The position numbers were made by a program, and so were the translations under genes. From a virus, in the IMG/VR virus record IMGVR_UViG_3300011187_000003, positions 23,726-87,725 of that record: a DNA stretch of 64,000 nt. One strand, given 5' to 3'. Under the pieces are notes generated by a model, which did not search any database, was not told where the DNA came from, and saw only the letters and a program-made list of their open reading frames with translations. Below are positions 1 to 64,000 of the stretch, piece after piece. Each line of letters begins with the position of its first letter. The stretch's first letter is position 1.

Positions 1-6
1 AACTTT

Positions 7-252
7 TTATTTTACTTTAAATTTATCAAAGTTATTGCTTTCAAAGGTTTTGCCTATCAATTTATCTGTTCTATCTTTTACAGTACCTTTTTTGACAGAA
101 TCTCTTCTTGCACTATAACAATATCCTGTATCTAAAAATCTTATATTATAATACTTAATGCCATGCTTATTTTTTCTATCTATACTTAAAACTTTATAAT
201 CATTCCCACTCTTAGAGGTTTTTATTTTATCAGTTAAGTCATCTCCTATAAT
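7..252 (-). CDS. AP2/HNH-associated-like small protein, no ATG start
   Basis: An open frame of about 81 codons runs to a TAA at 7-9. It reads IKYYNIRFLDTGYCYSARRD followed by GTVKDR, a pattern I associate with the DNA-binding AP2-like segment of phage HNH homing-endonuclease proteins. There is no ATG, GTG or TTG start; an ATT codon at 252-250 follows AGGAGTG at good spacing and overlaps the end of the upstream gene. Either a rare AUU start is used or this is a remnant of a longer endonuclease. The nuclease part itself is absent. Function is inferred from pattern only. Confidence 0.4.
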   Translation of the reverse strand: MIGDDLTDKIKTSKSGNDYKVLSIDRKNKHGIKYYNIRFLDTGYCYSARRDSVKKGTVKDRTDKLIGKTFESNNFDKFKVK

Positions 253-464
253 AAATCACTCCTATCATAAAGTTCTTCATCAAAATAAATCTCATTAATA
301 TCTTTTTCTAAAAGCTTGTGATATTCATCTTCCAGCTGGGCGTATGTATGTCTAGCATGCTCAACTTCTCCCCTTTTCTCTAAGAGATAGTCTTTAACTA
401 TTTGCTTCTTCTCATCATCAAGCGCATGCCTAACATCACTCATAACTGTTCTTGCTCTTACCAT
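246..464 (-). CDS. small charged helical protein
   Basis: 72-residue protein starting at the ATG at 464, which has AAGGAGTG eight bases upstream; an upstream in-frame GTG lies inside that ribosome binding site and was not used. The sequence is almost entirely helix-forming and charged, with a likely coiled coil over residues 8-60. It is the gene directly downstream of the exonuclease gene on the same strand and probably belongs to the same operon. I do not recognise a family. Confidence 0.7.
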   Translation of the reverse strand: MVRARTVMSDVRHALDDEKKQIVKDYLLEKRGEVEHARHTYAQLEDEYHKLLEKDINEIYFDEELYDRSDLL

Positions 465-476
465 TAATACCACTCC

Positions 477-1187
477 TTAAAGTTTATTAATATTTTTGTC
501 AACAACATCTGAAGGTAATAGCTTTAAAACCTTTTCAGCAACCATCTCAGTCCTCTGTACATCTCTTCTGCAGTGGGTGATTACATCATCAAGCTTACCT
601 TGTTCAATAAGCTCTTTAGTTTTAGCCCCATCTATGTACTCCTCTTGCTGGTAAGGGTCAAAGAAAAACTGGTAAACAGATTGTAAATCATTAGAGGAGA
701 TTGTTTTGTCCTCTTCATAATCTAACCAGTCAACATTTTTCATTTTAGTTAGTTTTTTATATGTTTTAGGTTTTGTGGTATACTCAACATCATTTGCTTT
801 TGCTAACTTTTTAACATCAGACGCTCTCAATCTTGACTTTGGCACAGGCTCAGTAACATTGGTGCTAGTATTAAAATACCTCTTTACGAGTGGGTAAATA
901 TCAATGTGATGTAAACCATCCATTGACCATTGTATCCCCTTTAAGCCTGCCTTAGTGCGCAAGAATGGGAAATCAAATCCTCCCTGATAATTCTCACCAT
1001 TGTAGGTAACCACCAAAGTATCCCATCTACTAAGCTGTGACATAAAATTCATTAACCCTTGAAGGGTAGTATTAATCTCATTAGCATTTCTTTTCCTTGT
1101 CACACTGCAAACAAAGTCATTGTCAATTGCTGATAGGCCAGTAGTTTCAATATCAAAAGTCGTTAAATTCCACCTTCCAAAACTCAT
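477..1187 (-). CDS. DnaQ-like 3'-5' exonuclease (RNase H fold)
   Basis: Likely proofreading or single-strand exonuclease of the replication module. The N-terminus carries TFDIETTG (ExoI motif with D12 and E14), the middle has GGFDFPFL (ExoII-type FD), and the C-terminal part has HCRRDVQRTE, an ExoIII-like motif with H three residues before D. The start at 1187 follows GGGGAGATAGG and removes a 12-residue leader that overlaps the ribosome binding site. A promoter lies at 1215-1243. The phage also encodes a C-family polymerase (34 kb) with no exonuclease domain of its own, so this may be its separate proofreading subunit; that pairing is inference. Confidence 0.8.
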   Translation of the reverse strand: MSFGRWNLTTFDIETTGLSAIDNDFVCSVTRKRNANEINTTLQGLMNFMSQLSRWDTLVVTYNGENYQGGFDFPFLRTKAGLKGIQWSMDGLHHIDIYPLVKRYFNTSTNVTEPVPKSRLRASDVKKLAKANDVEYTTKPKTYKKLTKMKNVDWLDYEEDKTISSNDLQSVYQFFFDPYQQEEYIDGAKTKELIEQGKLDDVITHCRRDVQRTEMVAEKVLKLLPSDVVDKNINKL

Positions 1188-1214
1188 CCTATCTCCCCTT
1201 TTCCTCTTACTATT

Positions 1215-1243
1215 ATTATACACAAATCGTTATCTTTTTTCAA
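1215..1243 (-). promoter_or_regulatory. class II promoter for exonuclease operon
   Basis: On the minus strand: TTGAAA (1243-1238), 17-bp spacer, TATAAT (1220-1215) with an extended -10 TGTG just upstream. It matches the recurring GGTTGAAA ... TGTGTATAATAATAG pattern seen at six other places in the window. Confidence 0.75.
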
Positions 1244-1260
1244 CCATTATTTTACACTTA

Positions 1261-2208
1261 TTACAATTTATCTCTATTCTTGTAACATTTATCAAAAATA
1301 CTTTTATCTTCAATATCAGCAATGTCTTTGTATTCTTCAGGCAATTCTATTACTTCAACATTCATCAATGCCAGTATCTTTTTAATAGCCTTGTTTCTAC
1401 CATTCACACCTTCTTCATCTGAATCAAAGCATAGCACAGCAGTGCTTCCCAACTGTCTAAGTATCCATTTTCTCTCACCTAAGTCATTATTACCTAGAGC
1501 TACAGCATTTTTATAACCCCATTGAGCCAACCTCAGTACAGATTTTTCATCCTCAACAACAATCACTTCATTAGTATCTAGCTGGCTAACTCTATGTGCA
1601 TTATAAAATGTCTTTGCTTTACTGCCACCTTTTTTAGTTTTATACTTAGCATCATGCTCATCAGTAACATCTCTCCCAGCTACAGCAACTAAATCACCAT
1701 CAATATTACGCCAAGCAAATATTACTCTGTTGTGGAGGTCGTCAAAAGGGTCAGCACTATATCCCACATCATATTCTTCCAGTATTTCCTGCGAGAAGCC
1801 TTTGTCTAGCAGGTATTGGTGAGTATACTGTGAATACTCCTCAACAAGATTTTCATTAATGGTTTGATTATCTTCTTTGTCAACTAACTCTAGCAATGAT
1901 TCTTGAGTTTTGGTTTGGCTATCAAAAACTATTTTCTGATTACTAAAACTTTCTCCAGTGATTATCTCTACTGCTTCTTTAAAGGTCACACCCTCATATT
2001 CTCTAACAAAGTCTATGGTGTCACCACTTGCACCACAACCCTGACAATGATAAACATTCTTGTCAGTATTGATAAAGAGGGAGGGGTCATTGTCGTCATG
2101 AAAGGGACAAACAGCCTTATACTCATCCCCCATTGCCCTTTCTATATCTATGTATTGCTCAATCACTCCCTCAATTGCTATATCATTCTTTATTTCACTG
2201 ACCTTCAT
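1261..2208 (-). CDS. DnaG-type DNA primase
   Basis: Synthesises RNA primers for phage replication. The N-terminal CHC2 zinc finger is complete: C34, H37 (CPFH) and C55, C58 (CQGC). The Toprim catalytic core follows, with VEDEKSVL near residue 218 (the conserved acidic motif) and FDSDEEG near residue 258 (DxD). At 315 residues it is about half the length of a bacterial DnaG and lacks the C-terminal helicase-binding domain, as is common in phage primases. It sits next to the helicase gene cluster on the same strand, with only 2 bp to the upstream gene. Confidence 0.88.
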   Translation of the reverse strand: MKVSEIKNDIAIEGVIEQYIDIERAMGDEYKAVCPFHDDNDPSLFINTDKNVYHCQGCGASGDTIDFVREYEGVTFKEAVEIITGESFSNQKIVFDSQTKTQESLLELVDKEDNQTINENLVEEYSQYTHQYLLDKGFSQEILEEYDVGYSADPFDDLHNRVIFAWRNIDGDLVAVAGRDVTDEHDAKYKTKKGGSKAKTFYNAHRVSQLDTNEVIVVEDEKSVLRLAQWGYKNAVALGNNDLGERKWILRQLGSTAVLCFDSDEEGVNGRNKAIKKILALMNVEVIELPEEYKDIADIEDKSIFDKCYKNRDKL

Positions 2209-2210
2209 AG

Positions 2211-2567
2211 TTACACTCTGTCATTTACTTCAGGGTTTTTAGCAACATAGACTTTACTATTGAACTTAATTACCACTACATCACCTGAACGAACAGTCAT
2301 GTCTCCATCATGCTCATATGCCCTTGAGACCATACCATCAATCTCTTCATCACTAAGCTCAACACCAGTAACTGGTTTGAAATTATCAGGATACACATCC
2401 ACAGCCTCAACCTCTGGTACTTTGTACATGTTATCATCAGGGCTATTAATAAGGGATACTACATAATCATCTCCTTTATTATATTCTAACTTTGCATATG
2501 AACCTACTAGTTTTTTCCTAACATATGGTAAACAACTATCAACATCCTTAACCAAAACAACTCCCAT
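2211..2567 (-). CDS. hypothetical protein in replication operon
   Basis: 118-residue acidic protein between the primase and helicase genes, in a tightly spaced operon. It seems to be mostly beta strand, ending in a hydrophobic strand pair (SGDVVVIKFNSKVYVAK). I do not recognise the family; the position suggests a role linked to priming or helicase function, which is inference. Confidence 0.7.
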   Translation of the reverse strand: MGVVLVKDVDSCLPYVRKKLVGSYAKLEYNKGDDYVVSLINSPDDNMYKVPEVEAVDVYPDNFKPVTGVELSDEEIDGMVSRAYEHDGDMTVRSGDVVVIKFNSKVYVAKNPEVNDRV

Positions 2568-2600
2568 ATATTATTCACTCCTCTTAGTATTATTTCACAT

Positions 2601-3995
2601 CTATTGTTCTACAAATAATAATCTTTCTTGGTCTAAATTCATCTCAATACATTCTCCATTGTTAGTGAAGTCATGCTCACTACCATGTCTATTTTTCTTG
2701 ATTACAAAAGCATAGTCACCCATCAATAAGTGTTCTTCTCTCTCTTCATTAGAGATTTTCTTTAAGATAGCATAAGCTGTTGAATGTCTCTCAATATCCT
2801 GTGATTCTGCAGAGAACATTTCCTGATATGTCTTTGCCTGACTAGCTGTTGCCACCCAAATACCTAGTGGGTCAGCGATATCTTCCTTCATTCTATTAAC
2901 AACATCACCTAACCAGTGGCGTAAAGCTTCATCACTGCCACCAAAGGCAGAACTACGCTTAACATAGTCCCAAACAAATCCTTGAATATCATATTTATTT
3001 TTGTAGTATCTAGCTCTACGAACAAGTTTATCTGCTGAGTATCCTCTAATTAAGTCTATGTAGATGGGGGATTCTTCAAGGGTTTTTACTGCATCAAGTA
3101 CTCTCTTCCTCATCTTTTCATTACCCTTCTTGTTATAAATACCATTCTCTATGTAGTTTGGTGGTAGGCCAGCTATCTCAGCTACCATTCTGTCTCTCTG
3201 CTCATGTTTAGGCATCTCATTAGCTCCCCAATATACTGGTTTACCATCATCAACACCAACTTTTTTAACTATATTCTTCAGCATGATTGATTTACCCACA
3301 CCAGTTTGAGCATTGATTATAAGGACACTACCATCTCTTAATAGCCCCTGTGAAAAGGTATCAACTTGTGGGTATGGTGAAGGCTGACCAGTAAATCCTT
3401 TATTGTTGACTTCTCTGCTTAGGTACTCATCCCTCATACCTTCAGCAATATGCTCTGCTTGGTGAGTTTGATTAGTATACTCATCAGTAACCTCAAGTGT
3501 TGTCCTCTCAGCAAGGCCTAATACTTCCTCTAAGCTCATCTTTTGATAATCCTGAATAAATTTATCCTTGAGATTATCATTCCTTGCTATCAAATCATTA
3601 ATAGCAACATCTTTCTGAAGGTCTTTTATGTACATATCTATACTACTAGGGTCAACATCAAGCTTCTTAAGTGTTCTTATGTATTTTGATATTGCCTGTT
3701 CAGCATTATCATTCTTGTCACCTAACTCTTCCTCAAAAATTTCTCTAACATTATGGAATTTATCTATATAATTAATAAGTGTTACTTCATCAAACCTACC
3801 ATGCTCCATATCTTTCTTTCTTGCTATGTAGTCCAGTATCTCAAACAATGACCTGTTGTACTCAACATCAGTGTACTTGTCAAAATCCTCTTCAGTTAAT
3901 TCAACCTGATAAATAAGTGGTGGATTCTGAGCAATACAAGCTAAGATGCTTTGTTCAATAATCTTAGTGTCTATTATCTCATCCTGCACAAACAT
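2601..3995 (-). CDS. replicative DNA helicase, DnaB family
   Basis: Hexameric 5'-3' helicase of the phage replisome. The first 100 residues resemble the DnaB N-terminal collar domain (IIEQSILACIAQNP). The RecA-like ATPase domain has Walker A NAQTGVGKS near residue 228 and a Walker B-like hydrophobic strand ending in D (IQGFVWDYVKRS) near residue 345. 464 residues is the usual DnaB length. The ATG at 3995 lies immediately after AGGAGGG; the GTG at 3989 has better spacing and may be the true start. It is in the same operon as the primase. Confidence 0.88.
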   Translation of the reverse strand: MFVQDEIIDTKIIEQSILACIAQNPPLIYQVELTEEDFDKYTDVEYNRSLFEILDYIARKKDMEHGRFDEVTLINYIDKFHNVREIFEEELGDKNDNAEQAISKYIRTLKKLDVDPSSIDMYIKDLQKDVAINDLIARNDNLKDKFIQDYQKMSLEEVLGLAERTTLEVTDEYTNQTHQAEHIAEGMRDEYLSREVNNKGFTGQPSPYPQVDTFSQGLLRDGSVLIINAQTGVGKSIMLKNIVKKVGVDDGKPVYWGANEMPKHEQRDRMVAEIAGLPPNYIENGIYNKKGNEKMRKRVLDAVKTLEESPIYIDLIRGYSADKLVRRARYYKNKYDIQGFVWDYVKRSSAFGGSDEALRHWLGDVVNRMKEDIADPLGIWVATASQAKTYQEMFSAESQDIERHSTAYAILKKISNEEREEHLLMGDYAFVIKKNRHGSEHDFTNNGECIEMNLDQERLLFVEQ

Positions 3996-4003
3996 CCCTC
4001 CTA

Positions 4004-4435
4004 TTAAACTGTTTTTCCTTTTGAATATAAGATATATGATGTATTAATTGTAAAAAGGAGCATCAGATTTCTGTTAGATAATTTTCCAGAACCATCTAAG
4101 TGAAGCTCACAAAAACTATTTATCATAGAGGCATACTTCTTTTTGTCGAGCCTTCTTAGTTTATATGTTTTTTTAAACTGCAAGAAAAGCTCTATAATTT
4201 CTTGCTCATATAACCCTCTTTCTAGTAATAGAGAAATAATATCTTTATTGAAGCTTTGACATGTTGCAGTTATGTCTATATCAGCCTTAAGATACAAGTC
4301 TAAAAGAGTTTTATCTAAGCCTCTTACAACACTTGCTACCATCTCACTAGAGGTAGTTCTGTGTCCTAGCTCACCAAAATAACCTCTTAAAATATCAATA
4401 TAGTCATGTGTTAAGCTTCTTGTAGTGGTCATCAT
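4004..4435 (-). CDS. hypothetical helical protein
   Basis: 143-residue protein, largely alpha-helical by eye, with no motif I recognise. It overlaps the stop of the upstream transglycosylase gene by 4 bp (ATGA-type coupling) and ends 9 bp before the helicase start, so it is translated as part of this operon. A helicase loader or accessory role is possible from position alone. Confidence 0.7.
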   Translation of the reverse strand: MMTTTRSLTHDYIDILRGYFGELGHRTTSSEMVASVVRGLDKTLLDLYLKADIDITATCQSFNKDIISLLLERGLYEQEIIELFLQFKKTYKLRRLDKKKYASMINSFCELHLDGSGKLSNRNLMLLFTINTSYILYSKGKTV

Positions 4436-5070
4436 ATTTTACTCCCCTTCCTGTTTTGTTCCATTAATTTTGAGTGATAAGTAATTCTTCCCAGCACTTC
4501 CATAACATATTTTCTCCATCTCTCTTTATTTTCATCAACTGAAGGGTTGTTATAAGACATAATTGCAGTAAATCTATCCTTCTTTTGTTGTAGCTGGTGG
4601 TAGTAATAGTACACAGCAAGCTTAGCCTGAGTATTAGTATCTTCTGCAAGTAAATCTCTGTCGTATTTCCAGCCTCTGCTGTTAGCAATTCCTTTTGCTG
4701 TATTCCACTGCATAGAGAATACACCAAATGATGTACCATTATCTATATAATTATTATAATTGACAAAACCAGTCTCCAACTCAACAATTGCAAAAATATC
4801 CTTAGCAACTCTCTTATAATGAACTTCAGGGTACATATAATTTAGTTTTTTGCTCCACTCAATAATAGAATCAACCCTTTTTTGTGCCTGTTTAAATGTC
4901 ATAGCATCAGCTGTATCCAATTCAGGCCTATTTCTTACCCACTTATCATTGATAAACATTGCCCTCTTAATTCCAAACTCTCTAAAAGAAGCTGTTTGAC
5001 CCACAACTGTAAATATCAACACAAGCAATGCTAATAGGGCTATAGTTAACGCTTCCTGTTTAGATAACAT
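4432..5070 (-). CDS. membrane-anchored lytic transglycosylase
   Basis: Predicted to cleave peptidoglycan glycan strands. Residues 7-25 form one transmembrane segment or uncleaved signal anchor (ALTIALLALLVLIFTVVG). The rest fits a lysozyme-like SLT domain: catalytic Glu in VELETGFVNY (near residue 99), SFGVFSMQ (the GLMQ-type motif) and AIMSYNNPS (the AYN-type motif). Its setting is odd: it lies inside the replication operon, far from tail and lysis genes. It could remodel the wall, act in superinfection exclusion, or belong to a conjugation-like function. The family call is reasonably firm; the role is open. Confidence 0.8.
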   Translation of the reverse strand: MLSKQEALTIALLALLVLIFTVVGQTASFREFGIKRAMFINDKWVRNRPELDTADAMTFKQAQKRVDSIIEWSKKLNYMYPEVHYKRVAKDIFAIVELETGFVNYNNYIDNGTSFGVFSMQWNTAKGIANSRGWKYDRDLLAEDTNTQAKLAVYYYYHQLQQKKDRFTAIMSYNNPSVDENKERWRKYVMEVLGRITYHSKLMEQNRKGSKI

Positions 5071-5093
5071 AATATACCTCCTTATAATTTAAA

Positions 5094-5127
5094 GGGAGAG
5101 AAAGGCCTGTTTTGGCCTTCCTATCCC
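5094..5127 (-). terminator. GGCC hairpin between operon segments
   Basis: AAGGCC (5102-5107), loop TGTTTT, GGCCTT (5114-5119), flanked by outer GGGA/TCCC complementarity. No long U-run follows on the minus strand, so it may be a weak terminator or RNA-processing stem. Confidence 0.5.
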
Positions 5128-5136
5128 AATATGTAC

Positions 5137-6096
5137 TTACAGTAATTCTTCATATTCCTCTGACTCAATAATACCTTGGTAACTATCAATTTCCTCAATA
5201 GTTAACTCATTAACTTTTTCTTTGCCAAACTTCTTCTTCAGAATCTTTCTGCTTTCAGCTGGCTTAATGCCTGCATCTTTGATTTTAGAGATTAACTCTT
5301 TTTTCTTAGGCTTTTTGTCTTGCCTTTTGTAATAATCATCAATCATCTGCTGAGTTACACCTTGTTCTTCATTGTTTCTCTCAATGGCCTCATCAAAGGC
5401 TTCTTTTAGCTCATCAAAATCTAGGTCAATCTTATCTGTATTGAAGTCTAAGCGTGACCCTGCTTCCTGATGATTGGTAGGTCTAACAAAGAGCTTTCTC
5501 TGCCCTTCTTCATCAAAGTCAGCAAGTAAGAAGATGTCAGTCATATTCTTAAGGAACTTACCTGCTTTGCCACCTACATCTAAGTCAATCTTATTTTTCT
5601 CCCCACCTAAACCATCTTTCTCAGTGGTGGTTTTCATATGTGCTACAAAGATTACACCAAACCCATTTGATAAGAGTTTTCTAATGATACCTTCAACTTC
5701 ATCATTGACGAACCCCCAACCCTTACCAAAATCTCCTATATCAGCTGGAGAATCAACATTATATTTCTTTTTGATATAATCCTTAGCCAAATCATATGGC
5801 ACGCCAAATGGGTCGAATATGGCTGTTTTAAAGCCATATCCATCATTCTCAATAAACTCATTCACACCAGCCTTAAAAACTACCCATGCATGTTTATTTA
5901 ACTCATTTGATTTCTTCATTACATCAAACTCATGTGTTAATAGTCCTGATGTAGATGGTTCAAACTTAAAGTGGTATGGTTTTGGAAAGTCATTTGCTAG
6001 TGTAGTCTTACCAACCTTATTTCTACCTGTTATTACCCAAATATACTCTTCCATCTTTTGCTTTGGGATGGAAGGTTCTAAATCAAGAATACCCAT
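5137..6096 (-). CDS. Sak4-like RecA-fold recombinase / AAA_24 ATPase
   Basis: 319-residue P-loop ATPase of the type found in many phage recombination modules (Sak4, 'phage nucleotide-binding protein'). Walker A is GRNKVGKTTL (residues 24-33), a Walker B-like strand is TAIFDPFG, and VIFVAHMK matches the sensor-like strand of RecA-fold proteins. The C-terminal 70 residues are lysine-rich and then acidic, probably a flexible interaction tail. Sak4 proteins work with phage single-strand binding proteins, and an SSB-like gene lies directly upstream, which supports the call. Confidence 0.8.
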   Translation of the reverse strand: MGILDLEPSIPKQKMEEYIWVITGRNKVGKTTLANDFPKPYHFKFEPSTSGLLTHEFDVMKKSNELNKHAWVVFKAGVNEFIENDGYGFKTAIFDPFGVPYDLAKDYIKKKYNVDSPADIGDFGKGWGFVNDEVEGIIRKLLSNGFGVIFVAHMKTTTEKDGLGGEKNKIDLDVGGKAGKFLKNMTDIFLLADFDEEGQRKLFVRPTNHQEAGSRLDFNTDKIDLDFDELKEAFDEAIERNNEEQGVTQQMIDDYYKRQDKKPKKKELISKIKDAGIKPAESRKILKKKFGKEKVNELTIEEIDSYQGIIESEEYEELL

Positions 6097-6161
6097 ATAT
6101 TTATCACTCCTATTTTTTTAATTTATAATATTATTTTACTACTCTTTGTTATACTTTACAT

Positions 6162-7082
6162 TTAATAGCCAGATTCAAAATTGTTATCAAAGCCATCTTC
6201 AAACCCACCTAACTCATCAACATCAGCCTGCTCATGCACTGTACCAATAAAGCCAACTTCAAGCTCATTTAAGTTACCTTGAACGATATCATACTTGTTA
6301 GTGATTACCTCAGTGTTGATATCACAGCCAACTGTAATATTATCATACTGCTTAATCTTATCATCAAACTGTTCAGCGATATCACCATATGCTACTAAGT
6401 GGAATAGCTCTAAGTTATATAATCCATCCTTAGCCTCATCTAGTTTCTCAGCTAGCATGTAAAGCTTCTTGATATCAGTGGTATCCTCAATCTTTTCTTT
6501 TAACCTAATGATTTCTGCATCAACATCATCATTTGTATCTATGTAGTATTCAACTTCATTAAGTAAGACTTCCTGTCTAGTCATATCATCATTGTTCTCA
6601 CCTTTTTCAACATCAAACTGGTCAAAAATACCAAGTGTGATTTCAGCTTTAGGGGTTTTTTCTTCAACTTCCTGACCTCTAACTTCTTTAACAAGGTTAA
6701 TCTCTTTAGTTACTACATCTCCTGAAAGTCTTGCAGTAGCCATTTCTTCAGAAGTTTCAGAGACCTTATCAATACCATATACTTTATTTTTTCTCTTGCT
6801 AATCATTCTATTAGCAATTCTTCTCTGCCAATCTCCATTGAACTTACTTTCATCTAGCTCTCCACTGATGCGATACTTATCACCATCTACAAGGCTCTTA
6901 AGGGCATCCTTTACAATACTAAGTGGTTTACCATTATCTTTCTTTTCCCACATCTGCACAGTAATATTATTACCATCTGCATTGAGTCTAACTTTGCCAA
7001 GTGGGGTACCAATATCTGTATTGTACCCAATATCCTCAACTGTTCCTACTACCTTTGCACTATTCCCAAATCTACTATCCAT
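6162..7082 (-). CDS. single-stranded DNA-binding protein candidate
   Basis: 306-residue protein with an OB-fold-like N-terminal region (alternating strands over residues 8-95, including VQMWEKKDNGK) and a very acidic C-terminal tail ending in DGFDNNFESGY. An acidic tail is the hallmark of SSB proteins, which use it to recruit replisome partners. It lies directly upstream of the Sak4-like gene, the usual SSB neighbour. I could not identify a named SSB family, so the call rests on fold pattern, tail and context. Confidence 0.6.
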   Translation of the reverse strand: MDSRFGNSAKVVGTVEDIGYNTDIGTPLGKVRLNADGNNITVQMWEKKDNGKPLSIVKDALKSLVDGDKYRISGELDESKFNGDWQRRIANRMISKRKNKVYGIDKVSETSEEMATARLSGDVVTKEINLVKEVRGQEVEEKTPKAEITLGIFDQFDVEKGENNDDMTRQEVLLNEVEYYIDTNDDVDAEIIRLKEKIEDTTDIKKLYMLAEKLDEAKDGLYNLELFHLVAYGDIAEQFDDKIKQYDNITVGCDINTEVITNKYDIVQGNLNELEVGFIGTVHEQADVDELGGFEDGFDNNFESGY

Positions 7083-7143
7083 TATTATCCTCTCCTTTAA
7101 ATAATTTTATTAAAAGACTTATGTACAAGAACATTTATGTTAA

Positions 7144-7169
7144 TCAGAGGGGAGGGTAGACCCCTCTGA
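7144..7169 (-). terminator. 9-bp GC-rich hairpin
   Basis: TCAGAGGGG (7144-7152), loop of 8, CCCCTCTGA (7161-7169), a perfect stem in the untranslated space between the 56-residue gene and the SSB-like gene. No U-run follows on the minus strand; probably an RNA processing or stability stem. Confidence 0.5.
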
Positions 7170-7173
7170 AGGC

Positions 7174-7344
7174 TTAACTGAGAACCTCAATTGCTTCTAA
7201 TAACTTCTCTTCTTCCTTATCTTCTATGTCCCCCCCAAATTTTCTCAGGGTCATTATACAAAACTCTTTGCATTGCTCAATTACTTTTGCTCCTAGTGAC
7301 CTATTTTCTGATAGGCAATTACATTTATCATCTTCTTTTTCCAC
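7174..7344 (-). CDS. 56-residue cysteine-containing protein
   Basis: Small gene starting at GTG 7344 with AAGGAG ten bases upstream and ending at TAA 7174. It has four cysteines in the first half (CNC near the N-terminus, then C and C) and an acidic helical C-terminus. It contains a run of seven G on the coding strand, which could be prone to slippage. It is the first gene behind the promoter at 7417-7445. Function unknown. Confidence 0.6.
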   Translation of the reverse strand: MEKEDDKCNCLSENRSLGAKVIEQCKEFCIMTLRKFGGDIEDKEEEKLLEAIEVLS

Positions 7345-7416
7345 TACAGACCACTCCTTGTTGAGATTTTGTTGTATTTTTTATCATTTGTCCCCAATTT
7401 TACCCTGTCTAATATT

Positions 7417-7445
7417 ATTATACAAGTGAGACACTAATTTTTCAA
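7417..7445 (-). promoter_or_regulatory. class II promoter for SSB/Sak4 operon
   Basis: Minus strand TTGAAA (7445-7440), 17-bp spacer, TATAAT (7422-7417), followed by AATATTAG. Same signature as the promoter at 1215-1243. Confidence 0.75.
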
Positions 7446-7486
7446 CCAGATTTTGGGATTTTTTTTGAGAAATTTTTAATTAACTA

Positions 7487-8527
7487 TTATTTTTGGTTTA
7501 ATTTCCTTGCTCTGAGATGAGGGAACAGCTGTTTTTTACCTTCCACTCTGCTTTTTGCAAAGTCATCCAGTAATGTAAAGAAGTATCCAATATTAGCTCC
7601 TTTTTTAGCTGTCATCTCCAGTGCTTCAAAAACTAAGGTATTGTCAAAGTAATATCCAAAAGCTATCTCCATCTGTTTCAATGTTGGTAGCTGGCTAAAT
7701 GTTTTATCAAACTCTTTTATAAATTCTACACCTAGCTCCTCAGAAATATATTTAGGCAAGTTATCCACAAGCTGTTTAATTTTAATTTCAAACTCCCCTA
7801 GTTCTTTTTCTTTTTCTTTAATTCTTGTTAATAAAGAACTATGGTTCTTCTTTGTGGGGATGTTTTGACACAGTGCGAATACATCCCCCTGCGAATCTCC
7901 ACATGGGGAACTATTATCCCCCTGCGAGGATTCCTGTTGTGACAGTGTTCCATCCACTTTTTCATCTTTTTGGTCACATGGGGAACTATTATCCCCCTGT
8001 GATTTTGCCCCCTGTGGATAACTTTCAGGTGGAGACTCAATTTTACCCTGTGGATAACTTTCTTCTACATCATCTTCAGGGAATAAAGAGTAAAAAGAAC
8101 TGGTAAAATTACCTAACTTTTTTTCAAGAATTTCATCCCTTGCTTTTTTGTTAACATCCTCTCCCTTTTTATTCCTTTTAACAGGGAGTCTTTCATATGC
8201 TAATTCTTTAGTCCATAGTTTTCTTTTGGTATAGATGTAACCTTTCTTCACCAAAAATGGGATTCCTTTCTTTTTTATATAGCCTTTACTATACCCTGTT
8301 TCTTTTGCAATGGTTTTTCTACTGACCCAGCAAGTGCCATCTGCATCCATATGAAGGGCAAGGCAGATAAATACTGAGAGAGAGCAACCCTTAAGCTCAT
8401 TCAACTGTTGTTCTCTAAACAATGTATTAAGCTTAATATAAACATTCCTTGAGAACTCTTTATCTTGATTTAACCTGCCCTCTCTACCAAAGCTAACTGT
8501 AATATCTTTTTTCTCTGTCACTGGCAT
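7487..8527 (-). CDS. phage replisome organiser / replication initiator
   Basis: 346-residue protein with an N-terminal winged helix of the HTH_36 type (VFICLALHMDADGTCWVSRK, then KTIAKETGYSKGYIKKK). A low-complexity hydrophilic linker occupies the middle, with SQGDNSSPC twice and SYPQG twice, and a second helical domain follows at the C-terminus. Initiators of this type bind iterons that often lie inside their own gene, and the DNA encoding the linker here holds two exact 25-bp repeats and two DnaA boxes. Start chosen at ATG 8527, following AAGGAAGCAGGTG. It is expressed from the promoter at 8570-8598. Confidence 0.72.
   Translation of the reverse strand: MPVTEKKDITVSFGREGRLNQDKEFSRNVYIKLNTLFREQQLNELKGCSLSVFICLALHMDADGTCWVSRKTIAKETGYSKGYIKKKGIPFLVKKGYIYTKRKLWTKELAYERLPVKRNKKGEDVNKKARDEILEKKLGNFTSSFYSLFPEDDVEESYPQGKIESPPESYPQGAKSQGDNSSPCDQKDEKVDGTLSQQESSQGDNSSPCGDSQGDVFALCQNIPTKKNHSSLLTRIKEKEKELGEFEIKIKQLVDNLPKYISEELGVEFIKEFDKTFSQLPTLKQMEIAFGYYFDNTLVFEALEMTAKKGANIGYFFTLLDDFAKSRVEGKKQLFPHLRARKLNQK
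7870..8060. repeat. intragenic iterons and DnaA boxes (origin candidate)
   Basis: Inside the replisome-organiser gene. A 25-bp direct repeat occurs at 7900-7924 and 7975-7999 (75 bp apart), each containing GGGG-AACTATTAT-CCCC. CCCCCTG followed by CGA, TGA or TGG recurs five times between 7885 and 8057. Two DnaA boxes, TGTGGATAA, lie at 8013-8021 and 8049-8057. GC content is clearly higher than in the flanks. Confidence 0.6.
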
Positions 8528-8569
8528 CACCTGCTTCCTTTTTTTAGCATCTCACTTGTTCTACATATT

Positions 8570-8598
8570 ACTATATCAAGCACACTATAATTTATCAA
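8570..8598 (-). promoter_or_regulatory. promoter for replisome organiser
   Basis: Minus strand TTGATA (8598-8593), 17-bp spacer, TATAGT (8575-8570). It overlaps the last codons of the upstream sigma-like gene. Confidence 0.6.
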
Positions 8599-9182
8599 GC
8601 ATAACTAAGAATTTTTTTCAGTTTTTTCTTAATCTTTTTCATTCTCTTCCCAATTGCCTGATGTGTGATGCCTAGCCTTTTGCCAATCTCTTCATATGTG
8701 CATTGTTCATAGTAATAACATTCTAACACGAACAACTGTTCACTGTCAAGCTTATCCTTTAGGAAATCAACTACACTATTATTAAGAGCAGTGGCCTCTG
8801 TATCCTTATCTGATTCCACCTCTAATGTTTTATCATCCTCATACTCATAGTTCAAACTCAGACAATCATCAATAGCATCATTGCCTCTCTCTATGTAGTT
8901 AATCTTCCTAGATTCTAAAACATGCTTTAAATATGTATTAAATCTTGTTGACCTATTAGGATTATAATTATTGACACCAACTTCAATAGTCTTTAACATT
9001 AAATGTTGTAGTAGGTCATCATCTAAACCTCTCCTTGTTGTAGCAACCTGCTTGATAGTACCTATATTATTACTGATTATCTTATGCAACTCATCTCCAT
9101 CACCTGCTTTGGCCTTCTCCCAATTAACCTCCTTTTTTTCACTGTCAAATCTGTAATTGGACAAAGAGAAAACTTTACTCAT
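8595..9182 (-). CDS. sigma-70-like factor (early)
   Basis: 195-residue protein with sigma-type regions 2 and 4 only. Region 2 reads GLDDDLLQHLMLKTIEVGVN, then NYNPNRSTRFNTYL, close to the classical DL-Q-G ... FDP--G-RFSTY core-binding pattern. Region 4 near the C-terminus has a helix-turn-helix in CTYEEIGKRLGITHQAIGKR followed by a lysine-rich tail. It is the first gene leftward from the repressor-controlled divergent promoter, so it may redirect RNA polymerase at induction. A second sigma-like gene lies at 39792-40364. Confidence 0.75.
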   Translation of the reverse strand: MSKVFSLSNYRFDSEKKEVNWEKAKAGDGDELHKIISNNIGTIKQVATTRRGLDDDLLQHLMLKTIEVGVNNYNPNRSTRFNTYLKHVLESRKINYIERGNDAIDDCLSLNYEYEDDKTLEVESDKDTEATALNNSVVDFLKDKLDSEQLFVLECYYYEQCTYEEIGKRLGITHQAIGKRMKKIKKKLKKILSYA

Positions 9183-9215
9183 TTATTTTTTGCCCCCTCT
9201 TTTGATGCTATAATT

Positions 9216-9244
9216 ATGATACCACATTTGACACAGTTTGTCAA
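9216..9244 (-). promoter_or_regulatory. leftward promoter with overlapping operator
   Basis: Minus strand TTGACA (9244-9239), 17-bp spacer, TATCAT (9221-9216). The -35 is one arm of a 17-bp inverted repeat, TTGACA CAGTT TGTCAA, at 9228-9244, a natural operator for the neighbouring XRE repressor. Confidence 0.7.
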
Positions 9245-9289
9245 GTAATATTATAAATCTAATTTATTTCCATTTTTTTCAAACAATAC

Positions 9290-9318
9290 TTGACAATTTT
9301 TATAAGTTATACTATAAT
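9290..9318 (+). promoter_or_regulatory. repressor promoter
   Basis: TTGACA (9290-9295), 17-bp spacer, TATAAT (9313-9318), a perfect consensus promoter reading into the repressor gene; the leader to the ATG is about 65 nt. Confidence 0.75.
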
Positions 9319-9390
9319 ATAGTTAAGTTGAATGAATCATCACAACACTTCAACAAAGTTCTACAAAGTTTTAAAAGGAGATGATTAACA

Positions 9391-9795
9391 ATGGCTATCC
9401 AAGAGAAGGTAGACCAAAGAAAATTAAATAAAGAGGAATTTGCCAAGCTAGTAGGTGAAAAGATTAAGTACTACAGAAATGAAAGTGGATTAACACTAAG
9501 AGGAATTGCTAGAAGAACTGAGTATACTGCAGGATATATAGGATTATTAGAAAAAGGTGAGGCAGTACCTAACAGTTATGTATTAGTCCAGCTAGCAGAT
9601 GTAATGGGTATTCCTATTAATTACCTCTTAGGACAGGATGATATCAACCATGAAAAAAATAAGCTCCAAGACCCTGTATTAACTAATCCTAAAAATGAAG
9701 AGTATATTAATGTTATGAAGTACTTAATCTCTAAAGGAATTTCTCCTGAAAAAATCAAGCAAGCCATTGAGTTTGTAGAGGGAATGAATAACTAA
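9391..9795 (+). CDS. XRE-family (Cro/CI-like) transcriptional repressor
   Basis: 134-residue regulator with an N-terminal helix-turn-helix over residues 14-70 (LTLRGIARRTEYTAGYIGLL, then EKGEAVPNSYVLVQLADVM), followed by a short helical C-terminal tail and no peptidase domain. It is the only plus-strand gene among minus-strand genes and is divergent from the sigma-like gene, the arrangement of a lysogeny switch. The ribosome binding site is AAAAGGAGATGATT. Lack of a LexA-type peptidase domain means induction is not by self-cleavage. Confidence 0.85.
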   Translation: MAIQEKVDQRKLNKEEFAKLVGEKIKYYRNESGLTLRGIARRTEYTAGYIGLLEKGEAVPNSYVLVQLADVMGIPINYLLGQDDINHEKNKLQDPVLTNPKNEEYINVMKYLISKGISPEKIKQAIEFVEGMNN

Positions 9796-9850
9796 TGAAT
9801 GTTAGTGGAGTAAAAAGAACAATGATGAATAAAAAGCCACCTGATTGATA

Positions 9851-9889
9851 AAGGGATATACTCTATTATGAGTATACCCCTTATTTTTT
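9851..9889. terminator. bidirectional terminator between convergent genes
   Basis: AAGGGATATACTC (9851-9863) pairs with GAGTATACCCCTT (9870-9882) with one mismatch; a T-run follows on the plus strand at 9884-9890. It separates the repressor and recJ genes, which converge. Confidence 0.8.
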
Positions 9890-11469
9890 TATAAAACTCT
9901 TTTTATGTAAACCTGAAGGTTTTTGTATCCATTCCATTCATTGATTCCTAGAGTACCAATAATTCCACAATTAAGCTGATGAAATTTATCTGACATTCCA
10001 AAACCTATAGCATCAATACCATCTATACTTGCTGATAAATGCTCTCCTCTGCTTCCTACTAACTCTTTACTACCTATTTCTCCAGTGATTTCAAACTTTG
10101 GAGTAGGATTACCTCTACCAGTAGGATTAAATACTTTTAAGTCATTAATTAAACTTAAGTTAATATCATCAGTTTCAATCTCCATATCAGCTTGCACCTT
10201 TTTGTAGCTTATATCTTTAGTATAATCAAGCATGTATTCTTTAAAGTCATCAATATTATCTTGCCTAATGGATAGGCCACAAGCGAACTTATGCCCTCCA
10301 AAGTTTTCTAAGTATGTATCAGCTGTTTTAAGTGATTCATATATGTTTAATGGTCTTACTGAACGACCACTACCTTTACAATTACCATCCTCATCAGGCT
10401 CACCAATCACAATAACAGGTAGATTTAATTTTTCCTTGATATCTCCTGCTACTAGTCCAACTACACCAGCTGGAATGTCCTCTTGAACGATTATAATATT
10501 ATCATGTTCATTTGTTTTCTTAAGCGCACTCTTAAGCGCTCTCTTAGATATCTCTTTCCTTCTCTCATTAATATTTCTAAGCTCTCTTGCAGTAGAACTA
10601 ACATCTAGCTGGCCTGATAAATACTCAAAACCTTTTTGATTCTCACTCAATCTACCTTGAGCATTAATCAGTGGAGCTATTTGGTAACCAATCTTACCTG
10701 CAGTTATATCTCCTATCTTTTTATTCTGTACATTAGCCAGCTCTCTAAGTGGCTCCATAGGATTACTGTTAAATTTCTTTAGCCCTTCAGCAACTATAGC
10801 TCTGTTGTCGTCTCTTAGAGGCACCACATCAGCCACTGTAGCAAATGCTACAAGGTCTAATACCTCATAAAACTCTTCCTTGAGCAGGTGCCTTGCAACC
10901 ATCCATGCTATACCTGCACCACAGTACTCAGTAAACTCTAAGTCACCACTCTCTACCTTTAAATCAACAAACTCAGTACCAATTGATTCTTCAGCTTCAT
11001 GGTGGTCTATTACTATCACATCAATACCTTCTTCTTTTAATTGTTTTATGTATTCCCAATCACTAATACCACAGTCAACTGTGATAACTAAATCTTTACC
11101 TTGTTCTAATATGTAATCAACTACCCTCTGAGAAAGGCCATAACCATCCTTAAACCTACTGCTAATCATACCCTCTACATTATCTGCCCCTAACTTTTCA
11201 AGCATCTTATAGAGGATTGTCGCACCTGATGTACCATCTACATCATAATCACCATAGACAAGAATCTGGCTTTGGTATTCTAGATGCTGAGAAATTATCG
11301 CCTCTATTCTATCAATATTTGGTATATTATTAGTGTCCTGTAGGTTATCTATGCTAGGGTGAAGAAAATTTCTAAGCTCAGAATAAGAAGAAGCAAGCCC
11401 TCTTTTTTCTAAGAGCTTACTTATTATTTCATCAAACCCAAAATCATCTAAGACTTCTTGTTCTTTCAT
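9889..11469 (-). CDS. recJ: RecJ-like single-strand DNA 5'-3' exonuclease
   Basis: 526-residue DHH/DHHA1 phosphoesterase. DHH-family metal ligands are visible: YGDYDVDGTSG near residue 80, VITVDCGIS near 133, IVIDHHE near 155. The DHHA1 nucleic-acid-binding region includes GSGRSVRPLNIY and ENFGGHKFACGLSI, and a RecJ OB-like end closes the protein. RecJ acts in recombination and end processing. Length is close to bacterial RecJ, so the gene seems intact. It is uncommon, though known, for a phage to carry full recJ; it sits beside the integrase-like gene. Confidence 0.88.
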   Translation of the reverse strand: MKEQEVLDDFGFDEIISKLLEKRGLASSYSELRNFLHPSIDNLQDTNNIPNIDRIEAIISQHLEYQSQILVYGDYDVDGTSGATILYKMLEKLGADNVEGMISSRFKDGYGLSQRVVDYILEQGKDLVITVDCGISDWEYIKQLKEEGIDVIVIDHHEAEESIGTEFVDLKVESGDLEFTEYCGAGIAWMVARHLLKEEFYEVLDLVAFATVADVVPLRDDNRAIVAEGLKKFNSNPMEPLRELANVQNKKIGDITAGKIGYQIAPLINAQGRLSENQKGFEYLSGQLDVSSTARELRNINERRKEISKRALKSALKKTNEHDNIIIVQEDIPAGVVGLVAGDIKEKLNLPVIVIGEPDEDGNCKGSGRSVRPLNIYESLKTADTYLENFGGHKFACGLSIRQDNIDDFKEYMLDYTKDISYKKVQADMEIETDDINLSLINDLKVFNPTGRGNPTPKFEITGEIGSKELVGSRGEHLSASIDGIDAIGFGMSDKFHQLNCGIIGTLGINEWNGYKNLQVYIKRVL

Positions 11470-11521
11470 TTTACTAATACCATCCCTTCCTTATTTGCAA
11501 AAATCCAATATTTGAAAATAA

Positions 11522-11782
11522 CTAAATAATCAAAGCGTTTTCTACTCTCTCCATATCTTCACCTAAAATGGTAACAATACTCATTGTCTTATTGTTCATT
11601 GTAAAAATTAATGAACCAATACCACTCTTAAAACATAGATAGCCATCAGTAAACCTATTTAACTTTATAGTTTTATATTTATCATGGAGAAGATAGGCCA
11701 GCTGGTCAGTAGATATATCTCTGTCATCCAGCCTATCCTCAGCATGGTCAGTTAACTTAACATGAATATCATTAATCTGCAT
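11522..11782 (-). CDS. small HAxxRxxxR protein (DUF4258 / RelE-fold-like)
   Basis: 86-residue protein with LTDHAEDRLDDRDI near the N-terminus and two hydrophobic strands later (GSLIFTMNNKTMSIVTIL). This H-A-x-x-R ... strand pattern resembles DUF4258 and BrnT-type toxin-fold proteins. A second protein of the same plan is encoded at 21900-22175. No antitoxin-like partner is evident next to it. The family assignment is tentative. Confidence 0.5.
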   Translation of the reverse strand: MQINDIHVKLTDHAEDRLDDRDISTDQLAYLLHDKYKTIKLNRFTDGYLCFKSGIGSLIFTMNNKTMSIVTILGEDMERVENALII

Positions 11783-11797
11783 TGCGATTACCTCCTT

Positions 11798-12685
11798 CTA
11801 AAAACTTAACGAATTAACCTGCTTCTTCTTCTTCTTACTATCAACATGAGTATAAATCTGTGTAGTAGCAAGGTCAGAATGTCCTAGTATCTCCTGTAAA
11901 GCCTTGATATCTTTAGTCTTTTTATAGAACAGAGTACTGAAAGTATGTCTAAGCTTATGTGGGGTAATTCTCTTATTAATATTAGCTTGATTAACATAAG
12001 CTTTAACCAGCCTCTGTACAGTCCTCTTACTCACAGCATTTCCCCTATTAGACAAGAATACAGGCTCTTTATCTTTCTTGTAGCAGGTACCTCTTTCATT
12101 ATTAATGTAATCAACCAAGTATTCCTTAGCCTTATCATGTAGTGGGACAACTCTGTCCTTATTGCCCTTACCTTTTTCAACATCAATAACACCATTACTA
12201 AAGTCTATGTTATCAAGGTCTAAACTACATACCTCACTTACTCTCAATCCTGAGAAGGTCATTAAATAAACAATGGCTTTGTTCCTCTTAGGAGACCTGC
12301 TGTCATCACCATCAACAGCCTTAAAGAATTGCTTAAGCTCATGCTCATCCATATACACTGGCTTCTTATTGCTTCTCTCTTTAACTTTTTCTAAACCTGT
12401 AGCTGGAGAAGTTAGAATTTTGTCCTTATCTTCAAGGTAGCTGTAGTATTTTTTAATAGAGTACATCTTCCTGTTTCTTGTGGATGATGCATTGTTTTGA
12501 TTAACATAATTTAAAAACTCATTAATCTCCTTTGCAGAATAGCTCTCGTATTCTGCATCACTGCTGTTATGAAAGTTTATAAACTGCTTAATATCATTAG
12601 AATAATTCTCTGCAGTCAACTCACTATGTCCCCTCTCAGTAATAAGATAATCTTTGAAATTCTGAATAGTCTTAGAAAATTTCAT
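11798..12685 (-). CDS. tyrosine recombinase, Xer/integrase type
   Basis: 295-residue recombinase with an N-terminal SAM-like core-binding domain and a catalytic domain with the full set R (SGLRVSEV, near 150), K (KGKGNKDRVVPL), HxxR (HKLRHTF), H (GHSDLATTQ) and Tyr (IYTH, near 277). Length and motifs match XerC/XerD more than large phage integrases that have an arm-binding domain. It could integrate the phage into the chromosome or resolve dimers of an extrachromosomal prophage. Promoter at 12718-12746. No attachment site could be identified from this sequence alone. Confidence 0.85.
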   Translation of the reverse strand: MKFSKTIQNFKDYLITERGHSELTAENYSNDIKQFINFHNSSDAEYESYSAKEINEFLNYVNQNNASSTRNRKMYSIKKYYSYLEDKDKILTSPATGLEKVKERSNKKPVYMDEHELKQFFKAVDGDDSRSPKRNKAIVYLMTFSGLRVSEVCSLDLDNIDFSNGVIDVEKGKGNKDRVVPLHDKAKEYLVDYINNERGTCYKKDKEPVFLSNRGNAVSKRTVQRLVKAYVNQANINKRITPHKLRHTFSTLFYKKTKDIKALQEILGHSDLATTQIYTHVDSKKKKKQVNSLSF

Positions 12686-12717
12686 TGTTTATTACCTCCT
12701 CTTCATTTGTTAAGTTT

Positions 12718-12746
12718 ATTATACCATCCATAATATTACTTGTCAA
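12718..12746 (-). promoter_or_regulatory. recombinase promoter
   Basis: Minus strand TTGACA (12746-12741), 17-bp spacer, TATAAT (12723-12718), a perfect consensus promoter, about 35 bp before the recombinase start. Confidence 0.75.
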
Positions 12747-12763
12747 GGATTTTTTATAATAAT

Positions 12764-13291
12764 TTACATTTGTAATACATTAGAAAAATATTTCAGCTGT
12801 TCTTTAATTTCCTGAGATTGTCTATCAAATAATTTATAGGGTTTTAGTACACCAACAATCTTACCATCATCAATGATTGTTAGTACCTCACTGTTCTCTT
12901 TGTATCCAAATTCCTTGTTCTCAAATATCTTAAGATAGTTACTATTAATACAACCAAACCTATTACCTGCAATAAATAATGGATTACCCTTAAAGGATAT
13001 TTCAGTAACAGTAGCTGAGTTATCACTGCTTGCAGGTGTACCAAGCGTTTCTGCAGTAGGATTATATTCATTCTCCTCTGCATCATACTTAATAGCATCA
13101 CCTATCTGTAGAGTAGGAGCCTCAGCTCTTTTTTTATACCCACTCCATTTGTTAATGAATGTCTTATATCCTTCTAAGTCTAGCTTAAGCATCAGGATTA
13201 AGTCACTCACTAAGAACTCATCATCAGCAGGGCGTTCAATCCACAGCCTGCCAGTCTTATTAAAAGCTTGTGCAATCTTTTTGTGCTTCAT
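12764..13291 (-). CDS. hypothetical protein
   Basis: 175-residue protein from the ATG at 13291, which follows GGAGGGAAAAAA; an upstream in-frame start at 13321 lies in the promoter region and was rejected. No recognised domain. It seems mixed alpha/beta, with a C-terminal segment VLTIIDDGKIVGVLKPYKL. First gene behind the promoter at 13313-13341. Confidence 0.7.
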   Translation of the reverse strand: MKHKKIAQAFNKTGRLWIERPADDEFLVSDLILMLKLDLEGYKTFINKWSGYKKRAEAPTLQIGDAIKYDAEENEYNPTAETLGTPASSDNSATVTEISFKGNPLFIAGNRFGCINSNYLKIFENKEFGYKENSEVLTIIDDGKIVGVLKPYKLFDRQSQEIKEQLKYFSNVLQM

Positions 13292-13312
13292 TTTTTTCCC
13301 TCCTCTACTATT

Positions 13313-13341
13313 ATTATACACATCTAAGCTAATTTTTTAAA
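13313..13341 (-). promoter_or_regulatory. class II promoter
   Basis: Minus strand TTTAAA (13341-13336), 17-bp spacer, TATAAT (13318-13313) with extended -10 TGTG, followed by AATAGTAGAGGAGG. The transcript would have an extremely short leader. Confidence 0.65.
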
Positions 13342-13712
13342 CCAATAATTGAATTAAATTTTATTTTTTCTTTGAGATAGTTAATCATCTTATCATCAGG
13401 GTAGTTTTTATCATAATATTCCAGCATATTCTCTACCTCACCAGCTGTTACTTGAGCTAAGAATTGATTAGCCCTCTGCTTAAATTGCTCTACTTCAAAA
13501 TCATTATGTTCTTTGTCACCCTGAAATTTAAACTTCTTTTCACATAGATTAAACCTCCAATAAAATAGAAGTGTATCAATTGCATCATAAAAGCTAACAG
13601 TATTGATATTGGTACCCTCATCTGCATAGACTTCTTCAAGGCTAAAGTCAGTTCTTTTTACCTGTGGAGAGTTTTTAAATCTTATAAGCTTACTTCTCCA
13701 TCTACTTTGCAT
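13329..13712 (-). CDS. hypothetical protein
   Basis: 127-residue helical, charged protein. Its ATG overlaps the stop of the upstream 59-residue gene by one base (TAATG-type coupling), so the two are translationally linked. No motif recognised. Confidence 0.65.
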   Translation of the reverse strand: MQSRWRSKLIRFKNSPQVKRTDFSLEEVYADEGTNINTVSFYDAIDTLLFYWRFNLCEKKFKFQGDKEHNDFEVEQFKQRANQFLAQVTAGEVENMLEYYDKNYPDDKMINYLKEKIKFNSIIGLKN

Positions 13713-13891
13713 TATTTATCATCCCCTTCTATAGTTAAGTTATAGTCAACTTCATCCCTAATACCTTCTATTTCAGTAATCTCCCCATCTCTCTCCTCAA
13801 CTTCCTTGGTATCAATGTCACCTAATTCAAAAGATGCTGTCACCTCTGCATCATAACCACCATTATCATTTTTGGTTAACTTAATATCCAT
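13712..13891 (-). CDS. 59-residue acidic protein
   Basis: Short gene with AAAGGAGATAATAATA before ATG 13891, ending at TAA 13712, coupled to the next gene. Sequence is beta-rich and very acidic (DIDTKEVEERDGEITEIEG). Function unknown; acidic mini-proteins of this size are sometimes DNA mimics, but nothing specific supports that here. Confidence 0.6.
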   Translation of the reverse strand: MDIKLTKNDNGGYDAEVTASFELGDIDTKEVEERDGEITEIEGIRDEVDYNLTIEGDDK

Positions 13892-13906
13892 TATTATTAT
13901 CTCCTT

Positions 13907-14242
13907 TTATTTATCATACTCATTTAATCCTAAGCTAACATCCTCCAGTTTTTGAAGCAGGCCAAAATACTCTTTTGTGTCAAGTTCTTTATTATTGAAT
14001 TGTTCAGTAGCACAATTACCTATAGTTTCAAATGCATTATAAACACTCATTTCAGCAAATATATCTTTAATCTGCCCCTTATCATCTTCATAAAACTCAC
14101 AGGCCAGACTCCACCCTTCCTCAATTATGCTCTTAGCCTCAGCATAAGATATATCATACTTTTGTGCATATTCTTTAGCCTTACCCTTTCTTATCTCTTT
14201 AAAGGTAGCCTCTAACTCTTTAACTTTATTAGGTTTCTTCAT
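13907..14242 (-). CDS. hypothetical helical protein
   Basis: 111-residue protein, helix-rich, with a lysine-rich N-terminus (KKPNKVKELEATFKEIRKGK). Preceded by an ATAGGAGGAG-like site. Part of the run of minus-strand accessory genes. No family recognised. Confidence 0.65.
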   Translation of the reverse strand: MKKPNKVKELEATFKEIRKGKAKEYAQKYDISYAEAKSIIEEGWSLACEFYEDDKGQIKDIFAEMSVYNAFETIGNCATEQFNNKELDTKEYFGLLQKLEDVSLGLNEYDK

Positions 14243-14267
14243 TATATCTCCTCCTATAATATATTTT

Positions 14268-14561
14268 TTATTCCATATACCTATCTAGTCCATCTATCTT
14301 AATTATAGCTTGCCAGCTGACATACCATTCATAGAGTTCCTTCTCATTACTGACTAAATACTGGCCTTCAGTGGAACCAACATCAAGCAGGTCATAGCTT
14401 CTACCTATCTTCCCATAGAATAAGCTTCCCACCTTATCTACCTTATGGTAGATATGGTCATAAAACTCATCTCTGTCTAGGTCTTTTGGTAGCTGGTCAC
14501 CTAATGTATCATCCAAAAACTCTGCCCCATCATTGTAATATTTCATGTTAACTTCCTTCAT
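14268..14561 (-). CDS. hypothetical acidic protein
   Basis: 97-residue protein with GAGGAGGTAATAA before the ATG. Rich in D, Y and W; no motif recognised. Its start overlaps the stop region of the upstream regulator gene, so the two are probably co-translated. Confidence 0.65.
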   Translation of the reverse strand: MKEVNMKYYNDGAEFLDDTLGDQLPKDLDRDEFYDHIYHKVDKVGSLFYGKIGRSYDLLDVGSTEGQYLVSNEKELYEWYVSWQAIIKIDGLDRYME

Positions 14562-14962
14562 TATTTATTACCTCCTCTAGTTAGTCCCATAATTGAACGC
14601 CTAACTCTAATAGCTTGCTCAGTCCTCTCTAGTAAATCAGCTATCTTCTTGTCCTCAACTCCTTGATTATATAGAAACTCAAGTAATCTCATATCCTTGC
14701 TAGTCCAAATAAACATGTTCCTACTATCAGTAAACTTACTATCAGCATCAAACTTAATAGCATAACCTGTCGTATTACTGAAGATTACTGTTAAGTCATC
14801 AACTGTTTTTAAATCCTCTAAATACCTAAACACAGTTCTCCTGCAAACACCTAAGTATTCAGCTATCTCCTCAGCAGTCAGTGCAAGGTTGTTATTGATA
14901 TAATCTATCATCCTTAACAACCTTACAAACTTTTTCTCTAAGCGTTTATCCTTCATAGCCAT
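14561..14962 (-). CDS. HTH_11/DeoR-type DNA-binding regulator
   Basis: 133-residue protein with a clear winged-helix N-terminus (LALTAEEIAEYLGVCRRTVF then RYLEDLK, residues 28-54), typical of HTH_11 domains in DeoR-type and BirA-type regulators. The second half has another helix-turn-helix-like stretch (VEDKKIADLLERTEQAIRVR). Two DNA-binding segments in a short protein suit a phage regulator; a candidate to bind one of the repeated promoter elements described here, which is inference. Confidence 0.7.
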   Translation of the reverse strand: MAMKDKRLEKKFVRLLRMIDYINNNLALTAEEIAEYLGVCRRTVFRYLEDLKTVDDLTVIFSNTTGYAIKFDADSKFTDSRNMFIWTSKDMRLLEFLYNQGVEDKKIADLLERTEQAIRVRRSIMGLTRGGNK

Positions 14963-15344
14963 ACACAGTCTTGTAGCTTACCCCCTCTTCAATATCTTTT
15001 AAGCAATCACCATCTGATTTATATATTTGACCTATTGAGTGATATTGGTGTTTGTCCTTGCTAGATTGCATATAGATTGTCCAAAAACGACCTGTATATT
15101 GCCCCTTAACTTCAGACTCTAATACATAACTTTTTTCATCTTCACCCCAATTGATGAGCTTGTACACCTTGCCATCAATAGTTTTTGTGTTATCATATCC
15201 CCCCATATAGAAGTCAGGGTCATCAATGATATCTACCTCTGCTATCACATACTTAGGCTGTTCACCTTCAAAATGGAAGTCCCTCTTGTAATCACTAATG
15301 TCAGCATCCTTAACATAATCAAACAGGTTATCAAATAATTTCAT
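14946..15344 (-). CDS. hypothetical acidic protein
   Basis: 132-residue protein, beta-rich and acidic, with DFYMGGYDNTKTIDGKVYKL and repeated aromatic strands. It overlaps the start of the regulator gene by 17 bp. No family recognised. Confidence 0.65.
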   Translation of the reverse strand: MKLFDNLFDYVKDADISDYKRDFHFEGEQPKYVIAEVDIIDDPDFYMGGYDNTKTIDGKVYKLINWGEDEKSYVLESEVKGQYTGRFWTIYMQSSKDKHQYHSIGQIYKSDGDCLKDIEEGVSYKTVYGYEG

Positions 15345-15396
15345 TTTATTACCTCCTAAGTTTTTTTGGTCACTCTGCTTTTAGACTGTTGCTGTT

Positions 15397-15882
15397 TTAG
15401 ATATGGAGAATATTCTTTCTGAGCAAGAAGTTAACTGCACCTCTTACACTATCAAAGTCAACTTCTTTTTTCTTTTCTCCATTTACATACTTATTATAAT
15501 ACACTTTGTCACTACCTACAATTTTTACCTCAAGTACTTTGTCATGCCCCCTGTTGTCATTATACTCAAACCTATACTGCTTATTGTTCATCAGCTCCTC
15601 CATTATTTGTTTTGCTTTAATCTTTTGATACTGACTCTTATAGTCACTGAGCTGTCCATACTCCATATGAGTAGTGAAGTCCCTCATCTTATCTATGTCA
15701 TCATCATCCCACATCCTGTTGCCACCATCAGTCCACTTAGGCTCAGGAACTAGCCTGCCCATACCAACCTCTTTACCTTTTCTACTTAATACATCCCATT
15801 TATGAACAGTCAGTTTAGTAACACCTACAAGCTCTGCTGTTTCATTTATAGTATAATACCTTCTACCATCTATTACTTTCAT
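15397..15882 (-). CDS. MerR/excisionase-like DNA-binding protein
   Basis: 161-residue protein whose N-terminus is a MerR-type winged helix: YTINETAELVGVTKLTVHKW, followed by GNRMWDDDDIDKMRDF, the wing plus second-helix pattern of MerR and Xis proteins. The C-terminal part is unrecognised. It may regulate transcription or act as a recombination directionality factor with the recombinase at 11798-12685; neither is shown. Its promoter is at 15914-15942. Confidence 0.7.
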   Translation of the reverse strand: MKVIDGRRYYTINETAELVGVTKLTVHKWDVLSRKGKEVGMGRLVPEPKWTDGGNRMWDDDDIDKMRDFTTHMEYGQLSDYKSQYQKIKAKQIMEELMNNKQYRFEYNDNRGHDKVLEVKIVGSDKVYYNKYVNGEKKKEVDFDSVRGAVNFLLRKNILHI

Positions 15883-15913
15883 TATTTATTACCTCCCTTT
15901 CATTCTACTTGTT

Positions 15914-15942
15914 ATAATAACATATCCAGTATAATATGTCAA
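15914..15942 (-). promoter_or_regulatory. class I early promoter
   Basis: Minus strand TTGACA (15942-15937), 17-bp spacer, TATTAT (15919-15914). Downstream element AAGTAGAATG is a weak version of the TAGTGAAG box. Confidence 0.6.
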
Positions 15943-15985
15943 CCTTTAATTTGGATTAATTACCTCTGTTATTAGAGTGTTGCTG

Positions 15986-16618
15986 TTAAGCAAAATCAAG
16001 GTTATTAAATAGCTTTTGTGCTTGCTCCATTGATATCATATCACCAGCATGCTCCATTAGGCCATTGCTTTCAAACTCATTGCCATAAAAACCAAAGCAG
16101 GAGTCAATTAACTCCTTTTCTGTATGTCCACAATGCTCACAGGCCTCTTTTTTAAAGAGTTCAAACCCATATACTTTACCCTGAAGGTAATTGTTATAAG
16201 TTTTAACTTCTCCTTTTAACATTTTTCTAGTAAGCTCCAAAGTATCCTCTGTTATTTCATCTGTCATAAACCATTCTTTAATATCTTCATAAGTAGCATA
16301 GATAAACCCAATCTCTCCTGAATCCCACTCAGCATGATGTGCTCTGCCTACAAATGATTTAGTATCCATTGCTAGCTGGGAATGGTCATAGAGGTATAGA
16401 GGCAGAATAACAGCTTTCTCAGGCTCTTCTACCTGATGTTCTATTTCCCCTTGCCAACTACCTTCTTTACCTGTAGCCTGTGCATCCCCTAAGTCATATC
16501 TTTTATGCTCACACACCATTGTTCCTAAGTTATCCCACTCTCTAGGGGTTTTAGCATGCTCATCATTATATATCTCCAGCATTAAATCCTCTGTCTTTGC
16601 TTTATATACTTTTCTCAT
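15986..16618 (-). CDS. conserved phage protein with LPLYLYDHS and WDSGEIGFIY motifs
   Basis: 210-residue protein. The segments ILPLYLYDHSQLAMDTKSF and WDSGEIGFIYATYEDI match a family I recall as widespread in Firmicutes phages and mobile elements, without an established function. A C-terminal ACEHCGHTEKE segment holds a C-x2-C pair. It has a distinctive promoter flanked by two CTGATATCAG palindromes (16677-16723), so expression is probably controlled by a dedicated repressor or activator. Confidence 0.65.
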   Translation of the reverse strand: MRKVYKAKTEDLMLEIYNDEHAKTPREWDNLGTMVCEHKRYDLGDAQATGKEGSWQGEIEHQVEEPEKAVILPLYLYDHSQLAMDTKSFVGRAHHAEWDSGEIGFIYATYEDIKEWFMTDEITEDTLELTRKMLKGEVKTYNNYLQGKVYGFELFKKEACEHCGHTEKELIDSCFGFYGNEFESNGLMEHAGDMISMEQAQKLFNNLDFA

Positions 16619-16676
16619 TATTTATAACCTCCTCAAGGTTTTTAATTCCAGTAACTGCTTTCACCTGACAACAAAG

Positions 16677-16723
16677 CTGATATCAGGTACATTATATCAT
16701 ATAAATTTTGCATCTGATATCAG
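16677..16723 (-). promoter_or_regulatory. promoter flanked by two CTGATATCAG operators
   Basis: The 10-bp palindrome CTGATATCAG occurs at 16677-16686 and 16714-16723. Between them the minus strand has a TATAAT -10 (16696-16691) but no good -35; the upstream palindrome lies at the -35 position, the other at the start of the transcript. Confidence 0.6.
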
Positions 16724-16735
16724 CCCCTCTCTGTT

Positions 16736-17221
16736 TTACTCTTCTTCTTTATCATGCCATTGAAGGCCTCTTGCTTCATAAAGTGGTGTCCAGTGATGGG
16801 AATAAAAGTCATAATCAGCACCATCAATACCAAAGTATAGAGTGCCTGTTTCAATAAATTCATATACCCTGAACCCACACTGCTTCATGATATCAATGTT
16901 TTCTCTAGCCCATTCCTCATCGAACCCTGAACCAAATGTCCACAGCGTACCCCACATAGGGAGGAATGAATCAGGCTCATCATAAAGGTCATCAATGTCA
17001 ACCTCAACCTCCCCTTCTACTATTGCCTTATCTCCACTAACCTCCATTACTTCAACCTTGCGCTGAAGCTCATTGCTCCAAACATAATCTCCTTCTACAA
17101 TAACACTTCTAGTTAACTCATAAAATGAATCAATATTATTTTTAAGCACACTCTCAATCAAACTGTATTCTACTGCATCAAACCCATTTGCCCACTCTCT
17201 AACTGCATCTTTTTTATCCAA
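16736..17221 (-). CDS. conserved phage protein of unknown function
   Basis: 161-residue protein. The C-terminal half, MWGTLWTFGSGFDEEW then FGIDGADYDFYSHHWTPLYE and GLQWHD, matches a conserved hypothetical family I recall from many Gram-positive phages. No catalytic motif is evident and the function is not known to me. Preceded by GAGGAGGTTATAA and a class I promoter at 17269-17297. Confidence 0.7.
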   Translation of the reverse strand: MDKKDAVREWANGFDAVEYSLIESVLKNNIDSFYELTRSVIVEGDYVWSNELQRKVEVMEVSGDKAIVEGEVEVDIDDLYDEPDSFLPMWGTLWTFGSGFDEEWARENIDIMKQCGFRVYEFIETGTLYFGIDGADYDFYSHHWTPLYEARGLQWHDKEEE

Positions 17222-17268
17222 AGTTATAACCTCCTCAAGGTTAATGTCTTATTAACTTCACTATAATT

Positions 17269-17297
17269 ATTATAACATAATCACTATACCATGTCAA
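17269..17297 (-). promoter_or_regulatory. class I early promoter
   Basis: Minus strand TTGACA (17297-17292), 17-bp spacer, TATAAT (17274-17269), then AATTATAGTGAAG, the shared start-site box. Confidence 0.75.
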
Positions 17298-17300
17298 ACA

Positions 17301-17645
17301 TTAATTAACATGTTTTTGATATGATTCTTCAGGAATAAAAATCTTTCTTGCTAAGATAACATCCTGATTAGTAGGCTTCCTTCTATCTCCAGCCACATAG
17401 CACTCAACAATAACTCTGTCCTTCTCTGTCCTGAAGTTATCTAAGTAGTCCTCAGTCTGCTCTTTAGTAGGCAGTACATGGATGCCTGTTACATAGTATC
17501 TATCATTACCACCATCTCTACCCCACCTAATCTCTGCCTCATACCATCTATTAGGGAGCAGTGTTCTGTTCCTGTTAATCCCCTTAAATAAATTTTTAAG
17601 TTTATCATCTTTCCTTAACATTATTTTATATGCTTTTTGAATCAT
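17301..17645 (-). CDS. hypothetical protein behind structured leader
   Basis: 114-residue basic protein of mixed alpha/beta composition, no recognised domain. What stands out is its untranslated leader (17651-17777), which folds into nested stems and carries three CAGCTCCTT-like segments. Start ATG follows GAGGAGGTAAATACAT. Confidence 0.65.
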   Translation of the reverse strand: MIQKAYKIMLRKDDKLKNLFKGINRNRTLLPNRWYEAEIRWGRDGGNDRYYVTGIHVLPTKEQTEDYLDNFRTEKDRVIVECYVAGDRRKPTNQDVILARKIFIPEESYQKHVN

Positions 17646-17672
17646 ATGTATTTACCTCCTCTGTCGTATTTG

Positions 17673-17765
17673 AAGGCCACACTGTTAGGAGCTTATAACC
17701 CCTAACAGTAAGGAGCTGACACATCTATATAGCAAGGAGCTGATTTCTCACTACTTTGTGGCCTT
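17673..17765 (-). ncRNA. structured 5' leader with anti-SD-like loops
   Basis: On the minus-strand RNA an outer stem AAGGCCACA (17765-17757) pairs with TGTGGCCTT (17681-17673). Inside, ACTGTTAGG (17709-17701) pairs with CCTAACAGT (17689-17681). Between and within them are AUCAGCUCCUU (17744-17734), GUCAGCUCCUU (17720-17710) and AUAAGCUCCUA (17696-17686), all complementary to the AAGGAGCTGAT ribosome binding site of the plus-strand cassettes. Could also sequester its own GAGGAGG. Confidence 0.6.
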
Positions 17766-17783
17766 ATTACCTTCACTAATTAT

Positions 17784-17812
17784 ATTGTATCAAGCATGGT
17801 ATAGTTTGTCAA
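17784..17812 (-). promoter_or_regulatory. class I early promoter for structured leader
   Basis: Minus strand TTGACA (17812-17807), 17-bp spacer, TACAAT (17789-17784), then ATAATTAGTGAAGG. Confidence 0.7.
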
Positions 17813-17840
17813 GTCATATATGGAATTTATTAAAATTATT

Positions 17841-18248
17841 TTATTCTCTTCTCTCAAACTGTAACCTGAAGTCACCTTCAAAGATAAACATAATATACAC
17901 ATCATCATTATTGATGTTTAAGTTTTCATTTAAGTATTCACTTGCTACATCTACAAGTCTATTGCTCCAGTAAATGTGCTCTTCAAGCTGTTCATGATAT
18001 CTATCCTCATCCACTTTAAACCCAAACATCTCTAAGGCCTCTTTGACTAAGTACTGCCCTGCTCTGTCAGGCACTAGTATATCAATAACACCTACTTTTC
18101 TATCATCAATATCAGGGTAGATTTCCAAATCATTTTCTGCTCTGTTATTTACTTCTTCTTCAACACTTTCCCAATAAAAATTATCATCTAAGTGATTCTT
18201 TACCTGCTTGTCAAACTCTTCCTTAGTTAACTCTGTTACATCTGTCAT
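17841..18248 (-). CDS. hypothetical acidic protein
   Basis: 135-residue protein, strongly acidic, with helical N-terminal half and a final beta strand pair (DDVYIMFIFEGDFRLQF). No recognised family. Ribosome binding site TTGAGGAGGTAAAAATA; own class I promoter at 18289-18317. Confidence 0.65.
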   Translation of the reverse strand: MTDVTELTKEEFDKQVKNHLDDNFYWESVEEEVNNRAENDLEIYPDIDDRKVGVIDILVPDRAGQYLVKEALEMFGFKVDEDRYHEQLEEHIYWSNRLVDVASEYLNENLNINNDDVYIMFIFEGDFRLQFERRE

Positions 18249-18288
18249 ATTATTTTTACCTCCTCAATTTTTTATCTTCACTATTAAT

Positions 18289-18317
18289 AGTATAACAAAT
18301 ACATAACATGTTGTCAA
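18289..18317 (-). promoter_or_regulatory. class I early promoter
   Basis: Minus strand TTGACA (18317-18312), 17-bp spacer, TATACT (18294-18289), then ATTAATAGTGAAG. Confidence 0.75.
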
Positions 18318-18331
18318 GTAATATATCAAAT

Positions 18332-18460
18332 TTATTCCAAAAACAACAATGGAATCCAGCACACCACAACAACAATAAAGAATGTTAAGCTGTCTGTCAT
18401 TGACAAGCTTGTCAGTCCACCTATAGCAAGCAATAAGAACATGTTAATGTAATAAGTCAT
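18332..18460 (-). CDS. 42-residue two-helix membrane peptide
   Basis: Starts at ATG 18460 after GAAGGAGGGGG and ends TAA 18332. Residues 4-18 (YINMFLLLAIGGLTS) and 24-40 (LTFFIVVVVCWIPLLF) are hydrophobic and separated by a short polar turn, so it is probably a membrane hairpin. Function unknown; small membrane proteins in phage early regions include superinfection-exclusion and holin-like proteins. Confidence 0.6.
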   Translation of the reverse strand: MTYYINMFLLLAIGGLTSLSMTDSLTFFIVVVVCWIPLLFLE

Positions 18461-18479
18461 GTAATCCCCCTCCTTCGAT

Positions 18480-18500
18480 AGAGGCCACTCTCAGGCCTCT
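18480..18500 (-). terminator. AGGCCT-type hairpin
   Basis: AGAGGCC (18480-18486), loop ACTCTCA, GGCCTCT (18494-18500), just upstream of the 42-residue gene and downstream of the 79-residue gene. No U-run. Confidence 0.5.
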
Positions 18501-18549
18501 TAGAAGCTTTGATAATATCTCTCTCCTTCATGTACTCTACATCTAGTTT

Positions 18550-18789
18550 TTATCCCCAATACGCTTTGACATAATCTTTAAACACCTTATTTGCATCTTT
18601 CCTTGTTGTAACTTTAGTCTTATACTTGCTAATCTCTGCAATAGCCTCTTTGCTCTCATTATCCTCATAAACCCTTATCTCAGCCACCGTCAATGAGTTT
18701 TCTTCTTCATATATTTGATATACTTCCTCAACCTCTATGTCAGTATTGTTTAATAAGTGTTGGCGTACAATCTCTGTTAATCTTTGCAT
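18550..18789 (-). CDS. hypothetical protein
   Basis: 79-residue protein with two helices and two strands by eye; no motif. Ribosome binding site AGGAGGTAATAAA precedes the ATG at 18789; 6 bp separate it from the gene upstream, so it is in that operon. Confidence 0.65.
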   Translation of the reverse strand: MQRLTEIVRQHLLNNTDIEVEEVYQIYEEENSLTVAEIRVYEDNESKEAIAEISKYKTKVTTRKDANKVFKDYVKAYWG

Positions 18790-18795
18790 ATTTTA

Positions 18796-19014
18796 TTACC
18801 TCCTATAGTTTTCCTTTTGAAGATTTGGGTAAAAAGGTTTAGCTTTATTGAATGTTAGCTTGTCCCCATGAGTTTTAACAAACTCATCTGAGCCAACACC
18901 CATGTAAACTGCCTTCATACCAAATGCATCCTGAGTTAATACAAACTTAATTATACCTCTATCCTCAGTCCCTTTAGGTGCTAGTGGGCTGTCACTATCA
19001 ATAACTTTATTCAT
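18796..19014 (-). CDS. hypothetical protein
   Basis: 72-residue protein from ATG 19014, chosen because AAGGAGGTAATAAAT directly precedes it; longer in-frame extensions run through the promoter at 19046-19074. The middle (GIIKFVLTQDAFGMKAVYMG) looks like a compact beta/alpha unit. Family unknown. Confidence 0.65.
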   Translation of the reverse strand: MNKVIDSDSPLAPKGTEDRGIIKFVLTQDAFGMKAVYMGVGSDEFVKTHGDKLTFNKAKPFYPNLQKENYRR

Positions 19015-19045
19015 ATTTATTACCTCCTTAATTGATTCTAAACTT

Positions 19046-19074
19046 AGTATAACACAACCAGTACATGTTGTCAA
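19046..19074 (-). promoter_or_regulatory. class I early promoter
   Basis: Minus strand TTGACA (19074-19069), 17-bp spacer, TATACT (19051-19046), then AAGTTTAGAAT, a diverged start-site box. Confidence 0.7.
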
Positions 19075-19092
19075 ACAATATATCAAATTATT

Positions 19093-19806
19093 TTAAAAAT
19101 ACAAGTGACTGTAAAACTCTATCTCATGCTTGTTACCTTCAACATCTACAAACCATACCTGTTCACTCCCAACATCTATTTCTATTTCCTCACCTTCAAA
19201 ATCAAACTCAACATCTCCACCACCACGAAAATTATAACCTGCATTTTCTGAACAAGCAGTGCCTACTCCATCTATATTAGCACTAACATCCCTAAGACCC
19301 ATTAAGAAGTAGTCAAATGCAGGGAGCTTAAAGATAACAGGCTTAGTATACCCTCCACGAATGTCGCATCCATTGTGGATGGACAAGATGATATACTCTG
19401 CATCATAGAAATCATCATCATATGGTATAACAAACTGTATATTTTGGTCAAGTACACATTCTTGATTATAAGTATTGCGCACTAACTTATTATCTGCCAG
19501 CTGGTCAGCAAATGTCTCCATATCTGCTAAGTATGAATCCTCTGAATGTTCCATATACTGCTCAAACTTTTTGTTCATTTTTTCAGCATCCTCATCAAAC
19601 TCTAGCATGTTGGTCAGGTAATGATAGACAGGTACATGAAATAGTAACTCATCCTCAAAGTAATCTATCTTTATCTCAGGCTCATCCTCAAAGTCTTTAC
19701 CTTGATTCTCCTCCCAATGTCTACCATATACACTGCCTGAATCTAAAAAGTGACTGCCTGTGTTTTTTGTTAGCATATCCTTTACAGTATCCTTAATATC
19801 CATCAT
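19093..19806 (-). CDS. conserved phage protein (LTKNTGSHFLDSG motif)
   Basis: 237-residue protein. The N-terminal MLTKNTGSHFLDSGSVYGRH followed by W-E-x-N-Q-G, and SIHNGCDIRGGYTKPVIF further on, match a conserved hypothetical family I recall from phages and plasmids of Firmicutes. No enzymatic motif is evident. Two adjacent ATG codons at 19806 and 19803 follow GGAGGTAAAAATT. Own class I promoter at 19854-19882. Confidence 0.7.
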   Translation of the reverse strand: MMDIKDTVKDMLTKNTGSHFLDSGSVYGRHWEENQGKDFEDEPEIKIDYFEDELLFHVPVYHYLTNMLEFDEDAEKMNKKFEQYMEHSEDSYLADMETFADQLADNKLVRNTYNQECVLDQNIQFVIPYDDDFYDAEYIILSIHNGCDIRGGYTKPVIFKLPAFDYFLMGLRDVSANIDGVGTACSENAGYNFRGGGDVEFDFEGEEIEIDVGSEQVWFVDVEGNKHEIEFYSHLYF

Positions 19807-19853
19807 AATTTTTACCTCCTAATTTTTTTGGTCAACTTAACTTCACTAATAAT

Positions 19854-19882
19854 AGTATAACAGTTATGTAATATCATGTCAA
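19854..19882 (-). promoter_or_regulatory. class I early promoter
   Basis: Minus strand TTGACA (19882-19877), 17-bp spacer, TATACT (19859-19854), then ATTATTAGTGAAG. Confidence 0.75.
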
Positions 19883-19922
19883 GGGTAAATTCAAATTTAT
19901 TTTACCCTTGACAAAATCTTTG

Positions 19923-20576
19923 TTAGAGCAGGCTGTTTAAGTAATCACCTAAACCTATTTCTTGAATCTTATTATTGCGCTCAAAATCAATCTCATAGTT
20001 ATTGAGCTGTTCAGGCTCATTTGCTTCAGATTCTAACCAATTCTCCATTACTTGTTTTTGGTGATAGCCTCTACCTTTCTCCAGCTTTTCTCTAATCTTT
20101 TTTCTAATTTTTTCTCTTGCAGATGGATAATTATCAACGACACAATCTGTTAATACATCACCTTTATTATCCCTTGCAATGTAGCGCTTATATTTATCAG
20201 GCTTTAGCTGGCCAGCATCAACTATCTTATAGAGCCTATCATCATGTACAACTACATTAAAACGCTGTTTAGTCTGCAGGTAATTAAGTAAAGTCATATC
20301 ATTGCAATCATCATAGCTTTGAAACTCATCATCAATAGATGCTTCTGCAATTTTATTAACTGCAAAGTTTAATCTTTTAACATCCCTGTACTCACCACGC
20401 TCTAAGCTATAGCTCCAGCCATACCAATTATCACTATTGTTACCACTCTGTAAAGTAATCTTGCCTGCATTTCTGTATTCCCCATCAAGTCCTTCCTTCA
20501 CATACAGTAAAATACTAACACTCTGAAAACTGCCCTCATTTCTAACATCAGTAACTCTTAACCCTACATATTTCAT
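19923..20576 (-). CDS. hypothetical protein
   Basis: 217-residue protein, leftmost product of the leftward array's first strong promoter. N-terminal third is beta-rich; the C-terminal half has a long lysine-rich helix (SAREKIRKKIREKLEKGRGY). No family recognised. Ribosome binding site GAGGAGGTAATAATTAT; promoter at 20626-20654. Confidence 0.65.
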   Translation of the reverse strand: MKYVGLRVTDVRNEGSFQSVSILLYVKEGLDGEYRNAGKITLQSGNNSDNWYGWSYSLERGEYRDVKRLNFAVNKIAEASIDDEFQSYDDCNDMTLLNYLQTKQRFNVVVHDDRLYKIVDAGQLKPDKYKRYIARDNKGDVLTDCVVDNYPSAREKIRKKIREKLEKGRGYHQKQVMENWLESEANEPEQLNNYEIDFERNNKIQEIGLGDYLNSLL

Positions 20577-20625
20577 ATAATTATTACCTCCTCAAAATTT
20601 TGTGTTTTAACTTCACTAATTAATA

Positions 20626-20654
20626 TGATAACACAACTAATATACTATGTCAAG
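20626..20654 (-). promoter_or_regulatory. class I early promoter
   Basis: Minus strand TTGACA (20654-20649), 17-bp spacer, TATCAT (20631-20626), then ATTAATTAGTGAAG. Confidence 0.75.
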
Positions 20655-20667
20655 AAAAAATTAAAAT

Positions 20668-20700
20668 TAATCTGTAATTAAAATATAGTCATCCTTAATT
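20668..20700 (-). other. 10-codon micro-frame after a perfect ribosome binding site
   Basis: AGGAGGTAATA (20711-20701), identical to working sites nearby, is followed by ATT (not ATG) and a frame of ten codons (IKDDYILITD) ending in TAA. It has its own class I promoter at 20743-20771. Either a leader peptide with an AUU start or the stub of a deleted gene. Confidence 0.3.
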
Positions 20701-20742
20701 ATTACCTCCTAATTTTTTGTGCCTTTCAACCTCACTACAATT

Positions 20743-20771
20743 AGTATAACATAATCATTATAGTATGTCAA
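20743..20771 (-). promoter_or_regulatory. class I early promoter
   Basis: Minus strand TTGACA (20771-20766), 17-bp spacer, TATACT (20748-20743), then AATTGTAGTGAGG. Confidence 0.75.
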
Positions 20772-20784
20772 GAAAAAAATAGAA

Positions 20785-20877
20785 TTAATTTATAAAGGTA
20801 CTTGCGCCAGCTACAGAACAAGTACCTCTACATTATTTTATATCAATTAAAGGAGCTGATGCTTCAATTGATTACTA
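20785..20877 (-). ncRNA. candidate antisense small RNA with anti-SD loop
   Basis: Minus-strand RNA from the promoter at 20883-20911 with no convincing reading frame. 5' hairpin: TCAATT (20871-20866) pairs with AATTGA (20848-20843), and the loop contains GCAUCAGCUCCUUU. 3' hairpin: AGGTACTTG (20827-20819) pairs with CAAGTACCT (20804-20796), 9 bp, followed by U-rich sequence. The loop is complementary to the AATTAAAGGAGCTGAT leaders of the plus-strand cassettes (15 contiguous matches at 21880-21894). Confidence 0.5.
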
Positions 20878-20882
20878 ATAAT

Positions 20883-20911
20883 AGTATAGCAAACTTAATA
20901 ACACATGTCAA
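20883..20911 (-). promoter_or_regulatory. class I early promoter for candidate sRNA
   Basis: Minus strand TTGACA (20911-20906), 17-bp spacer, TATACT (20888-20883), then ATTATTAGTAATC. Confidence 0.7.
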
Positions 20912-21240
20912 TGATTAATTATAAATTATTACTATTACTATTGTTATTATTATTATTAAGTATATTATTAATAAGGTTATTAGAAGTATTATTAAGTATA
21001 TTGTTATTAATGTTATTAAGTATATTATTAATAAGGTTATTAGAAGTATTATTAAGTATATATTATTTATTACTATTGTTATTATTATTATTAAGTATAT
21101 TGTTAATACTTTTTTGTTACTATTTTTATTATCTTATTAGGAATATGTTTTAGGAATCTTATTAGTAGTTCTTAACTTCAAGTACAAGTTCAAATTCTAT
21201 TAATTAAAGCAAGTTAAAACTTAGTTTTGTTAGTGGTAAA
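20912..21240. repeat. 60-bp tandem repeat in AT-rich non-coding centre
   Basis: 20941-21000 and 21001-21060 are near-identical 60-bp units differing at a few bases near position 10; partial units extend to about 21115 (TTATTAAGTATATTRTTA). Composition is almost only A and T with TTA-rich runs. A plus-strand frame through it would encode only leucine, isoleucine and serine repeats, so coding is unlikely. To about 21240 I see nothing else. Confidence 0.75.
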
Positions 21241-21308
21241 ATATAAATTAATTAAATTAAAAGTATTCTGATAATTATAACCCTAGCTGGCAGGTCTTGA
21301 ATTTAAAA

Positions 21309-21364
21309 GCTCTGTCGTATTTCAGTAGTTTTCTGTTAAAATAAAAAAGAGCGTCGTATTTCAG
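21309..21364 (-). repeat. paired TGTCGTATTTCAG motif
   Basis: GCTCTGTCGTATTTCAG (21309-21325) and GAGCGTCGTATTTCAG (21349-21364) are a direct repeat; TCTGTCGTATTTGAAG recurs at 17660-17675 between the structured leader and its ribosome binding site. All lie in minus-strand transcripts. Confidence 0.45.
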
Positions 21365-21387
21365 AGGTTCGCTGTTATAAATATGTA

Positions 21388-21440
21388 ACGCGCACATACA
21401 CACACACGCGCAGGCGCGCACACACGCACACACACGCGCG
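21388..21440. other. alternating purine-pyrimidine tract (Z-DNA candidate)
   Basis: 21388-21412 (25 bp) and 21414-21440 (27 bp) are strictly alternating purine-pyrimidine, made of CG and CA steps, interrupted by one extra G. It is by far the most GC-rich CG-step-rich segment in this AT-rich region and begins directly downstream of a consensus minus-strand promoter. Confidence 0.75.
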
Positions 21441-21469
21441 ATTATATCACAAATCACATTGAATGTCAA
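21441..21469 (-). promoter_or_regulatory. consensus promoter reading into the CG/CA tract
   Basis: Minus strand TTGACA (21469-21464), 17-bp spacer, TATAAT (21446-21441). No start-site box; transcription would start in the alternating tract. No credible gene follows, so a non-coding transcript is likely. Confidence 0.6.
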
Positions 21470-21503
21470 GTAATATATCAAATTCTTTATATTTTTAATT
21501 GTT

Positions 21504-21523
21504 TGAATTGTGTACACAATTCA
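21504..21523. other. perfect 20-bp palindrome
   Basis: TGAATTGTGTACACAATTCA, perfectly self-complementary, directly beside paired DnaA boxes. Likely a dimeric protein binding site. Confidence 0.7.
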
Positions 21524-21525
21524 CC

Positions 21526-21545
21526 TGTGGATAACTTTATCCACA
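21526..21545. other. inverted pair of DnaA boxes
   Basis: TGTGGATAA (21526-21534) and TTATCCACA (21537-21545), two consensus DnaA boxes head to head, 2 bp apart, forming an imperfect 20-bp palindrome. Confidence 0.65.
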
Positions 21546-21636
21546 AACTATACCAAACTACTAAAGATTAATTATATAATCAGATCAAAGTTATAGCTAC
21601 TCCACATAAAAATCTATATTTTACAGAATCTACCAT

Positions 21637-21655
21637 TTTGGTATAAATTACCAAA
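21637..21655. other. inverted repeat TTTGGTA/TACCAAA
   Basis: TTTGGTA, 5-bp spacer, TACCAAA, with a further TACCA just upstream (21631). Operator-like; no gene overlaps. The rest of 21546-21823 is AT-rich sequence in which I see nothing definite. Confidence 0.45.
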
Positions 21656-21823
21656 GCAGGTAGTCTTTTAAGATATACTATAATCTTACAAAAATCAGGC
21701 TCCTTTTTTTAACATAGAAGTCCCAAGAAAAAGATGGCCATATTTAATTATCAATGTTCAAATCTTCAAGGTTCAATAATACAATAACACAAAAAAATAA
21801 TATCGTCAAATTTAACTTTTCCC

Positions 21824-21852
21824 TTGACAAAGTATATCAAGGCTGATATAGT
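21824..21852 (+). promoter_or_regulatory. class I cassette promoter
   Basis: TTGACA (21824-21829), 17-bp spacer AAGTATATCAAGGCTGA, TATAGT (21847-21852), then ATTAAGTAGTAAGACAG. First of seven near-identical rightward promoters. Confidence 0.8.
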
Positions 21853-21899
21853 ATTAAGTAGTAAGACAGAAAAACAAAAAATTAAAGGAGCTGAGGCAA

Positions 21900-22175
21900 A
21901 TGTTAGATATTAAAATTTCAGGACATGCAAGCAGTCAGGCCAGCGACAGACATTTAAAAAAGCAGTCATTATTAAATATTATATTAGAGCTTAAGCAGGC
22001 AGATTTTAACGAATTTATAAATTCTAAATATATATATGCTTGCTTAAGAGACAGGCAGAAAAAAGAGTCTGTAGTTATTGCAGTTAATAACTCTACAATT
22101 ACTATTGTAACAGTAATTAACAAAGTTATGCGCTGTAATAACTACCCTGATACGATAATAATAAATGTTAAATAA
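21900..22175 (+). CDS. small HAxxR-type protein (paralogue of 11522-11782 plan)
   Basis: 91-residue protein with SGHASSQASDRHLKK near the N-terminus and hydrophobic strands ESVVIAVNNSTITIVTVI. This H-A-x3-x-R pattern plus two strands resembles DUF4258/RelE-fold proteins and mirrors the 86-residue protein at 11522. Ribosome binding site AAAGGAGCTGAGGCAA. First gene of the rightward array. No antitoxin partner recognised. Confidence 0.6.
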   Translation: MLDIKISGHASSQASDRHLKKQSLLNIILELKQADFNEFINSKYIYACLRDRQKKESVVIAVNNSTITIVTVINKVMRCNNYPDTIIINVK

Positions 22176-22178
22176 AAT

Positions 22179-22207
22179 TTGACAAAGTATAATGAATCTG
22201 ATAACAT
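22179..22207 (+). promoter_or_regulatory. class I cassette promoter
   Basis: TTGACA (22179-22184), 17-bp spacer AAGTATAATGAATCTGA, TAACAT (22202-22207), then GTTAAATAGTGAAGATG. Confidence 0.75.
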
Positions 22208-22238
22208 GTTAAATAGTGAAGATGAAAAACATTAAATA

Positions 22239-22281
22239 TTAGCTTGCTCAAAGGCCTGAGAAGGCCTGAGAAGCAGGCTAA
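22239..22281 (+). promoter_or_regulatory. leader hairpin just before ribosome binding site
   Basis: TTAGCTTGCT (22239-22248) pairs with AGCAGGCTAA (22272-22281), 10 bp including one G-U, enclosing a duplicated AAGGCCTGAG. The stem ends 5 nt before AAGGAGCTGAT, so it could affect initiation. Confidence 0.5.
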
Positions 22282-22299
22282 AAAAAGGAGCTGATATTA

Positions 22300-22548
22300 A
22301 TGGATAAAAAATTAAAAGATGTTGAGAAGCTGGCAGATGTTGAAGAGGCAGGCACTAAAGTAGTAAGTAATTGTTTTAGTATCACAGCAATTGTTGATGG
22401 TTTAACAGAATCAGTTTTTTATCAGTATAATGGAGCTTTAACAGGTGATATCAAAAAAGCTAAAATTAAATATAATTCATTTACTGGAGCGCCTTATTTT
22501 ATAGATGATAGACAAATAAAACATGAATTATGTAAATTTATTAGCTAA
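22300..22548 (+). CDS. hypothetical cassette protein
   Basis: 82-residue protein, beta-rich C-terminal half (FSITAIVDGLTESVFYQYNG). Ribosome binding site AAAAAGGAGCTGATATTA. No recognised family; its placement among individually promoted small genes suggests an early host-interaction role, which is inference. Confidence 0.65.
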   Translation: MDKKLKDVEKLADVEEAGTKVVSNCFSITAIVDGLTESVFYQYNGALTGDIKKAKIKYNSFTGAPYFIDDRQIKHELCKFIS

Positions 22549-22566
22549 AAAAAGGAGCTGATATTA

Positions 22567-22641
22567 ATGAATAAAAAGAAGCGCTTGCAGATTGATTTTA
22601 TTGCAGAGGATGCAGAAAATTTATTAAATAATTCTAATTAA
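22567..22641 (+). CDS. 24-residue micro-protein
   Basis: MNKKKRLQIDFIAEDAENLL plus NNSN, starting after AAAAAGGAGCTGATATTA, the same 18-nt ribosome binding context as the gene at 22300, 18 bp after its stop. Duplicated initiation signal argues it is translated. Basic N-terminus, amphipathic helix. Confidence 0.45.
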   Translation: MNKKKRLQIDFIAEDAENLLNNSN

Positions 22642-22644
22642 TTC

Positions 22645-22673
22645 TTGACAAAGTATAATAGAGCTGATATAGT
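22645..22673 (+). promoter_or_regulatory. class I cassette promoter
   Basis: TTGACA (22645-22650), spacer AAGTATAATAGAGCTGA, TATAGT (22668-22673), then ATTAAGTAGTAAGACAG; nearly identical to 21824-21852 including leader. Confidence 0.8.
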
Positions 22674-22720
22674 ATTAAGTAGTAAGACAGAAAAACAAAA
22701 AATTAAAGGAGCTGGTTAAG

Positions 22721-23050
22721 ATGATTATTACTTTTAACATTCCAAAGCAGGACAACGACAAGAATAAATTTGACGACAGCAAGCTACAAGGTTATATCAA
22801 GCAGGTATGTAAAGTGACTGGTGGCACTACCACCTATCAGGCCAAAGGTCAGTATATAATGGAATCTGGCAAGATGACAAGCGATAATAATTATATGGTT
22901 AAAACAAGCACTGATTCAAGGCAGGACTTGCAAGAAGTTAAAAGAATAATTGCAGGCATGGCCAAAGATTTAAGTCAAGAATCAATCTATTTTGAAGTGC
23001 AGCAGGCAGATGTTGAGTTTATAACTGCTGACATGAATCAGGCAGTATAG
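22721..23050 (+). CDS. hypothetical cassette protein
   Basis: 109-residue protein starting MIITFNIPKQDNDKNKFDDS. Two strand-rich parts (YQAKGQYIMESGKM, ESIYFEVQQADVEFI) around a helix suggest a compact alpha/beta domain. No recognised family. Ribosome binding site AATTAAAGGAGCTGGTTAAG; ends shortly before a GGCC hairpin. Confidence 0.65.
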   Translation: MIITFNIPKQDNDKNKFDDSKLQGYIKQVCKVTGGTTTYQAKGQYIMESGKMTSDNNYMVKTSTDSRQDLQEVKRIIAGMAKDLSQESIYFEVQQADVEFITADMNQAV

Positions 23051-23063
23051 TCAGATCAAAAAA

Positions 23064-23085
23064 CAGGCCTTGTAAAAGAGGCCTG
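23064..23085. terminator. GGCC hairpin
   Basis: CAGGCC (23064-23069), loop TTGTAAAAGA, GGCCTG (23080-23085). A-run upstream gives a U-run on the minus strand, so it may stop leftward transcription as well. Confidence 0.55.
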
Positions 23086-23109
23086 ATAAAAAATAATTCT
23101 AATTATTAT

Positions 23110-23138
23110 TTGACAAAGTTTAATGCATCTGATATAGT
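23110..23138 (+). promoter_or_regulatory. class I cassette promoter
   Basis: TTGACA (23110-23115), spacer AAGTTTAATGCATCTGA, TATAGT (23133-23138), then GTTAAGTAGTGAAGATG. Confidence 0.8.
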
Positions 23139-23184
23139 GTTAAGTAGTGAAGATGAAAACAAAAAATTAAAGGAGATGATAATT

Positions 23185-23463
23185 ATGAAAACAAACGACA
23201 AAAAAATTGAATCTATTGAAGGCCTGCAGGATGCAATTAAGGACTTGAAGAATCAGGACATTTATTTGATTGAAAATGTGGAGCTTGAAGCAGGCGACAT
23301 CTATCAAGTTTTAAAAGATGTTGACATTGCAGATCAAAGATATATGGAGACTTTAAAAGATACAGTAGAGTTTTACGCAAGACCTGAATGGGACAGAGAT
23401 AAAAAAATTTATCCTGCAATCTGGATTAATCCAACATCTGAAAAGTTAGTATTTGAGTATTAA
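23185..23463 (+). CDS. hypothetical acidic cassette protein
   Basis: 92-residue protein from ATG 23185 after AAAGGAGATGATAATT; a longer in-frame reading from 23110 would start in the promoter and is rejected. Strongly acidic over residues 8-45, then FYARPEWDRDKKIYPAIWIN. No family recognised. Confidence 0.65.
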   Translation: MKTNDKKIESIEGLQDAIKDLKNQDIYLIENVELEAGDIYQVLKDVDIADQRYMETLKDTVEFYARPEWDRDKKIYPAIWINPTSEKLVFEY

Positions 23464-23475
23464 AGGTTAAAAAAT

Positions 23476-23502
23476 ATCAGGTCTGCAAAAATCAGGCCTG
23501 AT
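23476..23502. terminator. GGCC-type hairpin
   Basis: ATCAGGTCT (23476-23484) pairs with AGGCCTGAT (23494-23502), one G-U; A-rich on both sides. Confidence 0.5.
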
Positions 23503-23540
23503 AAAAATAAAATAAAATTTAAAATAATTCTTGATATTAC

Positions 23541-23569
23541 TTGACAAAGTATAATAAACTTGTTATACT
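23541..23569 (+). promoter_or_regulatory. class I cassette promoter
   Basis: TTGACA (23541-23546), spacer AAGTATAATAAACTTGT, TATACT (23564-23569), then ATAGATAGTGAAGATG. Confidence 0.8.
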
Positions 23570-23616
23570 ATAGATAGTGAAGATGAAAACAACACAAAAA
23601 AAGGAGCTGGTTTTTG

Positions 23617-23880
23617 ATGATTAAAAGAAAAGAATTAATTAAACTTGTTGAGGAGAATAAAAGAGAAAAAAGACAAGAAAAGTGGATGATAATAGAGAAG
23701 TGCGAAGCACTTACAGAAAAGAGAAAAAGAGGCAATTTAATAGCTGAAAGTATCATTGAAATTCTAAAGCAAGGTAATGACTTTTATGCGAGTGAAGTTA
23801 ATAACTCAAAAAATAATTTGAGATTCGTTTTGAATATATTGGATAACAAAGATTATATAATTGATATTGACAAAAAATAA
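23617..23880 (+). CDS. hypothetical basic cassette protein
   Basis: 87-residue, lysine/arginine-rich helical protein (MIKRKELIKLVEENKREKRQ) with an acidic hydrophobic end. The start at 23617 follows AAGGAGCTGGTTTTTG. Possibly nucleic-acid or RNA polymerase binding on charge alone; no family recognised. Confidence 0.6.
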   Translation: MIKRKELIKLVEENKREKRQEKWMIIEKCEALTEKRKRGNLIAESIIEILKQGNDFYASEVNNSKNNLRFVLNILDNKDYIIDIDKK

Positions 23881-23882
23881 TT

Positions 23883-23920
23883 ATAATTATCAGGCCTTGT
23901 AAAAGAGGCCTGATAATTAT
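23883..23920. terminator. 14-bp perfect hairpin with GGCC core
   Basis: ATAATTATCAGGCC (23883-23896), loop TTGTAAAAGA, GGCCTGATAATTAT (23907-23920). Same loop as the hairpin at 23064-23085. Confidence 0.6.
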
Positions 23921-23959
23921 TAAATAACTTAGATCAAAACCAATTAGGAGCTGATGCAA

Positions 23960-24235
23960 ATGGAGAAAAAAATTAAAAAGATGCAAGAATTTTTTGAAGG
24001 CAGAGAAGTTAAGGTAACAGGCTGGAGTGAAGACACCACTAAAGAGATGGTGATGGAAGTAGAGAACAATAAAGAAACGATAACTTTAAAAGATTCTAAC
24101 AGTCAAATTTTTTTATTAGTTAGCAAAAAAGCACTTGACAGAATTGATATTTTAGAACACTTAAGAGAAGGCAAAAAAGCAAGCATTCTAATCTATGGTG
24201 ATGGTATCACAGTTTATGTTCAAACAATAAAATAA
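23960..24235 (+). CDS. hypothetical cassette protein
   Basis: 91-residue protein starting at the second ATG (23960), nine bases after GGAG; the first ATG is inside the CTGATGC element. Sequence resembles a small OB- or SH3-like beta protein (REVKVTGWSEDTTKEMVMEV). The next cassette protein at 25113 has a similar start (KKI/DKIAKFFEEREGKE against KKIKKMQEFFEGREVK) and may be a distant paralogue. Confidence 0.6.
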   Translation: MEKKIKKMQEFFEGREVKVTGWSEDTTKEMVMEVENNKETITLKDSNSQIFLLVSKKALDRIDILEHLREGKKASILIYGDGITVYVQTIK

Positions 24236-24241
24236 TCAAAT

Positions 24242-24268
24242 AGCAAGGCCTGAAAAAAAGGCCTTGCT
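24242..24268 (+). terminator. AGGCCT terminator-like hairpin
   Basis: AGCAAGGCCT (24242-24251), loop GAAAAAA, AGGCCTTGCT (24259-24268), followed by TCTATCTT. Confidence 0.6.
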
Positions 24269-24318
24269 TCTATCTTAAAGAATCAGATCAAAGTTAATAA
24301 GTTAAAATAATATTAGTC

Positions 24319-24670
24319 AATTCGCTTCAAGCTTAAGAGCTTGGAGCTTTTTTGTATTTATACCATGTAACTATATTATTAAAAGCTATATAGAAGCGCT
24401 AAGAAGCTCATTAAGCACTTTTAAGCGAATCATGGTATTATGAGGCCTTGAATAAATAAAAGGCCTTAAATAACTATTTAAATCTTTATAAGGTGCTATA
24501 TAATTATAATATACATATTATATCAATAATAGCATACTATCATATATTAGAACCTTATAAGAGGCCATGAGAAGCGCTTTAAATAGCTTGCAGTTATATA
24601 TACATATTAATAGGCCTGCAGTAACTAAAAGCTTTATATGGAGCTTTTAGCGCTTTTTGAGACCTGCAGC
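24319..24670 (+). ncRNA. large structured non-coding RNA candidate
   Basis: No gene fits in 24269-24900 before the short frame at 24901. The region is packed with inverted repeats: ATTCGCTT (24320-24327) with AAGCGAAT (24423-24430) and ATACCATG (24360-24367) with CATGGTAT (24431-24438), which cross as a pseudoknot; hairpin CAAGCT/AGCTTG (24328-24343); AGGCCTT/AAGGCCT (24443-24466); ATAAGGT/ACCTTAT (24488-24558) enclosing TGCTAT/ATAGCA; CTAAAAGCT/AGCTTTTAG (24625-24650) followed by CGCTTTTT. Strand is inferred from neighbours. Confidence 0.5.
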
Positions 24671-24721
24671 ACTATTAAGTATAGTACTACTAAAACTATT
24701 TGAATTAATTTAATATATAGC

Positions 24722-24750
24722 TTGACAAAGTATAACTAAAGCCTTATAAT
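24722..24750 (+). promoter_or_regulatory. class I cassette promoter with dead cassette
   Basis: TTGACA (24722-24727), spacer AAGTATAACTAAAGCCT, TATAAT (24745-24750), then GGTACATAGTGAGACAGG. Downstream AAAAAAGAGTGCTGG looks like a decayed AAAGGAGCTGG and no gene follows before the next promoter. Confidence 0.7.
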
Positions 24751-24817
24751 GGTACATAGTGAGACAGGGAAGAAAAAAGAGTGCTGGCAAAACTTTTTAA
24801 AAAATATCAAATAAAGC

Positions 24818-24846
24818 TTGACAAAGTATAACAAACTTGTTATTAT
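24818..24846 (+). promoter_or_regulatory. class I cassette promoter
   Basis: TTGACA (24818-24823), spacer AAGTATAACAAACTTGT, TATTAT (24841-24846), then GTTAAGTAGTGAGGG. Confidence 0.75.
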
Positions 24847-24900
24847 GTTAAGTAGTGAGGGACACAAAAGAACAACAAATTTTAAAAGGAGATGATAATT

Positions 24901-25047
24901 ATGTTTTATGTTGGATGGGAAGAATTGAAGAGCTGGAAACCAGAGCTAACAGAGAAAGAAGCAAAGAAGCAAGCAAGGCAGATTGACAAAGATTGCGTAG
25001 AGCTGGAAAGAGAATTAAGAGAATCAGGAGAATACGAAAACTTATAA
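24901..25047 (+). CDS. 48-residue helical micro-protein
   Basis: ATG 24901 after AAAAGGAGATGATAATT, stop TAA 25047. MFYVGWEELKSWKPELTEKE continues as a charged helix with one cysteine. Unknown function. Confidence 0.55.
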   Translation: MFYVGWEELKSWKPELTEKEAKKQARQIDKDCVELERELRESGEYENL

Positions 25048-25055
25048 GAATCAAA

Positions 25056-25079
25056 GGCCTTGTGATAGCAAGCAAGGCC
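25056..25079. terminator. GGCC hairpin
   Basis: GGCCTTG (25056-25062), loop TGATAGCAAG, CAAGGCC (25073-25079). Confidence 0.5.
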
Positions 25080-25112
25080 ACAATATAAAAAATTAAAAGG
25101 AGCTGATAGAAG

Positions 25113-25385
25113 ATGAATAATATTGATAAAATAGCAAAGTTTTTTGAGGAAAGAGAAGGCAAAGAATTTATAGAATTAGGATATAATCAAGGTAAAAGAT
25201 TAATAGATTTTAGCTTTAAATTAGATAAAATTAATCGTAAAAGAGAAACAAGAATAAAATTAATATTAAATAATAATGAGCCACAAAGGTTTGTAGAATC
25301 AAATATTAAAGAACTATATAGTGGTGATTATTTGCTAAAAATTGAGCTTATAAATGGTCTGATTCTTAGAATTATTAAAAAATAA
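25113..25385 (+). CDS. hypothetical basic cassette protein
   Basis: 90-residue protein with helical N-terminus (NIDKIAKFFEEREGKEFIEL) and basic strands later. Ribosome binding site TTAAAAGGAGCTGATAGAAG. It is the last cassette before the DnaA-box array. Possible distant paralogue of the 23960 product. Confidence 0.6.
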   Translation: MNNIDKIAKFFEEREGKEFIELGYNQGKRLIDFSFKLDKINRKRETRIKLILNNNEPQRFVESNIKELYSGDYLLKIELINGLILRIIKK

Positions 25386-25394
25386 AACTAAAAA

Positions 25395-25418
25395 GCCTGA
25401 GTTATCCACAAGCTCAGG
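25395..25418 (+). terminator. hairpin with DnaA box in its loop
   Basis: CCTGAG (25396-25401), then TTATCCACAAG, then CTCAGG (25413-25418) followed by TTT. The first DnaA box of the array forms the loop. Confidence 0.45.
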
Positions 25419-25555
25419 TTTAAGTTATCCACATTTGAGAGAGAGTTATCCACAATATTAAGTTAGTTATCCACAGGAAAGAGAGAATTATCCACAAGTT
25501 ATCCACAAAACAAATGATAAATTATAAATAAATGATAAATAATAAAATTTATATG
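25402..25555. other. replication origin candidate: six phased DnaA boxes plus AT-rich segment
   Basis: Exact TTATCCACA boxes at 25402, 25425, 25446, 25467, 25488 and 25499 (start positions), all in one orientation, spaced 23, 21, 21, 21 and 11 bp, that is, on one face of the helix. They are followed by an AT-only-like stretch (25508-25555) with repeated GATAAAT, a natural unwinding element. Confidence 0.8.
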
Positions 25556-25930
25556 AATTAAAAAACGAATTTCAACACTCCCCTGTTACTATAAAATTTT
25601 TTTCTGATTCTGGCCTGATTGTTTTTGTCGTATAATACAGATTATAAGACAAAACATCCACGAAGCCTGCCATGACAGGAATGGTGAGGGGTGTCGATTC
25701 AAGATAGAAAACCAAAAAAAAGAAATAGAAGGAAGAATAGGTTTTTGCACTCCCCTACCAACTCCTCTAATATCTATCCCTATAAGACTCTAGATACCAA
25801 CGACTCTAATTTGGCACCCTATACCTTTTTAATTAGTTAACTTTAATATTTGCCCCTATTGAGTCCTAATCACTAACCTCTCTAAGGTATATCCCTACCC
25901 CAACCTATATTAGGGGGTGTCAAATAATGC
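25556..25930. other. non-coding region with recurrent CCCT motifs
   Basis: No gene. CACTCCCCT occurs at about 25575 and 25749; CCCTAT or CCCTAC recurs around 25788, 25832, 25853 and 25892. A small hairpin CCTG/CAGG lies at 25668-25681 and a TATAAT at 25630-25635 lacks a good -35. It may be part of the origin or a centromere-like site. Confidence 0.45.
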
Positions 25931-25959
25931 TTGACATATAATATTATATTATGTATAAT
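25931..25959 (+). promoter_or_regulatory. promoter, hybrid class
   Basis: TTGACA (25931-25936), 17-bp spacer, TATAAT (25954-25959), then AATAATAGAAAATTAAAGGAGG. Confidence 0.75.
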
Positions 25960-25989
25960 AATAATAGAAAATTAAAGGAGGTATTGATA

Positions 25990-26403
25990 ATGAAAGATGT
26001 AGAGTATATTTATAATTACTTTAAGGAACTGTCACCAATATGTTTACCTAACACCACATATATTGTAAAATACAATACTATCTTACATGAAGCTAAAAAA
26101 GCAAAACTCATTGAGATTAAAGAAAACTGCCTTGCTAAGTGGTTACCTAAGAATGGTAGAGATATTGACTTTTATGATGATAATATTATTACTTTCAGCT
26201 CCTTTTACGCCTTTGGGTACTTAACCTATACATATCATAACTACGACCATGTTGATGATTTAATCTTATCAGGATTTGAACAAGGGGACTTTGATAATTA
26301 TAAGATTTATGATAAACAATCAAACAGCAGTAATGCTAGTTCAGCTGGAGATATGAGAGAACAATGTACTTGGGAAACTTTCTCAACCCCACAACCATTT
26401 TAA
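25990..26403 (+). CDS. hypothetical protein
   Basis: 137-residue protein starting at ATG 25990 after AAAGGAGGTATTGATA. Aromatic-rich, mixed alpha/beta; ends with a low-complexity tail of S, N and A. No family recognised. First gene right of the origin candidate. Confidence 0.65.
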   Translation: MKDVEYIYNYFKELSPICLPNTTYIVKYNTILHEAKKAKLIEIKENCLAKWLPKNGRDIDFYDDNIITFSSFYAFGYLTYTYHNYDHVDDLILSGFEQGDFDNYKIYDKQSNSSNASSAGDMREQCTWETFSTPQPF

Positions 26404-26442
26404 AAATCAGATAAGGGGGGTGGAAATAATTTAAGATTTTAG

Positions 26443-26471
26443 TTACAATTTTTCACTCGCATGTGTATAAT
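26443..26471 (+). promoter_or_regulatory. class II promoter
   Basis: TTACAA (26443-26448), 17-bp spacer, TATAAT (26466-26471) with extended -10 TGTG, then AATAATGAAGGAGG. Confidence 0.65.
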
Positions 26472-26493
26472 AATAATGAAGGAGGTGATAGCA

Positions 26494-26655
26494 ATGCTGT
26501 TCCTAAGAGGTATCTCAGTTGGAATAATGATTGGGGTTATAATCTACAAACTCTTTGACCAAGATAGTAGAGAATTTGAGGAAGAAATATATGAGAATGG
26601 CTACAGTGATGGTTATGAAGATGGTTACTATAAGAGTGACTATAAATACTCATGA
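26494..26655 (+). CDS. 53-residue membrane-anchored acidic peptide
   Basis: Starts at ATG 26494 after GAAGGAGGTGATAGCA. Residues 2-21 (LFLRGISVGIMIGVIIYKLF) are a single transmembrane segment; the rest is acidic and repetitive (ENGYSDGYEDGYYKSDY). Function unknown. Confidence 0.6.
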   Translation: MLFLRGISVGIMIGVIIYKLFDQDSREFEEEIYENGYSDGYEDGYYKSDYKYS

Positions 26656-26668
26656 GGAGGTGATAGCA

Positions 26669-26992
26669 ATGAATGAAGTTGAAGAGGTTCTTAAAGATGG
26701 TAGGAACAATATTAATGATAAGTTTCTTGACACCAAACAAGTTAATATTATCAACCAAGAAGCCTTAAATACAGGTGATTGTATCAAAGTTAGAATTAAC
26801 TCTAATGATGGTGAGGTTAGAAATGTTATTGTACGATATACTGATGAAGAGGGAGTCCATTGTATAGACCTAAACTCAAGGAGGGACAGTAAAACATTCG
26901 CTATTCTTGCTAAATACTTGGCTAATGGCAATGTTGAAATATTAGATATAATGAGGGAAGGGGGGAACAGTAGATGGATAAAGAAGGAGTAA
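26669..26992 (+). CDS. hypothetical protein
   Basis: 107-residue protein from ATG 26669 after GAGGAGGTGATAGCA; the longer upstream frame is antisense-like noise. The middle GDCIKVRINSNDGEVRNVIV suggests a small beta barrel. Overlaps the next gene by 19 bp. Confidence 0.6.
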   Translation: MNEVEEVLKDGRNNINDKFLDTKQVNIINQEALNTGDCIKVRINSNDGEVRNVIVRYTDEEGVHCIDLNSRRDSKTFAILAKYLANGNVEILDIMREGGNSRWIKKE

Positions 26993-27162
26993 TCCAAGTA
27001 CTAGAAGCTTTTATTTTAGAGATTGAGAATGATGAGATTGAGGTTTCTAAGATTGAGAAGCAAGATACTGAAAAGTACAAAGAGAGCTTTAGTGGTACAG
27101 AGACCTTTCATAATAAGAAATTTATATTTGAGATGAAAGGGTCTTACAACCTAGAAGAATAA
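26974..27162 (+). CDS. hypothetical small acidic protein
   Basis: 62-residue protein, helical acidic first half; ribosome binding site AAGGGGGG. No family recognised. Confidence 0.55.
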   Translation: MDKEGVIQVLEAFILEIENDEIEVSKIEKQDTEKYKESFSGTETFHNKKFIFEMKGSYNLEE

Positions 27163-27182
27163 AAAAAAAATCAAATTATCTC

Positions 27183-27211
27183 TTGACAAAAGGTGTTATA
27201 GTATGTATAAT
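27183..27211 (+). promoter_or_regulatory. promoter
   Basis: TTGACA (27183-27188), 17-bp spacer, TATAAT (27206-27211). Confidence 0.75.
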
Positions 27212-27242
27212 TATAATTGCAATGTGAAAGGGGAGATAAAAA

Positions 27243-27517
27243 ATGTTTGAAGAACTTGATAAGATAATTGAGGAAGCCAAAACTGTGGCTTTGAAATTGA
27301 TGAAGTATCTAGGATTACTCGTAAAAACAGCAGACTATCCAATAAGCCACAGGTTAGCATGATATATGTAACTAAAGAGATTCAGGATAAATATGAGGAA
27401 AAGAAACAAGAAGCAAAAGAGAAATACAAGCACATTAAGAAAAGTATAGAGGATAGCTTAAAACCCCCTAAAACAAACGCTATTCTCCATCATTATGACC
27501 TAGCTGGAGACAAGTAA
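27243..27517 (+). pseudogene. helical protein gene with -1 frame break
   Basis: ATG 27243 follows AAAGGGGAGATAAAAA. The first frame (MFEELDKIIEEAKTVA) stops at 27362 after 39 codons. From 27290 the -1 frame continues open to TAA 27517 (FEIDEVSRITRKNSRLSNKP, then a long EK-rich helix). One extra T in GCTTTGAA at 27288-27292 would join them into a protein of about 91 residues. Could be a mutation, an assembly error or programmed frameshift; no good slippery heptamer is seen. Confidence 0.5.
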
Positions 27518-27528
27518 GGAGGGTTAAT

Positions 27529-27645
27529 ATGTTTGCAGTATTTATTACAATTTATTTATTAATACTAAGTATGTTTCTTGGGATTCCTCCAATTTTTATC
27601 CTGTTTTTAATATTATTAATTGTTCTTATCCCACCATTAAGTTAG
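27529..27645 (+). CDS. 38-residue membrane peptide
   Basis: ATG 27529 after AAGGAGGGTTAAT. Nearly all hydrophobic (VFITIYLLILSMFLGIPPIF then ILFLILLIVLI), two membrane passes with a proline kink. Function unknown. Confidence 0.6.
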   Translation: MFAVFITIYLLILSMFLGIPPIFILFLILLIVLIPPLS

Positions 27646-27654
27646 AGTATTTGG

Positions 27655-27683
27655 TTGAAAAATATCGCTATTATGTGTATAAT
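27655..27683 (+). promoter_or_regulatory. class II promoter
   Basis: TTGAAA (27655-27660), 17-bp spacer, TATAAT (27678-27683) with extended -10 TGTG; preceded by GG. Confidence 0.75.
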
Positions 27684-27731
27684 AATAATAGAGAGTGATA
27701 AATAATAATTAACATTTAAGGAGTGATAACT

Positions 27732-27956
27732 TTGCCAATAACAACTTCTAGTAGGAGAGTGTACTTTACAGAAGAAGCTACAGATAAAGAAGCAAAAGAT
27801 ATTAAAGATATGTTTGATGATGAAGGCTACCTTTTAGAAAGTGACTTAGATGACCCAGCTAGGTATATTGTAGTTAGAGGGGCTCAAAGAGAGTTATTAA
27901 AACTAGATTTGATTTCACCAACTCTTAGTAAGATTAAAGTAGTTAAACCACTATAA
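27732..27956 (+). CDS. hypothetical small protein
   Basis: 74 residues if started at TTG 27732, eight bases after AAGGAG (a GTG at 27723 overlaps the site). Acidic centre (DKEAKDIKDMFDDEGYLLES). Unknown. Confidence 0.55.
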   Translation: MPITTSSRRVYFTEEATDKEAKDIKDMFDDEGYLLESDLDDPARYIVVRGAQRELLKLDLISPTLSKIKVVKPL

Positions 27957-27968
27957 AGGAGGCTAATG

Positions 27969-28102
27969 ATGTATAAGAAGATATGCCCTGAATGTGATAG
28001 TGCATCTTATAGCAGTGGCAAAAAGGTGAATGGATTTGTCCTTATTGTGATGAAGATATAGGTGATATAGAAGTTGAAAGAACAAAAGAGGATGGTGATT
28101 AA
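27969..28102 (+). pseudogene. zinc-ribbon gene with -1 frame break at an A-run
   Basis: Starts ATG 27969 after AAAGGAGG: MYKKICPECDSASYSSGKK. The frame then stops at 28061, while the -1 frame continues GEWICPYCDEDIGDIEVERT to TAA 28102. Joined, CPEC ... CPYC makes a complete four-cysteine zinc ribbon. The break is at GGCAAAAAGG (28017-28026): one more A restores the frame, or C AAA AAG could act as a -1 slippery site. Three bp before the next gene. Confidence 0.55.
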
Positions 28103-28105
28103 TAT

Positions 28106-28411
28106 ATGGTAATTGTCTTAAGTGCGCTAGGTATTGCTGTACTACTCCTGTTAGGTAATAACATAAGCAAGCTTAAAACCTATGAATGTTTGGGGTGTGG
28201 TTATAAAGAGTCACTAAGTAGATTCTTTACTAGGCATATTCCTTTTGGTAGCCAAACTATTTGCCCTAAGTGTCATAGTGAAAAAGTTTACCTTGTAGGT
28301 GAAGCTCGCAAAAAGAAAATAGATGAAATATTTGAACAAGAAAAAGATAGTGGAAGAGTAAAAAGAGGTAGTACAGTAGGAAGGAGTATTAATTTTGATA
28401 GTAGACAATAA
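28106..28411 (+). CDS. membrane-anchored zinc-ribbon protein
   Basis: 101 residues. Residues 2-18 form a transmembrane segment (VIVLSALGIAVLLLLG). Then CLGCGY and CPKCHSE give a four-cysteine ribbon separated by about 25 residues. Basic C-terminus. Role unknown; one of about seven zinc-ribbon proteins in this window. Confidence 0.65.
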   Translation: MVIVLSALGIAVLLLLGNNISKLKTYECLGCGYKESLSRFFTRHIPFGSQTICPKCHSEKVYLVGEARKKKIDEIFEQEKDSGRVKRGSTVGRSINFDSRQ

Positions 28412-28817
28412 AAAGATGAGATGTGTCAAGTGTCCAGCTACAGATGAGTGGCAGTTACTTAAGGAATGTTTAGGTTGTGGAGCCTCTGACCAAATACTTA
28501 GTGGTGAAGAGGGTAAGTTTGAGTGTAACTATAAAGAAAAACAAAAAGAATACCTAGAGGAAGATATCCATGACTATATTATGGATGAGATGGGTATTGT
28601 AGAACTTGATGACTATGTAGATAAAAAAGTTAGAATGGAATTTGAGCAGTTAGGCGATACCTGTTTTCGCTATGACCCTGAAGAAGTTGAATTAACTGAT
28701 GAACTACTTGACTACATGATAGAGTTATCTGAAACCACTAATGAACTTGAGTATAGACTAGAAGCTGATGGTGATGATGTTATTTCCAAAAGAAGGGGTA
28801 CTTATTACAACACCTAA
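28395..28817 (+). CDS. zinc-ribbon-containing acidic protein
   Basis: 140 residues from TTG 28395, eight bases after AAGGAG. N-terminal CVKCPATDEWQLLKECLGCG carries two C-x2-C pairs; a long acidic helical region follows. Overlaps the upstream gene by 17 bp. Function unknown. Confidence 0.6.
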   Translation: MIVDNKKMRCVKCPATDEWQLLKECLGCGASDQILSGEEGKFECNYKEKQKEYLEEDIHDYIMDEMGIVELDDYVDKKVRMEFEQLGDTCFRYDPEEVELTDELLDYMIELSETTNELEYRLEADGDDVISKRRGTYYNT

Positions 28818-29121
28818 AAAATTTGATATGCTTGATTTTATCAATAGGCGTAGAAAGCAGATACTTGTACATAGTTGTGTTTATTATCGCTTTGGTACAA
28901 GTATAATCAGTGATGATAAGTTTGACACTTGGGGTTACCAGCTGGTAGATGCTGAACTGTCACATCCTAAGTTGGCTGAAAAAGCTGACTACCATGAAGT
29001 ATTTAAGGACTTTGATGGTAGCACAGGGTACTATCTTCCAATAGGTGAACCTGAGATAGTTAACATTGCTCATAGGTTAATAAAAATGAAGGAGGACAAT
29101 TATGGAGGAAATTTCAGATAA
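28768..29121 (+). CDS. LigA-related protein (NAD-ligase N-terminal-like)
   Basis: About 117 residues from ATG 28768, though that ATG has no ribosome binding site; ATT 28804, five bases after AAGGGG, is an alternative start. The core RRRKQILVHSCVYYRFGTSI followed by SDDKFDTW resembles the Ia-domain Y-Y ... I-S-D-x-x-Y/F-D motif of bacterial NAD-dependent DNA ligases. Stand-alone proteins of this kind are common in Firmicutes phages as 'DNA ligase LigA-related'. It lacks the adenylation domain, so it is not a ligase itself. Confidence 0.6.
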   Translation: MVMMLFPKEGVLITTPKKFDMLDFINRRRKQILVHSCVYYRFGTSIISDDKFDTWGYQLVDAELSHPKLAEKADYHEVFKDFDGSTGYYLPIGEPEIVNIAHRLIKMKEDNYGGNFR

Positions 29122-29878
29122 AGAAATCTATAATAATTCAATGAGTAAGTCAGTGCTTGATAAGATGTTTTTCCTTGATAAAGTCCCTGATAATATAGCA
29201 ATCCTAGATTGGGGATGTGCAGATGGGACACTGCTTAAAGAGGTTATGAGGTTTTTCCCTGAGAATGAATATTTAGGGTATGATATTGATGAAGATATGT
29301 GCAAAAAAGCTATGGATAATATTGATGAAGAAGTATTTATTGGTTGGGATATCAATAATATCTTTAGAATAATAGCTGATGAATATCCTGACAAAAAAGT
29401 AGTAGTTAACCTTTCTTCAGTAATCCATGAGGTCTACAGCTATAGGAATACTGAGGAAATAGATGCCTTTTGGGAAGATGTATTTCAGCTGGCAGATATT
29501 GTGGTTATCAGAGATATGGTTTTTAGGCAGTCAATGGATAGAAATGCCTGCCCTAATGATGTAAGAAAAATACGCTCCAATGCTGACAGAAGATATCTTC
29601 AGGATTTTGAGAGTATTGAAGGGTCAATCACCAACAACAAAAATTTGATTCATTATTTAATGAAGTATAGATACAAGGATAATTGGGAAAGGGAAGTTAG
29701 GGAGAATTATTTCCCACTTTCAAGAGAGCGACTGGATAGAATTATACCTAGTAATTTTAAAATTAGGTATGATAGCATGTTTGCACTACCTTATACTCAG
29801 CGTAGAGTTGAGGAAGATTTTGGGGTAGAGATTAAAGATGACACACACTTGAAATTAATATTAGAAAAGGATGGTTAG
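29102..29878 (+). CDS. class I SAM-dependent methyltransferase
   Basis: 258 residues. Motif I is AILDWGCADGTLL (residues 30-42), with the acidic motif II end GYDIDEDM and VVVNLSSVIHEVY where motif IV usually sits. No DPPY-type DNA amino-methylase motif is present, so a small-molecule, RNA or protein substrate seems more likely than DNA. The substrate cannot be read from the sequence. Starts inside the end of the upstream gene. Confidence 0.75.
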   Translation: MEEISDKEIYNNSMSKSVLDKMFFLDKVPDNIAILDWGCADGTLLKEVMRFFPENEYLGYDIDEDMCKKAMDNIDEEVFIGWDINNIFRIIADEYPDKKVVVNLSSVIHEVYSYRNTEEIDAFWEDVFQLADIVVIRDMVFRQSMDRNACPNDVRKIRSNADRRYLQDFESIEGSITNNKNLIHYLMKYRYKDNWEREVRENYFPLSRERLDRIIPSNFKIRYDSMFALPYTQRRVEEDFGVEIKDDTHLKLILEKDG

Positions 29879-29879
29879 A

Positions 29880-30290
29880 ATGTATGAATATAAAGCAGTT
29901 GTAGAGGATGCAATTGATGGAGATACCATTGATGTAAAGGTTGACTTGGGGTTTTCCATATTTAAGAAGGCAAGGTTAAGGTTAAATGGAATAGATACTC
30001 CTGAGACTAGTAGATGTAGCAAAAAACAGGAGAGAGCTGGAGAATTGGTTAGTAAATTTGTTGAGGATATTTTATTTGACAATAAGCTGGTATATATCAC
30101 TACCCATAAAAAGGGTAGTTTTGGTAGGTACCTTGCAGATGTTTATATTCCTAATCTTGATAAATCATTTAACCAGTTTCTTTATGATGAAGGGTATGCT
30201 ATCAAGTATGGTAGGCATACTGAATGGAAAGGTAAAAAACTTAATAAAATTATAGAAGAGTTATCATACCTAGAAGATAAGGAGGAGTAA
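29880..30290 (+). CDS. staphylococcal-nuclease-like (SNase) nuclease
   Basis: 136 residues from ATG 29880, which follows AAAAGGATGGTTAGA. SNase fold motifs are present: DAIDGDTIDVKVDLGF, RLRLNGIDTPET, GSFGRYLADVYI, FNQFLYDEGYAIKYG. The catalytic D, T, R and E positions of micrococcal nuclease appear to be kept (DGDT, RLNGID, PET, GRYLAD). No signal peptide, so it would act in the cytoplasm, perhaps degrading host DNA. Confidence 0.82.
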   Translation: MYEYKAVVEDAIDGDTIDVKVDLGFSIFKKARLRLNGIDTPETSRCSKKQERAGELVSKFVEDILFDNKLVYITTHKKGSFGRYLADVYIPNLDKSFNQFLYDEGYAIKYGRHTEWKGKKLNKIIEELSYLEDKEE

Positions 30291-30291
30291 C

Positions 30292-30495
30292 ATGAATAGT
30301 GATACAACTGAAGATGTGGTTAGAAATTTGACTGTCAATGTTGAATATAAAACTTGGTTTGATGATTACTTAAATGACTTAGAAGGTATGGCTAAAAACT
30401 TACTTCGCTCAGGAGTGCCTAAAGCTAAAGTGAAAAAGATTGTAGCCATGAACATAAAAGAAGTAGCCCCTGAAGCAACAGAGGTTAGGTTTTAA
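30292..30495 (+). CDS. hypothetical small protein
   Basis: 67-residue helical protein following GGAGGAGTAAC; its TAA overlaps the ATG of the phosphoesterase gene by one base. Unknown family. Confidence 0.6.
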   Translation: MNSDTTEDVVRNLTVNVEYKTWFDDYLNDLEGMAKNLLRSGVPKAKVKKIVAMNIKEVAPEATEVRF

Positions 30496-30989
30496 TGATT
30501 TACTTAATTGCTGATACTCATTTTGGTCATAAAAATATTATAGAGTATGAAGATAGACCCTTTGATAATATAGACGATATGGATAGTGAGCTGATTAAAA
30601 GGTGGAATAGCGTGGTTGATGAAAATGATTTAGTCTACCACTTAGGTGATGTATTTCTTTGCAACACTGATAGACAGTTCAAGATATTTAACCAGCTAAA
30701 TGGTACTATTCATTTAATCAGAGGGAATCATGACAAGCAAACTAAAACTAAATTAGTTGATAGGTTAGGTTTTGAGAGTGTTAGAGGCCAATATCAGCAC
30801 AAAGGCATGCTGTTGACACACAAACCTAAAGAAGATACAGGGATATTTAATATTCATGGTCATTCACATAGTAGAAGGAAAAAAGATGCTAGTCACTTTT
30901 GTGTTTCAGTAGAGGAGAATAACTATACTCCAGTTAGTTTCAGAAGAATTTTAGCATACAAACATGCACAATATTTTAATTTTAGATAA
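30495..30989 (+). CDS. calcineurin-like metallophosphoesterase
   Basis: 164 residues with the full metal-binding set: ADTHFGHKNI (D-x-H), YHLGDVF (GD), LIRGNHD (GNHD), LLTHKP and IHGHSHS (GHxH). Resembles the small YfcE/phage phosphoesterases. Substrate unknown; phage members often act on phosphodiesters or nucleotides. Confidence 0.85.
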   Translation: MIYLIADTHFGHKNIIEYEDRPFDNIDDMDSELIKRWNSVVDENDLVYHLGDVFLCNTDRQFKIFNQLNGTIHLIRGNHDKQTKTKLVDRLGFESVRGQYQHKGMLLTHKPKEDTGIFNIHGHSHSRRKKDASHFCVSVEENNYTPVSFRRILAYKHAQYFNFR

Positions 30990-31001
30990 AGGAGGGAGAT
31001 A

Positions 31002-31280
31002 ATGGAAATACCAATTGATGACGACCTGTACATAAAGGATAACAATTTAAACATTTCACTTGCTAAATACAAAGGGAAAGATAAAAAAGGTCAGGATAAA
31101 TGGGAGTACATAGCTCATAAGCGTAGTATCAGTTCAGTTCTAAGGTCTTATAGGTATTACATAGTAAGAACCTGTGATGCAAAAAGCTTTGGTGAATTAA
31201 GGGAAGTATTTTTAAGAACTGAAGAGGTTATCCAAAGTATTGATGATAAGTTAGATGTAGAATTATCATTAAAGGAGTGA
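31002..31280 (+). CDS. hypothetical basic protein
   Basis: 92 residues, beta-rich N-terminus (ISLAKYKGKDKKGQDKWEYI) then helices, resembling small DUF-type phage proteins but not identifiable. Ribosome binding site AAGGAGGGAGATA. Confidence 0.6.
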   Translation: MEIPIDDDLYIKDNNLNISLAKYKGKDKKGQDKWEYIAHKRSISSVLRSYRYYIVRTCDAKSFGELREVFLRTEEVIQSIDDKLDVELSLKE

Positions 31281-31285
31281 TTAAA

Positions 31286-31537
31286 ATGGCCAAATGTCCA
31301 GTATGCAAGAGTGAACTTGATGGTGCTGTAAATCAATATAATGGCACTTTGATTGAGGAATTTCAAGATTGCCCTGAGTGTAGTTATGAATATGATTTTG
31401 TCTATGGAGCTGAAAGATATAGGGTAGATGGCAAGACTTTTGTTTGGCCTGATGTAACAGATATCCCCTTAGAGGAGCAGAAAGAAAAAGACAAAGCTAT
31501 TGCTTATGCAAGGAAGAATTATAACTCAAATAATTAG
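31286..31537 (+). CDS. zinc-ribbon protein
   Basis: 83 residues from ATG 31286 after AAAGGAGTGATTAAA. CPVCKSE at the N-terminus and CPECSYEYDF about 30 residues later form a zinc ribbon; acidic tail. Unknown role. Confidence 0.65.
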   Translation: MAKCPVCKSELDGAVNQYNGTLIEEFQDCPECSYEYDFVYGAERYRVDGKTFVWPDVTDIPLEEQKEKDKAIAYARKNYNSNN

Positions 31538-31545
31538 GCAGGTGA

Positions 31546-31728
31546 TTGTGTATTAGTTGGAATGACTATCACAGGGAAGTTAATGAAAAACACGCTAAGT
31601 TTTTAATCAGTATTGGTAAGGTAAATAGCATTTTAGATGACTGTCCTTATTGCCAGCTACCAATAGCTGACTGTAGACACTGGACAGAAGAGGCTAAGTT
31701 ACAACTGAAGGGTGGTAAGTATTTATGA
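31546..31728 (+). CDS. small zinc-binding-motif protein
   Basis: 60 residues, apparently from TTG 31546. CPYCQLPIADCRHW gives C-x2-C-x6-C-x-H, a plausible metal site. Its TGA overlaps the next ATG (ATGA coupling). Confidence 0.5.
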   Translation: MCISWNDYHREVNEKHAKFLISIGKVNSILDDCPYCQLPIADCRHWTEEAKLQLKGGKYL

Positions 31729-31892
31729 TTTGGGTGATTGGGAACCATTATCTCAAGGGTAGAATGGCAATACCTATAGATGAAGATGATGATATACATG
31801 AAGTACATAAAGAGCTAAAAAAGAAAATGAAGGTAGAAGATATTGTTAGAACAGACCATGAGCTAAAGGAGGAGTTAGACATTGAGAGTTAG
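31725..31892 (+). CDS. 55-residue hypothetical protein
   Basis: ATG 31725 overlaps the upstream stop; ends TAG 31892. Begins MIWVIGNHYLKGRMAIPIDE, then an acidic/basic helix. Unknown. Confidence 0.5.
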   Translation: MIWVIGNHYLKGRMAIPIDEDDDIHEVHKELKKKMKVEDIVRTDHELKEELDIES

Positions 31893-32085
31893 TAACGATT
31901 TATTAAAAAAGATAGTGCTTGCCTTAAAAGATGGCAATATTGAAGAAGCTTTAGAGTTATCTGAAGATGTACCATTAATTATAGATGTAAATACTGATGA
32001 ATGGGAGTTTGCTGAAGGCAATGTACTTACATTAAATGACCTAACAGAAACTTTAATCAAAAGGGAGGAAAATAAGCGTGGATAG
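31882..32085 (+). CDS. hypothetical acidic protein
   Basis: 67 residues from TTG 31882, ten bases after AAAGGAGGAG; overlaps the upstream gene by 11 bp. Helical and acidic; unknown. Confidence 0.55.
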   Translation: MRVSNDLLKKIVLALKDGNIEEALELSEDVPLIIDVNTDEWEFAEGNVLTLNDLTETLIKREENKRG

Positions 32086-32335
32086 CGAAACAATTCTTGA
32101 CTTAATAAAAAAAGAGCTTGACACTTTCAAAGAGACATACCCTAATAATGAGCCTGCTATAATTATGGGGAATAGTACATATAAAGTTTTCTTAGAAGAG
32201 TCTCAAAGAAGGCTTATGAGTGATGATATAAATGTTGCTCATGAGCCAATCACAAATTATTTGGATTGTAAGATATATGTTGTTGATAGAGATAGTTACT
32301 TAAATATTTTAAAGGAGAGTGATGTAGTTGGGTAA
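32078..32335 (+). CDS. hypothetical protein
   Basis: 85 residues from GTG 32078 after GGGAGGAAAATAAGC. Contains PAIIMGNSTYKVFLEE, resembling the strand-helix elements of small capsid- or enzyme-like folds; unknown. Confidence 0.55.
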   Translation: MDSETILDLIKKELDTFKETYPNNEPAIIMGNSTYKVFLEESQRRLMSDDINVAHEPITNYLDCKIYVVDRDSYLNILKESDVVG

Positions 32336-32489
32336 GAAGAGCTATAAATGCCCTAGATGTGGTTCAATGTATCCTAGAAGAGTATGGAAAAATGCAAAGA
32401 GCATATATGGTACTTTTTATTTCTGCCCTGATTGTGAGACCAAACACCACTGGAATGACCTAAGAGTGGTGAGGCCTAAAGATGTATAA
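32328..32489 (+). CDS. 53-residue zinc-ribbon protein
   Basis: TTG 32328 start after AAAGGAGAGTG, overlapping the upstream stop. GKKSYKCPRCGSMYPRR and YFCPDCETKHHW supply two C-x2-C pairs, a complete zinc ribbon. Basic; possibly nucleic-acid binding. Confidence 0.6.
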   Translation: MGKKSYKCPRCGSMYPRRVWKNAKSIYGTFYFCPDCETKHHWNDLRVVRPKDV

Positions 32490-32727
32490 ACAACTAGAAT
32501 CTGATTTTACAAAAGACAAGATAGAGGATGGGGAGATATGGATAGTTGACTTGATGACAGCTATTTTTGGGGATAGAACTACAGCTAGAAAAATGATTAA
32601 AGATGAAGAGTTAGAGATTACCCTTAACAAAGAGCCATTGCCAACTAGGATAGATACAGATATTGAGATACAGCATAGTGATGTTGTGGGGATTAGAGAC
32701 CACAATGTAAGAATTATGCTTAAATAA
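32482..32727 (+). CDS. hypothetical protein
   Basis: 81 residues starting 8 bp before the upstream stop. WIVDLMTAIFGDRTTARKMI suggests an S4-like small helical RNA-binding element (ARKMIKDEELEITLNKEPLP), weakly. Last gene before a promoter-terminator pair. Confidence 0.5.
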   Translation: MYKQLESDFTKDKIEDGEIWIVDLMTAIFGDRTTARKMIKDEELEITLNKEPLPTRIDTDIEIQHSDVVGIRDHNVRIMLK

Positions 32728-32760
32728 ATGTAAATTATTACAAAGAATCTTTAGTAATGG

Positions 32761-32789
32761 TTGAAATTTTATACTCAAATGTGTATAAT
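32761..32789 (+). promoter_or_regulatory. class II promoter of DNA polymerase operon
   Basis: TTGAAA (32761-32766) preceded by GG, 17-bp spacer, TATAAT (32784-32789) with extended -10 TGTG, then AATAGTAGAAGGG. Confidence 0.75.
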
Positions 32790-32807
32790 AATAGTAGAAG
32801 GGATAAA

Positions 32808-32836
32808 AAGAGCAGGGAAACCTGTTCTTTTTTTAC
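32808..32836 (+). terminator. promoter-proximal intrinsic terminator (attenuator)
   Basis: AAGAGCAGG (32808-32816), loop GAAA, CCTGTTCTT (32821-32829), T-run to 32834. It lies only about 15 nt after the expected transcript start, upstream of the polymerase operon. Confidence 0.75.
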
Positions 32837-32876
32837 CATCATTCTTAGTAATACTTTACAGTGGGGGTGATATATT

Positions 32877-33491
32877 ATTAAAAATCAGTTAGATGATATT
32901 GATATCAGCCTTAATAAGTTTGAAAAAGAGCTGAAGTATATAGAAACACCTGATACAACATCAAGGGCAGAGCTTACTGAAAGAAATGGCTTCCCTTACA
33001 TAAATGAAACACTAATGGAACTATTGATTGAGAATCAGAAAGTACCATCACCCTTCGATGTGTTTGTTCGATACTTACATAATAATGAGGGTGACTACAA
33101 TGTCAAAGAAGCTTTAGGTAGAGGGTTTAAACGCCAACTAAGAGACAGAGTTTACAGGGCTTATTACTCATTAATAAGGGAGATTCACTTCGCAATGATG
33201 CTTAGTGATTTAGACTTAAAGGTTGTTTACAGCACTGAGATAGACTTGGATAAAGGTATTGATGTGTTGATTGACAATCAAGGAATTACATATGGTTTAC
33301 ATTTATTTTTAGATAGTAAGAGAAGCATTCAGCATAGGCAAAGAAAAAAGAGGTCAGAGTATGATGTTGATGTCTCAATTGAAGTACCATTCACAAGTGG
33401 TAGAGCAGTTGGGGGTTTTGACCTTTATACTACTGAGTATATTGTTGATGTGCTGGAAGAAATAATTAAATATCATGGAAAGGTGGCATAA
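32877..33491 (+). CDS. hypothetical protein, possible nuclease fold, AUU start
   Basis: The frame is open and protein-like from 32874, but the first ATG is at 33015. GGGGGTGATAT precedes two ATT codons (32874, 32877), and no ATG, GTG or TTG exists in the first 45 codons. Product about 205 residues. EIDLDKGIDVLIDNQGITYG followed by LHLFLDSKR resembles the strand pattern of restriction-endonuclease-like domains but is not diagnostic. First gene of the operon that leads to DnaE. Confidence 0.55.
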   Translation: MKNQLDDIDISLNKFEKELKYIETPDTTSRAELTERNGFPYINETLMELLIENQKVPSPFDVFVRYLHNNEGDYNVKEALGRGFKRQLRDRVYRAYYSLIREIHFAMMLSDLDLKVVYSTEIDLDKGIDVLIDNQGITYGLHLFLDSKRSIQHRQRKKRSEYDVDVSIEVPFTSGRAVGGFDLYTTEYIVDVLEEIIKYHGKVA

Positions 33492-33494
33492 TAT

Positions 33495-34046
33495 ATGCAA
33501 AAAGTTGTTGCTATTGGTGGTCATGCTGAACATGGCAAGGATACATTGGCAGATATGATAAAAGAAAAATTAGAAGAGAAGGATGAAGAGGTTGCAAGGT
33601 ATGCTTTTGCAGAGTCCTTAAAAATGATTGCAGAATCTATATTTGATTGGGATGGGAGCAAAGATAAATATGGTAGAACCCTACTGCAAGAGTTGGGTAG
33701 TTTTGCAAGAGAATATATTGATGAAGACTTTTGGGTAAAAGATGTAGCTGAACAGATTGATGCTTTTAAAAATGCAGTTGACTATCATCTTATCTCAGAT
33801 TTAAGATACCCAAATGAAGCAGAGTATTTTAGGGAGAATGACTATGATAACTTAATAGTTAAAGTAACTAGATTGGATGAAGATGGTAATCTTTACTCAA
33901 ATTCCCTCTCAGGGGAGCAGAAGGAGCATCACAGTGAAACAAGCATTGACCTTATTGATTATGACCTACATGTAGTTGCTGACTCGCTAGACACCCTTGA
34001 GGAGTCTGCAGAAAAGATTACAGAGATGATAACTGAAGGAGAGTAA
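33495..34046 (+). CDS. deoxynucleoside monophosphate kinase-like protein
   Basis: 183 residues with P-loop GGHAEHGKDTLA (residues 8-19), then YAFAESLKMIAE and the C-terminal DYDLHVVADSLDTLEE seen in phage dNMP kinases. It would raise dNTP precursors for phage DNA synthesis and lies directly before the polymerase gene. Confidence 0.78.
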   Translation: MQKVVAIGGHAEHGKDTLADMIKEKLEEKDEEVARYAFAESLKMIAESIFDWDGSKDKYGRTLLQELGSFAREYIDEDFWVKDVAEQIDAFKNAVDYHLISDLRYPNEAEYFRENDYDNLIVKVTRLDEDGNLYSNSLSGEQKEHHSETSIDLIDYDLHVVADSLDTLEESAEKITEMITEGE

Positions 34047-34050
34047 TAGT

Positions 34051-37000
34051 ATGAGTAAATTTATTCACTTACATAATCATACAGCTAGAGGGTCACTTCT
34101 TGACTCTATGGTAAATACAGAAGAGCTGGTGAAAAAGGCTAAAGAACACGACATGCCAGCTATAGCAATCTCTGACCATGCTACTTTATCATCTTTTGTA
34201 AGGTTTTATAAAGTTTGCAGAGAGCATGATGTAAAACCCATCTTTGGTGTAGAGATGTACATGGTAGATAACATAAATATTAAAGATAAAGATGAAAAGA
34301 AAAACCACTTATTGTTGTTGGCTAAAAACAAGAAGGGTCTTAAAAACTTATTTAAGCTTATCACAATAGGTAATAAGCACTTCTACAAAAAGCCTAACAT
34401 AGATTTTGAGACATTAAAGAAACATAAGGAGGGCTTAATCGTCTCTTCTGCATGTCTAGCTGGTAAGGTTTCACAGCTGGCATTGAGTGAGCAATATAAT
34501 GAAATGGAAGAGGCTATCAAGAAGTATAAAAATGAGTTTGGTGATGATTTCTATTTGGAAGTTATGGCTAATAAGATGGATGACCAAATTCAAGCCAATA
34601 AAGTGATTGCTACTGCAAGCAGGAAATTTAATATGCCAACAATTGCTACAAATGACCTACATTATTTAGAGAAAGATGATTATGAGACTCATGATGTGTT
34701 GTTGGCTGTCCAAACTCGTGCAAAACTAGATGATGAAGATAGGTTCAGATTTTCAGCTAATGAATTTTACTTCAAGGATTATGAGGAAATGAAGCAGGGG
34801 TTATTCAATGGTGAAGAGCAGTTTAATGGTTTCGCTGAACAAGCATTAGCCAACACCCTAGAAGTTGCTGAGAAGATAGAGAAGTTTGAAATACAGTTAG
34901 GTCAAACTAATTTCCCTGAGTATGAAGTGCCTGAAGGGTATGACCCTGATAGTTACCTAAAAGCAGTTACCCATCACAGATTAAAAGACCTTGTGAATAA
35001 AAAGGGAGTTGACTATGAGGAGTATAAAGAAAGGCTAGAGTATGAGCTAGACATAATCATAGAGAAGGGTTTTTCTACATACTTTTTGATTGTAGCTGAT
35101 GTAATAGGTTGGGGGAAGAAAAATGATATCCTATTCAATTTTGGCAGGGGGAGTGCTGGTTCAAGTCTTGCTTCTTACCTGCTAGGAATAATTGAAATTG
35201 ACCCTATAAAATATAACTTGGTATTTAGTAGATTCTTAAACAAAGAGAGGGATTCTGACCCTGATATTGATATAGATACAAGCAATGAAGATAGAGAAAG
35301 AATTATTAATTACCTGCAAGAGAAATATGGTAAAGAGTATGTAGCACAGATTTGTACTTTTGGTACTATGTCAATGAAGGCTGTAATCAAAGATGTTGGT
35401 AGAGTAATGGGAATAGACTTTGACATTCTCAATGATGAAATTGTGCCTCTCATTGATGATGATGCAGATGGCTTACAAGATGCCTTAGACCAAAGCTATG
35501 AGCTACAGAAGTATAAAGAAAGATATCCTGACTTATTTAAGCATGCATTAAAACTTGAAGATATGCCTAGACATTTCAGTAAGCATGCAGGTGCAGTTGT
35601 TGTCTCACCTAAGCCAATTACTGACATAGCACCATTGTCAAAGGTTAAAGGTGACATGATAACTCAAACTGAGATGCATGACTCTGAGGATTTAGGGATG
35701 CTTAAGATTGACTTCTTAGGGTTAAAAACCTTAGACCTAGTTAAAACTACAATTAAGTTTGTACATAATAGAGATGATTTAGATAAGTTTGATTGGATTC
35801 CAACTACAAAGAATCTAAAGAACATAAATCTTGAAGATAAAAATGTTTATGAAGGTATTTATAAATCAAAAGATGTGAGTGGGGTTTTTCAGGTAGAGTC
35901 AGATTTATATAGACAGTTGCTTGACAAGATGCAACCTGAAAGCTTTGAGCAAATAATAGCCTTACTTGCTATTGGTAGACCATCAATACTACAGGCTGAC
36001 CTAGACCAAACTTATATTGATAGGTTACATGGTCGTGAAGAGCCAGAGTATCCTCATCCTGATTTAAAGGAAGCTTTAAAACCTACATTTGGTATTATGC
36101 TTTATCAGGAGCAGGTACTTGAAACAGCTAGGACTATTGCAGGCTTTAGTTATGGTGAGGGTGATATTTTACGCAGATTGATTGGGAAAAAGAAGCCTGA
36201 AAAACTAAAGAAAATGAAAGATAAATTTGTGAGTGACTCAATAGAGAATGGGTACACAGAAAAATTTGCCAATGAGATATTTGAGCTAATTGAATACTTT
36301 GCTGGTTATGGATTTAATAAATCTCATTCAACAGCCTATGCAAAGTTAAGTTATGTGACAGCATACTTAAAGCACTACTTTTCAACAGAGTTTTACGCTT
36401 CATTATTAACACTGGAGTCAGATAAGTCTCCTAAAGATAGTAAGATGAATCAGTACATAAGTGAGTGCTATCAAAAAGAGATTGAGATTAAACCTCCACA
36501 TATTAATAAAAGTGCTGAAGATTTTAATGTTGTGGATGGAATTATTCGCTTTGGGCTTAGGAGTATTAATCATGTTGGTGACTCAGCTCTTGAAGTTATC
36601 ATGGAGAAGAGACCATTTGATGATTTCTTAGACTTCTATGAAAGAACAAACTCAAGAGTGGTCAATAAGACTGTAGTTGAAGCATTACTGAAGTCAGGAG
36701 CTTTTAACTGGTGTGATTATGACAGAAATAGATTAATCCATTGCTATTATGAGTTAAGAGACAATGATATGGTTCAACAGTATTTAATTCCACAATTTGA
36801 GCCAACTACAAAAAAGGATGTAATGATGTATGAAAGAGACTTGCTAAGCTTTTCAATCACCCATCCTTCTAAGTGGGAACAGGCTCAAACTGGAGATAAA
36901 ATACTTTATGAAGGAACAATAAGAAACTATAGAGGTCACACTACAAAGGGTAATCATCAGATGGCATTTTTTGACTTAGAGTTTGATGGTGGCATTGTTG

Positions 37001-37122
37001 ATGTGGTTGTGTTCCCTAAGAGATTTTATAAATACAGAGAGAATTTAGAGAATAATAAAGATATTAAAATACTGGGAGAAAAAACAGAGAATAACTCATT
37101 AAAACTAATTGGGGTGAAGTAA
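34051..37122 (+). CDS. dnaE: DNA polymerase III alpha subunit, DnaE type
   Basis: 1023-residue C-family replicative polymerase. PHP domain at residues 1-205 (IHLHNHTARGSLLDS, AIAISDHATL, FGVEMY, SSACLAG, ATNDLHYL) with metal ligands apparently kept. Catalytic palm motifs: FNFGRGSAGSSLASYLLGII and RDSDPDIDIDTS (two catalytic Asp), then KIDFLGLKTLDL. A helix-hairpin-helix and a C-terminal OB fold (ILYEGTIRNYRGHTT) follow. It is shorter than host DnaE and lacks the clamp-loader-binding end. With the primase, helicase and DnaQ-like exonuclease this makes a nearly self-sufficient replisome. Confidence 0.93.
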   Translation: MSKFIHLHNHTARGSLLDSMVNTEELVKKAKEHDMPAIAISDHATLSSFVRFYKVCREHDVKPIFGVEMYMVDNINIKDKDEKKNHLLLLAKNKKGLKNLFKLITIGNKHFYKKPNIDFETLKKHKEGLIVSSACLAGKVSQLALSEQYNEMEEAIKKYKNEFGDDFYLEVMANKMDDQIQANKVIATASRKFNMPTIATNDLHYLEKDDYETHDVLLAVQTRAKLDDEDRFRFSANEFYFKDYEEMKQGLFNGEEQFNGFAEQALANTLEVAEKIEKFEIQLGQTNFPEYEVPEGYDPDSYLKAVTHHRLKDLVNKKGVDYEEYKERLEYELDIIIEKGFSTYFLIVADVIGWGKKNDILFNFGRGSAGSSLASYLLGIIEIDPIKYNLVFSRFLNKERDSDPDIDIDTSNEDRERIINYLQEKYGKEYVAQICTFGTMSMKAVIKDVGRVMGIDFDILNDEIVPLIDDDADGLQDALDQSYELQKYKERYPDLFKHALKLEDMPRHFSKHAGAVVVSPKPITDIAPLSKVKGDMITQTEMHDSEDLGMLKIDFLGLKTLDLVKTTIKFVHNRDDLDKFDWIPTTKNLKNINLEDKNVYEGIYKSKDVSGVFQVESDLYRQLLDKMQPESFEQIIALLAIGRPSILQADLDQTYIDRLHGREEPEYPHPDLKEALKPTFGIMLYQEQVLETARTIAGFSYGEGDILRRLIGKKKPEKLKKMKDKFVSDSIENGYTEKFANEIFELIEYFAGYGFNKSHSTAYAKLSYVTAYLKHYFSTEFYASLLTLESDKSPKDSKMNQYISECYQKEIEIKPPHINKSAEDFNVVDGIIRFGLRSINHVGDSALEVIMEKRPFDDFLDFYERTNSRVVNKTVVEALLKSGAFNWCDYDRNRLIHCYYELRDNDMVQQYLIPQFEPTTKKDVMMYERDLLSFSITHPSKWEQAQTGDKILYEGTIRNYRGHTTKGNHQMAFFDLEFDGGIVDVVVFPKRFYKYRENLENNKDIKILGEKTENNSLKLIGVK

Positions 37123-37349
37123 TGGAAGAAGAAGAGCTTGAGAATCTTGAGTACAATATTTATGAAGATATTATAGAGGATGCTAATAATGGAGATGAGA
37201 TTGCTTCTTCAAAAATGGTTGCAATCCAAATTGGTAATTTTTATCAAACGCTCCTTGAAGAAGGAGTGGGTGAAAACTTAGCCTATGAGTTAACATTTAT
37301 GTTTGCTAGCCAGCTTATGGGTGTGGAAGATGATGGTATTCCATTCTAA
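37122..37349 (+). CDS. small acidic protein coupled to dnaE
   Basis: 75 residues; the ATG overlaps the dnaE TAA by one base, so it is translationally coupled. Very acidic N-terminus (MEEEELENLEYNIYEDIIED). Perhaps a polymerase accessory; unknown family. Confidence 0.6.
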   Translation: MEEEELENLEYNIYEDIIEDANNGDEIASSKMVAIQIGNFYQTLLEEGVGENLAYELTFMFASQLMGVEDDGIPF

Positions 37350-37432
37350 ATAATGGATAATGTCGCATAATATAAATTATATGGACATTTAAAATTGATG
37401 TTTTATAACTCAAGTTAGCATTATTAAGATAT

Positions 37433-37455
37433 AGGGAGGATTAGAGAGCCTCCCT
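37433..37455 (+). terminator. GC-rich hairpin after dnaE operon
   Basis: AGGGAGG (37433-37439), loop ATTAGAGAG, CCTCCCT (37449-37455), then CCCCTTGATTTTATT. Confidence 0.6.
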
Positions 37456-37491
37456 CCCCTTGATTTTATTGAATGTGAACTATTAAATAAA

Positions 37492-37530
37492 TCAGCTTAA
37501 TCTTAGCTGAGAGCTTCTCAAGTGCTAAGA
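37492..37530 (+). promoter_or_regulatory. leader with mutually exclusive hairpins
   Basis: TCAGCT (37492-37497) can pair with AGCTGA (37505-37510); alternatively TCTTAGC (37501-37507) pairs with GCTAAGA (37524-37530), enclosing TGAGA/TCTCA. The two share bases 37505-37507, so only one can form. Located upstream of the thyX-phoH gene group. The remainder of 37350-37632 shows nothing else definite. Confidence 0.45.
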
Positions 37531-37632
37531 GAGTTTATAATTAGGTTATAGGGGAAAAATTAATATAAATGTGAATAAATAAAATACATAGTACAGTAAT
37601 AAGTTTTTAATAATAATAAGAGGAGAGATAAG

Positions 37633-37824
37633 ATGTCAAAAATAGCAACATTATTAATACTTGCACTTCAAGTTATGGGTAGCCTTTCTCTTTTGGGGAA
37701 AGCTGTCACTGGTGAGAGAGAGTACAAACATAAAGACTCTTCTGACTTTTATGCTGAATTTATAGTTAGTTTACTTTGGATAGCTTGGTTGGTAAATATT
37801 GCCAGCAAGCTTCAATACATATAA
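37633..37824 (+). CDS. 63-residue two-span membrane protein
   Basis: Residues 4-22 (IATLLILALQVMGSLSLLG) and 43-58 (FIVSLLWIAWLVNIAS) are hydrophobic, separated by a charged loop. Ribosome binding site GAGGAGAGATAAG. Function unknown. Confidence 0.6.
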   Translation: MSKIATLLILALQVMGSLSLLGKAVTGEREYKHKDSSDFYAEFIVSLLWIAWLVNIASKLQYI

Positions 37825-37836
37825 GGGGGGTAATTA

Positions 37837-38472
37837 ATGGCAACAGAGGTAAAACCACAAGCAGAACTATTAGATTATTTAGGGGATTCAGAATTAAATG
37901 TGGCAACATCAGCTAGGTTAACTCATTCTGATAAATCACCTGAAGAAATAAAAGGAGATATGAGTGAAGAGACAAAAGAGAGAATGGTCAAGTATATGAT
38001 TGAGCTAGGACATGATTCAACATTAGAAAATTCCTTCTTTTACTTTAAGATTAGATGTTCTAGGGTTGCTAGTCACCAGCTAGTGAGACATAGAATAGGG
38101 GTGAGCGTGGCACAGCGTAGTCAACGCTATGTAGAAGAAGATGATTTTGAGTTTATTGTTCCACCAACAATTAAAGGGAATAAAGCAGAATATGAAATGT
38201 TTATAGACCATATGGAATATAGTCGTAACCTCTATCAGCACTATAGAAGTGTTGGTATTCCAAAGGAGGATGCAAGGTTTATTCTGCCACAAATAGCAAC
38301 CTACTTAACAGTAGGGTTTAACGCTAGAGCATTGAGACATTTTCTAAAGTTAAGACTTGATAAAACAGCTCAATGGGAAATTCGCCAGCTGGCAGAACAA
38401 ATACTGAAGCAAGTTAAAGAAGTAACACCAAACTTATTCCATGACCTTGAATTACAGGAGGAGAATAATTAA
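37837..38472 (+). CDS. thyX: flavin-dependent thymidylate synthase
   Basis: 211-residue ThyX, converts dUMP to dTMP using methylene-THF and FAD. The signature RHRIGVSVAQRSQRYVEEDD is present; between RHR and the conserved Ser there are eight residues instead of the usual seven, a one-residue insertion. Other expected parts are present: MIELGHDSTLENSFFYFKI (His for dUMP region), FNARALRHFLKLRLDKTAQW (ThyX C-terminal RHFL..R). Paired with the dNMP kinase it supports phage dTTP supply. Confidence 0.9.
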   Translation: MATEVKPQAELLDYLGDSELNVATSARLTHSDKSPEEIKGDMSEETKERMVKYMIELGHDSTLENSFFYFKIRCSRVASHQLVRHRIGVSVAQRSQRYVEEDDFEFIVPPTIKGNKAEYEMFIDHMEYSRNLYQHYRSVGIPKEDARFILPQIATYLTVGFNARALRHFLKLRLDKTAQWEIRQLAEQILKQVKEVTPNLFHDLELQEENN

Positions 38473-39618
38473 ATGGGGCAAAAAACATATACAGTCTTAG
38501 ACACAAGTGTTCTTTTAGATAATCCTAATGTTTTATATGAAGTAGACAATCCACTCGTTCCATACTGTGTTCTTAGTGAGGTTGATGACAAAAAGACTCA
38601 TAAGTATGTTGGGTTTAAAGCTAGAGAAGTTGTTAGAACTATACTAGGCTCAGATAGGATTGAATGTACTGAGCTAGATGTATCTGCTAAAGAAACAGAT
38701 GATAGATTAGTTAGAGTTTCAATTGAGGACAACATGAGAATTATTACTAATGATGGCGCATTGCATATGAAGGCAGTAGCAATTAGTGGAGATTCTACAT
38801 ATTATGACTTAGAAGATGTTGAGCAATATACAGGAGTGAAAAAAGTTTCATTCCCTGCAGAAACAGTTAATAGATTGCACGACAACCATCAGGCAAGTAA
38901 TCCTTTTGATGATTTATATCAGAATCAATTTGTAACAGATGGAAGGATGATAGCAAGGCACTATGAAGATGTCTTATATCTTGTAGGGAGGAATACAACA
39001 GTCAGAGGTATTAATGCTTTAAATGATAGGCAGTTAATGGCAACAGATTTAATTTACGACCCACTGGTAACAGTTGTGTCTATGCTAGGGTCAGCTGGAA
39101 CAGGTAAAACTAGCTTGGCTATTAATGGAGCTATGGACTTAGTTCAGAGTAACTCTTTTGAAAAGATAATCATAAGTCGACCCAAAATACAAAAAGGTGT
39201 CAATGAAGAAAAGCTAGGGTATTTATCAGGTGGTATTGAGGAAAAGTTATCACCATTCCTACAGCCATTCTTTGATAACCTAAGTAAAGATAATAGTCTT
39301 AACCTAATTGAAACTGAGCCACTTAGTATGGTGCAAGGTAGAGACTTAGAAAATAGTATTTGGATAATCACAGAGTTTCAGGATGTTAGACCACAAGATG
39401 TAGATGGTATTGTGGAAAGAGTTGGAAAAGGAAGCAAGTTAATTGTAGAAGGTGATATCAACCAAACATCAAGAAGCTACTTAAATAAATTTAATAATGG
39501 TTTGCTGTTTTTGGCAAATAACCTAAAAGAATCAGAGTTAACTAGTACAGTAACATTGGATGAAGTAATGAGAAGTGAGACAGCTAAGTTAGGTAAGCAA
39601 TTAAGGGAGTGTAGATAA
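38473..39618 (+). CDS. phoH: PIN-PhoH fusion ATPase (PhoH2-like)
   Basis: 381 residues. Residues 1-135 form a PIN ribonuclease domain (YTVLDTSVLLDNPNVL, later IITNDGALHMKA with acidic active-site residues). Residues 190-381 form a PhoH RecA-like domain with Walker A MLGSAGTGKTSLAING and Walker B-like WIITEFQDV. PhoH2-type proteins are RNA helicase-ribonucleases. Starts right at the thyX stop and is coupled to the next small gene. Confidence 0.88.
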   Translation: MGQKTYTVLDTSVLLDNPNVLYEVDNPLVPYCVLSEVDDKKTHKYVGFKAREVVRTILGSDRIECTELDVSAKETDDRLVRVSIEDNMRIITNDGALHMKAVAISGDSTYYDLEDVEQYTGVKKVSFPAETVNRLHDNHQASNPFDDLYQNQFVTDGRMIARHYEDVLYLVGRNTTVRGINALNDRQLMATDLIYDPLVTVVSMLGSAGTGKTSLAINGAMDLVQSNSFEKIIISRPKIQKGVNEEKLGYLSGGIEEKLSPFLQPFFDNLSKDNSLNLIETEPLSMVQGRDLENSIWIITEFQDVRPQDVDGIVERVGKGSKLIVEGDINQTSRSYLNKFNNGLLFLANNLKESELTSTVTLDEVMRSETAKLGKQLRECR

Positions 39619-39782
39619 TGTTTAAAATACTTTTATCGTTAATTAGTTATACAATTGAAGGTGGATTTTTTACTTTGGTCGCTATGTCTATTACACAGGG
39701 TGACTGGTGGTATACATTCAGCTTCTCCACTTTATTAGTCTTTTGGTCAATTGCAATTTATTTTGCAATCACAGGGGAGTAG
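39618..39782 (+). CDS. 54-residue membrane protein
   Basis: ATG 39618 overlaps the phoH TAA by one base; ends TAG 39782. Two hydrophobic segments (GGFFTLVAMSITQG region and TLLVFWSIAIYFAITG) suggest a membrane hairpin. Unknown role. Confidence 0.55.
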   Translation: MFKILLSLISYTIEGGFFTLVAMSITQGDWWYTFSFSTLLVFWSIAIYFAITGE

Positions 39783-39791
39783 ATATTATAA

Positions 39792-40364
39792 ATGACTGAG
39801 ACAGGAGAGATTATAATAGATATAAAAGAAAATGGAGAAAATCGTTACAATGACCTATGGGAACAAGTTAAGAGGTTAGTTTTTAGTATTGCCTTTGACT
39901 ACGCAAGGAAGTATGATTTTGAGTTTGATGATGTGAAGCAAAATGCTTATATAGCTTGGAAGAGTTTGTCAGAAGGTTTTAGTATGAATAAGATGACAGA
40001 AGGGAACATTGAATCCAACTACATAAGTTACATAAATAAGTATTTACCTAAAAGACTACATAATTATGCTGAAGATTACTCAATGTTTAATGATTGGAAG
40101 ATTATGTCTTATGACCAATTTAGTGACCCTTGCTTCCTTTCAGATGAACTTGTTGATGAAGGACATGGGGAATTAGATGATACAGTTATAATGACCATTG
40201 AGAATAACCTAGATAAGTTGACTGAGAAAGAAAAAGAAACTTACTTCTTGCTGAAGGAAGGATATAGGCAGGTGGATATTGCAAATAAATTAGACTTAGC
40301 AAGGTCTACAGTCCATGCTCGCAAAGAAAGATTATTTAAAAAAGTTAAAAAGATTGCAATGTAA
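39792..40364 (+). CDS. sigma-70-like factor (probable late sigma)
   Basis: 190 residues with region 2-like helices (RLVFSIAFDYARKYDFEFDD, VKQNAYIAWKSL) and a region 4 helix-turn-helix (GYRQVDIANKLDLARSTVHA then RKERLFKKVKKI). Resembles ECF/phage late sigma factors. It lies directly before the structural genes, as expected for a factor that turns on late transcription. The promoter it would use was not identified with confidence. Confidence 0.75.
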   Translation: MTETGEIIIDIKENGENRYNDLWEQVKRLVFSIAFDYARKYDFEFDDVKQNAYIAWKSLSEGFSMNKMTEGNIESNYISYINKYLPKRLHNYAEDYSMFNDWKIMSYDQFSDPCFLSDELVDEGHGELDDTVIMTIENNLDKLTEKEKETYFLLKEGYRQVDIANKLDLARSTVHARKERLFKKVKKIAM

Positions 40365-40374
40365 TGTCTAACAA

Positions 40375-40465
40375 AAGTCAGGCACCCCATGTTGTATGTT
40401 AGTGAAATTTGACAGCGATATATCGCACCAACTAAAAAGGGTGCTAATATACAAAAATAGATTAT
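40375..40465 (+). promoter_or_regulatory. candidate late-gene control region
   Basis: Between the sigma and late genes. Contains TTGACA (40408-40413) overlapping the 12-bp palindrome GCGATATATCGC, and GCACC/GGTGC inverted repeats. No host-type -10 at correct spacing, so a phage sigma promoter could lie here. Tentative. Confidence 0.35.
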
Positions 40466-40500
40466 ATATAATGTAGAGTTTTTTAAGAAGTAACTATGGA

Positions 40501-40536
40501 GAGAGTAAGTTAAAGAAAACACTTACTCTCTTTTTT
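40501..40536 (+). terminator. intrinsic terminator upstream of late genes
   Basis: GAGAGTAAGT (40501-40510), loop TAAAGAAAAC, ACTTACTCTC (40521-40530), TTTTTT (40531-40536). Perfect 10-bp stem and U-run. Confidence 0.88.
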
Positions 40537-40581
40537 ATAATATTAAAGTTTTCAGAATATTAAAATAATTGAGGTTAAAGT

Positions 40582-40974
40582 ATGAATAGCTTTAATGGGA
40601 ACATGGCTGAAGTTACATTTTTAAAGCAAACAATGGAGAAAGGTTATACAATATCTAAGCCTGTAGTTGGCGAATATAAGTATGATTTCATTGTGGATAG
40701 CCATAAACTATATAGAGTACAAGTAAAGTCAACAAATAATTTTTCAGAAAGAAATTCTCGCTATAAGGTAAATGTAGCTTATGGTGGAGATACTAAGAGG
40801 GTTTATACAGCTGACCAAATAGATATATTTGCAATCTATGTGAGGGAAAGAGATGAGTGGTATTTGATGCCAGTTAATGATGTAAACACTAAAACTCTTA
40901 ACCTATACCCACATAGAGAGAGCAATGGTACTTTTGAAAAGTACAAAAATAAATGGGATATTTTCTCAAGGTAA
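40582..40974 (+). CDS. PD-(D/E)XK-type endonuclease
   Basis: 130 residues. GNMAEVTFLKQTMEKGYTIS, YKYDFIVDSHKLYRVQVKST fits the E ... D ... Q-x-K active-site layout of PD-(D/E)XK enzymes, similar to group I intron endonucleases and Holliday junction resolvase-like proteins. First gene of the late region, a place where phages often encode a resolvase or packaging nuclease. Confidence 0.7.
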   Translation: MNSFNGNMAEVTFLKQTMEKGYTISKPVVGEYKYDFIVDSHKLYRVQVKSTNNFSERNSRYKVNVAYGGDTKRVYTADQIDIFAIYVRERDEWYLMPVNDVNTKTLNLYPHRESNGTFEKYKNKWDIFSR

Positions 40975-40985
40975 GGTGATTGTTT

Positions 40986-41777
40986 TTGGCGTTTTCTTCA
41001 TGGAAATATAAGAAGTATAAAGAGGATGTAATGAGTGATGAACTTATTGCAGATGCTTTGGAATTACTCAAAAAAAGATATGACAAAATGGCTAATTGGT
41101 TACAGGAGAATGACCCTGTAGATAAATGCCCTGAGTGTTCCTCTACTGAGATAAAGTATGTGCATGATGGAGCTATCTGTAAAGAGTGTGACCATAAGAT
41201 TAACGAGAAGGTTCCTTATCCTGTGAAGGGTGGAGTTGTCGCTAGTCGTAAGATGGAAAGCGTAATTAAAGAGGTATTCGCTAGTCGAATGGAAGAACAG
41301 CGAAGAACTGAAGAGCCTCCTGAAGATGCTTTAGCCAGTATGCCTTTTGAGATAGAAGGGTTTGATACTGGAGAGTACACTGAGGAGCAGGTCAGATACC
41401 TCAACAAAAGATATAAGACTCTACTTCAAGAGAACAATATCCAAAATGAAGTTGATAAGTTTTATGTACGCTCTTTGGTAGTTAGGGAATTAAAACTAAT
41501 GATGCTAGAGAGAAGAGATGCTGTCAAAGGTGATGTTGATAGTATGGATATCAAAAGGCAATATAAGATTTACAATGATTTATCAGATAAATTAAAAGCT
41601 AATCGTTCTTCTCGTTCAGATACTGAAGAGGAAAGCTTCTTCTCAGATATGGAAGATATGCTGGAAGAAGAAGATATGGAAGATATTCTTGCTCAATACA
41701 ATAAAGAAGAAGAAGCAAGAAAAGAATATAGAGAGAAGGCGAAAAAGAGAAAAGAGGAAGTAGGAAATCCCTACTAA
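40986..41777 (+). CDS. putative terminase small subunit with zinc ribbon
   Basis: About 263 residues from TTG 40986 (five bases after AAGGTGAT) or 248 from ATG 41031 (after AGAGGATGTA). N-terminal KCPECSSTEIKYVHDGAICK and CDH form a zinc ribbon; the rest is helical and ends in a long EK-rich acidic/basic coiled coil. Directly upstream of the large terminase, so a DNA-recognition subunit is the most likely role; no direct motif proves it. Confidence 0.6.
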   Translation: MAFSSWKYKKYKEDVMSDELIADALELLKKRYDKMANWLQENDPVDKCPECSSTEIKYVHDGAICKECDHKINEKVPYPVKGGVVASRKMESVIKEVFASRMEEQRRTEEPPEDALASMPFEIEGFDTGEYTEEQVRYLNKRYKTLLQENNIQNEVDKFYVRSLVVRELKLMMLERRDAVKGDVDSMDIKRQYKIYNDLSDKLKANRSSRSDTEEESFFSDMEDMLEEEDMEDILAQYNKEEEARKEYREKAKKRKEEVGNPY

Positions 41778-41795
41778 GAAATGTGGTGATAGGTA

Positions 41796-43448
41796 TTGAA
41801 GGATGATAAAAGAAAAGAAGTATATAAATTAATAGAGGCATCCAAATATAATCCTGTAATTGGAGCAGAGAGGTTACTTAATCTTGACCTTCCATACCAT
41901 CAGCAAGACATGCTCAAGAGAGGATGGACTCACAAGTTCCCTATTTACTTGTGTAGCAGGCGTACTGGAAAGACATTTGTAATGGCTATTATGAGTGCCT
42001 TGAAAGGTAGTTTGTATCCTCAAATAAAGATAGGAATTGTTGCTCCTGTATTTAGACAGGCTAAAACAGTTTTTCTTGAGATAGTTGACCTTATTAAGCG
42101 AAGCCCTTTTTTGCAGGCTCAAATAGATGGTGAGCCAAAAAGAGGAGCTTCAGAGTGGACTATTTCATTTAAGAATGGAAGTATTATTACAGCACTTCCA
42201 TTATCAGATAATATTCGTTCAAAAGGATTCAACTTCATAATCATTGATGAGTATGGTTATGGAGATAATATGAATCAGATGGTAGGAAGAATTATTGAGC
42301 CTATGGTTTTTACAAAAAGAGAGATTAAAGTAAATGGTGATGTCCACCCTACAGACATAGGTAACCAACTACTAATTGCTTCTACAGCAACTTTTAAATT
42401 TAATGATTACTACAAAAAACTTAAAGAGTATGAAGAAAAAATGGATGAAGGTAAAGACCAATATGATATTATTTCATATGACTACAGAGATGGTCTTGAG
42501 TCAGGAATATTTGAGAAAGAGCAGGTTATTGAAAAGTTTGAGAATAGTGATAGCCTAACACAGAAGATGGAGTACTTAAATATATTCCCTGATGATGAAG
42601 GTTCATTCATTAGCTATGAGCTACTACAGAAATATGCAATAGATACTGAGGAACAAATAATTAAAGATGAAGATGGAGAGGTTAAAAATGTAATCCCTCC
42701 TAAGACTCAAGTAGAGTTTGAGCAGGAAACTGATGAGCAGGGCAATCCAACACATGAATATATATTGGCATTTGATGATGCTGATGTTGGAGATAACTTT
42801 GCAATAGCAATGATTAAGATGGATGGAAGCACCAAGAGAATTGTAAGAATTGTTGCTATGAACAGTGTGCCTATTCAAGAAAAGATAATAAAAATTAGAG
42901 AACTTTTAAGGCATTTTAATATTGCTCGTATTGTTTGTGACCAAAGACATAAAAATATTAAAGATAACTTAGCAAAACCATATAGATACTCTGATGGAAG
43001 CAAAGGCAAAATCATCTTAGACAGAGATGACCTAGAGCAAGAGAAATATGTAAATAGAGAATATCCTAATACAGATACAGAAAAACTTATAAAGGTACAT
43101 AACTTTGCAGGCTCGACAAATGAAATGAGAGCCAAGCACCTATTAGGTGAAATAGAGAATGGTAGAGTTAAATTCCCAGCTCCTGTTGGAGCAAAATCAA
43201 AGCAAGAAGAAGATACTATTGAAGAGTTTAAGAAAACATGGTCAGAGATAGCAAGTATTCAAGCGACCACAAATGGGAAGTATATCAAATTCTCAACTCC
43301 ATCTAGGACAATGAAAAAGGATAGATGGACAGTAACAGAGCTTGGAGTTTATATGGCAGATGAATATCAGAAAGAATCCACCAAAAGAAACAATGATGTT
43401 TACATGGGTGGATGGAACACTGGAAACAGAAGAGGGGGTGTCATTTAG
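41796..43448 (+). CDS. terL: terminase large subunit
   Basis: 550-residue packaging motor. N-terminal ATPase: Walker A CSRRTGKTFVMAI (near residue 52), Walker B FIIIDEYG (near 147) and coupling motif LLIASTATF. C-terminal RNase H-like nuclease: YILAFDDADVGDNFAIAMIK and IVCDQRHKN supply the acidic residues. Start TTG 41796 after GGTGATAGGTA. Confidence 0.92.
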   Translation: MKDDKRKEVYKLIEASKYNPVIGAERLLNLDLPYHQQDMLKRGWTHKFPIYLCSRRTGKTFVMAIMSALKGSLYPQIKIGIVAPVFRQAKTVFLEIVDLIKRSPFLQAQIDGEPKRGASEWTISFKNGSIITALPLSDNIRSKGFNFIIIDEYGYGDNMNQMVGRIIEPMVFTKREIKVNGDVHPTDIGNQLLIASTATFKFNDYYKKLKEYEEKMDEGKDQYDIISYDYRDGLESGIFEKEQVIEKFENSDSLTQKMEYLNIFPDDEGSFISYELLQKYAIDTEEQIIKDEDGEVKNVIPPKTQVEFEQETDEQGNPTHEYILAFDDADVGDNFAIAMIKMDGSTKRIVRIVAMNSVPIQEKIIKIRELLRHFNIARIVCDQRHKNIKDNLAKPYRYSDGSKGKIILDRDDLEQEKYVNREYPNTDTEKLIKVHNFAGSTNEMRAKHLLGEIENGRVKFPAPVGAKSKQEEDTIEEFKKTWSEIASIQATTNGKYIKFSTPSRTMKKDRWTVTELGVYMADEYQKESTKRNNDVYMGGWNTGNRRGGVI

Positions 43449-43451
43449 ATA

Positions 43452-44843
43452 GTGGCAGAAAATGAAGTTAATGAAGAAGATACAAAAGTAGCAATGGGGT
43501 CTTTTAATCATTACGACATGAACATGGAGGATTATGAACAACCCTCTTTAACTGAAATACTTAGACCTAAGCGTAGAAAAAAGAAGCTTGAAAAAGCTAG
43601 AGACTATGTTTGGACAAATGGTTTGCTGTTCAGAATTATAAAGCTCAAAGTTGATTTCGCTTCAGCTGGCCTACAACCAGTACATGAAGATGAAGAAGTT
43701 GAGCAGTTTTACAAAGACATTTATGAAGAAATAGATATTGACCAATTTGTTCGCAATGCTGTGTATGAACATGAGGTAGTTGGCGAATGGTACCCCTACT
43801 ACACATGGGAAGATGGTAAACCAACAAATATTTCACTGCTAGACCCTGATTTAGTTGAAGTTGACAAAGTGTTTGATAAAGACATTTTGTATATGAAACC
43901 ACCTAGTGGTTTGCAAAGAGCATTGAATAATTTTAGTGATTTGTCAGCTAAACAAAAGAGAGATATTAAAAAGAGAGTACCTAATGGAGTACTTAAGAAG
44001 TGGAAGAATGGAGAGACAGTTCCACTAAGTGAGGAAAATGCTAGAAGGTATTATAATCTTAAATCTGATTATGATAAATATGCTCACTCTCCAATTGAGC
44101 CTATTTTCAATGACCTTGAAATTTACAAGACTTTACAGGAGGCTGACTATGCAACAGCTAAGAAGTTGAAGCAGTTAATCCTACATGTTCGTGTAGGTGG
44201 CAAAGATTACAATGATGGTCAACCTGTTGATAAGGATTTAATTGACCAAACTATTAATATGTTCAATAACCCTTCTAAAAACATGGAAGTATTCACACAA
44301 TATTTTGTGGATGCTGAGTACATTATTCCTGATATGGATGTATTTACAGAAGATAAATATGCTAATGCAATTAGTAATATTGTCAACTGGTCAGGGGTTA
44401 ATGTGATGGTCGAACAAGGTGGAAGTTACTCTCAAGGATATATAAAAGTTAAGGGCTTAAAACAGGCTGTAAACAATGCTAGAAAGGCTGTAAAGAAAGC
44501 TCTTAATGACTTAAATAAATTAATTGCTGAAAAGAACAATCTAAAGTATTATGGGAAGCTAAAAACTCCTGATATTAAATTTAGCAACAATGCATTAAAG
44601 GACGATAAAGAGGTTAGGCAAAGCGTTCAATTCCTTTACAAGCATGGGATTCTTAGTGCTGACGATACACTTGATGCATTTGGTTATAGTATGGATAGAC
44701 AGATGAGAAAGAAAGAGGATGAAGAGGAGTATGAAGATTTAATAAGGATTCCATTTGAGCCTAGTCAGGGCTTAGTGGGAGAAGAGGAAATTCCTAATAA
44801 TCAGAATAATAACCCACAAGATAACAATCAACCAAGACCTTAG
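43452..44843 (+). CDS. portal protein
   Basis: 463 residues, immediately after terL. Typical portal features: ARDYVWTNGLLFRIIKLKVD followed by DFASAGL, central ISLLDPDLVEVDK, a clip/stem-like helical part and an Asn/Gln-rich C-terminal tail. GTG 43452 start. Forms the dodecameric DNA channel in other phages. Confidence 0.85.
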   Translation: MAENEVNEEDTKVAMGSFNHYDMNMEDYEQPSLTEILRPKRRKKKLEKARDYVWTNGLLFRIIKLKVDFASAGLQPVHEDEEVEQFYKDIYEEIDIDQFVRNAVYEHEVVGEWYPYYTWEDGKPTNISLLDPDLVEVDKVFDKDILYMKPPSGLQRALNNFSDLSAKQKRDIKKRVPNGVLKKWKNGETVPLSEENARRYYNLKSDYDKYAHSPIEPIFNDLEIYKTLQEADYATAKKLKQLILHVRVGGKDYNDGQPVDKDLIDQTINMFNNPSKNMEVFTQYFVDAEYIIPDMDVFTEDKYANAISNIVNWSGVNVMVEQGGSYSQGYIKVKGLKQAVNNARKAVKKALNDLNKLIAEKNNLKYYGKLKTPDIKFSNNALKDDKEVRQSVQFLYKHGILSADDTLDAFGYSMDRQMRKKEDEEEYEDLIRIPFEPSQGLVGEEEIPNNQNNNPQDNNQPRP

Positions 44844-44864
44844 AATAAGGGGGTGAGATAACAG

Positions 44865-45974
44865 TTGAAACTTAAGACAAAGAGTTTAAAGGCAAAAGTT
44901 ACTAACATCAAAACTACTACTGCCAGTAGTAAAGAGGGCAGTTACGACAAAATGTATATTACATTCAACTTACTCCACACCCTTCCAGTTGTCAATGCGA
45001 ATGGTAGCACATTTGACCCTGAAGCAACACAGAAAGCTGTTGATACAGTGGTAGATGGGTACTTAAACATTGAGCATCTGCAAGGTTTTAATGTTGGTTC
45101 AGTTGTAGAGGCTGAGTATAAAACCAACGATAATGATGTTGGGTATATTGAATGTTTAGGTGTAGTTTGGAAGAGTAGCCTGAAGGAGTACCAAGTAAAC
45201 CCTCAAGAAATATTAGATGGTAAGTTTGATATTTCAATGGAGGTTGCTTACACAGACTTCTATTTCTTACATGGTGATGAGAAAAAATTAGCTGATGGGA
45301 ATGAGCATTTAGAGAACTACATAGGTGAAGAGTTTGAAGATGAAGAAGTAGTTGAAGTGATTAAGCCTTTAGAGTTAAAAGGTGGTGCATTAACTGAAAC
45401 ACCAGCTGATAAAGGTGCAATCATAAAAGATGTTAGAGCTAAAGTTGCAAGTTTAGACAAAGATGATGATGGCGATAATGACGACAATACCTTAAAAGGA
45501 GGCAATCAAGATATGTTTAAAGAGTTTGAAACAGAAGAAGAGTATAATCAACACTTAGAAGATGTAAGACAAGGTTATGCAAAGGTAGAAGATATTCTAT
45601 CTAAATTCCCTGAAGATTTACAAGGTGATGATGTAGAAGATGTTGTTGAGGAAGTTGCTGGTTTAAAGAGTGACCTTAAAAAAACACAGGCTAGTTTTGA
45701 AGAGTATAAGAAAGAAGTACTGTTCAAAGAGAGAAAAGCTTCTTTAGAAGAAGTTGATATTGAGGTAGTTGAAGAGGATAAAGAAGAAATTATCAATATG
45801 TCAGAAGCTACTTTTGATATGCTTGTTGAGTCTAATAAAGATAAGTTAGACCAAGTAAATGAGAGCAATGCTTCTACTAATGATGACAGTGATGAAGGGA
45901 AGCTTGATGCAAACATTCAGCAGTCTTTCAGTAATGAAGATGTTGATGTAGATACAGCTGTTGATAGTCTTTAA
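44865..45974 (+). CDS. prohead protease-scaffold fusion
   Basis: 369 residues from TTG 44865 after GGGGGTGAGATAACAG. The first 190 residues resemble phage prohead maturation proteases (VNANGSTFDPEATQKAVDTV, LNIEHLQGFNVGSVVEAEYK, ISMEVAYTDFYF, with His in NIEH and Ser in ISME as catalytic candidates). The remaining 150 residues are acidic and coiled-coil, typical of scaffold. A nested start at 45513 can make scaffold alone. Confidence 0.75.
   Translation: MKLKTKSLKAKVTNIKTTTASSKEGSYDKMYITFNLLHTLPVVNANGSTFDPEATQKAVDTVVDGYLNIEHLQGFNVGSVVEAEYKTNDNDVGYIECLGVVWKSSLKEYQVNPQEILDGKFDISMEVAYTDFYFLHGDEKKLADGNEHLENYIGEEFEDEEVVEVIKPLELKGGALTETPADKGAIIKDVRAKVASLDKDDDGDNDDNTLKGGNQDMFKEFETEEEYNQHLEDVRQGYAKVEDILSKFPEDLQGDDVEDVVEEVAGLKSDLKKTQASFEEYKKEVLFKERKASLEEVDIEVVEEDKEEIINMSEATFDMLVESNKDKLDQVNESNASTNDDSDEGKLDANIQQSFSNEDVDVDTAVDSL
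45513..45974 (+). CDS. nested scaffold protein (internal start)
   Basis: AAAAGGAGG (45494-45502) followed ten bases later by an in-frame ATG at 45513 (MFKEFETEEEYNQHLEDVRQ) inside the protease-scaffold gene. It would give a 153-residue scaffold without protease, the arrangement of lambda C/Nu3. The upstream protein encodes KGGNQDM over this site. Confidence 0.65.
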   Translation: MFKEFETEEEYNQHLEDVRQGYAKVEDILSKFPEDLQGDDVEDVVEEVAGLKSDLKKTQASFEEYKKEVLFKERKASLEEVDIEVVEEDKEEIINMSEATFDMLVESNKDKLDQVNESNASTNDDSDEGKLDANIQQSFSNEDVDVDTAVDSL

Positions 45975-46006
45975 AAATAATTTTAAAAATAAGGAGTGAA
46001 TAAATA

Positions 46007-46498
46007 ATGAAAGAAATGAGAACAGCGTTTGAATTTGGATTTAGTATAAAAGGCAAAAGAAGAGGAGATGTAGGAGAGGACTTAGTTGGTATCTTTAAGG
46101 CACCTGCTGATATGGCTACTCCTACTTACGAAGGTACTCCTCTTGATATTGATACTGCTAATGATGGATATGTAAAAGTTACTGCAGATGGTGAGAGACC
46201 TGAGTTTCTACTTACTTCAAGAGTTAATGATGCACTGGAAGACATTCATATGTATGAAGGTATTATTAAGCTAGATGAAACACAGCCTGATGAACCTGTA
46301 ACAATGGTTAGATTTAAGAAGGGTGCTATTATTAGAACTGCACTTATTAAAGATGGTTATACTCCAACAGCAGGAGATGAAGTATACTATGAAGCTGGTG
46401 AGCTGACAGATACTGACCCAACTGGAGATACCTCTGGTGTAGTTGTTGGTGAAGTTAAGCAAGTTATTGATGGAAGAGTAAGAGTACTTTTAAAGTAA
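46007..46498 (+). CDS. head decoration / capsid-associated protein
   Basis: 163 residues, beta-rich (KKGAIIRTALIKDGYTPTAG, VVVGEVKQVIDGRVRVLL), directly upstream of the major capsid gene, where decoration or capsid-stabilising proteins are usually encoded. Fold pattern resembles lambda-D-like or decoration beta-tulip proteins but is not diagnostic. Confidence 0.6.
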   Translation: MKEMRTAFEFGFSIKGKRRGDVGEDLVGIFKAPADMATPTYEGTPLDIDTANDGYVKVTADGERPEFLLTSRVNDALEDIHMYEGIIKLDETQPDEPVTMVRFKKGAIIRTALIKDGYTPTAGDEVYYEAGELTDTDPTGDTSGVVVGEVKQVIDGRVRVLLK

Positions 46499-46550
46499 AC
46501 AATCAGAATATTATAAATATTAAATAAATTTCTAAGGAGGAATAATTAAA

Positions 46551-47618
46551 ATGAGTAAAATTAAAACAAGATTAGCAAATAACCAAGATAGACTTGAAGG
46601 AAAAGCAAAAGCTAAAAAAGAAAGAGAAGAGAAAGCAAGCAGAGAAGATAAAGTAAAAACTCTGAAGGCTATGGCTGATGACAAAGATTTACAGACCCAG
46701 TTTGCAAGTAAGATTGCAGATAAAACTTCTGTAGGTATTGAAGGTCAGCTAATATTTTCTGATTTTCTAAATATGGGAACAATTGATACAGGTGAGCCAC
46801 TAATTTATACATTAGATGAACCTGTTGATAGAGCTTCTATCAATGAGATTTCCATGCAAGGTGGTAGACCTCGTGAGTCCATTGTCCAGAACGCTGACTA
46901 TGTAAGAGTTAATCCTTACCTAGTAAGTTCTCCTGAAGTTTCCATGAGCAAGTTCTCCTTAAGACAGGGTGATATCTCTGCTAAGGATAAAGCTCTTAAG
47001 AGACTTGAGAAAGCTGAAGCAAAAATGATGGATGAAGATGCTAAAAGCTTACTTGATGGTGGAATTACCACTGACTTTGCTGGCGTTGATGGGATTCATA
47101 TTGATGACAATGTAACTGAGTTCCCTGCAGGAAACAATAAAGATATGTCAGCTCAGGGTGGAATCACAATGGATATATTAAAAGAAATTGCTAGACATTC
47201 CAACCTGATTGGAAAGCGCATAAGAAATGTATATGTTCCATCCACAAGACTTACTGATGTTTGGGACTTCATGAGCTTACCAGCTGGATATGATGATGGC
47301 AGTGGTGTTGATGCAGATACTGTAGTCCCACAAGCAATGCATGAGCAGATTGTTCGTACAGGTACACTGAAGAATATCTTTGGTTATGATATGAATCTTA
47401 TTCCAGTAAATACTCTTAATGGAGACCCTAATAATGGAGATGTAAACATTTGGGTATCCACAACTGAGCCTGCTGGAGAGTACAGAGAGATTCCTAAGTT
47501 TACTAATACATACAATGATGAAGATGCAAAGCGTTTATACTTCACATTGAATAAAGCAATCGCTATGTTCCAAACTCCAAACCAGCGTCTAAATTATATG
47601 AAGATTCAGATTGCATAA
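46551..47618 (+). CDS. major capsid protein
   Basis: 355 residues in the classical position after the protease-scaffold. Charged helical N-terminal arm (residues 1-50), then alpha/beta sequence with HSNLIGKRIRNVYVPSTRLT and GTLKNIFGYDMNLIPVNTL, which fits an HK97-like capsid. Strong ribosome binding site AAGGAGGAATAATTAAA. Confidence 0.82.
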   Translation: MSKIKTRLANNQDRLEGKAKAKKEREEKASREDKVKTLKAMADDKDLQTQFASKIADKTSVGIEGQLIFSDFLNMGTIDTGEPLIYTLDEPVDRASINEISMQGGRPRESIVQNADYVRVNPYLVSSPEVSMSKFSLRQGDISAKDKALKRLEKAEAKMMDEDAKSLLDGGITTDFAGVDGIHIDDNVTEFPAGNNKDMSAQGGITMDILKEIARHSNLIGKRIRNVYVPSTRLTDVWDFMSLPAGYDDGSGVDADTVVPQAMHEQIVRTGTLKNIFGYDMNLIPVNTLNGDPNNGDVNIWVSTTEPAGEYREIPKFTNTYNDEDAKRLYFTLNKAIAMFQTPNQRLNYMKIQIA

Positions 47619-47685
47619 ATAAATAATTAAATAATAATACAGGGGGAGTAATCTTCCTGTATATTTTAACAAAGGAGAGGGTAAC

Positions 47686-48093
47686 ATGAAAGTAAAGTTA
47701 TTTGAAGATGTAGCACCACCATTTATAGGTGGAGTTGAGTGTAACCATGATGAAGAAAAAGAAATTAAAAATACAGACCACCTTAAGCATTATATTGAAA
47801 AAGGTGTAGATATCAGAGTTTTAGAAGATGGTGAGTACATCAAAGGTGAGGAATACTTTAGTGAAGATAAAGAAGAAAAAGAAGTAAAAACAAAAAAGGT
47901 TACTTCTGGAATTAACACTTTAGATTTTGAAGAAATTTTTGATGGTCACTGGAAAACTCAAGTAAAAGAAATTAAAGAAATTGAAGATGTAAAGTTAGTT
48001 GAGAAAGCTATTGAGTACACTGAAGCAAATGATGTGTCAGACACAGTTGCTGAAAAAGCTAAAGAACATCTTGAAGATTTAAGAGAAGAATAA
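47686..48093 (+). CDS. hypothetical head protein
   Basis: 135 residues, acidic and lysine-rich; C-terminal TVAEKAKEHLEDL helix resembling capsid-associated 'Rho-like' termini of some phages. ATACAGG/CCTGTAT inverted repeat at 47637-47663 precedes it. Role inferred from position only. Confidence 0.6.
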   Translation: MKVKLFEDVAPPFIGGVECNHDEEKEIKNTDHLKHYIEKGVDIRVLEDGEYIKGEEYFSEDKEEKEVKTKKVTSGINTLDFEEIFDGHWKTQVKEIKEIEDVKLVEKAIEYTEANDVSDTVAEKAKEHLEDLREE

Positions 48094-48107
48094 GGGGGTG
48101 TTAGGAT

Positions 48108-48551
48108 ATGACCCTCATTACAGATAGCATATTACCAAAACTTCGTAGAGCGATTGATGATAACGAAGAACCATATGCTATGGCAGACTCTTTACTAATA
48201 GAATACATAGAAGATGCAATAGATGGTATTAGGCTTGATTGGACTCATGACTATGTAGTAGATAGAGAAGCTCATAGTATAGAGCCTGATGTAGAACAAC
48301 ATCATCAAGTACTATTTGCTTTGAGAGCTAAACTAGACATCTTAGAGAGAAACTCAGATATCACAATTCGTACAAACTCTGTTGATGTTGTGCAGAAAGA
48401 TATAACTAAGAAGAATGTTAAACAAAGACTACAGAGAGCAATTAACAACTTAATAGCTCGTGAATGTATGGGCGTTGCTCAAGATGAATTTGATGATTTA
48501 GATAATTACTTAAGGATAGGGGGATTATGGTATGGCTACTATGAAGGATAG
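48108..48551 (+). CDS. head-tail connector (adaptor) protein
   Basis: 147 residues, helical, starting LITDSILPKLRRAIDDNEEP. Size, helix content and place after the capsid gene match gp6/gp15-type head-tail adaptors. Overlaps the next gene by 20 bp. Confidence 0.6.
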   Translation: MTLITDSILPKLRRAIDDNEEPYAMADSLLIEYIEDAIDGIRLDWTHDYVVDREAHSIEPDVEQHHQVLFALRAKLDILERNSDITIRTNSVDVVQKDITKKNVKQRLQRAINNLIARECMGVAQDEFDDLDNYLRIGGLWYGYYEG

Positions 48552-48807
48552 AGAACAAAAAGCGTTAGAGGAAGCTTTTGAATTAGACAATAAGACAATC
48601 TCAGTATTGCTCGCTAACCACAACAGTAAGATGAAGATGATTAAGAATGATATGGTGACATCTTTAGATTTACTAGATGGTGTTGCTGAGGGTAATATTA
48701 CTCAAAAAGAGTTGCTGAGAAAAAAGATTTTAGATAATTATAACGACCTGATTAGAGAAAATTTATCTCTAATTGAGGAGTTAACAGAAATATTAAAAAA
48801 GGAGTGA
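48532..48807 (+). CDS. hypothetical helical protein
   Basis: 91 residues, fully helical, charged. In the connector region; may be a head-completion or chaperone-like protein. No family recognised. Confidence 0.55.
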   Translation: MATMKDREQKALEEAFELDNKTISVLLANHNSKMKMIKNDMVTSLDLLDGVAEGNITQKELLRKKILDNYNDLIRENLSLIEELTEILKKE

Positions 48808-48815
48808 ACTAAATA

Positions 48816-49259
48816 ATGGCTTTTACAGATGTATATGATAGTTCAGAAATAGTTGTCGAAGTAGGGCAATATGATACAGATTCATGGAATTACACTACTA
48901 TTGCTTATCGCAGAAGTTTAAGTATTGATAAGCCTGATAATACTCGTAATGTTCATGACAAACTTAGTTTCAAAGGGAAAAAACTAACTAGAGGAGATAA
49001 TACTTTAAGTATTTCCCAAGAATTTCAAGGATTTGGAGAAGGCATTGAGCAATTCCAACAAGCTAATGGCCTCATAGTAAAGGTTAGTGTTCAGCCACAT
49101 GATGGTAGCACACCTAATGAGCCTGTACATTACTTTACTAATTGGTGTACAATTCCACTTTCCTATGGTGAGTTCTCTGATGAAGGCGAAGTTGATGTTA
49201 CTTTAGAAGGTGATTTTGACGAAGAGGTAACTGAAGAGCCTGCAAATGATTCATTTTAA
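48816..49259 (+). CDS. putative tail tube protein
   Basis: 147 residues, beta-rich, with KLTRGDNTLSISQEFQGFGE and GEVDVTLEGDFDEEVTEE, reminiscent of phage tail tube folds. It is followed by a strong terminator, which fits an abundantly expressed virion protein. The alternative tube candidate is the 253-residue protein at 49693. Confidence 0.5.
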   Translation: MAFTDVYDSSEIVVEVGQYDTDSWNYTTIAYRRSLSIDKPDNTRNVHDKLSFKGKKLTRGDNTLSISQEFQGFGEGIEQFQQANGLIVKVSVQPHDGSTPNEPVHYFTNWCTIPLSYGEFSDEGEVDVTLEGDFDEEVTEEPANDSF

Positions 49260-49276
49260 CCAATAGTTATTAGGTA

Positions 49277-49338
49277 AGGTAGGATAATTTAATTTATTTG
49301 CTGAGTGCATAGTATCCTACCTAACTATGCACTTTTTT
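49277..49338 (+). terminator. terminator with loop paired to upstream sequence
   Basis: GTGCATAGT (49305-49313) and ACTATGCAC (49324-49332) form a perfect 9-bp stem before TTTTTT (49333-49338). The loop ATCCTACCT (49314-49322) is perfectly complementary to AGGTAGGAT (49277-49285), giving a possible pseudoknot or antiterminator. Confidence 0.8.
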
Positions 49339-49363
49339 ACTATAATTTAAGGAGGAATATTTA

Positions 49364-49675
49364 ATGGAATTAACAGTACAAAATGAAGGCACAGTAACTT
49401 TTGAATCTGCTAGCACAGATGGAGATAAGTTTAATAATAAAGTAAAAAGGAAAGTACTTGCAAAGAATGATGGGGCATCTCCTGTTGATGTAACAGTAGT
49501 TGCTCAAGAGCCTTGTCAGCTTGGTGAGTTACATGATGAGGTAATTACAGTACCAGCTGGTGATACAGCAATATTGCCTGAATTGCAAGATAAATTCTAC
49601 ACAGATGACTTAGGCTTCACACATCTTGACTATTCAGACAAAACAAGTCTTACAGTAGCTGTGATAGATGCTTAA
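49364..49675 (+). CDS. hypothetical virion protein
   Basis: 103 residues, beta-sandwich-like (VDVTVVAQEPCQLGELHDEV ending in SLTVAVIDA). Could be a tail tube decoration or Ig-like domain. Ribosome binding site AAGGAGGAATATTTA. Confidence 0.55.
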   Translation: MELTVQNEGTVTFESASTDGDKFNNKVKRKVLAKNDGASPVDVTVVAQEPCQLGELHDEVITVPAGDTAILPELQDKFYTDDLGFTHLDYSDKTSLTVAVIDA

Positions 49676-49692
49676 GAGATGAGGTGGTTTAA

Positions 49693-50454
49693 TTGGCACA
49701 AGCAGAAGTACTTAGTGGTTATGATGGGAGAATTTACTTAACCACTAAGCAATCACAAAGCTCGACTTTTAGTATAACAGATAATAGTACCATAACAATT
49801 GATAACTCAGATAACACTAGAGAGTTGCTTAAGATAACAATAACTCCATCTACTACAACTAATATAACCTTTAACAGTATTACTGATGGAGTATCAACAG
49901 TAGCCTCAAGTGGAATTACATTAACAGAAACTGATGATTTAGTTTTAGACTTTAAGAATCAGGTATATACCAAAAATGGTACTAGAGTTTCTGATTTAAC
50001 CTTTAGTAACAAAAGAATAGCACTTCAGAAAGATACCAGTCAAGATTTAACCATAGATGGCAGTGGTTATATTGACATAATTGTTGAGTATGAGGGTTAC
50101 AATACTGATGAAGAGCTTAGTTATGTTGAAAGTTTTAGTTTAGATTACTCAGTAAAAACCTCCCATAAAAAAGGGTATAAGAATAATAAGAATATAACAA
50201 CTAATTTTGAGGGGGAACAATATGATGTTAACATTAGCAAATTTACTATCTCAGAGAGATTTTTACAAGGAATACTGGATGGGAGAAAACACAGAGTCAG
50301 ATTTGATGTAGATAATCCAGCAACAGGAGACAATATGACACATACTTTATTAGATATAGTGTTTGAAAGCTATGGTTATGGCTTTACAGCACCTGATGAA
50401 ATCATGATGGAAGATATTCAGGGTAGTGCAAAAGATTTAATTTTTAATAATTAA
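49693..50454 (+). CDS. major tail / tail tube-like protein
   Basis: 253 residues from TTG 49693. Thr/Ser/Asn-rich beta structure with YVESFSLDYSVKTSHKKGYK and DNPATGDNMTHTLLDIVFES, similar in style to siphovirus major tail proteins or tube-associated Ig domains. Immediately precedes the tail assembly chaperones, the usual place of the major tail protein. Confidence 0.6.
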   Translation: MAQAEVLSGYDGRIYLTTKQSQSSTFSITDNSTITIDNSDNTRELLKITITPSTTTNITFNSITDGVSTVASSGITLTETDDLVLDFKNQVYTKNGTRVSDLTFSNKRIALQKDTSQDLTIDGSGYIDIIVEYEGYNTDEELSYVESFSLDYSVKTSHKKGYKNNKNITTNFEGEQYDVNISKFTISERFLQGILDGRKHRVRFDVDNPATGDNMTHTLLDIVFESYGYGFTAPDEIMMEDIQGSAKDLIFNN

Positions 50455-50476
50455 CTAAAAAATAGGAGTGGTTAAA

Positions 50477-50962
50477 ATGGCAAAAAAGGTAGCAGAAGTT
50501 TGGGATGAATTAGAAGGCGCAAAAGCAGAGTTAAAAGAAGATGTAGATATTAAGATTGGTGAAAAAGAAGTAACACTTGAAGTTAAGTTAGTAGAACTTG
50601 ATGAGATTCAAGAAATAAATGAGTACTATGATGAAGGTAATTATATTAAAAAACCTAAGATTCAGGTACCAACCAATGAAGGCAAGAAGAATATTGAAGT
50701 CCCAACAGATGAACAAAAGTATCAGAGATTCAACACTCATAAAAAAGCTAAAGAGTGGGCTAAGAAAATTAATAAGCAGAGAAACTATCATATGGCCTAT
50801 GAGTTTTTAGCTGATGAATATAAACCTGCAGACAATGTTGAAGATGGTATTGAAATGCTAAAAGAAAGATTAAGATATTCTGATATCATAAATATTGTGC
50901 AAACTGGATTCGATATTAATGGATTTGGGAAGCAATTGGGGAAGCAAAATCAAGACTCCTAA
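50477..50962 (+). CDS. tail assembly chaperone (gpG-like)
   Basis: 161 residues from ATG 50477 after ATAGGAGTGGTTAAA. Acidic helical protein directly before the tape measure region. Its 3' end overlaps a second frame (to 51159), the classical gpG/gpGT frameshift arrangement. Confidence 0.75.
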   Translation: MAKKVAEVWDELEGAKAELKEDVDIKIGEKEVTLEVKLVELDEIQEINEYYDEGNYIKKPKIQVPTNEGKKNIEVPTDEQKYQRFNTHKKAKEWAKKINKQRNYHMAYEFLADEYKPADNVEDGIEMLKERLRYSDIINIVQTGFDINGFGKQLGKQNQDS

Positions 50963-51159
50963 GTGATGATAATACCACAGGAAAAATAGAAAATGGTGTC
51001 TCTTTAAGATACCAAGTACTTACCATTTGGGAGAATTATGGTTATACCCCTGATGAGTGGGAAGAGATTGACAAAAAGACAAAAATGGACTTGCTCGCAA
51101 AGTTAATCTTAGACAATGAAAGAGAGGTAAGGGTTAAAGAGAACATGAAAGAATCATAA
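50923..51159 (+). CDS. tail assembly chaperone -1 frameshift extension (gpT-like)
   Basis: Open -1 frame from just after 50919 to TAA 51159 without its own start, reading IGEAKSRLLSDDNTTGKIEN and TIWENYGYTPDEWEEIDKKT. The likely slip site is GGGGAAG at 50938-50944, in phase as G GGG AAG, near lambda's GGGAAAG. About 70 residues are added to the upstream protein. Confidence 0.7.
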   Translation: MWEAIGEAKSRLLSDDNTTGKIENGVSLRYQVLTIWENYGYTPDEWEEIDKKTKMDLLAKLILDNEREVRVKENMKES

Positions 51160-51175
51160 CCATGTTCTCTTTTTC
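51136..51175 (+). terminator. intrinsic terminator overlapping chaperone end
   Basis: AAAGAGAACATG (51136-51147) and CATGTTCTCTTT (51161-51172), 12-bp perfect stem, T-run to 51175. The stop codon of the frameshift product lies in the loop. Confidence 0.8.
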
Positions 51176-51206
51176 TATATATTTTGAGCTTCACAGGAGG
51201 TCAAAT

Positions 51207-51593
51207 ATGATTACTGAATTACAGAAAAAACATGCTCAGAAAGAAGTTAATAGAGCTTTAAAAAATACATACATAGACTTTAGATATAAAGAGGGAGGTT
51301 TTGAATCATCCTTTGAGCAAGAGGCTCCTTCAGGAATGTCTAGCTGGCAAGAGATTGGATGTACAATTGACAATATCTCACAGGTAAACCAAAAGAAATA
51401 TCCATTTGCAGAGGTATCAGAGGGGGATATCGTGGTTTTATTGCCAGCAGATACTAAACTTCCTTTAGATAAACAAAGCTATGAAATCGACTATAAGGGT
51501 AGTGTATATAAGTGTGAGTCAAAGCCTTATCCTTATGATGTAATACAAGATGTCGTGCTTTCATATGCACTGGTAGGTGAGCTAAATGCTTGA
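51207..51593 (+). CDS. head-tail joining protein candidate
   Basis: 128 residues from ATG 51207 after ACAGGAGGTCAAAT; mixed beta with GDIVVLLPADTKLPLDKQSY and YKCESKPYPYD, similar in style to stopper/closure proteins (gp16/FII-like). Unusually it lies after, not before, the chaperone genes. Confidence 0.5.
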   Translation: MITELQKKHAQKEVNRALKNTYIDFRYKEGGFESSFEQEAPSGMSSWQEIGCTIDNISQVNQKKYPFAEVSEGDIVVLLPADTKLPLDKQSYEIDYKGSVYKCESKPYPYDVIQDVVLSYALVGELNA

Positions 51594-52209
51594 TTTTGAT
51601 GATAGTGAGCTAGATGACTTTATAGATAATATTAGCAGTACTGTAAAAAATGATAGCAAGCTAGTTGATAAGTGGAAGAATATCTTATATGTAGATGCTA
51701 ACCTATTATCGTTCTTGAAAATGAATATTGGTTCAGAGGTATATGGTCAAAGTACTGATAATCCTGATGCAGTAGCTGTTGACCCAAATTCAAGTGACCC
51801 TACACCAAATGTAATGTATCACAGAACTGGTGACTTGATGAGGTCAGCAAGGCTTAAGATGACTGATAGAGGCTTAGTGCTGTATATGGACAATGATTGG
51901 TTAGGAGACCAACCACAGGCTAGCTTATCAGCTACACAGCAGATATCAGAAGGATATAGCTGGAGAGATGAGTATGGTGAAGTTCTACCATCTTTTGGTG
52001 AAGCAAGAGATGCACATCAAGGTGATGGTTATGCTATTGATGTAGAGGAAGGTAGAAGCTTCACAAATGAAAGTGTCTTAGGTACATTTGGGGCAGAGAT
52101 ACCACCTAGACCATATATGAAAGTTACATTTCAAGAATTACCTAAGCGATTAGATAGAATGGATAAGAGTAAGATTACAGATATTTTAATAAAGGAATTA
52201 ATTAGTTAG
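51586..52209 (+). CDS. tail completion protein (HK97 gp10-like)
   Basis: 207 residues. YHRTGDLMRSARLKMTDRGL and PPRPYMKVTFQELPKRL match the RTG-L ... PxRPF pattern of virion morphogenesis/tail completion proteins. Overlaps the upstream gene by 8 bp. Confidence 0.65.
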   Translation: MLDFDDSELDDFIDNISSTVKNDSKLVDKWKNILYVDANLLSFLKMNIGSEVYGQSTDNPDAVAVDPNSSDPTPNVMYHRTGDLMRSARLKMTDRGLVLYMDNDWLGDQPQASLSATQQISEGYSWRDEYGEVLPSFGEARDAHQGDGYAIDVEEGRSFTNESVLGTFGAEIPPRPYMKVTFQELPKRLDRMDKSKITDILIKELIS

Positions 52210-52219
52210 GAGGGATTAA

Positions 52220-52693
52220 ATGGCCTATAAACAGATTGACCCTGCTGACATTGTAAATGATGCAGAGTTTAATTTAAAAGAATTAATAGAGCAGGAGTTT
52301 GATGCACATTATGTATTCGAAATGGAAGAGTCTTACAACGCTGTAGACTCTGAGCCATATAAACCTGTATTTTATTTTCAGTTTGGAGATACAAAACCAA
52401 TAAAGAGAAATGTAATTATCAATGAAGAAGGAGCAAGGGGAGATAAGATATCTCTTCAGTATATTGTTTTTGTTTTACTTAATGACGATTATAACCCTGA
52501 TATTAAAACTAAAAGGGATTTGAATAGAGTTTCTAATGATTTTGTAGATACAGTAGATATTAAAAAAGAAAAATTGTTAGAATATTTTGATAGCTTTAAT
52601 TTAAGCACACAGGTTGATGGGTCAGTAAAAAGCCCTGAAGGATTTACAGTTAATAAGCACATGTTAAGTTTAGTTGTCAACAAGGAGAGGTAA
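52220..52693 (+). CDS. tail terminator-like protein
   Basis: 157 residues, alpha/beta, with VFYFQFGDTKPIKRN and LQYIVFVLLNDDYNPD strands typical in style of gpU-like tail terminators. Called on size, fold impression and position. Confidence 0.5.
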   Translation: MAYKQIDPADIVNDAEFNLKELIEQEFDAHYVFEMEESYNAVDSEPYKPVFYFQFGDTKPIKRNVIINEEGARGDKISLQYIVFVLLNDDYNPDIKTKRDLNRVSNDFVDTVDIKKEKLLEYFDSFNLSTQVDGSVKSPEGFTVNKHMLSLVVNKER

Positions 52694-52739
52694 CAATAGG
52701 AAGGGGGTTCGACATTCCTTGTAATAGGAGGTACACAAA

Positions 52740-55700
52740 ATGGCAGATTATGGATTAAATATTGACATACGATTTACAGATTCATACAAGAAAGATTTGC
52801 AAAAACTTCAGTCAGGACTTCAGGATATTCAGCAAGAATTTAAAGATATTAATAATGTTGCTAAACAGCTAGATAATGCTGTTGGTAGTAGCACGAAACA
52901 AGCTAGTAACTCATTAAAAAAGCTTGACAAAAGACTTGCTGAAGTAGAACAACAAACCAAAGAATTAAGTAATCAAAACAAAAACATGAGTGCTTCTATG
53001 GATAAGCATGAAAAGGGAGTAAACGACTTAAGCTCTGACTATGGTAAGTTAGAAAAGCAGTTAAATGATACCCAGAAGGAACTAAGTCAGTTAGAGAGAC
53101 AACAGGACAAAGTTAACAAAACCTCCAGTAAGGCCTCAAGTAACTTAAGTAAAACCAACAAGTCTATAGACGAATACTCTAAAAAGACAAAAAAGGCCAC
53201 AGCAGATACTAAAAGTTGGCAGAGTAGAAACTCTGAAGCAATGGGTATAGCTGTTCGTAGTACTGCGATATGGGGCGTTGCTACAACAGCAATTTATGGC
53301 ACTAAGAGAGCCTTAGAAGCCACTGCAGATGCTATGGCTCAAATAGATGAGCAAATGGTTGGAGTTCAGAAAGTAATGGGTGACAGAGTAGAGGACTTCC
53401 AAGAGATGGAGAAAGCTAGTGCTAGATTAGGTATGGAATATGCTAGAACAATACCTAAAGTTATTGAGCAGATGGAAGAATGGGGTCGTCAAGGTAAAAG
53501 TCAGGCAGAAGTTATTCAATTGACTGAAGCTTCACTACTATCTGCTAATGCAACCAATATTAAGTCAGCTGACTCAGTTAGCTACTTAGTTTCAGCAATG
53601 ACTCAGTTTAATATTAGCGCAGATGATTCTATTATGATTATTGACCAGTGGAACTCTGTTGCTAACAACTTCGCAAATACCACAGCAATAGACTTAGCTG
53701 AAGCTATGAAAGAAGCAGGTAAGCCAGCTGAGAACTTAGGATTAGAGATGCATCAGTTAATTGGTCTTACTACTGCAATGGCAGAAGCTACAGCTAAAAG
53801 TGGTAACAGATTAGGTCGTTCACTAAGAACAATGTTTGCTAATATGTCAGAAACAACTGGTAGTATAGAAACTTACATAAATGGCTTCGAAGAATGGTTG
53901 GCCACTGCAGAAGATATGGATGGGAAAGAGCTTGATATTTCTATTCGTACTAGTGAAGGCGAATACAGAAATATGTTCAATGTTCTTAAAGACCTATCAG
54001 GCGAATGGGAAAACCTAACTGATGTACAGAAGTCTCAAGTATCTAACTTAGCTGGTAATAAGCGTAGGTACTCTGACTTCCTGTCAATGATTGAGAACTT
54101 TGATACTGCAGTAGATGCATCAGCACAGGCATTAAACTCATTTGGGTCTGCCTTAGATGAGAACGAAACCTATATGCAGAATATACAAGCACAGATTGAC
54201 CAAGCCAAAACAGCCTTCCAGAGTTTAGCCTCGACAATTAAAAACATTGGTGGTAAAGAGGTTATGGTTGGTCTTGCAAATGCAGTTGAAGGTTTATTTA
54301 AAAATATCCAGTATACTATTGAAGGGCTTAAAAATGTTAAAGGTATTCTTACTGCAGGATTAGGTATAACAGCTATGGTTGGAATTATCACCAACTTTAC
54401 AACTGCTGTTCAAGGTTTAACTGTTGCTATGGGTGGTCTTAAAGTCGTAATGACTGCTATATCAGCACATCCAATTGTAGCAACCTTAACAGCTATTACA
54501 GCTGGAGCATTAACCCTTGCAAATGCTATTGGTCGTTCTAAGGATGTTGCAGAAGAGTACAAAAGAACCAATCAGCAACTTAATGAAGTTTTACAAGGTA
54601 GCACTGATATCAGCTACAATCAGGCTACTGGACTACAAAAAACAATTGGTAAATTTAATCGACTCATCAGTGTAGCAGAAGATTCAAAGGCAATTTGGGG
54701 AGCAGTAGGGCAAGAAATTAGCAGACTCCAGTCTAATTTTGGTAAAGTTAGTGCAGAGTTTTCTGTTAAAGGCATAAGAGCTTTCAATAAAATGGAAGAG
54801 AACATGAATGGCCTTATAGATAAAGCAAAAGAGCTCCCTGATGCGTTCCCTAAGATTGATGAGATTATGAACCAAGAGGGACTATCAAAAGAACAGAAAA
54901 TGTTCCAAGGTTATAGGTATGCCAAAGGAGTTGTAGGAGACTTAAATCAAAAGCTTTTAGCTACTATATCCATAGGTGATGAAGTTGGAGATATCGCATC
55001 TAAAACTGGTAAAGAGTTTGCTAACTCTACCTTTAAAGCAGGTAAGGAAATACAAAGTAGTTTAATTGATAAGGTTATAGACTTAAGGGAGCAACTAGAA
55101 AAAACATTTGATGTAAATTATTACCAAGACTTCTTTGCTAGAGCTAGAAATACATTTGATTTAATGAGTGATGTAGAGTTTGAACAAGCCCAACTTCAAA
55201 ACTTTGAGCAAAGAGTTAGTAGCATAGAGGGTTTGTACCAAGAAATCCAGATGATGGAAGATAGTGTAAAGTCAGGTGATGTTGAAAAAGACCAGCTAGT
55301 TGGCATGCTTGATAGTAGGATTTCTGAAACAAAAGCTGGTAAACAAAGACAAATACTTCAAAAGATTAGAAGTGAGATAAGTATGATGCAAGACCCTATG
55401 GAGATTTGGAAAAGTCTTTCAGATGATGTTTGGAGTAGTCTTAAGGGAAATTATGACCAGCTAAAAGACATTAGAGATGAAGTAAAGGCTATAGAGAGCC
55501 AAGCTCAGTTTGGTGATACTCGTGAATCCTTATTGGGGACTAATCTTTCAAGTCTAACCAGCACTTCTGAAGTCGATACCTTTATTGGTAATATTCAATC
55601 TGCAATAGATAAGGGATTAAAAGAAGGTTATGATGTTTCCCTACTAAGGTCATTGGTTAATGATGCAAAAGAACTGAAGGATACCCTTGAATTTGAAGAT

Positions 55701-57692
55701 AGCTCCAAAAACTTTCTAAACCAAGACTTCAGTTCTGTCTCAGGTGCTATTACAGGCCTTAAGGAAGCAGGCAAATTGGTTTCTAAAGGCAAAGGTTTAG
55801 GAATGAATGTACAGCCCTTACTTGACTTCATAAATAAGATAGAAGGTAAAAAAGGCAATCTTTTTCAAGGTCTTATTGAACCTTCTGAAACTCAAAAACA
55901 GGTTAAATACTTTGAGGGTCTTAGCCAAATAATTAATTCTGAAATGCCTAGTGGGCTAGAGCAAATTAAAAGTCGCAGAGAAAGAATATCTGACCTACTA
56001 AAGAAAGCTAATGAGTATGGTTGGGAAGGAAAAGAGCGACTTGAAGAGAGATTGAAGCTACTTAATAAAGAGTATGAGTCTCAAAGAAGAATTAATAAAA
56101 TAAGGAAGCAAGGTGAAGAAGAAGCTAAAAAAAGAGATGACCTCATTGGTCAATACCAGTCTCATATGGATGATAGGAGGACTAAAGAAGAAACCATACA
56201 AGACAAGATAACAGGGCTTCGCTCAAAGCTTAAGTATGGTGGATATGATGAAGGTCAACAGTTAATGATTCAAGACATGATAGACAACTATGAGTCTGAC
56301 CTTGACCAGCTAGAGCAGAGTCAAGAGGATAGTAACTTTGTAGATAAGATTAATAGCTCTCTTGAAAAAACAGATGAGCTTATTAGTAATCTTGATGTTA
56401 GCAGTATAGCTGGAGTCGTAGATAGACAGGATGCAATTACAAAAATCCATAAAAGATTAGGTACTTTAAATACTATGGATGTAAGTGATGCTAACATGGA
56501 TAATAAAAATGTCCAAGAAGCTATGAAAGAATTTGGTATGGATAAGAAAGAGTTGCAGAAATTCATGAAGCAACTTAGAACAGGTATTCGTGATACTAAA
56601 GTTGCATGGGCTAAAGCTGTAGCTGGTGGTGTCAAAGAAGGCCTTAAAAATGCTGAATTTGATACATTTACTTCTAAGTTAGGTAGCACTTTAAGGGCCA
56701 CACTATCTACAGTATTTGGAAGTGATGATTTAACTAAGTCCCTTGAAACACTATTGTCCACTGATAAAAGTGTAGGAATGTTTGAAGGTATCGACTTAGG
56801 CAAAACTGCTAGTGATTCAATTATGGCAGGAGCTAAAAGTTTCGCTAGTGGTTCCAGTATTGGTGACTCACTAATGACAGGTATAGGTACTGCATTAGGA
56901 GGGCCTGTTGGTGGCGCTATTGGTGGAATGGTAGGCACTGTCTTTGGTCTAGGTGACAAAGATGGTTTAGATGATAAAAAGAAAGCTGACAAGATTAATG
57001 AGAATCTAAAGAAAACCAGTAAGAGTATGAAAGAATTTGGTATGACATACGACTATATAAAAGCTTCTTCAGAGGATGAAGCAGGATTCCTTGAAGGTCT
57101 TTTTGGTGGAGAAGATTGGGATACTAATAATCTTGAAAAAGCCAAAGAGGACTTGGAAAACATGGATGAACTTCTGCAATCTGCAAAAGGTACATTTGGA
57201 GACTTAGGCTCATCCTTTAAAAGCAATCTTCTCAATTCATTAAACTATTCAGACTTTAAAGCCTCATTTGACCAAGATATAGGTAAAGCACTTGAGAACT
57301 CCTTAGTTGAATCAATGGTAACATCAGGAGTAATTGGTGAGCAAATAAAGAAGTTAGCAGGTAAGATTTCGCTTGCAACTGAAGATGGGGTTATGTCTGA
57401 AGAAGAGATGAAAGGAATTAAAAAGCAGTATAAAGATATGGAGAAAGATATGTCTACTGCCTATGAAACCCTTGAAGACCTTAGAGAAGGTTCAGATATT
57501 GTAGATGACAGTTCACTTAATGCAAGTGTTGATAACAGCTATGAGGCAGGTTCAACCAGCAACATCACTTATCATCAAAGATTTGTAGTAGAAGCAGGAG
57601 CTATGATGGGTGATAGAAATGATGCTGAATCTTTTGCTGAAATGATTGAGCCTTATATCTCAGAAGTAATTGAAAGGAATCAAGGAATTTAA
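52740..57692 (+). CDS. tail tape measure protein
   Basis: 1650 residues. N-terminal 150 residues are a long coiled coil; residues about 165-480 resemble the TP901-type tape measure core (MAQIDEQMVGVQKVM, TALAEAMKEAGKPAENLGLE-like, GRSLRTMFANM). Hydrophobic segments occur near 540-620 (TAGLGITAMVGIITNFTTAV) and a glycine-rich membrane-like part near 1375-1405. Its length predicts a tail of roughly 240-250 nm by the usual 1.5 angstrom per residue rule. Confidence 0.93.
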   Translation: MADYGLNIDIRFTDSYKKDLQKLQSGLQDIQQEFKDINNVAKQLDNAVGSSTKQASNSLKKLDKRLAEVEQQTKELSNQNKNMSASMDKHEKGVNDLSSDYGKLEKQLNDTQKELSQLERQQDKVNKTSSKASSNLSKTNKSIDEYSKKTKKATADTKSWQSRNSEAMGIAVRSTAIWGVATTAIYGTKRALEATADAMAQIDEQMVGVQKVMGDRVEDFQEMEKASARLGMEYARTIPKVIEQMEEWGRQGKSQAEVIQLTEASLLSANATNIKSADSVSYLVSAMTQFNISADDSIMIIDQWNSVANNFANTTAIDLAEAMKEAGKPAENLGLEMHQLIGLTTAMAEATAKSGNRLGRSLRTMFANMSETTGSIETYINGFEEWLATAEDMDGKELDISIRTSEGEYRNMFNVLKDLSGEWENLTDVQKSQVSNLAGNKRRYSDFLSMIENFDTAVDASAQALNSFGSALDENETYMQNIQAQIDQAKTAFQSLASTIKNIGGKEVMVGLANAVEGLFKNIQYTIEGLKNVKGILTAGLGITAMVGIITNFTTAVQGLTVAMGGLKVVMTAISAHPIVATLTAITAGALTLANAIGRSKDVAEEYKRTNQQLNEVLQGSTDISYNQATGLQKTIGKFNRLISVAEDSKAIWGAVGQEISRLQSNFGKVSAEFSVKGIRAFNKMEENMNGLIDKAKELPDAFPKIDEIMNQEGLSKEQKMFQGYRYAKGVVGDLNQKLLATISIGDEVGDIASKTGKEFANSTFKAGKEIQSSLIDKVIDLREQLEKTFDVNYYQDFFARARNTFDLMSDVEFEQAQLQNFEQRVSSIEGLYQEIQMMEDSVKSGDVEKDQLVGMLDSRISETKAGKQRQILQKIRSEISMMQDPMEIWKSLSDDVWSSLKGNYDQLKDIRDEVKAIESQAQFGDTRESLLGTNLSSLTSTSEVDTFIGNIQSAIDKGLKEGYDVSLLRSLVNDAKELKDTLEFEDSSKNFLNQDFSSVSGAITGLKEAGKLVSKGKGLGMNVQPLLDFINKIEGKKGNLFQGLIEPSETQKQVKYFEGLSQIINSEMPSGLEQIKSRRERISDLLKKANEYGWEGKERLEERLKLLNKEYESQRRINKIRKQGEEEAKKRDDLIGQYQSHMDDRRTKEETIQDKITGLRSKLKYGGYDEGQQLMIQDMIDNYESDLDQLEQSQEDSNFVDKINSSLEKTDELISNLDVSSIAGVVDRQDAITKIHKRLGTLNTMDVSDANMDNKNVQEAMKEFGMDKKELQKFMKQLRTGIRDTKVAWAKAVAGGVKEGLKNAEFDTFTSKLGSTLRATLSTVFGSDDLTKSLETLLSTDKSVGMFEGIDLGKTASDSIMAGAKSFASGSSIGDSLMTGIGTALGGPVGGAIGGMVGTVFGLGDKDGLDDKKKADKINENLKKTSKSMKEFGMTYDYIKASSEDEAGFLEGLFGGEDWDTNNLEKAKEDLENMDELLQSAKGTFGDLGSSFKSNLLNSLNYSDFKASFDQDIGKALENSLVESMVTSGVIGEQIKKLAGKISLATEDGVMSEEEMKGIKKQYKDMEKDMSTAYETLEDLREGSDIVDDSSLNASVDNSYEAGSTSNITYHQRFVVEAGAMMGDRNDAESFAEMIEPYISEVIERNQGI

Positions 57693-57704
57693 GGAGTGAT
57701 TTAG

Positions 57705-58067
57705 ATGGCTAATAATAATTATGTACAAATTAACAATATATTTTTGGAGCCTACTGATTATAGTAGTGAATTGGTGGAGATAGGTAACACAAGGAGGACT
57801 CCATCAGGCCATTCTTACACTCAAACATCTGCGAAATATAAGACATTTAGTTTGACCATAGAGGGGGTTTCCCCTTCTATGCACTCAAACTTATTATACT
57901 TAACCTCATTAAATAGAGCTTTTGAGGGGAGTGCAGAGGATTTGAGTTTTACTGACTATAATGGCAACAGTTACACAGTTGGTATTCCAGTAGGTGGCTA
58001 TAACTATTACATAGAATCAGGCAAGGAAGAGAAATATACATGGGAATTAACACTAGAGGAAGTTTAA
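57705..58067 (+). CDS. small distal tail/baseplate protein
   Basis: 120 residues, beta-rich, with SYTQTSAKYKTFSLTIEGVS and TDYNGNSYTVGIPVGGYNYY, similar to small tail hub or Dit-like barrels found right after tape measure genes. Confidence 0.55.
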   Translation: MANNNYVQINNIFLEPTDYSSELVEIGNTRRTPSGHSYTQTSAKYKTFSLTIEGVSPSMHSNLLYLTSLNRAFEGSAEDLSFTDYNGNSYTVGIPVGGYNYYIESGKEEKYTWELTLEEV

Positions 58068-58078
58068 GGAGGTAAGTT

Positions 58079-61000
58079 ATGAAGGATATTAATAGTACAT
58101 TGTTAGATGCTTTACTTAGTAATAATGTAAATATAGATTTTAAAACTTTTATTAACTTCAATGATGATAATGTACTATCAGCAGATGAAGATGTATCACA
58201 ATACATAGAATCAGTTAAGGTTAGCAAAAAGACTGAGGGAAATATAGGTACTAGCATAACAGATGAAGCAACTATTACTTTAGATAACTCTGACAATAGA
58301 TTTTCACCAAAGAATCAAAGCTCAGAATATGCAGGTAATGTTGTACCAAACAAATACACAAGAATTGAAGCAGGGATACCTAGTAATGTTGCATTACTTT
58401 TTGATGGTGAACTGCAAGACATAAGGCCTAATTATGACAATAGTAAAGTCTCTATGAAAATTAAAGATATAACAAATAAACTAAAGAATATTAAATGCCC
58501 TGACAAGTTCTATGAGGAAGAATATAGAGAAGATATCATCAAAGATTTACTGGATTATGCTGGTGGTGTTTATACATCAGATAGTATTGATAGTACAAAC
58601 TCAAAGGTTAGTGCATATTTTAAGGGTGAGACAGTTTGGAGTGCAATACAGAAGTTGTCAAAGTCAGTTTGGGGTAGAGTTTTTGTTGAGGATGGAGTTA
58701 TTTACTTTAGGACTAGACTTTCACCTGAATATACTCAAGAAAAAAATATAGTAAAAACTTTAGATAATACAGATTATTTTAAGGTTAAAGAAAATTACAG
58801 TAGTAAGGAAGTTTACAATGAGGTTACTGTAAAATCAACACCTTATAAACAAAGGTCAGAAAGACAGGTTTGGCAAGCAAGTAGTCAAGATACAAGTGTT
58901 TCTGAGCAATATAATATCTCTCACATAGACTCAAAACAACTCCAGCTAACAGAGACTGTAGATGGTAATGTTCAAAATACAACTAATGTTCCAATAACTA
59001 ATGGGTCTTTAATGGTAGCTGATAGAACAACTGGTATTGAATATACTGTAGAGAATGGTGGCCTTTCTGTTAATAACTCAACTGGCCTAATAACATTTAG
59101 TGATAACAATGATTATCCTGTGCCTTCAGGAACAGGTATCCTAGATGTGAAGTACAGTTTTAATATTAGTATATTAGAGCCAAATAAAAGCAGAAACTTT
59201 ATTATTAATCTTGACCACCCTACTACAAACTTAAGCAACATGCATTGTACTGTAGAGAATTTAACTGACAATGTAGAGCTTATTCCTCATGGGGCAGATA
59301 GGACTATTACACTAGGTCGTAACCAAAGTGAAACAATTTCAATTGATGAACCACATACATTGTCGTGGGAGGTTGATTTCCAAGAGGGAGCTGACCATGA
59401 TAACTATTCAGGTTCTTATACTTTTGCTGAAGGAGAAATGGGAGATTATACCATAACAACTTCCACCTCTACAGATTTTGATACATGGCCTGATGATGAT
59501 GATGCACAGCAAAGCTTTTCTATTAAAGGGTCAGCTGGTACTATTGCTAGCAAGAGTTGGAGCGATAGAGAATGGAGGATGGAAACTCCAGTAACAATGA
59601 AGTTAAAAGTTTCCTATACCCACTATGAATACGAAGAAATTTTACCACCTAATCCTGATGTAAAGACTAAGCCTGAGATAAAAAGTGACAAACAAACCAT
59701 AGAGGTTCAGATTGACAACAACTCTAGTAAAAGAGTTAGACTTCATGGGTACAGGAAAGATAAAGAAGATACTACTGAGGAAATGTTGCTATTTGGTACT
59801 CCATATACTAGGGAAGACGAAATGGAGTATACAGCTGTTGATGATGAAAGTAAACAGCAATTTACTGTAAGTACTATGGGTGAAATTCAGAATGACTTCT
59901 TAGCAACTAACTCTGATATAAAGAAAATTGCAGACTATTTACTGTATCAATATTCCACACCTATGACAACTTTAGAGTTAGAATGTAAACCAATGCCTGA
60001 TTTAGAAATCATGGATAAGATTCAGGTGATTCAAGAAGATAGAGATATTGATGATGTATTCTTTGTAAAAGAAATAAGTTATAAGTACTCTAAAAATGAT
60101 GTACTATCTATGAGCCTTAAATTAAGACAGGCATATCAAAGTGAGTTTGTCTTTGAAGATGATGGAAGCTACTCCATTCCTGATGGTGGTGATGACCATT
60201 CTGTCACAAAACCACAGTCTATTAGTGTGCTTAATGCTAATACTATCTCTGCATCTGTTTATGGTGATAATAAAATAAGAATTACTTGGAAAAATAACAG
60301 AGAGTATGGACTTAGCCACTACAATATTTACAGAAAAGACCCAAATGATAATGTATTTGTTTATATTGGACAATCTAAAAAAGGTAGTTTAAGATATATT
60401 GATTCAGGCCTTGACTACAACACCACTTATGAATACAAAATAACAGCAGTTGATAAAGCAAATGTAGAATCAGATTTAAGTAACTCTGTAAGTGCTACTA
60501 CTAAATTAGCAAATACACCACCTGCACCTAGCTTTGAAGGTACATCATTTACTGACAGAGCAGTAATAAATTGGTCAGAAATAGATGAGGCAGATAAATA
60601 TGAATTACGAACTGACACTAACTTTGGGGTGTTTGATAGTGGTGTAGTATATAGGGGGAAAGAACTAAGTACTATTACCTACCCCACCAACAGAAATGTA
60701 ACTTATTACTTAAAATCTATTAACGACAACGAAAATTATAGTAGTAGTTATGCTACTATAAATGTAGAGAATACAGCGCCACCTGCACCAACAGCACCTG
60801 AAATTACAGAGTTTTTTGAAGGGTTGTGGATAAGTGTAAATGGTGTAAGTGACAATGATATTCAAGGATATAATATCTATATTACTGATACTGAGGCTAA
60901 CCAAACAGAGACTGTATCTTTAGCAACAGCCTCTAGGGTAACTTATAAGGCTAACCCTAATCAAGAGCTTTCTGTTAAGGTAACAGCTTTTGACTCATTT

Positions 61001-61546
61001 GGGGAAGGAGCTAGGTCAAGTGCTGTTCAGGGTAAAACTAGAAGCATTGATGATGTACATCAATTTGGTCTTAAGTTTAGACCTCCTGAGCTTGTAGATA
61101 CTAAACCTACTCTTCCTGATAACTTATTCCCTGAAGGGGCAACTATTTATAATACCTCAGATGATACTCTTTATAAAAACATTAATGGTAGCTGGAGTAC
61201 AGACTTGGGCGAAGATGAGTATCAAAAGATATTGGTAGGAGTTGTTGAAGCAGGTGCTATAGGAGTTAAACAATTAGAGGCTGAAAGCATTACAGCTGAT
61301 GCAGTTGGTACTAATCAAATAATTACTGACTTGGCTAATATTAATGATGCTGTAATTGATGAGCTAAAAGTTAGAAGTATTACATCAGATATGATTACAG
61401 TAGGAGCAGATACGACCTATGAGGCAGGATATAACCCTTATGAAAATAGTAAGCAAGCAGTTAAGATTAAGCCTCAAGGTGCAAAACTTTGGCACTTTGA
61501 TAAACACTTTACATCGACACAAGGAGAAATGATAACAATAACTTAA
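58079..61546 (+). CDS. tail hub / tip protein with FN3 domains
   Basis: 1155 residues. The first 700 residues resemble phage tail-tip (Tal/gp27-like) proteins, with VSKKTEGNIGTSITDEATIT and LEIMDKIQVIQEDRDIDDVF. About three fibronectin-III-like domains follow (SHYNIYRKDPNDNVFVYIGQ, GLDYNTTYEYKITAVDKANV, IQGYNIYITDTEANQ). The C-terminal KQLEAESITADAVGTNQIIT region matches central-fiber proteins of the DUF1983 type. Probably the central tail fiber or hub. Confidence 0.8.
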   Translation: MKDINSTLLDALLSNNVNIDFKTFINFNDDNVLSADEDVSQYIESVKVSKKTEGNIGTSITDEATITLDNSDNRFSPKNQSSEYAGNVVPNKYTRIEAGIPSNVALLFDGELQDIRPNYDNSKVSMKIKDITNKLKNIKCPDKFYEEEYREDIIKDLLDYAGGVYTSDSIDSTNSKVSAYFKGETVWSAIQKLSKSVWGRVFVEDGVIYFRTRLSPEYTQEKNIVKTLDNTDYFKVKENYSSKEVYNEVTVKSTPYKQRSERQVWQASSQDTSVSEQYNISHIDSKQLQLTETVDGNVQNTTNVPITNGSLMVADRTTGIEYTVENGGLSVNNSTGLITFSDNNDYPVPSGTGILDVKYSFNISILEPNKSRNFIINLDHPTTNLSNMHCTVENLTDNVELIPHGADRTITLGRNQSETISIDEPHTLSWEVDFQEGADHDNYSGSYTFAEGEMGDYTITTSTSTDFDTWPDDDDAQQSFSIKGSAGTIASKSWSDREWRMETPVTMKLKVSYTHYEYEEILPPNPDVKTKPEIKSDKQTIEVQIDNNSSKRVRLHGYRKDKEDTTEEMLLFGTPYTREDEMEYTAVDDESKQQFTVSTMGEIQNDFLATNSDIKKIADYLLYQYSTPMTTLELECKPMPDLEIMDKIQVIQEDRDIDDVFFVKEISYKYSKNDVLSMSLKLRQAYQSEFVFEDDGSYSIPDGGDDHSVTKPQSISVLNANTISASVYGDNKIRITWKNNREYGLSHYNIYRKDPNDNVFVYIGQSKKGSLRYIDSGLDYNTTYEYKITAVDKANVESDLSNSVSATTKLANTPPAPSFEGTSFTDRAVINWSEIDEADKYELRTDTNFGVFDSGVVYRGKELSTITYPTNRNVTYYLKSINDNENYSSSYATINVENTAPPAPTAPEITEFFEGLWISVNGVSDNDIQGYNIYITDTEANQTETVSLATASRVTYKANPNQELSVKVTAFDSFGEGARSSAVQGKTRSIDDVHQFGLKFRPPELVDTKPTLPDNLFPEGATIYNTSDDTLYKNINGSWSTDLGEDEYQKILVGVVEAGAIGVKQLEAESITADAVGTNQIITDLANINDAVIDELKVRSITSDMITVGADTTYEAGYNPYENSKQAVKIKPQGAKLWHFDKHFTSTQGEMITIT

Positions 61547-61560
61547 AGGAGAGGATAATA

Positions 61561-61959
61561 ATGGCATTACATTTTTATCATGATTCAGGAGCAACTAATT
61601 TAGTTGAGGCAGGAGATGTTGACCATGAAAGAAAGGCAGAACCTGCTGGAAATACAGTGACGATTGAACAGCAACTATACATTGGCAGTGATGATATTAA
61701 TTTAACTTATGAAAATGTAACAGTAAGCTCAGCAAATGACTTTGATGGTACCACTACAGCAGGTGAGATTGATGTTGAATATGCTTTAGATAGTGGTGGT
61801 TCAGCAGGTACTTATAACCAGAGTTTAGATATGGCAAACCAAGATTTTGACCCTGCAACACCAATTTGGAGAAAAATTACAGCACCTAGTATTACAGATG
61901 CTTTTAAAATTAGTAATATAGAACATCACATAGATAATTATGACGAATATGTTAAGTAA
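61561..61959 (+). CDS. small tail protein
   Basis: 132 residues, beta-rich and acidic (DSGATNLVEAGDVDHERKAE, ITDAFKISNIEHHI). Located between the hub and the adhesin; probably a tail-tip or fiber attachment protein. Confidence 0.55.
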   Translation: MALHFYHDSGATNLVEAGDVDHERKAEPAGNTVTIEQQLYIGSDDINLTYENVTVSSANDFDGTTTAGEIDVEYALDSGGSAGTYNQSLDMANQDFDPATPIWRKITAPSITDAFKISNIEHHIDNYDEYVK

Positions 61960-61978
61960 AGAAAGGAGTTGGTAAGGT

Positions 61979-64000
61979 ATGTCTATAAGTTATGACATAA
62001 CAAGCAGGAACTGGGATAACACAGATGTAGGTGTAAATATAACAGATGATGATGGGTTTAATGGGATTAAAGATATAGATAATGATAATGCTAGTTTTAG
62101 TGAAGGAACTCTGACTGATGTAGTGGCAGTTGATGATAGTTTACAACTTGCTAATAATTATGCTTTAAGTTTTGATGGTATTGATGATTATGCAGCTATT
62201 AGTAATGGTTCATTTTTAAATTTAAATACAGCTACTATTGAAATTGAAACATATATTGATAGAACATTAAATTCTGAAAAATTAAGTATAATAGCTGATA
62301 CTTGTATATATACTGGTGCATCCAAAGGTGGTTGGGTATTAGCTTTAGATGATAGAGATGCTAGGAATTATCATTTTAGGGTTGGAGTACAAGATTCAAC
62401 TAGTTGGATTATTGATTTACAGACAGAATTAGTTGACTATTTTCCAACTGCTAAAATTTATAATATTGTTTTAGTTTTCAAAGATAGTGATTACATTTCA
62501 ATCTTCGTAGATGGTACTGAAGTTTATACAACTATGATAAGTACAACACCTGTATCAAGTGGCTTAGATTTATCATTAGGAGGAGTGTCTGATAATTGGT
62601 TTTTAAAATGTCAGATGAATTATTTCAGAATATGGAATACAGCTAGAACACAAACTGAAATACAAAACAATATAAACACAGAATTAATAGGTAACGAAAC
62701 AGGGCTAGTAGCATATTACAAAATGGACACAGGAACAGGTACAACACTAACTGATTATGCAGGGACTAATGATGGAACAATTTATGGCTCTAGCTGGGTT
62801 GATGATTATACACCACAAGGCAACAGAATAGCACCACAACTAGACCTATCAACAATAGACGTTGTTGATAGTAGTGTAATAAGTTGGAGTGAAGCTCTTA
62901 ATGAAAATTTATTTACAGATAGTGATTTTGATGATGCTGTAAACACTTGGAGTGCAGAAATTCAATATGATAATGGAGGTGCAGTTGATAACGGTAGATA
63001 TGGGGCAGATACAAGTACATGGGGCTTCTATCAAGATGTTTTTATATCTGAAGGATATAGATATAAAATTAGTGGTTATGTGAGAATGCCTTCTAACAAT
63101 GCTGATGTAAGAATCAGCTTGGATTCGACGGATTTGGGGCAGGCTTATGTAGATACTAATGGTGAGTGGACATATTTTGAATATATATCAGGAGTTGCAG
63201 AATCATCAAGATTAGAACGAATACATATTCTTGATAAAAGTAAGAGTGGGAATGAAGTTCAAGCAGATAAATTTTATATTGAGAAGTTAGATATCCTCAA
63301 TATCAACATAGAAACCTCAGTTGATAATCAATCAACTTGGCAGACAGTAACAAATGGAGGTTCAATACCTAATATAAGTGGTGCTAGTACCCTTGATGTA
63401 AGACAAACCCTATCAACTGATGATACCACAGTCACACCAGTTTTAGAAAGCCTCACAGTAGAAGTTGAAACTCCTATCCAACATAACTGGAGTCTAGATA
63501 CCTCAACTCCATCTTCTTGGAATGATGTGAGCAATCCACTAACTCAATCATCAGAAGGTGAGTGGTATTTGCACACTAGGCATTTTGAGGACAACAATCC
63601 AGTTACTGAATATACTGGAACTTATAATATAGATAAAACACCACCAGCTGTACCAAATGTTAACTTGACTAATAACACATCCCATTCATTCAGTTTAGAT
63701 TGGACTAATGATGACAGCTTAAGTGGAATTGACTATGTTGAATTATATGCTAAAACTTCAGATGGAACTGTAATTGATATAAATGGTGATAGTAATACAG
63801 AAGATTATATAACCTTAACAGCTACTGATGATACATACACAGTTGATGGGTTATCAGAATACTCTGACTATGACTATAAAGTAATTACCTATGATAAAGC
63901 AGGAAATTCATCAGCTGATGGTTTTTATACCATGACTACAGATGATATTACTGAGCCTGTAATTGGCTACAATGTAAACTCTACTAGCTGGCAAAACACT
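61979..64000 (+). CDS. tail fiber/adhesin with LamG and FN3 domains (partial)
   Basis: ATG 61979 after AAAGGAGTTGGTAAGGT; open for 674 codons to the window edge, so the C-terminus is missing. A LamG/concanavalin-like domain spans about residues 50-275 (YALSFDGIDDYAAISNG, NYFRIWNTARTQTEIQ, LVAYYKMDTGTGTTLTDYAG). A carbohydrate-binding-module-like domain follows (NLFTDSDFDDAVNTWSAE, YRYKISGYVRMPS), then strand-rich linkers and an FN3-like domain (TPPAVPNVNLTNNTSHSFSL). Likely receptor-binding, recognising cell-surface glycans. Confidence 0.8.
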   Translation, partial: MSISYDITSRNWDNTDVGVNITDDDGFNGIKDIDNDNASFSEGTLTDVVAVDDSLQLANNYALSFDGIDDYAAISNGSFLNLNTATIEIETYIDRTLNSEKLSIIADTCIYTGASKGGWVLALDDRDARNYHFRVGVQDSTSWIIDLQTELVDYFPTAKIYNIVLVFKDSDYISIFVDGTEVYTTMISTTPVSSGLDLSLGGVSDNWFLKCQMNYFRIWNTARTQTEIQNNINTELIGNETGLVAYYKMDTGTGTTLTDYAGTNDGTIYGSSWVDDYTPQGNRIAPQLDLSTIDVVDSSVISWSEALNENLFTDSDFDDAVNTWSAEIQYDNGGAVDNGRYGADTSTWGFYQDVFISEGYRYKISGYVRMPSNNADVRISLDSTDLGQAYVDTNGEWTYFEYISGVAESSRLERIHILDKSKSGNEVQADKFYIEKLDILNINIETSVDNQSTWQTVTNGGSIPNISGASTLDVRQTLSTDDTTVTPVLESLTVEVETPIQHNWSLDTSTPSSWNDVSNPLTQSSEGEWYLHTRHFEDNNPVTEYTGTYNIDKTPPAVPNVNLTNNTSHSFSLDWTNDDSLSGIDYVELYAKTSDGTVIDINGDSNTEDYITLTATDDTYTVDGLSEYSDYDYKVITYDKAGNSSADGFYTMTTDDITEPVIGYNVNSTSWQNT

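Follow-up and report, generated by a model that had tools for sequence, protein, structure and literature searches.

A six-box DnaA array beside an AT-rich element in a tailed phage genome as a candidate oriC-type origin

The array and its genome

The window analysed here is a stretch of 64,000 nucleotides within a record of 87,725 bases. The two ends of the record share a direct repeat of 123 bp, on account of which it is probably complete. It belongs to a tailed phage, with genes for a terminase, a tape measure protein, tail proteins and an endolysin, and the leftward genes of its left arm encode DnaG-like and DnaB-like proteins, an AAA ATPase, a sigma-like factor, a Xer-like recombinase and an initiator-like protein. 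The features used below are the following, in coordinates of the window.

2601..3995, - strand: DnaB-like helicase gene
7487..8530, - strand: gene for an O-like replication initiator, holding three DnaA boxes and 28-bp repeats, a putative phage-initiator origin
9391..9795, + strand: HTH_3 repressor-like gene, opposite in direction to its left-arm neighbours
11798..12685, - strand: Xer-like tyrosine recombinase, with a possible role in dimer resolution or integration
20905..21140: stretch of lowest DNA stability in the window, with AT-rich 12-bp repeats
21526..21545: two perfect DnaA boxes, inverted to each other, within the divergent gap that has the GC-skew minimum; a rival of the array or a partner to it
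25386..25950: gap that holds the array, with no ORF of 60 aa or more, ending at the consensus promoter 25931-25959
25396..25418, + strand: inverted repeat CCTGAG/CTCAGG with the first DnaA box in its loop, read from the sequence
25402..25507, + strand: six perfect DnaA boxes (TTATCCACA) forming an array with steps of 23, 21, 21, 21 and 11 bp
25488..25507, + strand: proximal boxes in tandem, 2 bp apart, adjoining the AT element
25508..25565, + strand: AT-rich element of low stability, a putative unwinding element, beginning with two 18-bp repeats

The six boxes are exact matches, start at 25402, 25425, 25446, 25467, 25488 and 25499 and lie on the + strand throughout, which confirms the orientation and spacings given in the preliminary description. 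On the whole, 12 exact boxes are found on both strands of the window, against 1.23 expected from dinucleotide shuffles, and these are all the exact boxes of the 87.7-kb record. Across 100 Markov-1 sequences of 64 kb, more than one box per strand within 110 bp is met in 0 cases. At 10.5 bp per turn the phases of the boxes are 0, 2, 2, 2, 2 and 2.5 bp, a phasing with P ~0.004 against random gaps of 9-39 bp. Boxes 2-6 are located on one face of the DNA and box 1 is rotated by about 70 degrees, so the former statement that all boxes face the same side holds for the last five and fails for the first. The nearly pure AT segment described behind the boxes is found again, with an AT content of 92% over the first 50 bp 3' of the last box. 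Here the tandem 18-bp repeats AAAcAAATGATAAATtAT and AAAtAAATGATAAATaAT occupy 25508-25543, and the element starting at 25508 ranks among the three 60-bp segments of lowest stability in the window. Of the features of an oriC-type origin, the array has an above-chance box cluster, an adjoining AT-rich element of low stability and a tandem pair facing that element. DnaA-trio repeats (3'-GAT-5') are missing within ~16 nt of the array boxes, and by the same test the cellular oriC set described below has no trio excess either; the missing trio weakens the case for a BUS-type oriC, not for an origin-like working. As for the rest of the gap, the CCTGAG/CTCAGG repeat is possibly the terminator of the upstream ORF at 25113-25385, and a terminator scan did not detect it. 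No significant RNA element is given by Rfam or folding in the C-rich stretch 25560-25930, and the promoter at 25931 is a perfect TTGACA-17-TATAAT.

The phage was earlier supposed to have its own initiator, and the O-like gene agrees with this through matches that are weak but consistent (phrog_1032, 2.7e-5; the O-like phrog_391, 1.3e-4), its HTH_36 match falling slightly under the cut-off. The DnaA boxes inside the gene are at 7761 (+), 8013 (-) and 8049 (-); in lambda, the origin is situated within the initiator gene O. In addition, a ParM gene is identified at 11046-11933 of the record (Pfam, PHROGs, PDB). The small gene beside it has no ParR match, no centromere repeats were found next to parM, and AlphaFold models of this ParR candidate and of the O-like initiator were too low in quality for use. 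ParM is present in lytic SPO1-type phages too, so the gene does not prove a plasmid stage. Together, the ParM, Xer-like and repressor-like genes would be compatible with one. Relatives sought with terminase, ParM and helicase queries provide no copy of the array to show its conservation. The sole relative so obtained is a 22-kb fragment with an identical terminase and without a box pair; the ParM query against plasmids and the helicase query against genomes return no close relative. In the distant phages Slash, MaeS, phi36, BboS-125 and CampHawk, no two boxes on one strand lie within 39 bp of each other.

The cumulative GC skew has its minimum at ~21.5 kb (21-22 kb), 3.9 kb from the array, where the direction of the genes switches. 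The preliminary description had pointed to a skew inflection at the array as a check; it is seen at ~21.5 kb and not at 25.4 kb, and is uninformative, as gene direction changes there. Third-position skew is 0.05 in the rightward HTH gene and about -0.2 in the leftward genes of the left arm. Because skew tracks gene direction, transcription and replication are inseparable by skew here, and GC skew was rejected as a proof of the origin. The inverted box pair in this gap is followed by two GAT trios and stands ~390 bp away from the least stable stretch. About 90 bp to its left runs an alternating purine-pyrimidine tract (CA/CG repeats, 21388-21440), and an 18-bp palindrome, GAATTGTGTACACAATTC, is placed between the tract and the pair at 21503-21520. 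Further to the right, 21800-24900 contains six or more strong promoters that are nearly identical (TTGACAAAGTATAAT...AAGTAGTGA), mostly ahead of a small ORF, and is likely an early region with a common operator-like motif.

Phased boxes in cellular, viral and other replicons

We searched 84,980 cellular genomes for a layout of steps 21 and 20-22 followed by a tandem pair. The layout is found in 33 stretches, which are not independent of one another since many of them are from one family, Competibacteraceae. Among the 59 flanking ORFs scanned there are 23 DnaA and 14 DnaN proteins, and with such neighbours most of the 33 stretches are oriC. Their 3' AT excess has a mean of 0.20 and a median of 0.22, whereas for the nine viral arrays that have this layout it is ~0 (P 0.0001 against the cellular 0.20). 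By its 3' AT flank, the window array falls with oriC, apart from the other viral arrays. With chromosomal oriC it shares perfect boxes that all point the same way, a spacing of two helix turns, a terminal tandem pair (11 bp) and the AT element on the 3' side; it differs in having neither dnaA nor dnaN adjacent, in having no recognisable DnaA-trio, and in sitting within a phage genome that has an initiator-like gene of its own. It has been reported that E. coli DnaA favours box pairs 2-3 bp apart (PMC11317965), and that in the basal unwinding system of Bacillus subtilis boxes by the melting region are usual and most often tandem (PMC8287927). The pair at 25488/25499 supports the origin reading, since its 2-bp gap is the form preferred by E. 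coli DnaA (PMC11317965).

Below we report the arrays of other viruses. When IMG/VR was scanned for sets of three boxes separated by 0-30 bp, at least 119 stretches were obtained, and the box steps in viral arrays peak at 11-12, 21-22 and ~33 bp. When related loci are grouped, the 11-12 bp step dominates and the phasing of longer steps is modest (P 0.014), so that the phasing across the viral set is partly due to shared descent. The arrays tend to be intergenic: 153 of 223 are free of ORF overlap, while ORFs make up 74% of the loci, and divergent gaps hold 45 of them versus 12 for convergent gaps. The neighbouring genes are mixed, with terminases the commonest, followed by RusA and replication initiators. 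Taken together, the viral arrays show neither an AT-rich flank nor a clear excess of DnaA-trios, and for this reason most of them need not be origins. The window array resembles them in its perfect, phased and mostly intergenic boxes. The difference lies in the flank: its 3' AT excess of 0.26 is reached by one of 224 viral arrays, the other 223 having no 3' flank as AT-rich. Among individual loci, L102 and L105 have seven boxes spaced exactly 21 bp, and L099 has steps of 21, 11, 21 and 11 with a 3' flank of 90% AT. Such arrays had been called typical of plasmids and phage-plasmids, a view that the survey does not support: they are frequent in viral contigs, and among the 43 viral records that bear an array and reach 25 kb or more, which may be fragments, ParM is found in 0/43 and ParA in 0/43. 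The array as a phage-plasmid mark was accordingly rejected; the phage may be a phage-plasmid, but the array itself lends this no support. The literature searched, with partial coverage, contains no description of phased viral DnaA-box arrays as a class. In about 30 IMG/VR loci a family of ~130-aa proteins is encoded beside the DnaA-box arrays (for example L009:9383-9772), with members mostly ~50% identical to the first one, which itself has no Pfam or PHROGs match.

Comparable layouts occur in well-studied and in very small replicons. In phage P1, oriR has DnaA-box arrays, one of them upstream of a DUE, and oriL is inside repL (PMC4980987; PMC9948254). The likeness to P1 is in two candidate origins, one within an initiator gene and one being a box array beside an AT element; the difference is that our array has no adjacent rep gene or initiator iterons, the O-like gene being 17 kb off. 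This comparison concerns the layout only. Mutation of two DnaA sites in P1 repL had no significant effect (PMC9948254), and DnaA boxes near a phage origin can therefore be idle. Of the boxes in the E. coli datA locus, two are consensus and four have one mismatch; the locus requires an IHF site, and its box cluster is able to titrate DnaA (PMC5835720). Like the phage array, datA is a DnaA-box cluster outside oriC, strong DnaA binding being its feature; unlike datA, the phage array consists of six perfect boxes followed by an AT-rich element. In the 6.5-kb plasmid NZ_CP038232 of Formicincola oecophyllae (L249/L251), nine perfect boxes spaced 22/23 bp have a 3' flank rich in AT (0.89) and stand immediately ahead of a rep gene, and the microvirus PQ006815 (L250), a 5.3-kb ssDNA virus, has six perfect boxes at 21-23 bp with a 3' flank of 0.84 AT. 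These two differ from the phage in being tiny replicons, and in the plasmid the array adjoins the rep gene; the blastn match covers little beyond the boxes.

A putative host-DnaA origin and its alternatives

Overall, the host DnaA-dependent origin put forward in the preliminary description is still the best reading, since the layout is mostly oriC in cellular genomes and the AT-rich 3' flank is common to both. We consider it rather probable that 25402-25565 is an oriC-type origin that uses host DnaA, alongside a second origin in the O-like gene. We infer DnaA binding, unwinding and initiation, and also the existence of a second origin and the stage at which the array is used, as follows. Host DnaA would bind the six boxes, and its assembly, largely on one face, would be guided toward the 3' tandem pair 25488/25499; it would then open the AT-rich repeats (25508-25565), and a DnaB-type helicase, of the host or of the phage, could be loaded there. 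The second origin, inside the O-like initiator gene, would work beside the array, and by analogy with P1 it is likely that the phage has two origins. The likeliest use of the array would be copying driven by the host before or without the phage initiator, namely in the first rounds after entry or in a plasmid-like stage. A division of labour, with the host-driven origin serving these and the phage origin serving lytic growth, seems likely because the O-like initiator gene holds an origin-like stretch. If the array does work as an origin, the phage could be replicated by the host initiator alone, which would account for a phage with its own initiator persisting as a plasmid or being copied at once after entry. 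Against the array as an origin stand the O-like gene, whose internal boxes and repeats could suffice for one, and the other box pair with a less stable AT region close to the skew minimum.

The main rival is the titration of DnaA, in which the high-affinity array would remove host DnaA, delaying host chromosome initiation or limiting DnaA-ATP early in infection, and the AT segment would be incidental. For the class of viral phased arrays, which are common, mostly intergenic and without an AT flank, a binding role is more suitable than an origin, and datA offers a precedent for titration by a box cluster (PMC5835720). Directly before the window array there is also a series of small ORFs under strong promoters, apparently an early region. 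Its AT-rich 3' flank, however, separates it from the viral class and likens it to oriC, and a single six-box copy would take little DnaA before the phage replicates. Titration is thus a better account of the viral class in general than of this array, for which we think it unlikely.

The working origin may also lie elsewhere, in the O-like gene at 7.5-8.5 kb or in the divergent gap at 20.6-21.6 kb, with the array as an accessory DnaA-binding site. The boxes and repeats within the initiator gene speak for this, as do the skew minimum and the lowest stability near 21 kb and the inverted box pair followed by its GAT trios. But the minimum need not mark an origin where skew follows gene direction, and the 21-kb pair is far smaller than a six-box array and apart from the least stable stretch; we regard such a relocation as quite improbable. 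Still less credit is given to a DnaA-controlled regulatory site that would link expression of the rightward genes to the host cell cycle through the promoter at 25931, a reading we hold to be very improbable. Six boxes and an AT element exceed the needs of a DnaA-regulated promoter, and this promoter is more than 400 bp from the last box, although the array is intergenic, the promoter is perfect in sequence and DnaA doubles as a transcription regulator (PMC11317965).

Returning to the array as an origin for host DnaA, a broader proposal can be made, which we offer as speculative and rather unlikely. A stand-alone oriC with no adjacent rep gene or iterons would suffice for copying of a phage by host DnaA beside a separate phage-initiator origin; phased arrays would be a widespread viral device, of which this one would be a rare origin-competent form and the rest would act on host DnaA. 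Viral genomes frequently carry phased DnaA-box arrays, mostly with no unwinding element, and it is now a testable question whether phages have them for removing DnaA, or in which cases they are genuine origins.

Other gene observations

Beyond the window and after the tail genes, the record has at 2680-7248 (L004:2680-7248) a gene for a protein of 496 aa that consists mostly of Cys-x3-Cys repeats (CETGCEVSCE...). Three radical-SAM proteins come after it, and the third of these has a SPASM domain. The cluster, which has a partial match in one phage record only, looks like a peptide-modification cluster in the phage tail region. The phage also has an alpha-amylase-like gene (L005:7282-8370) along with an intein-bearing ribonucleotide reductase gene (L005:3935-7045).
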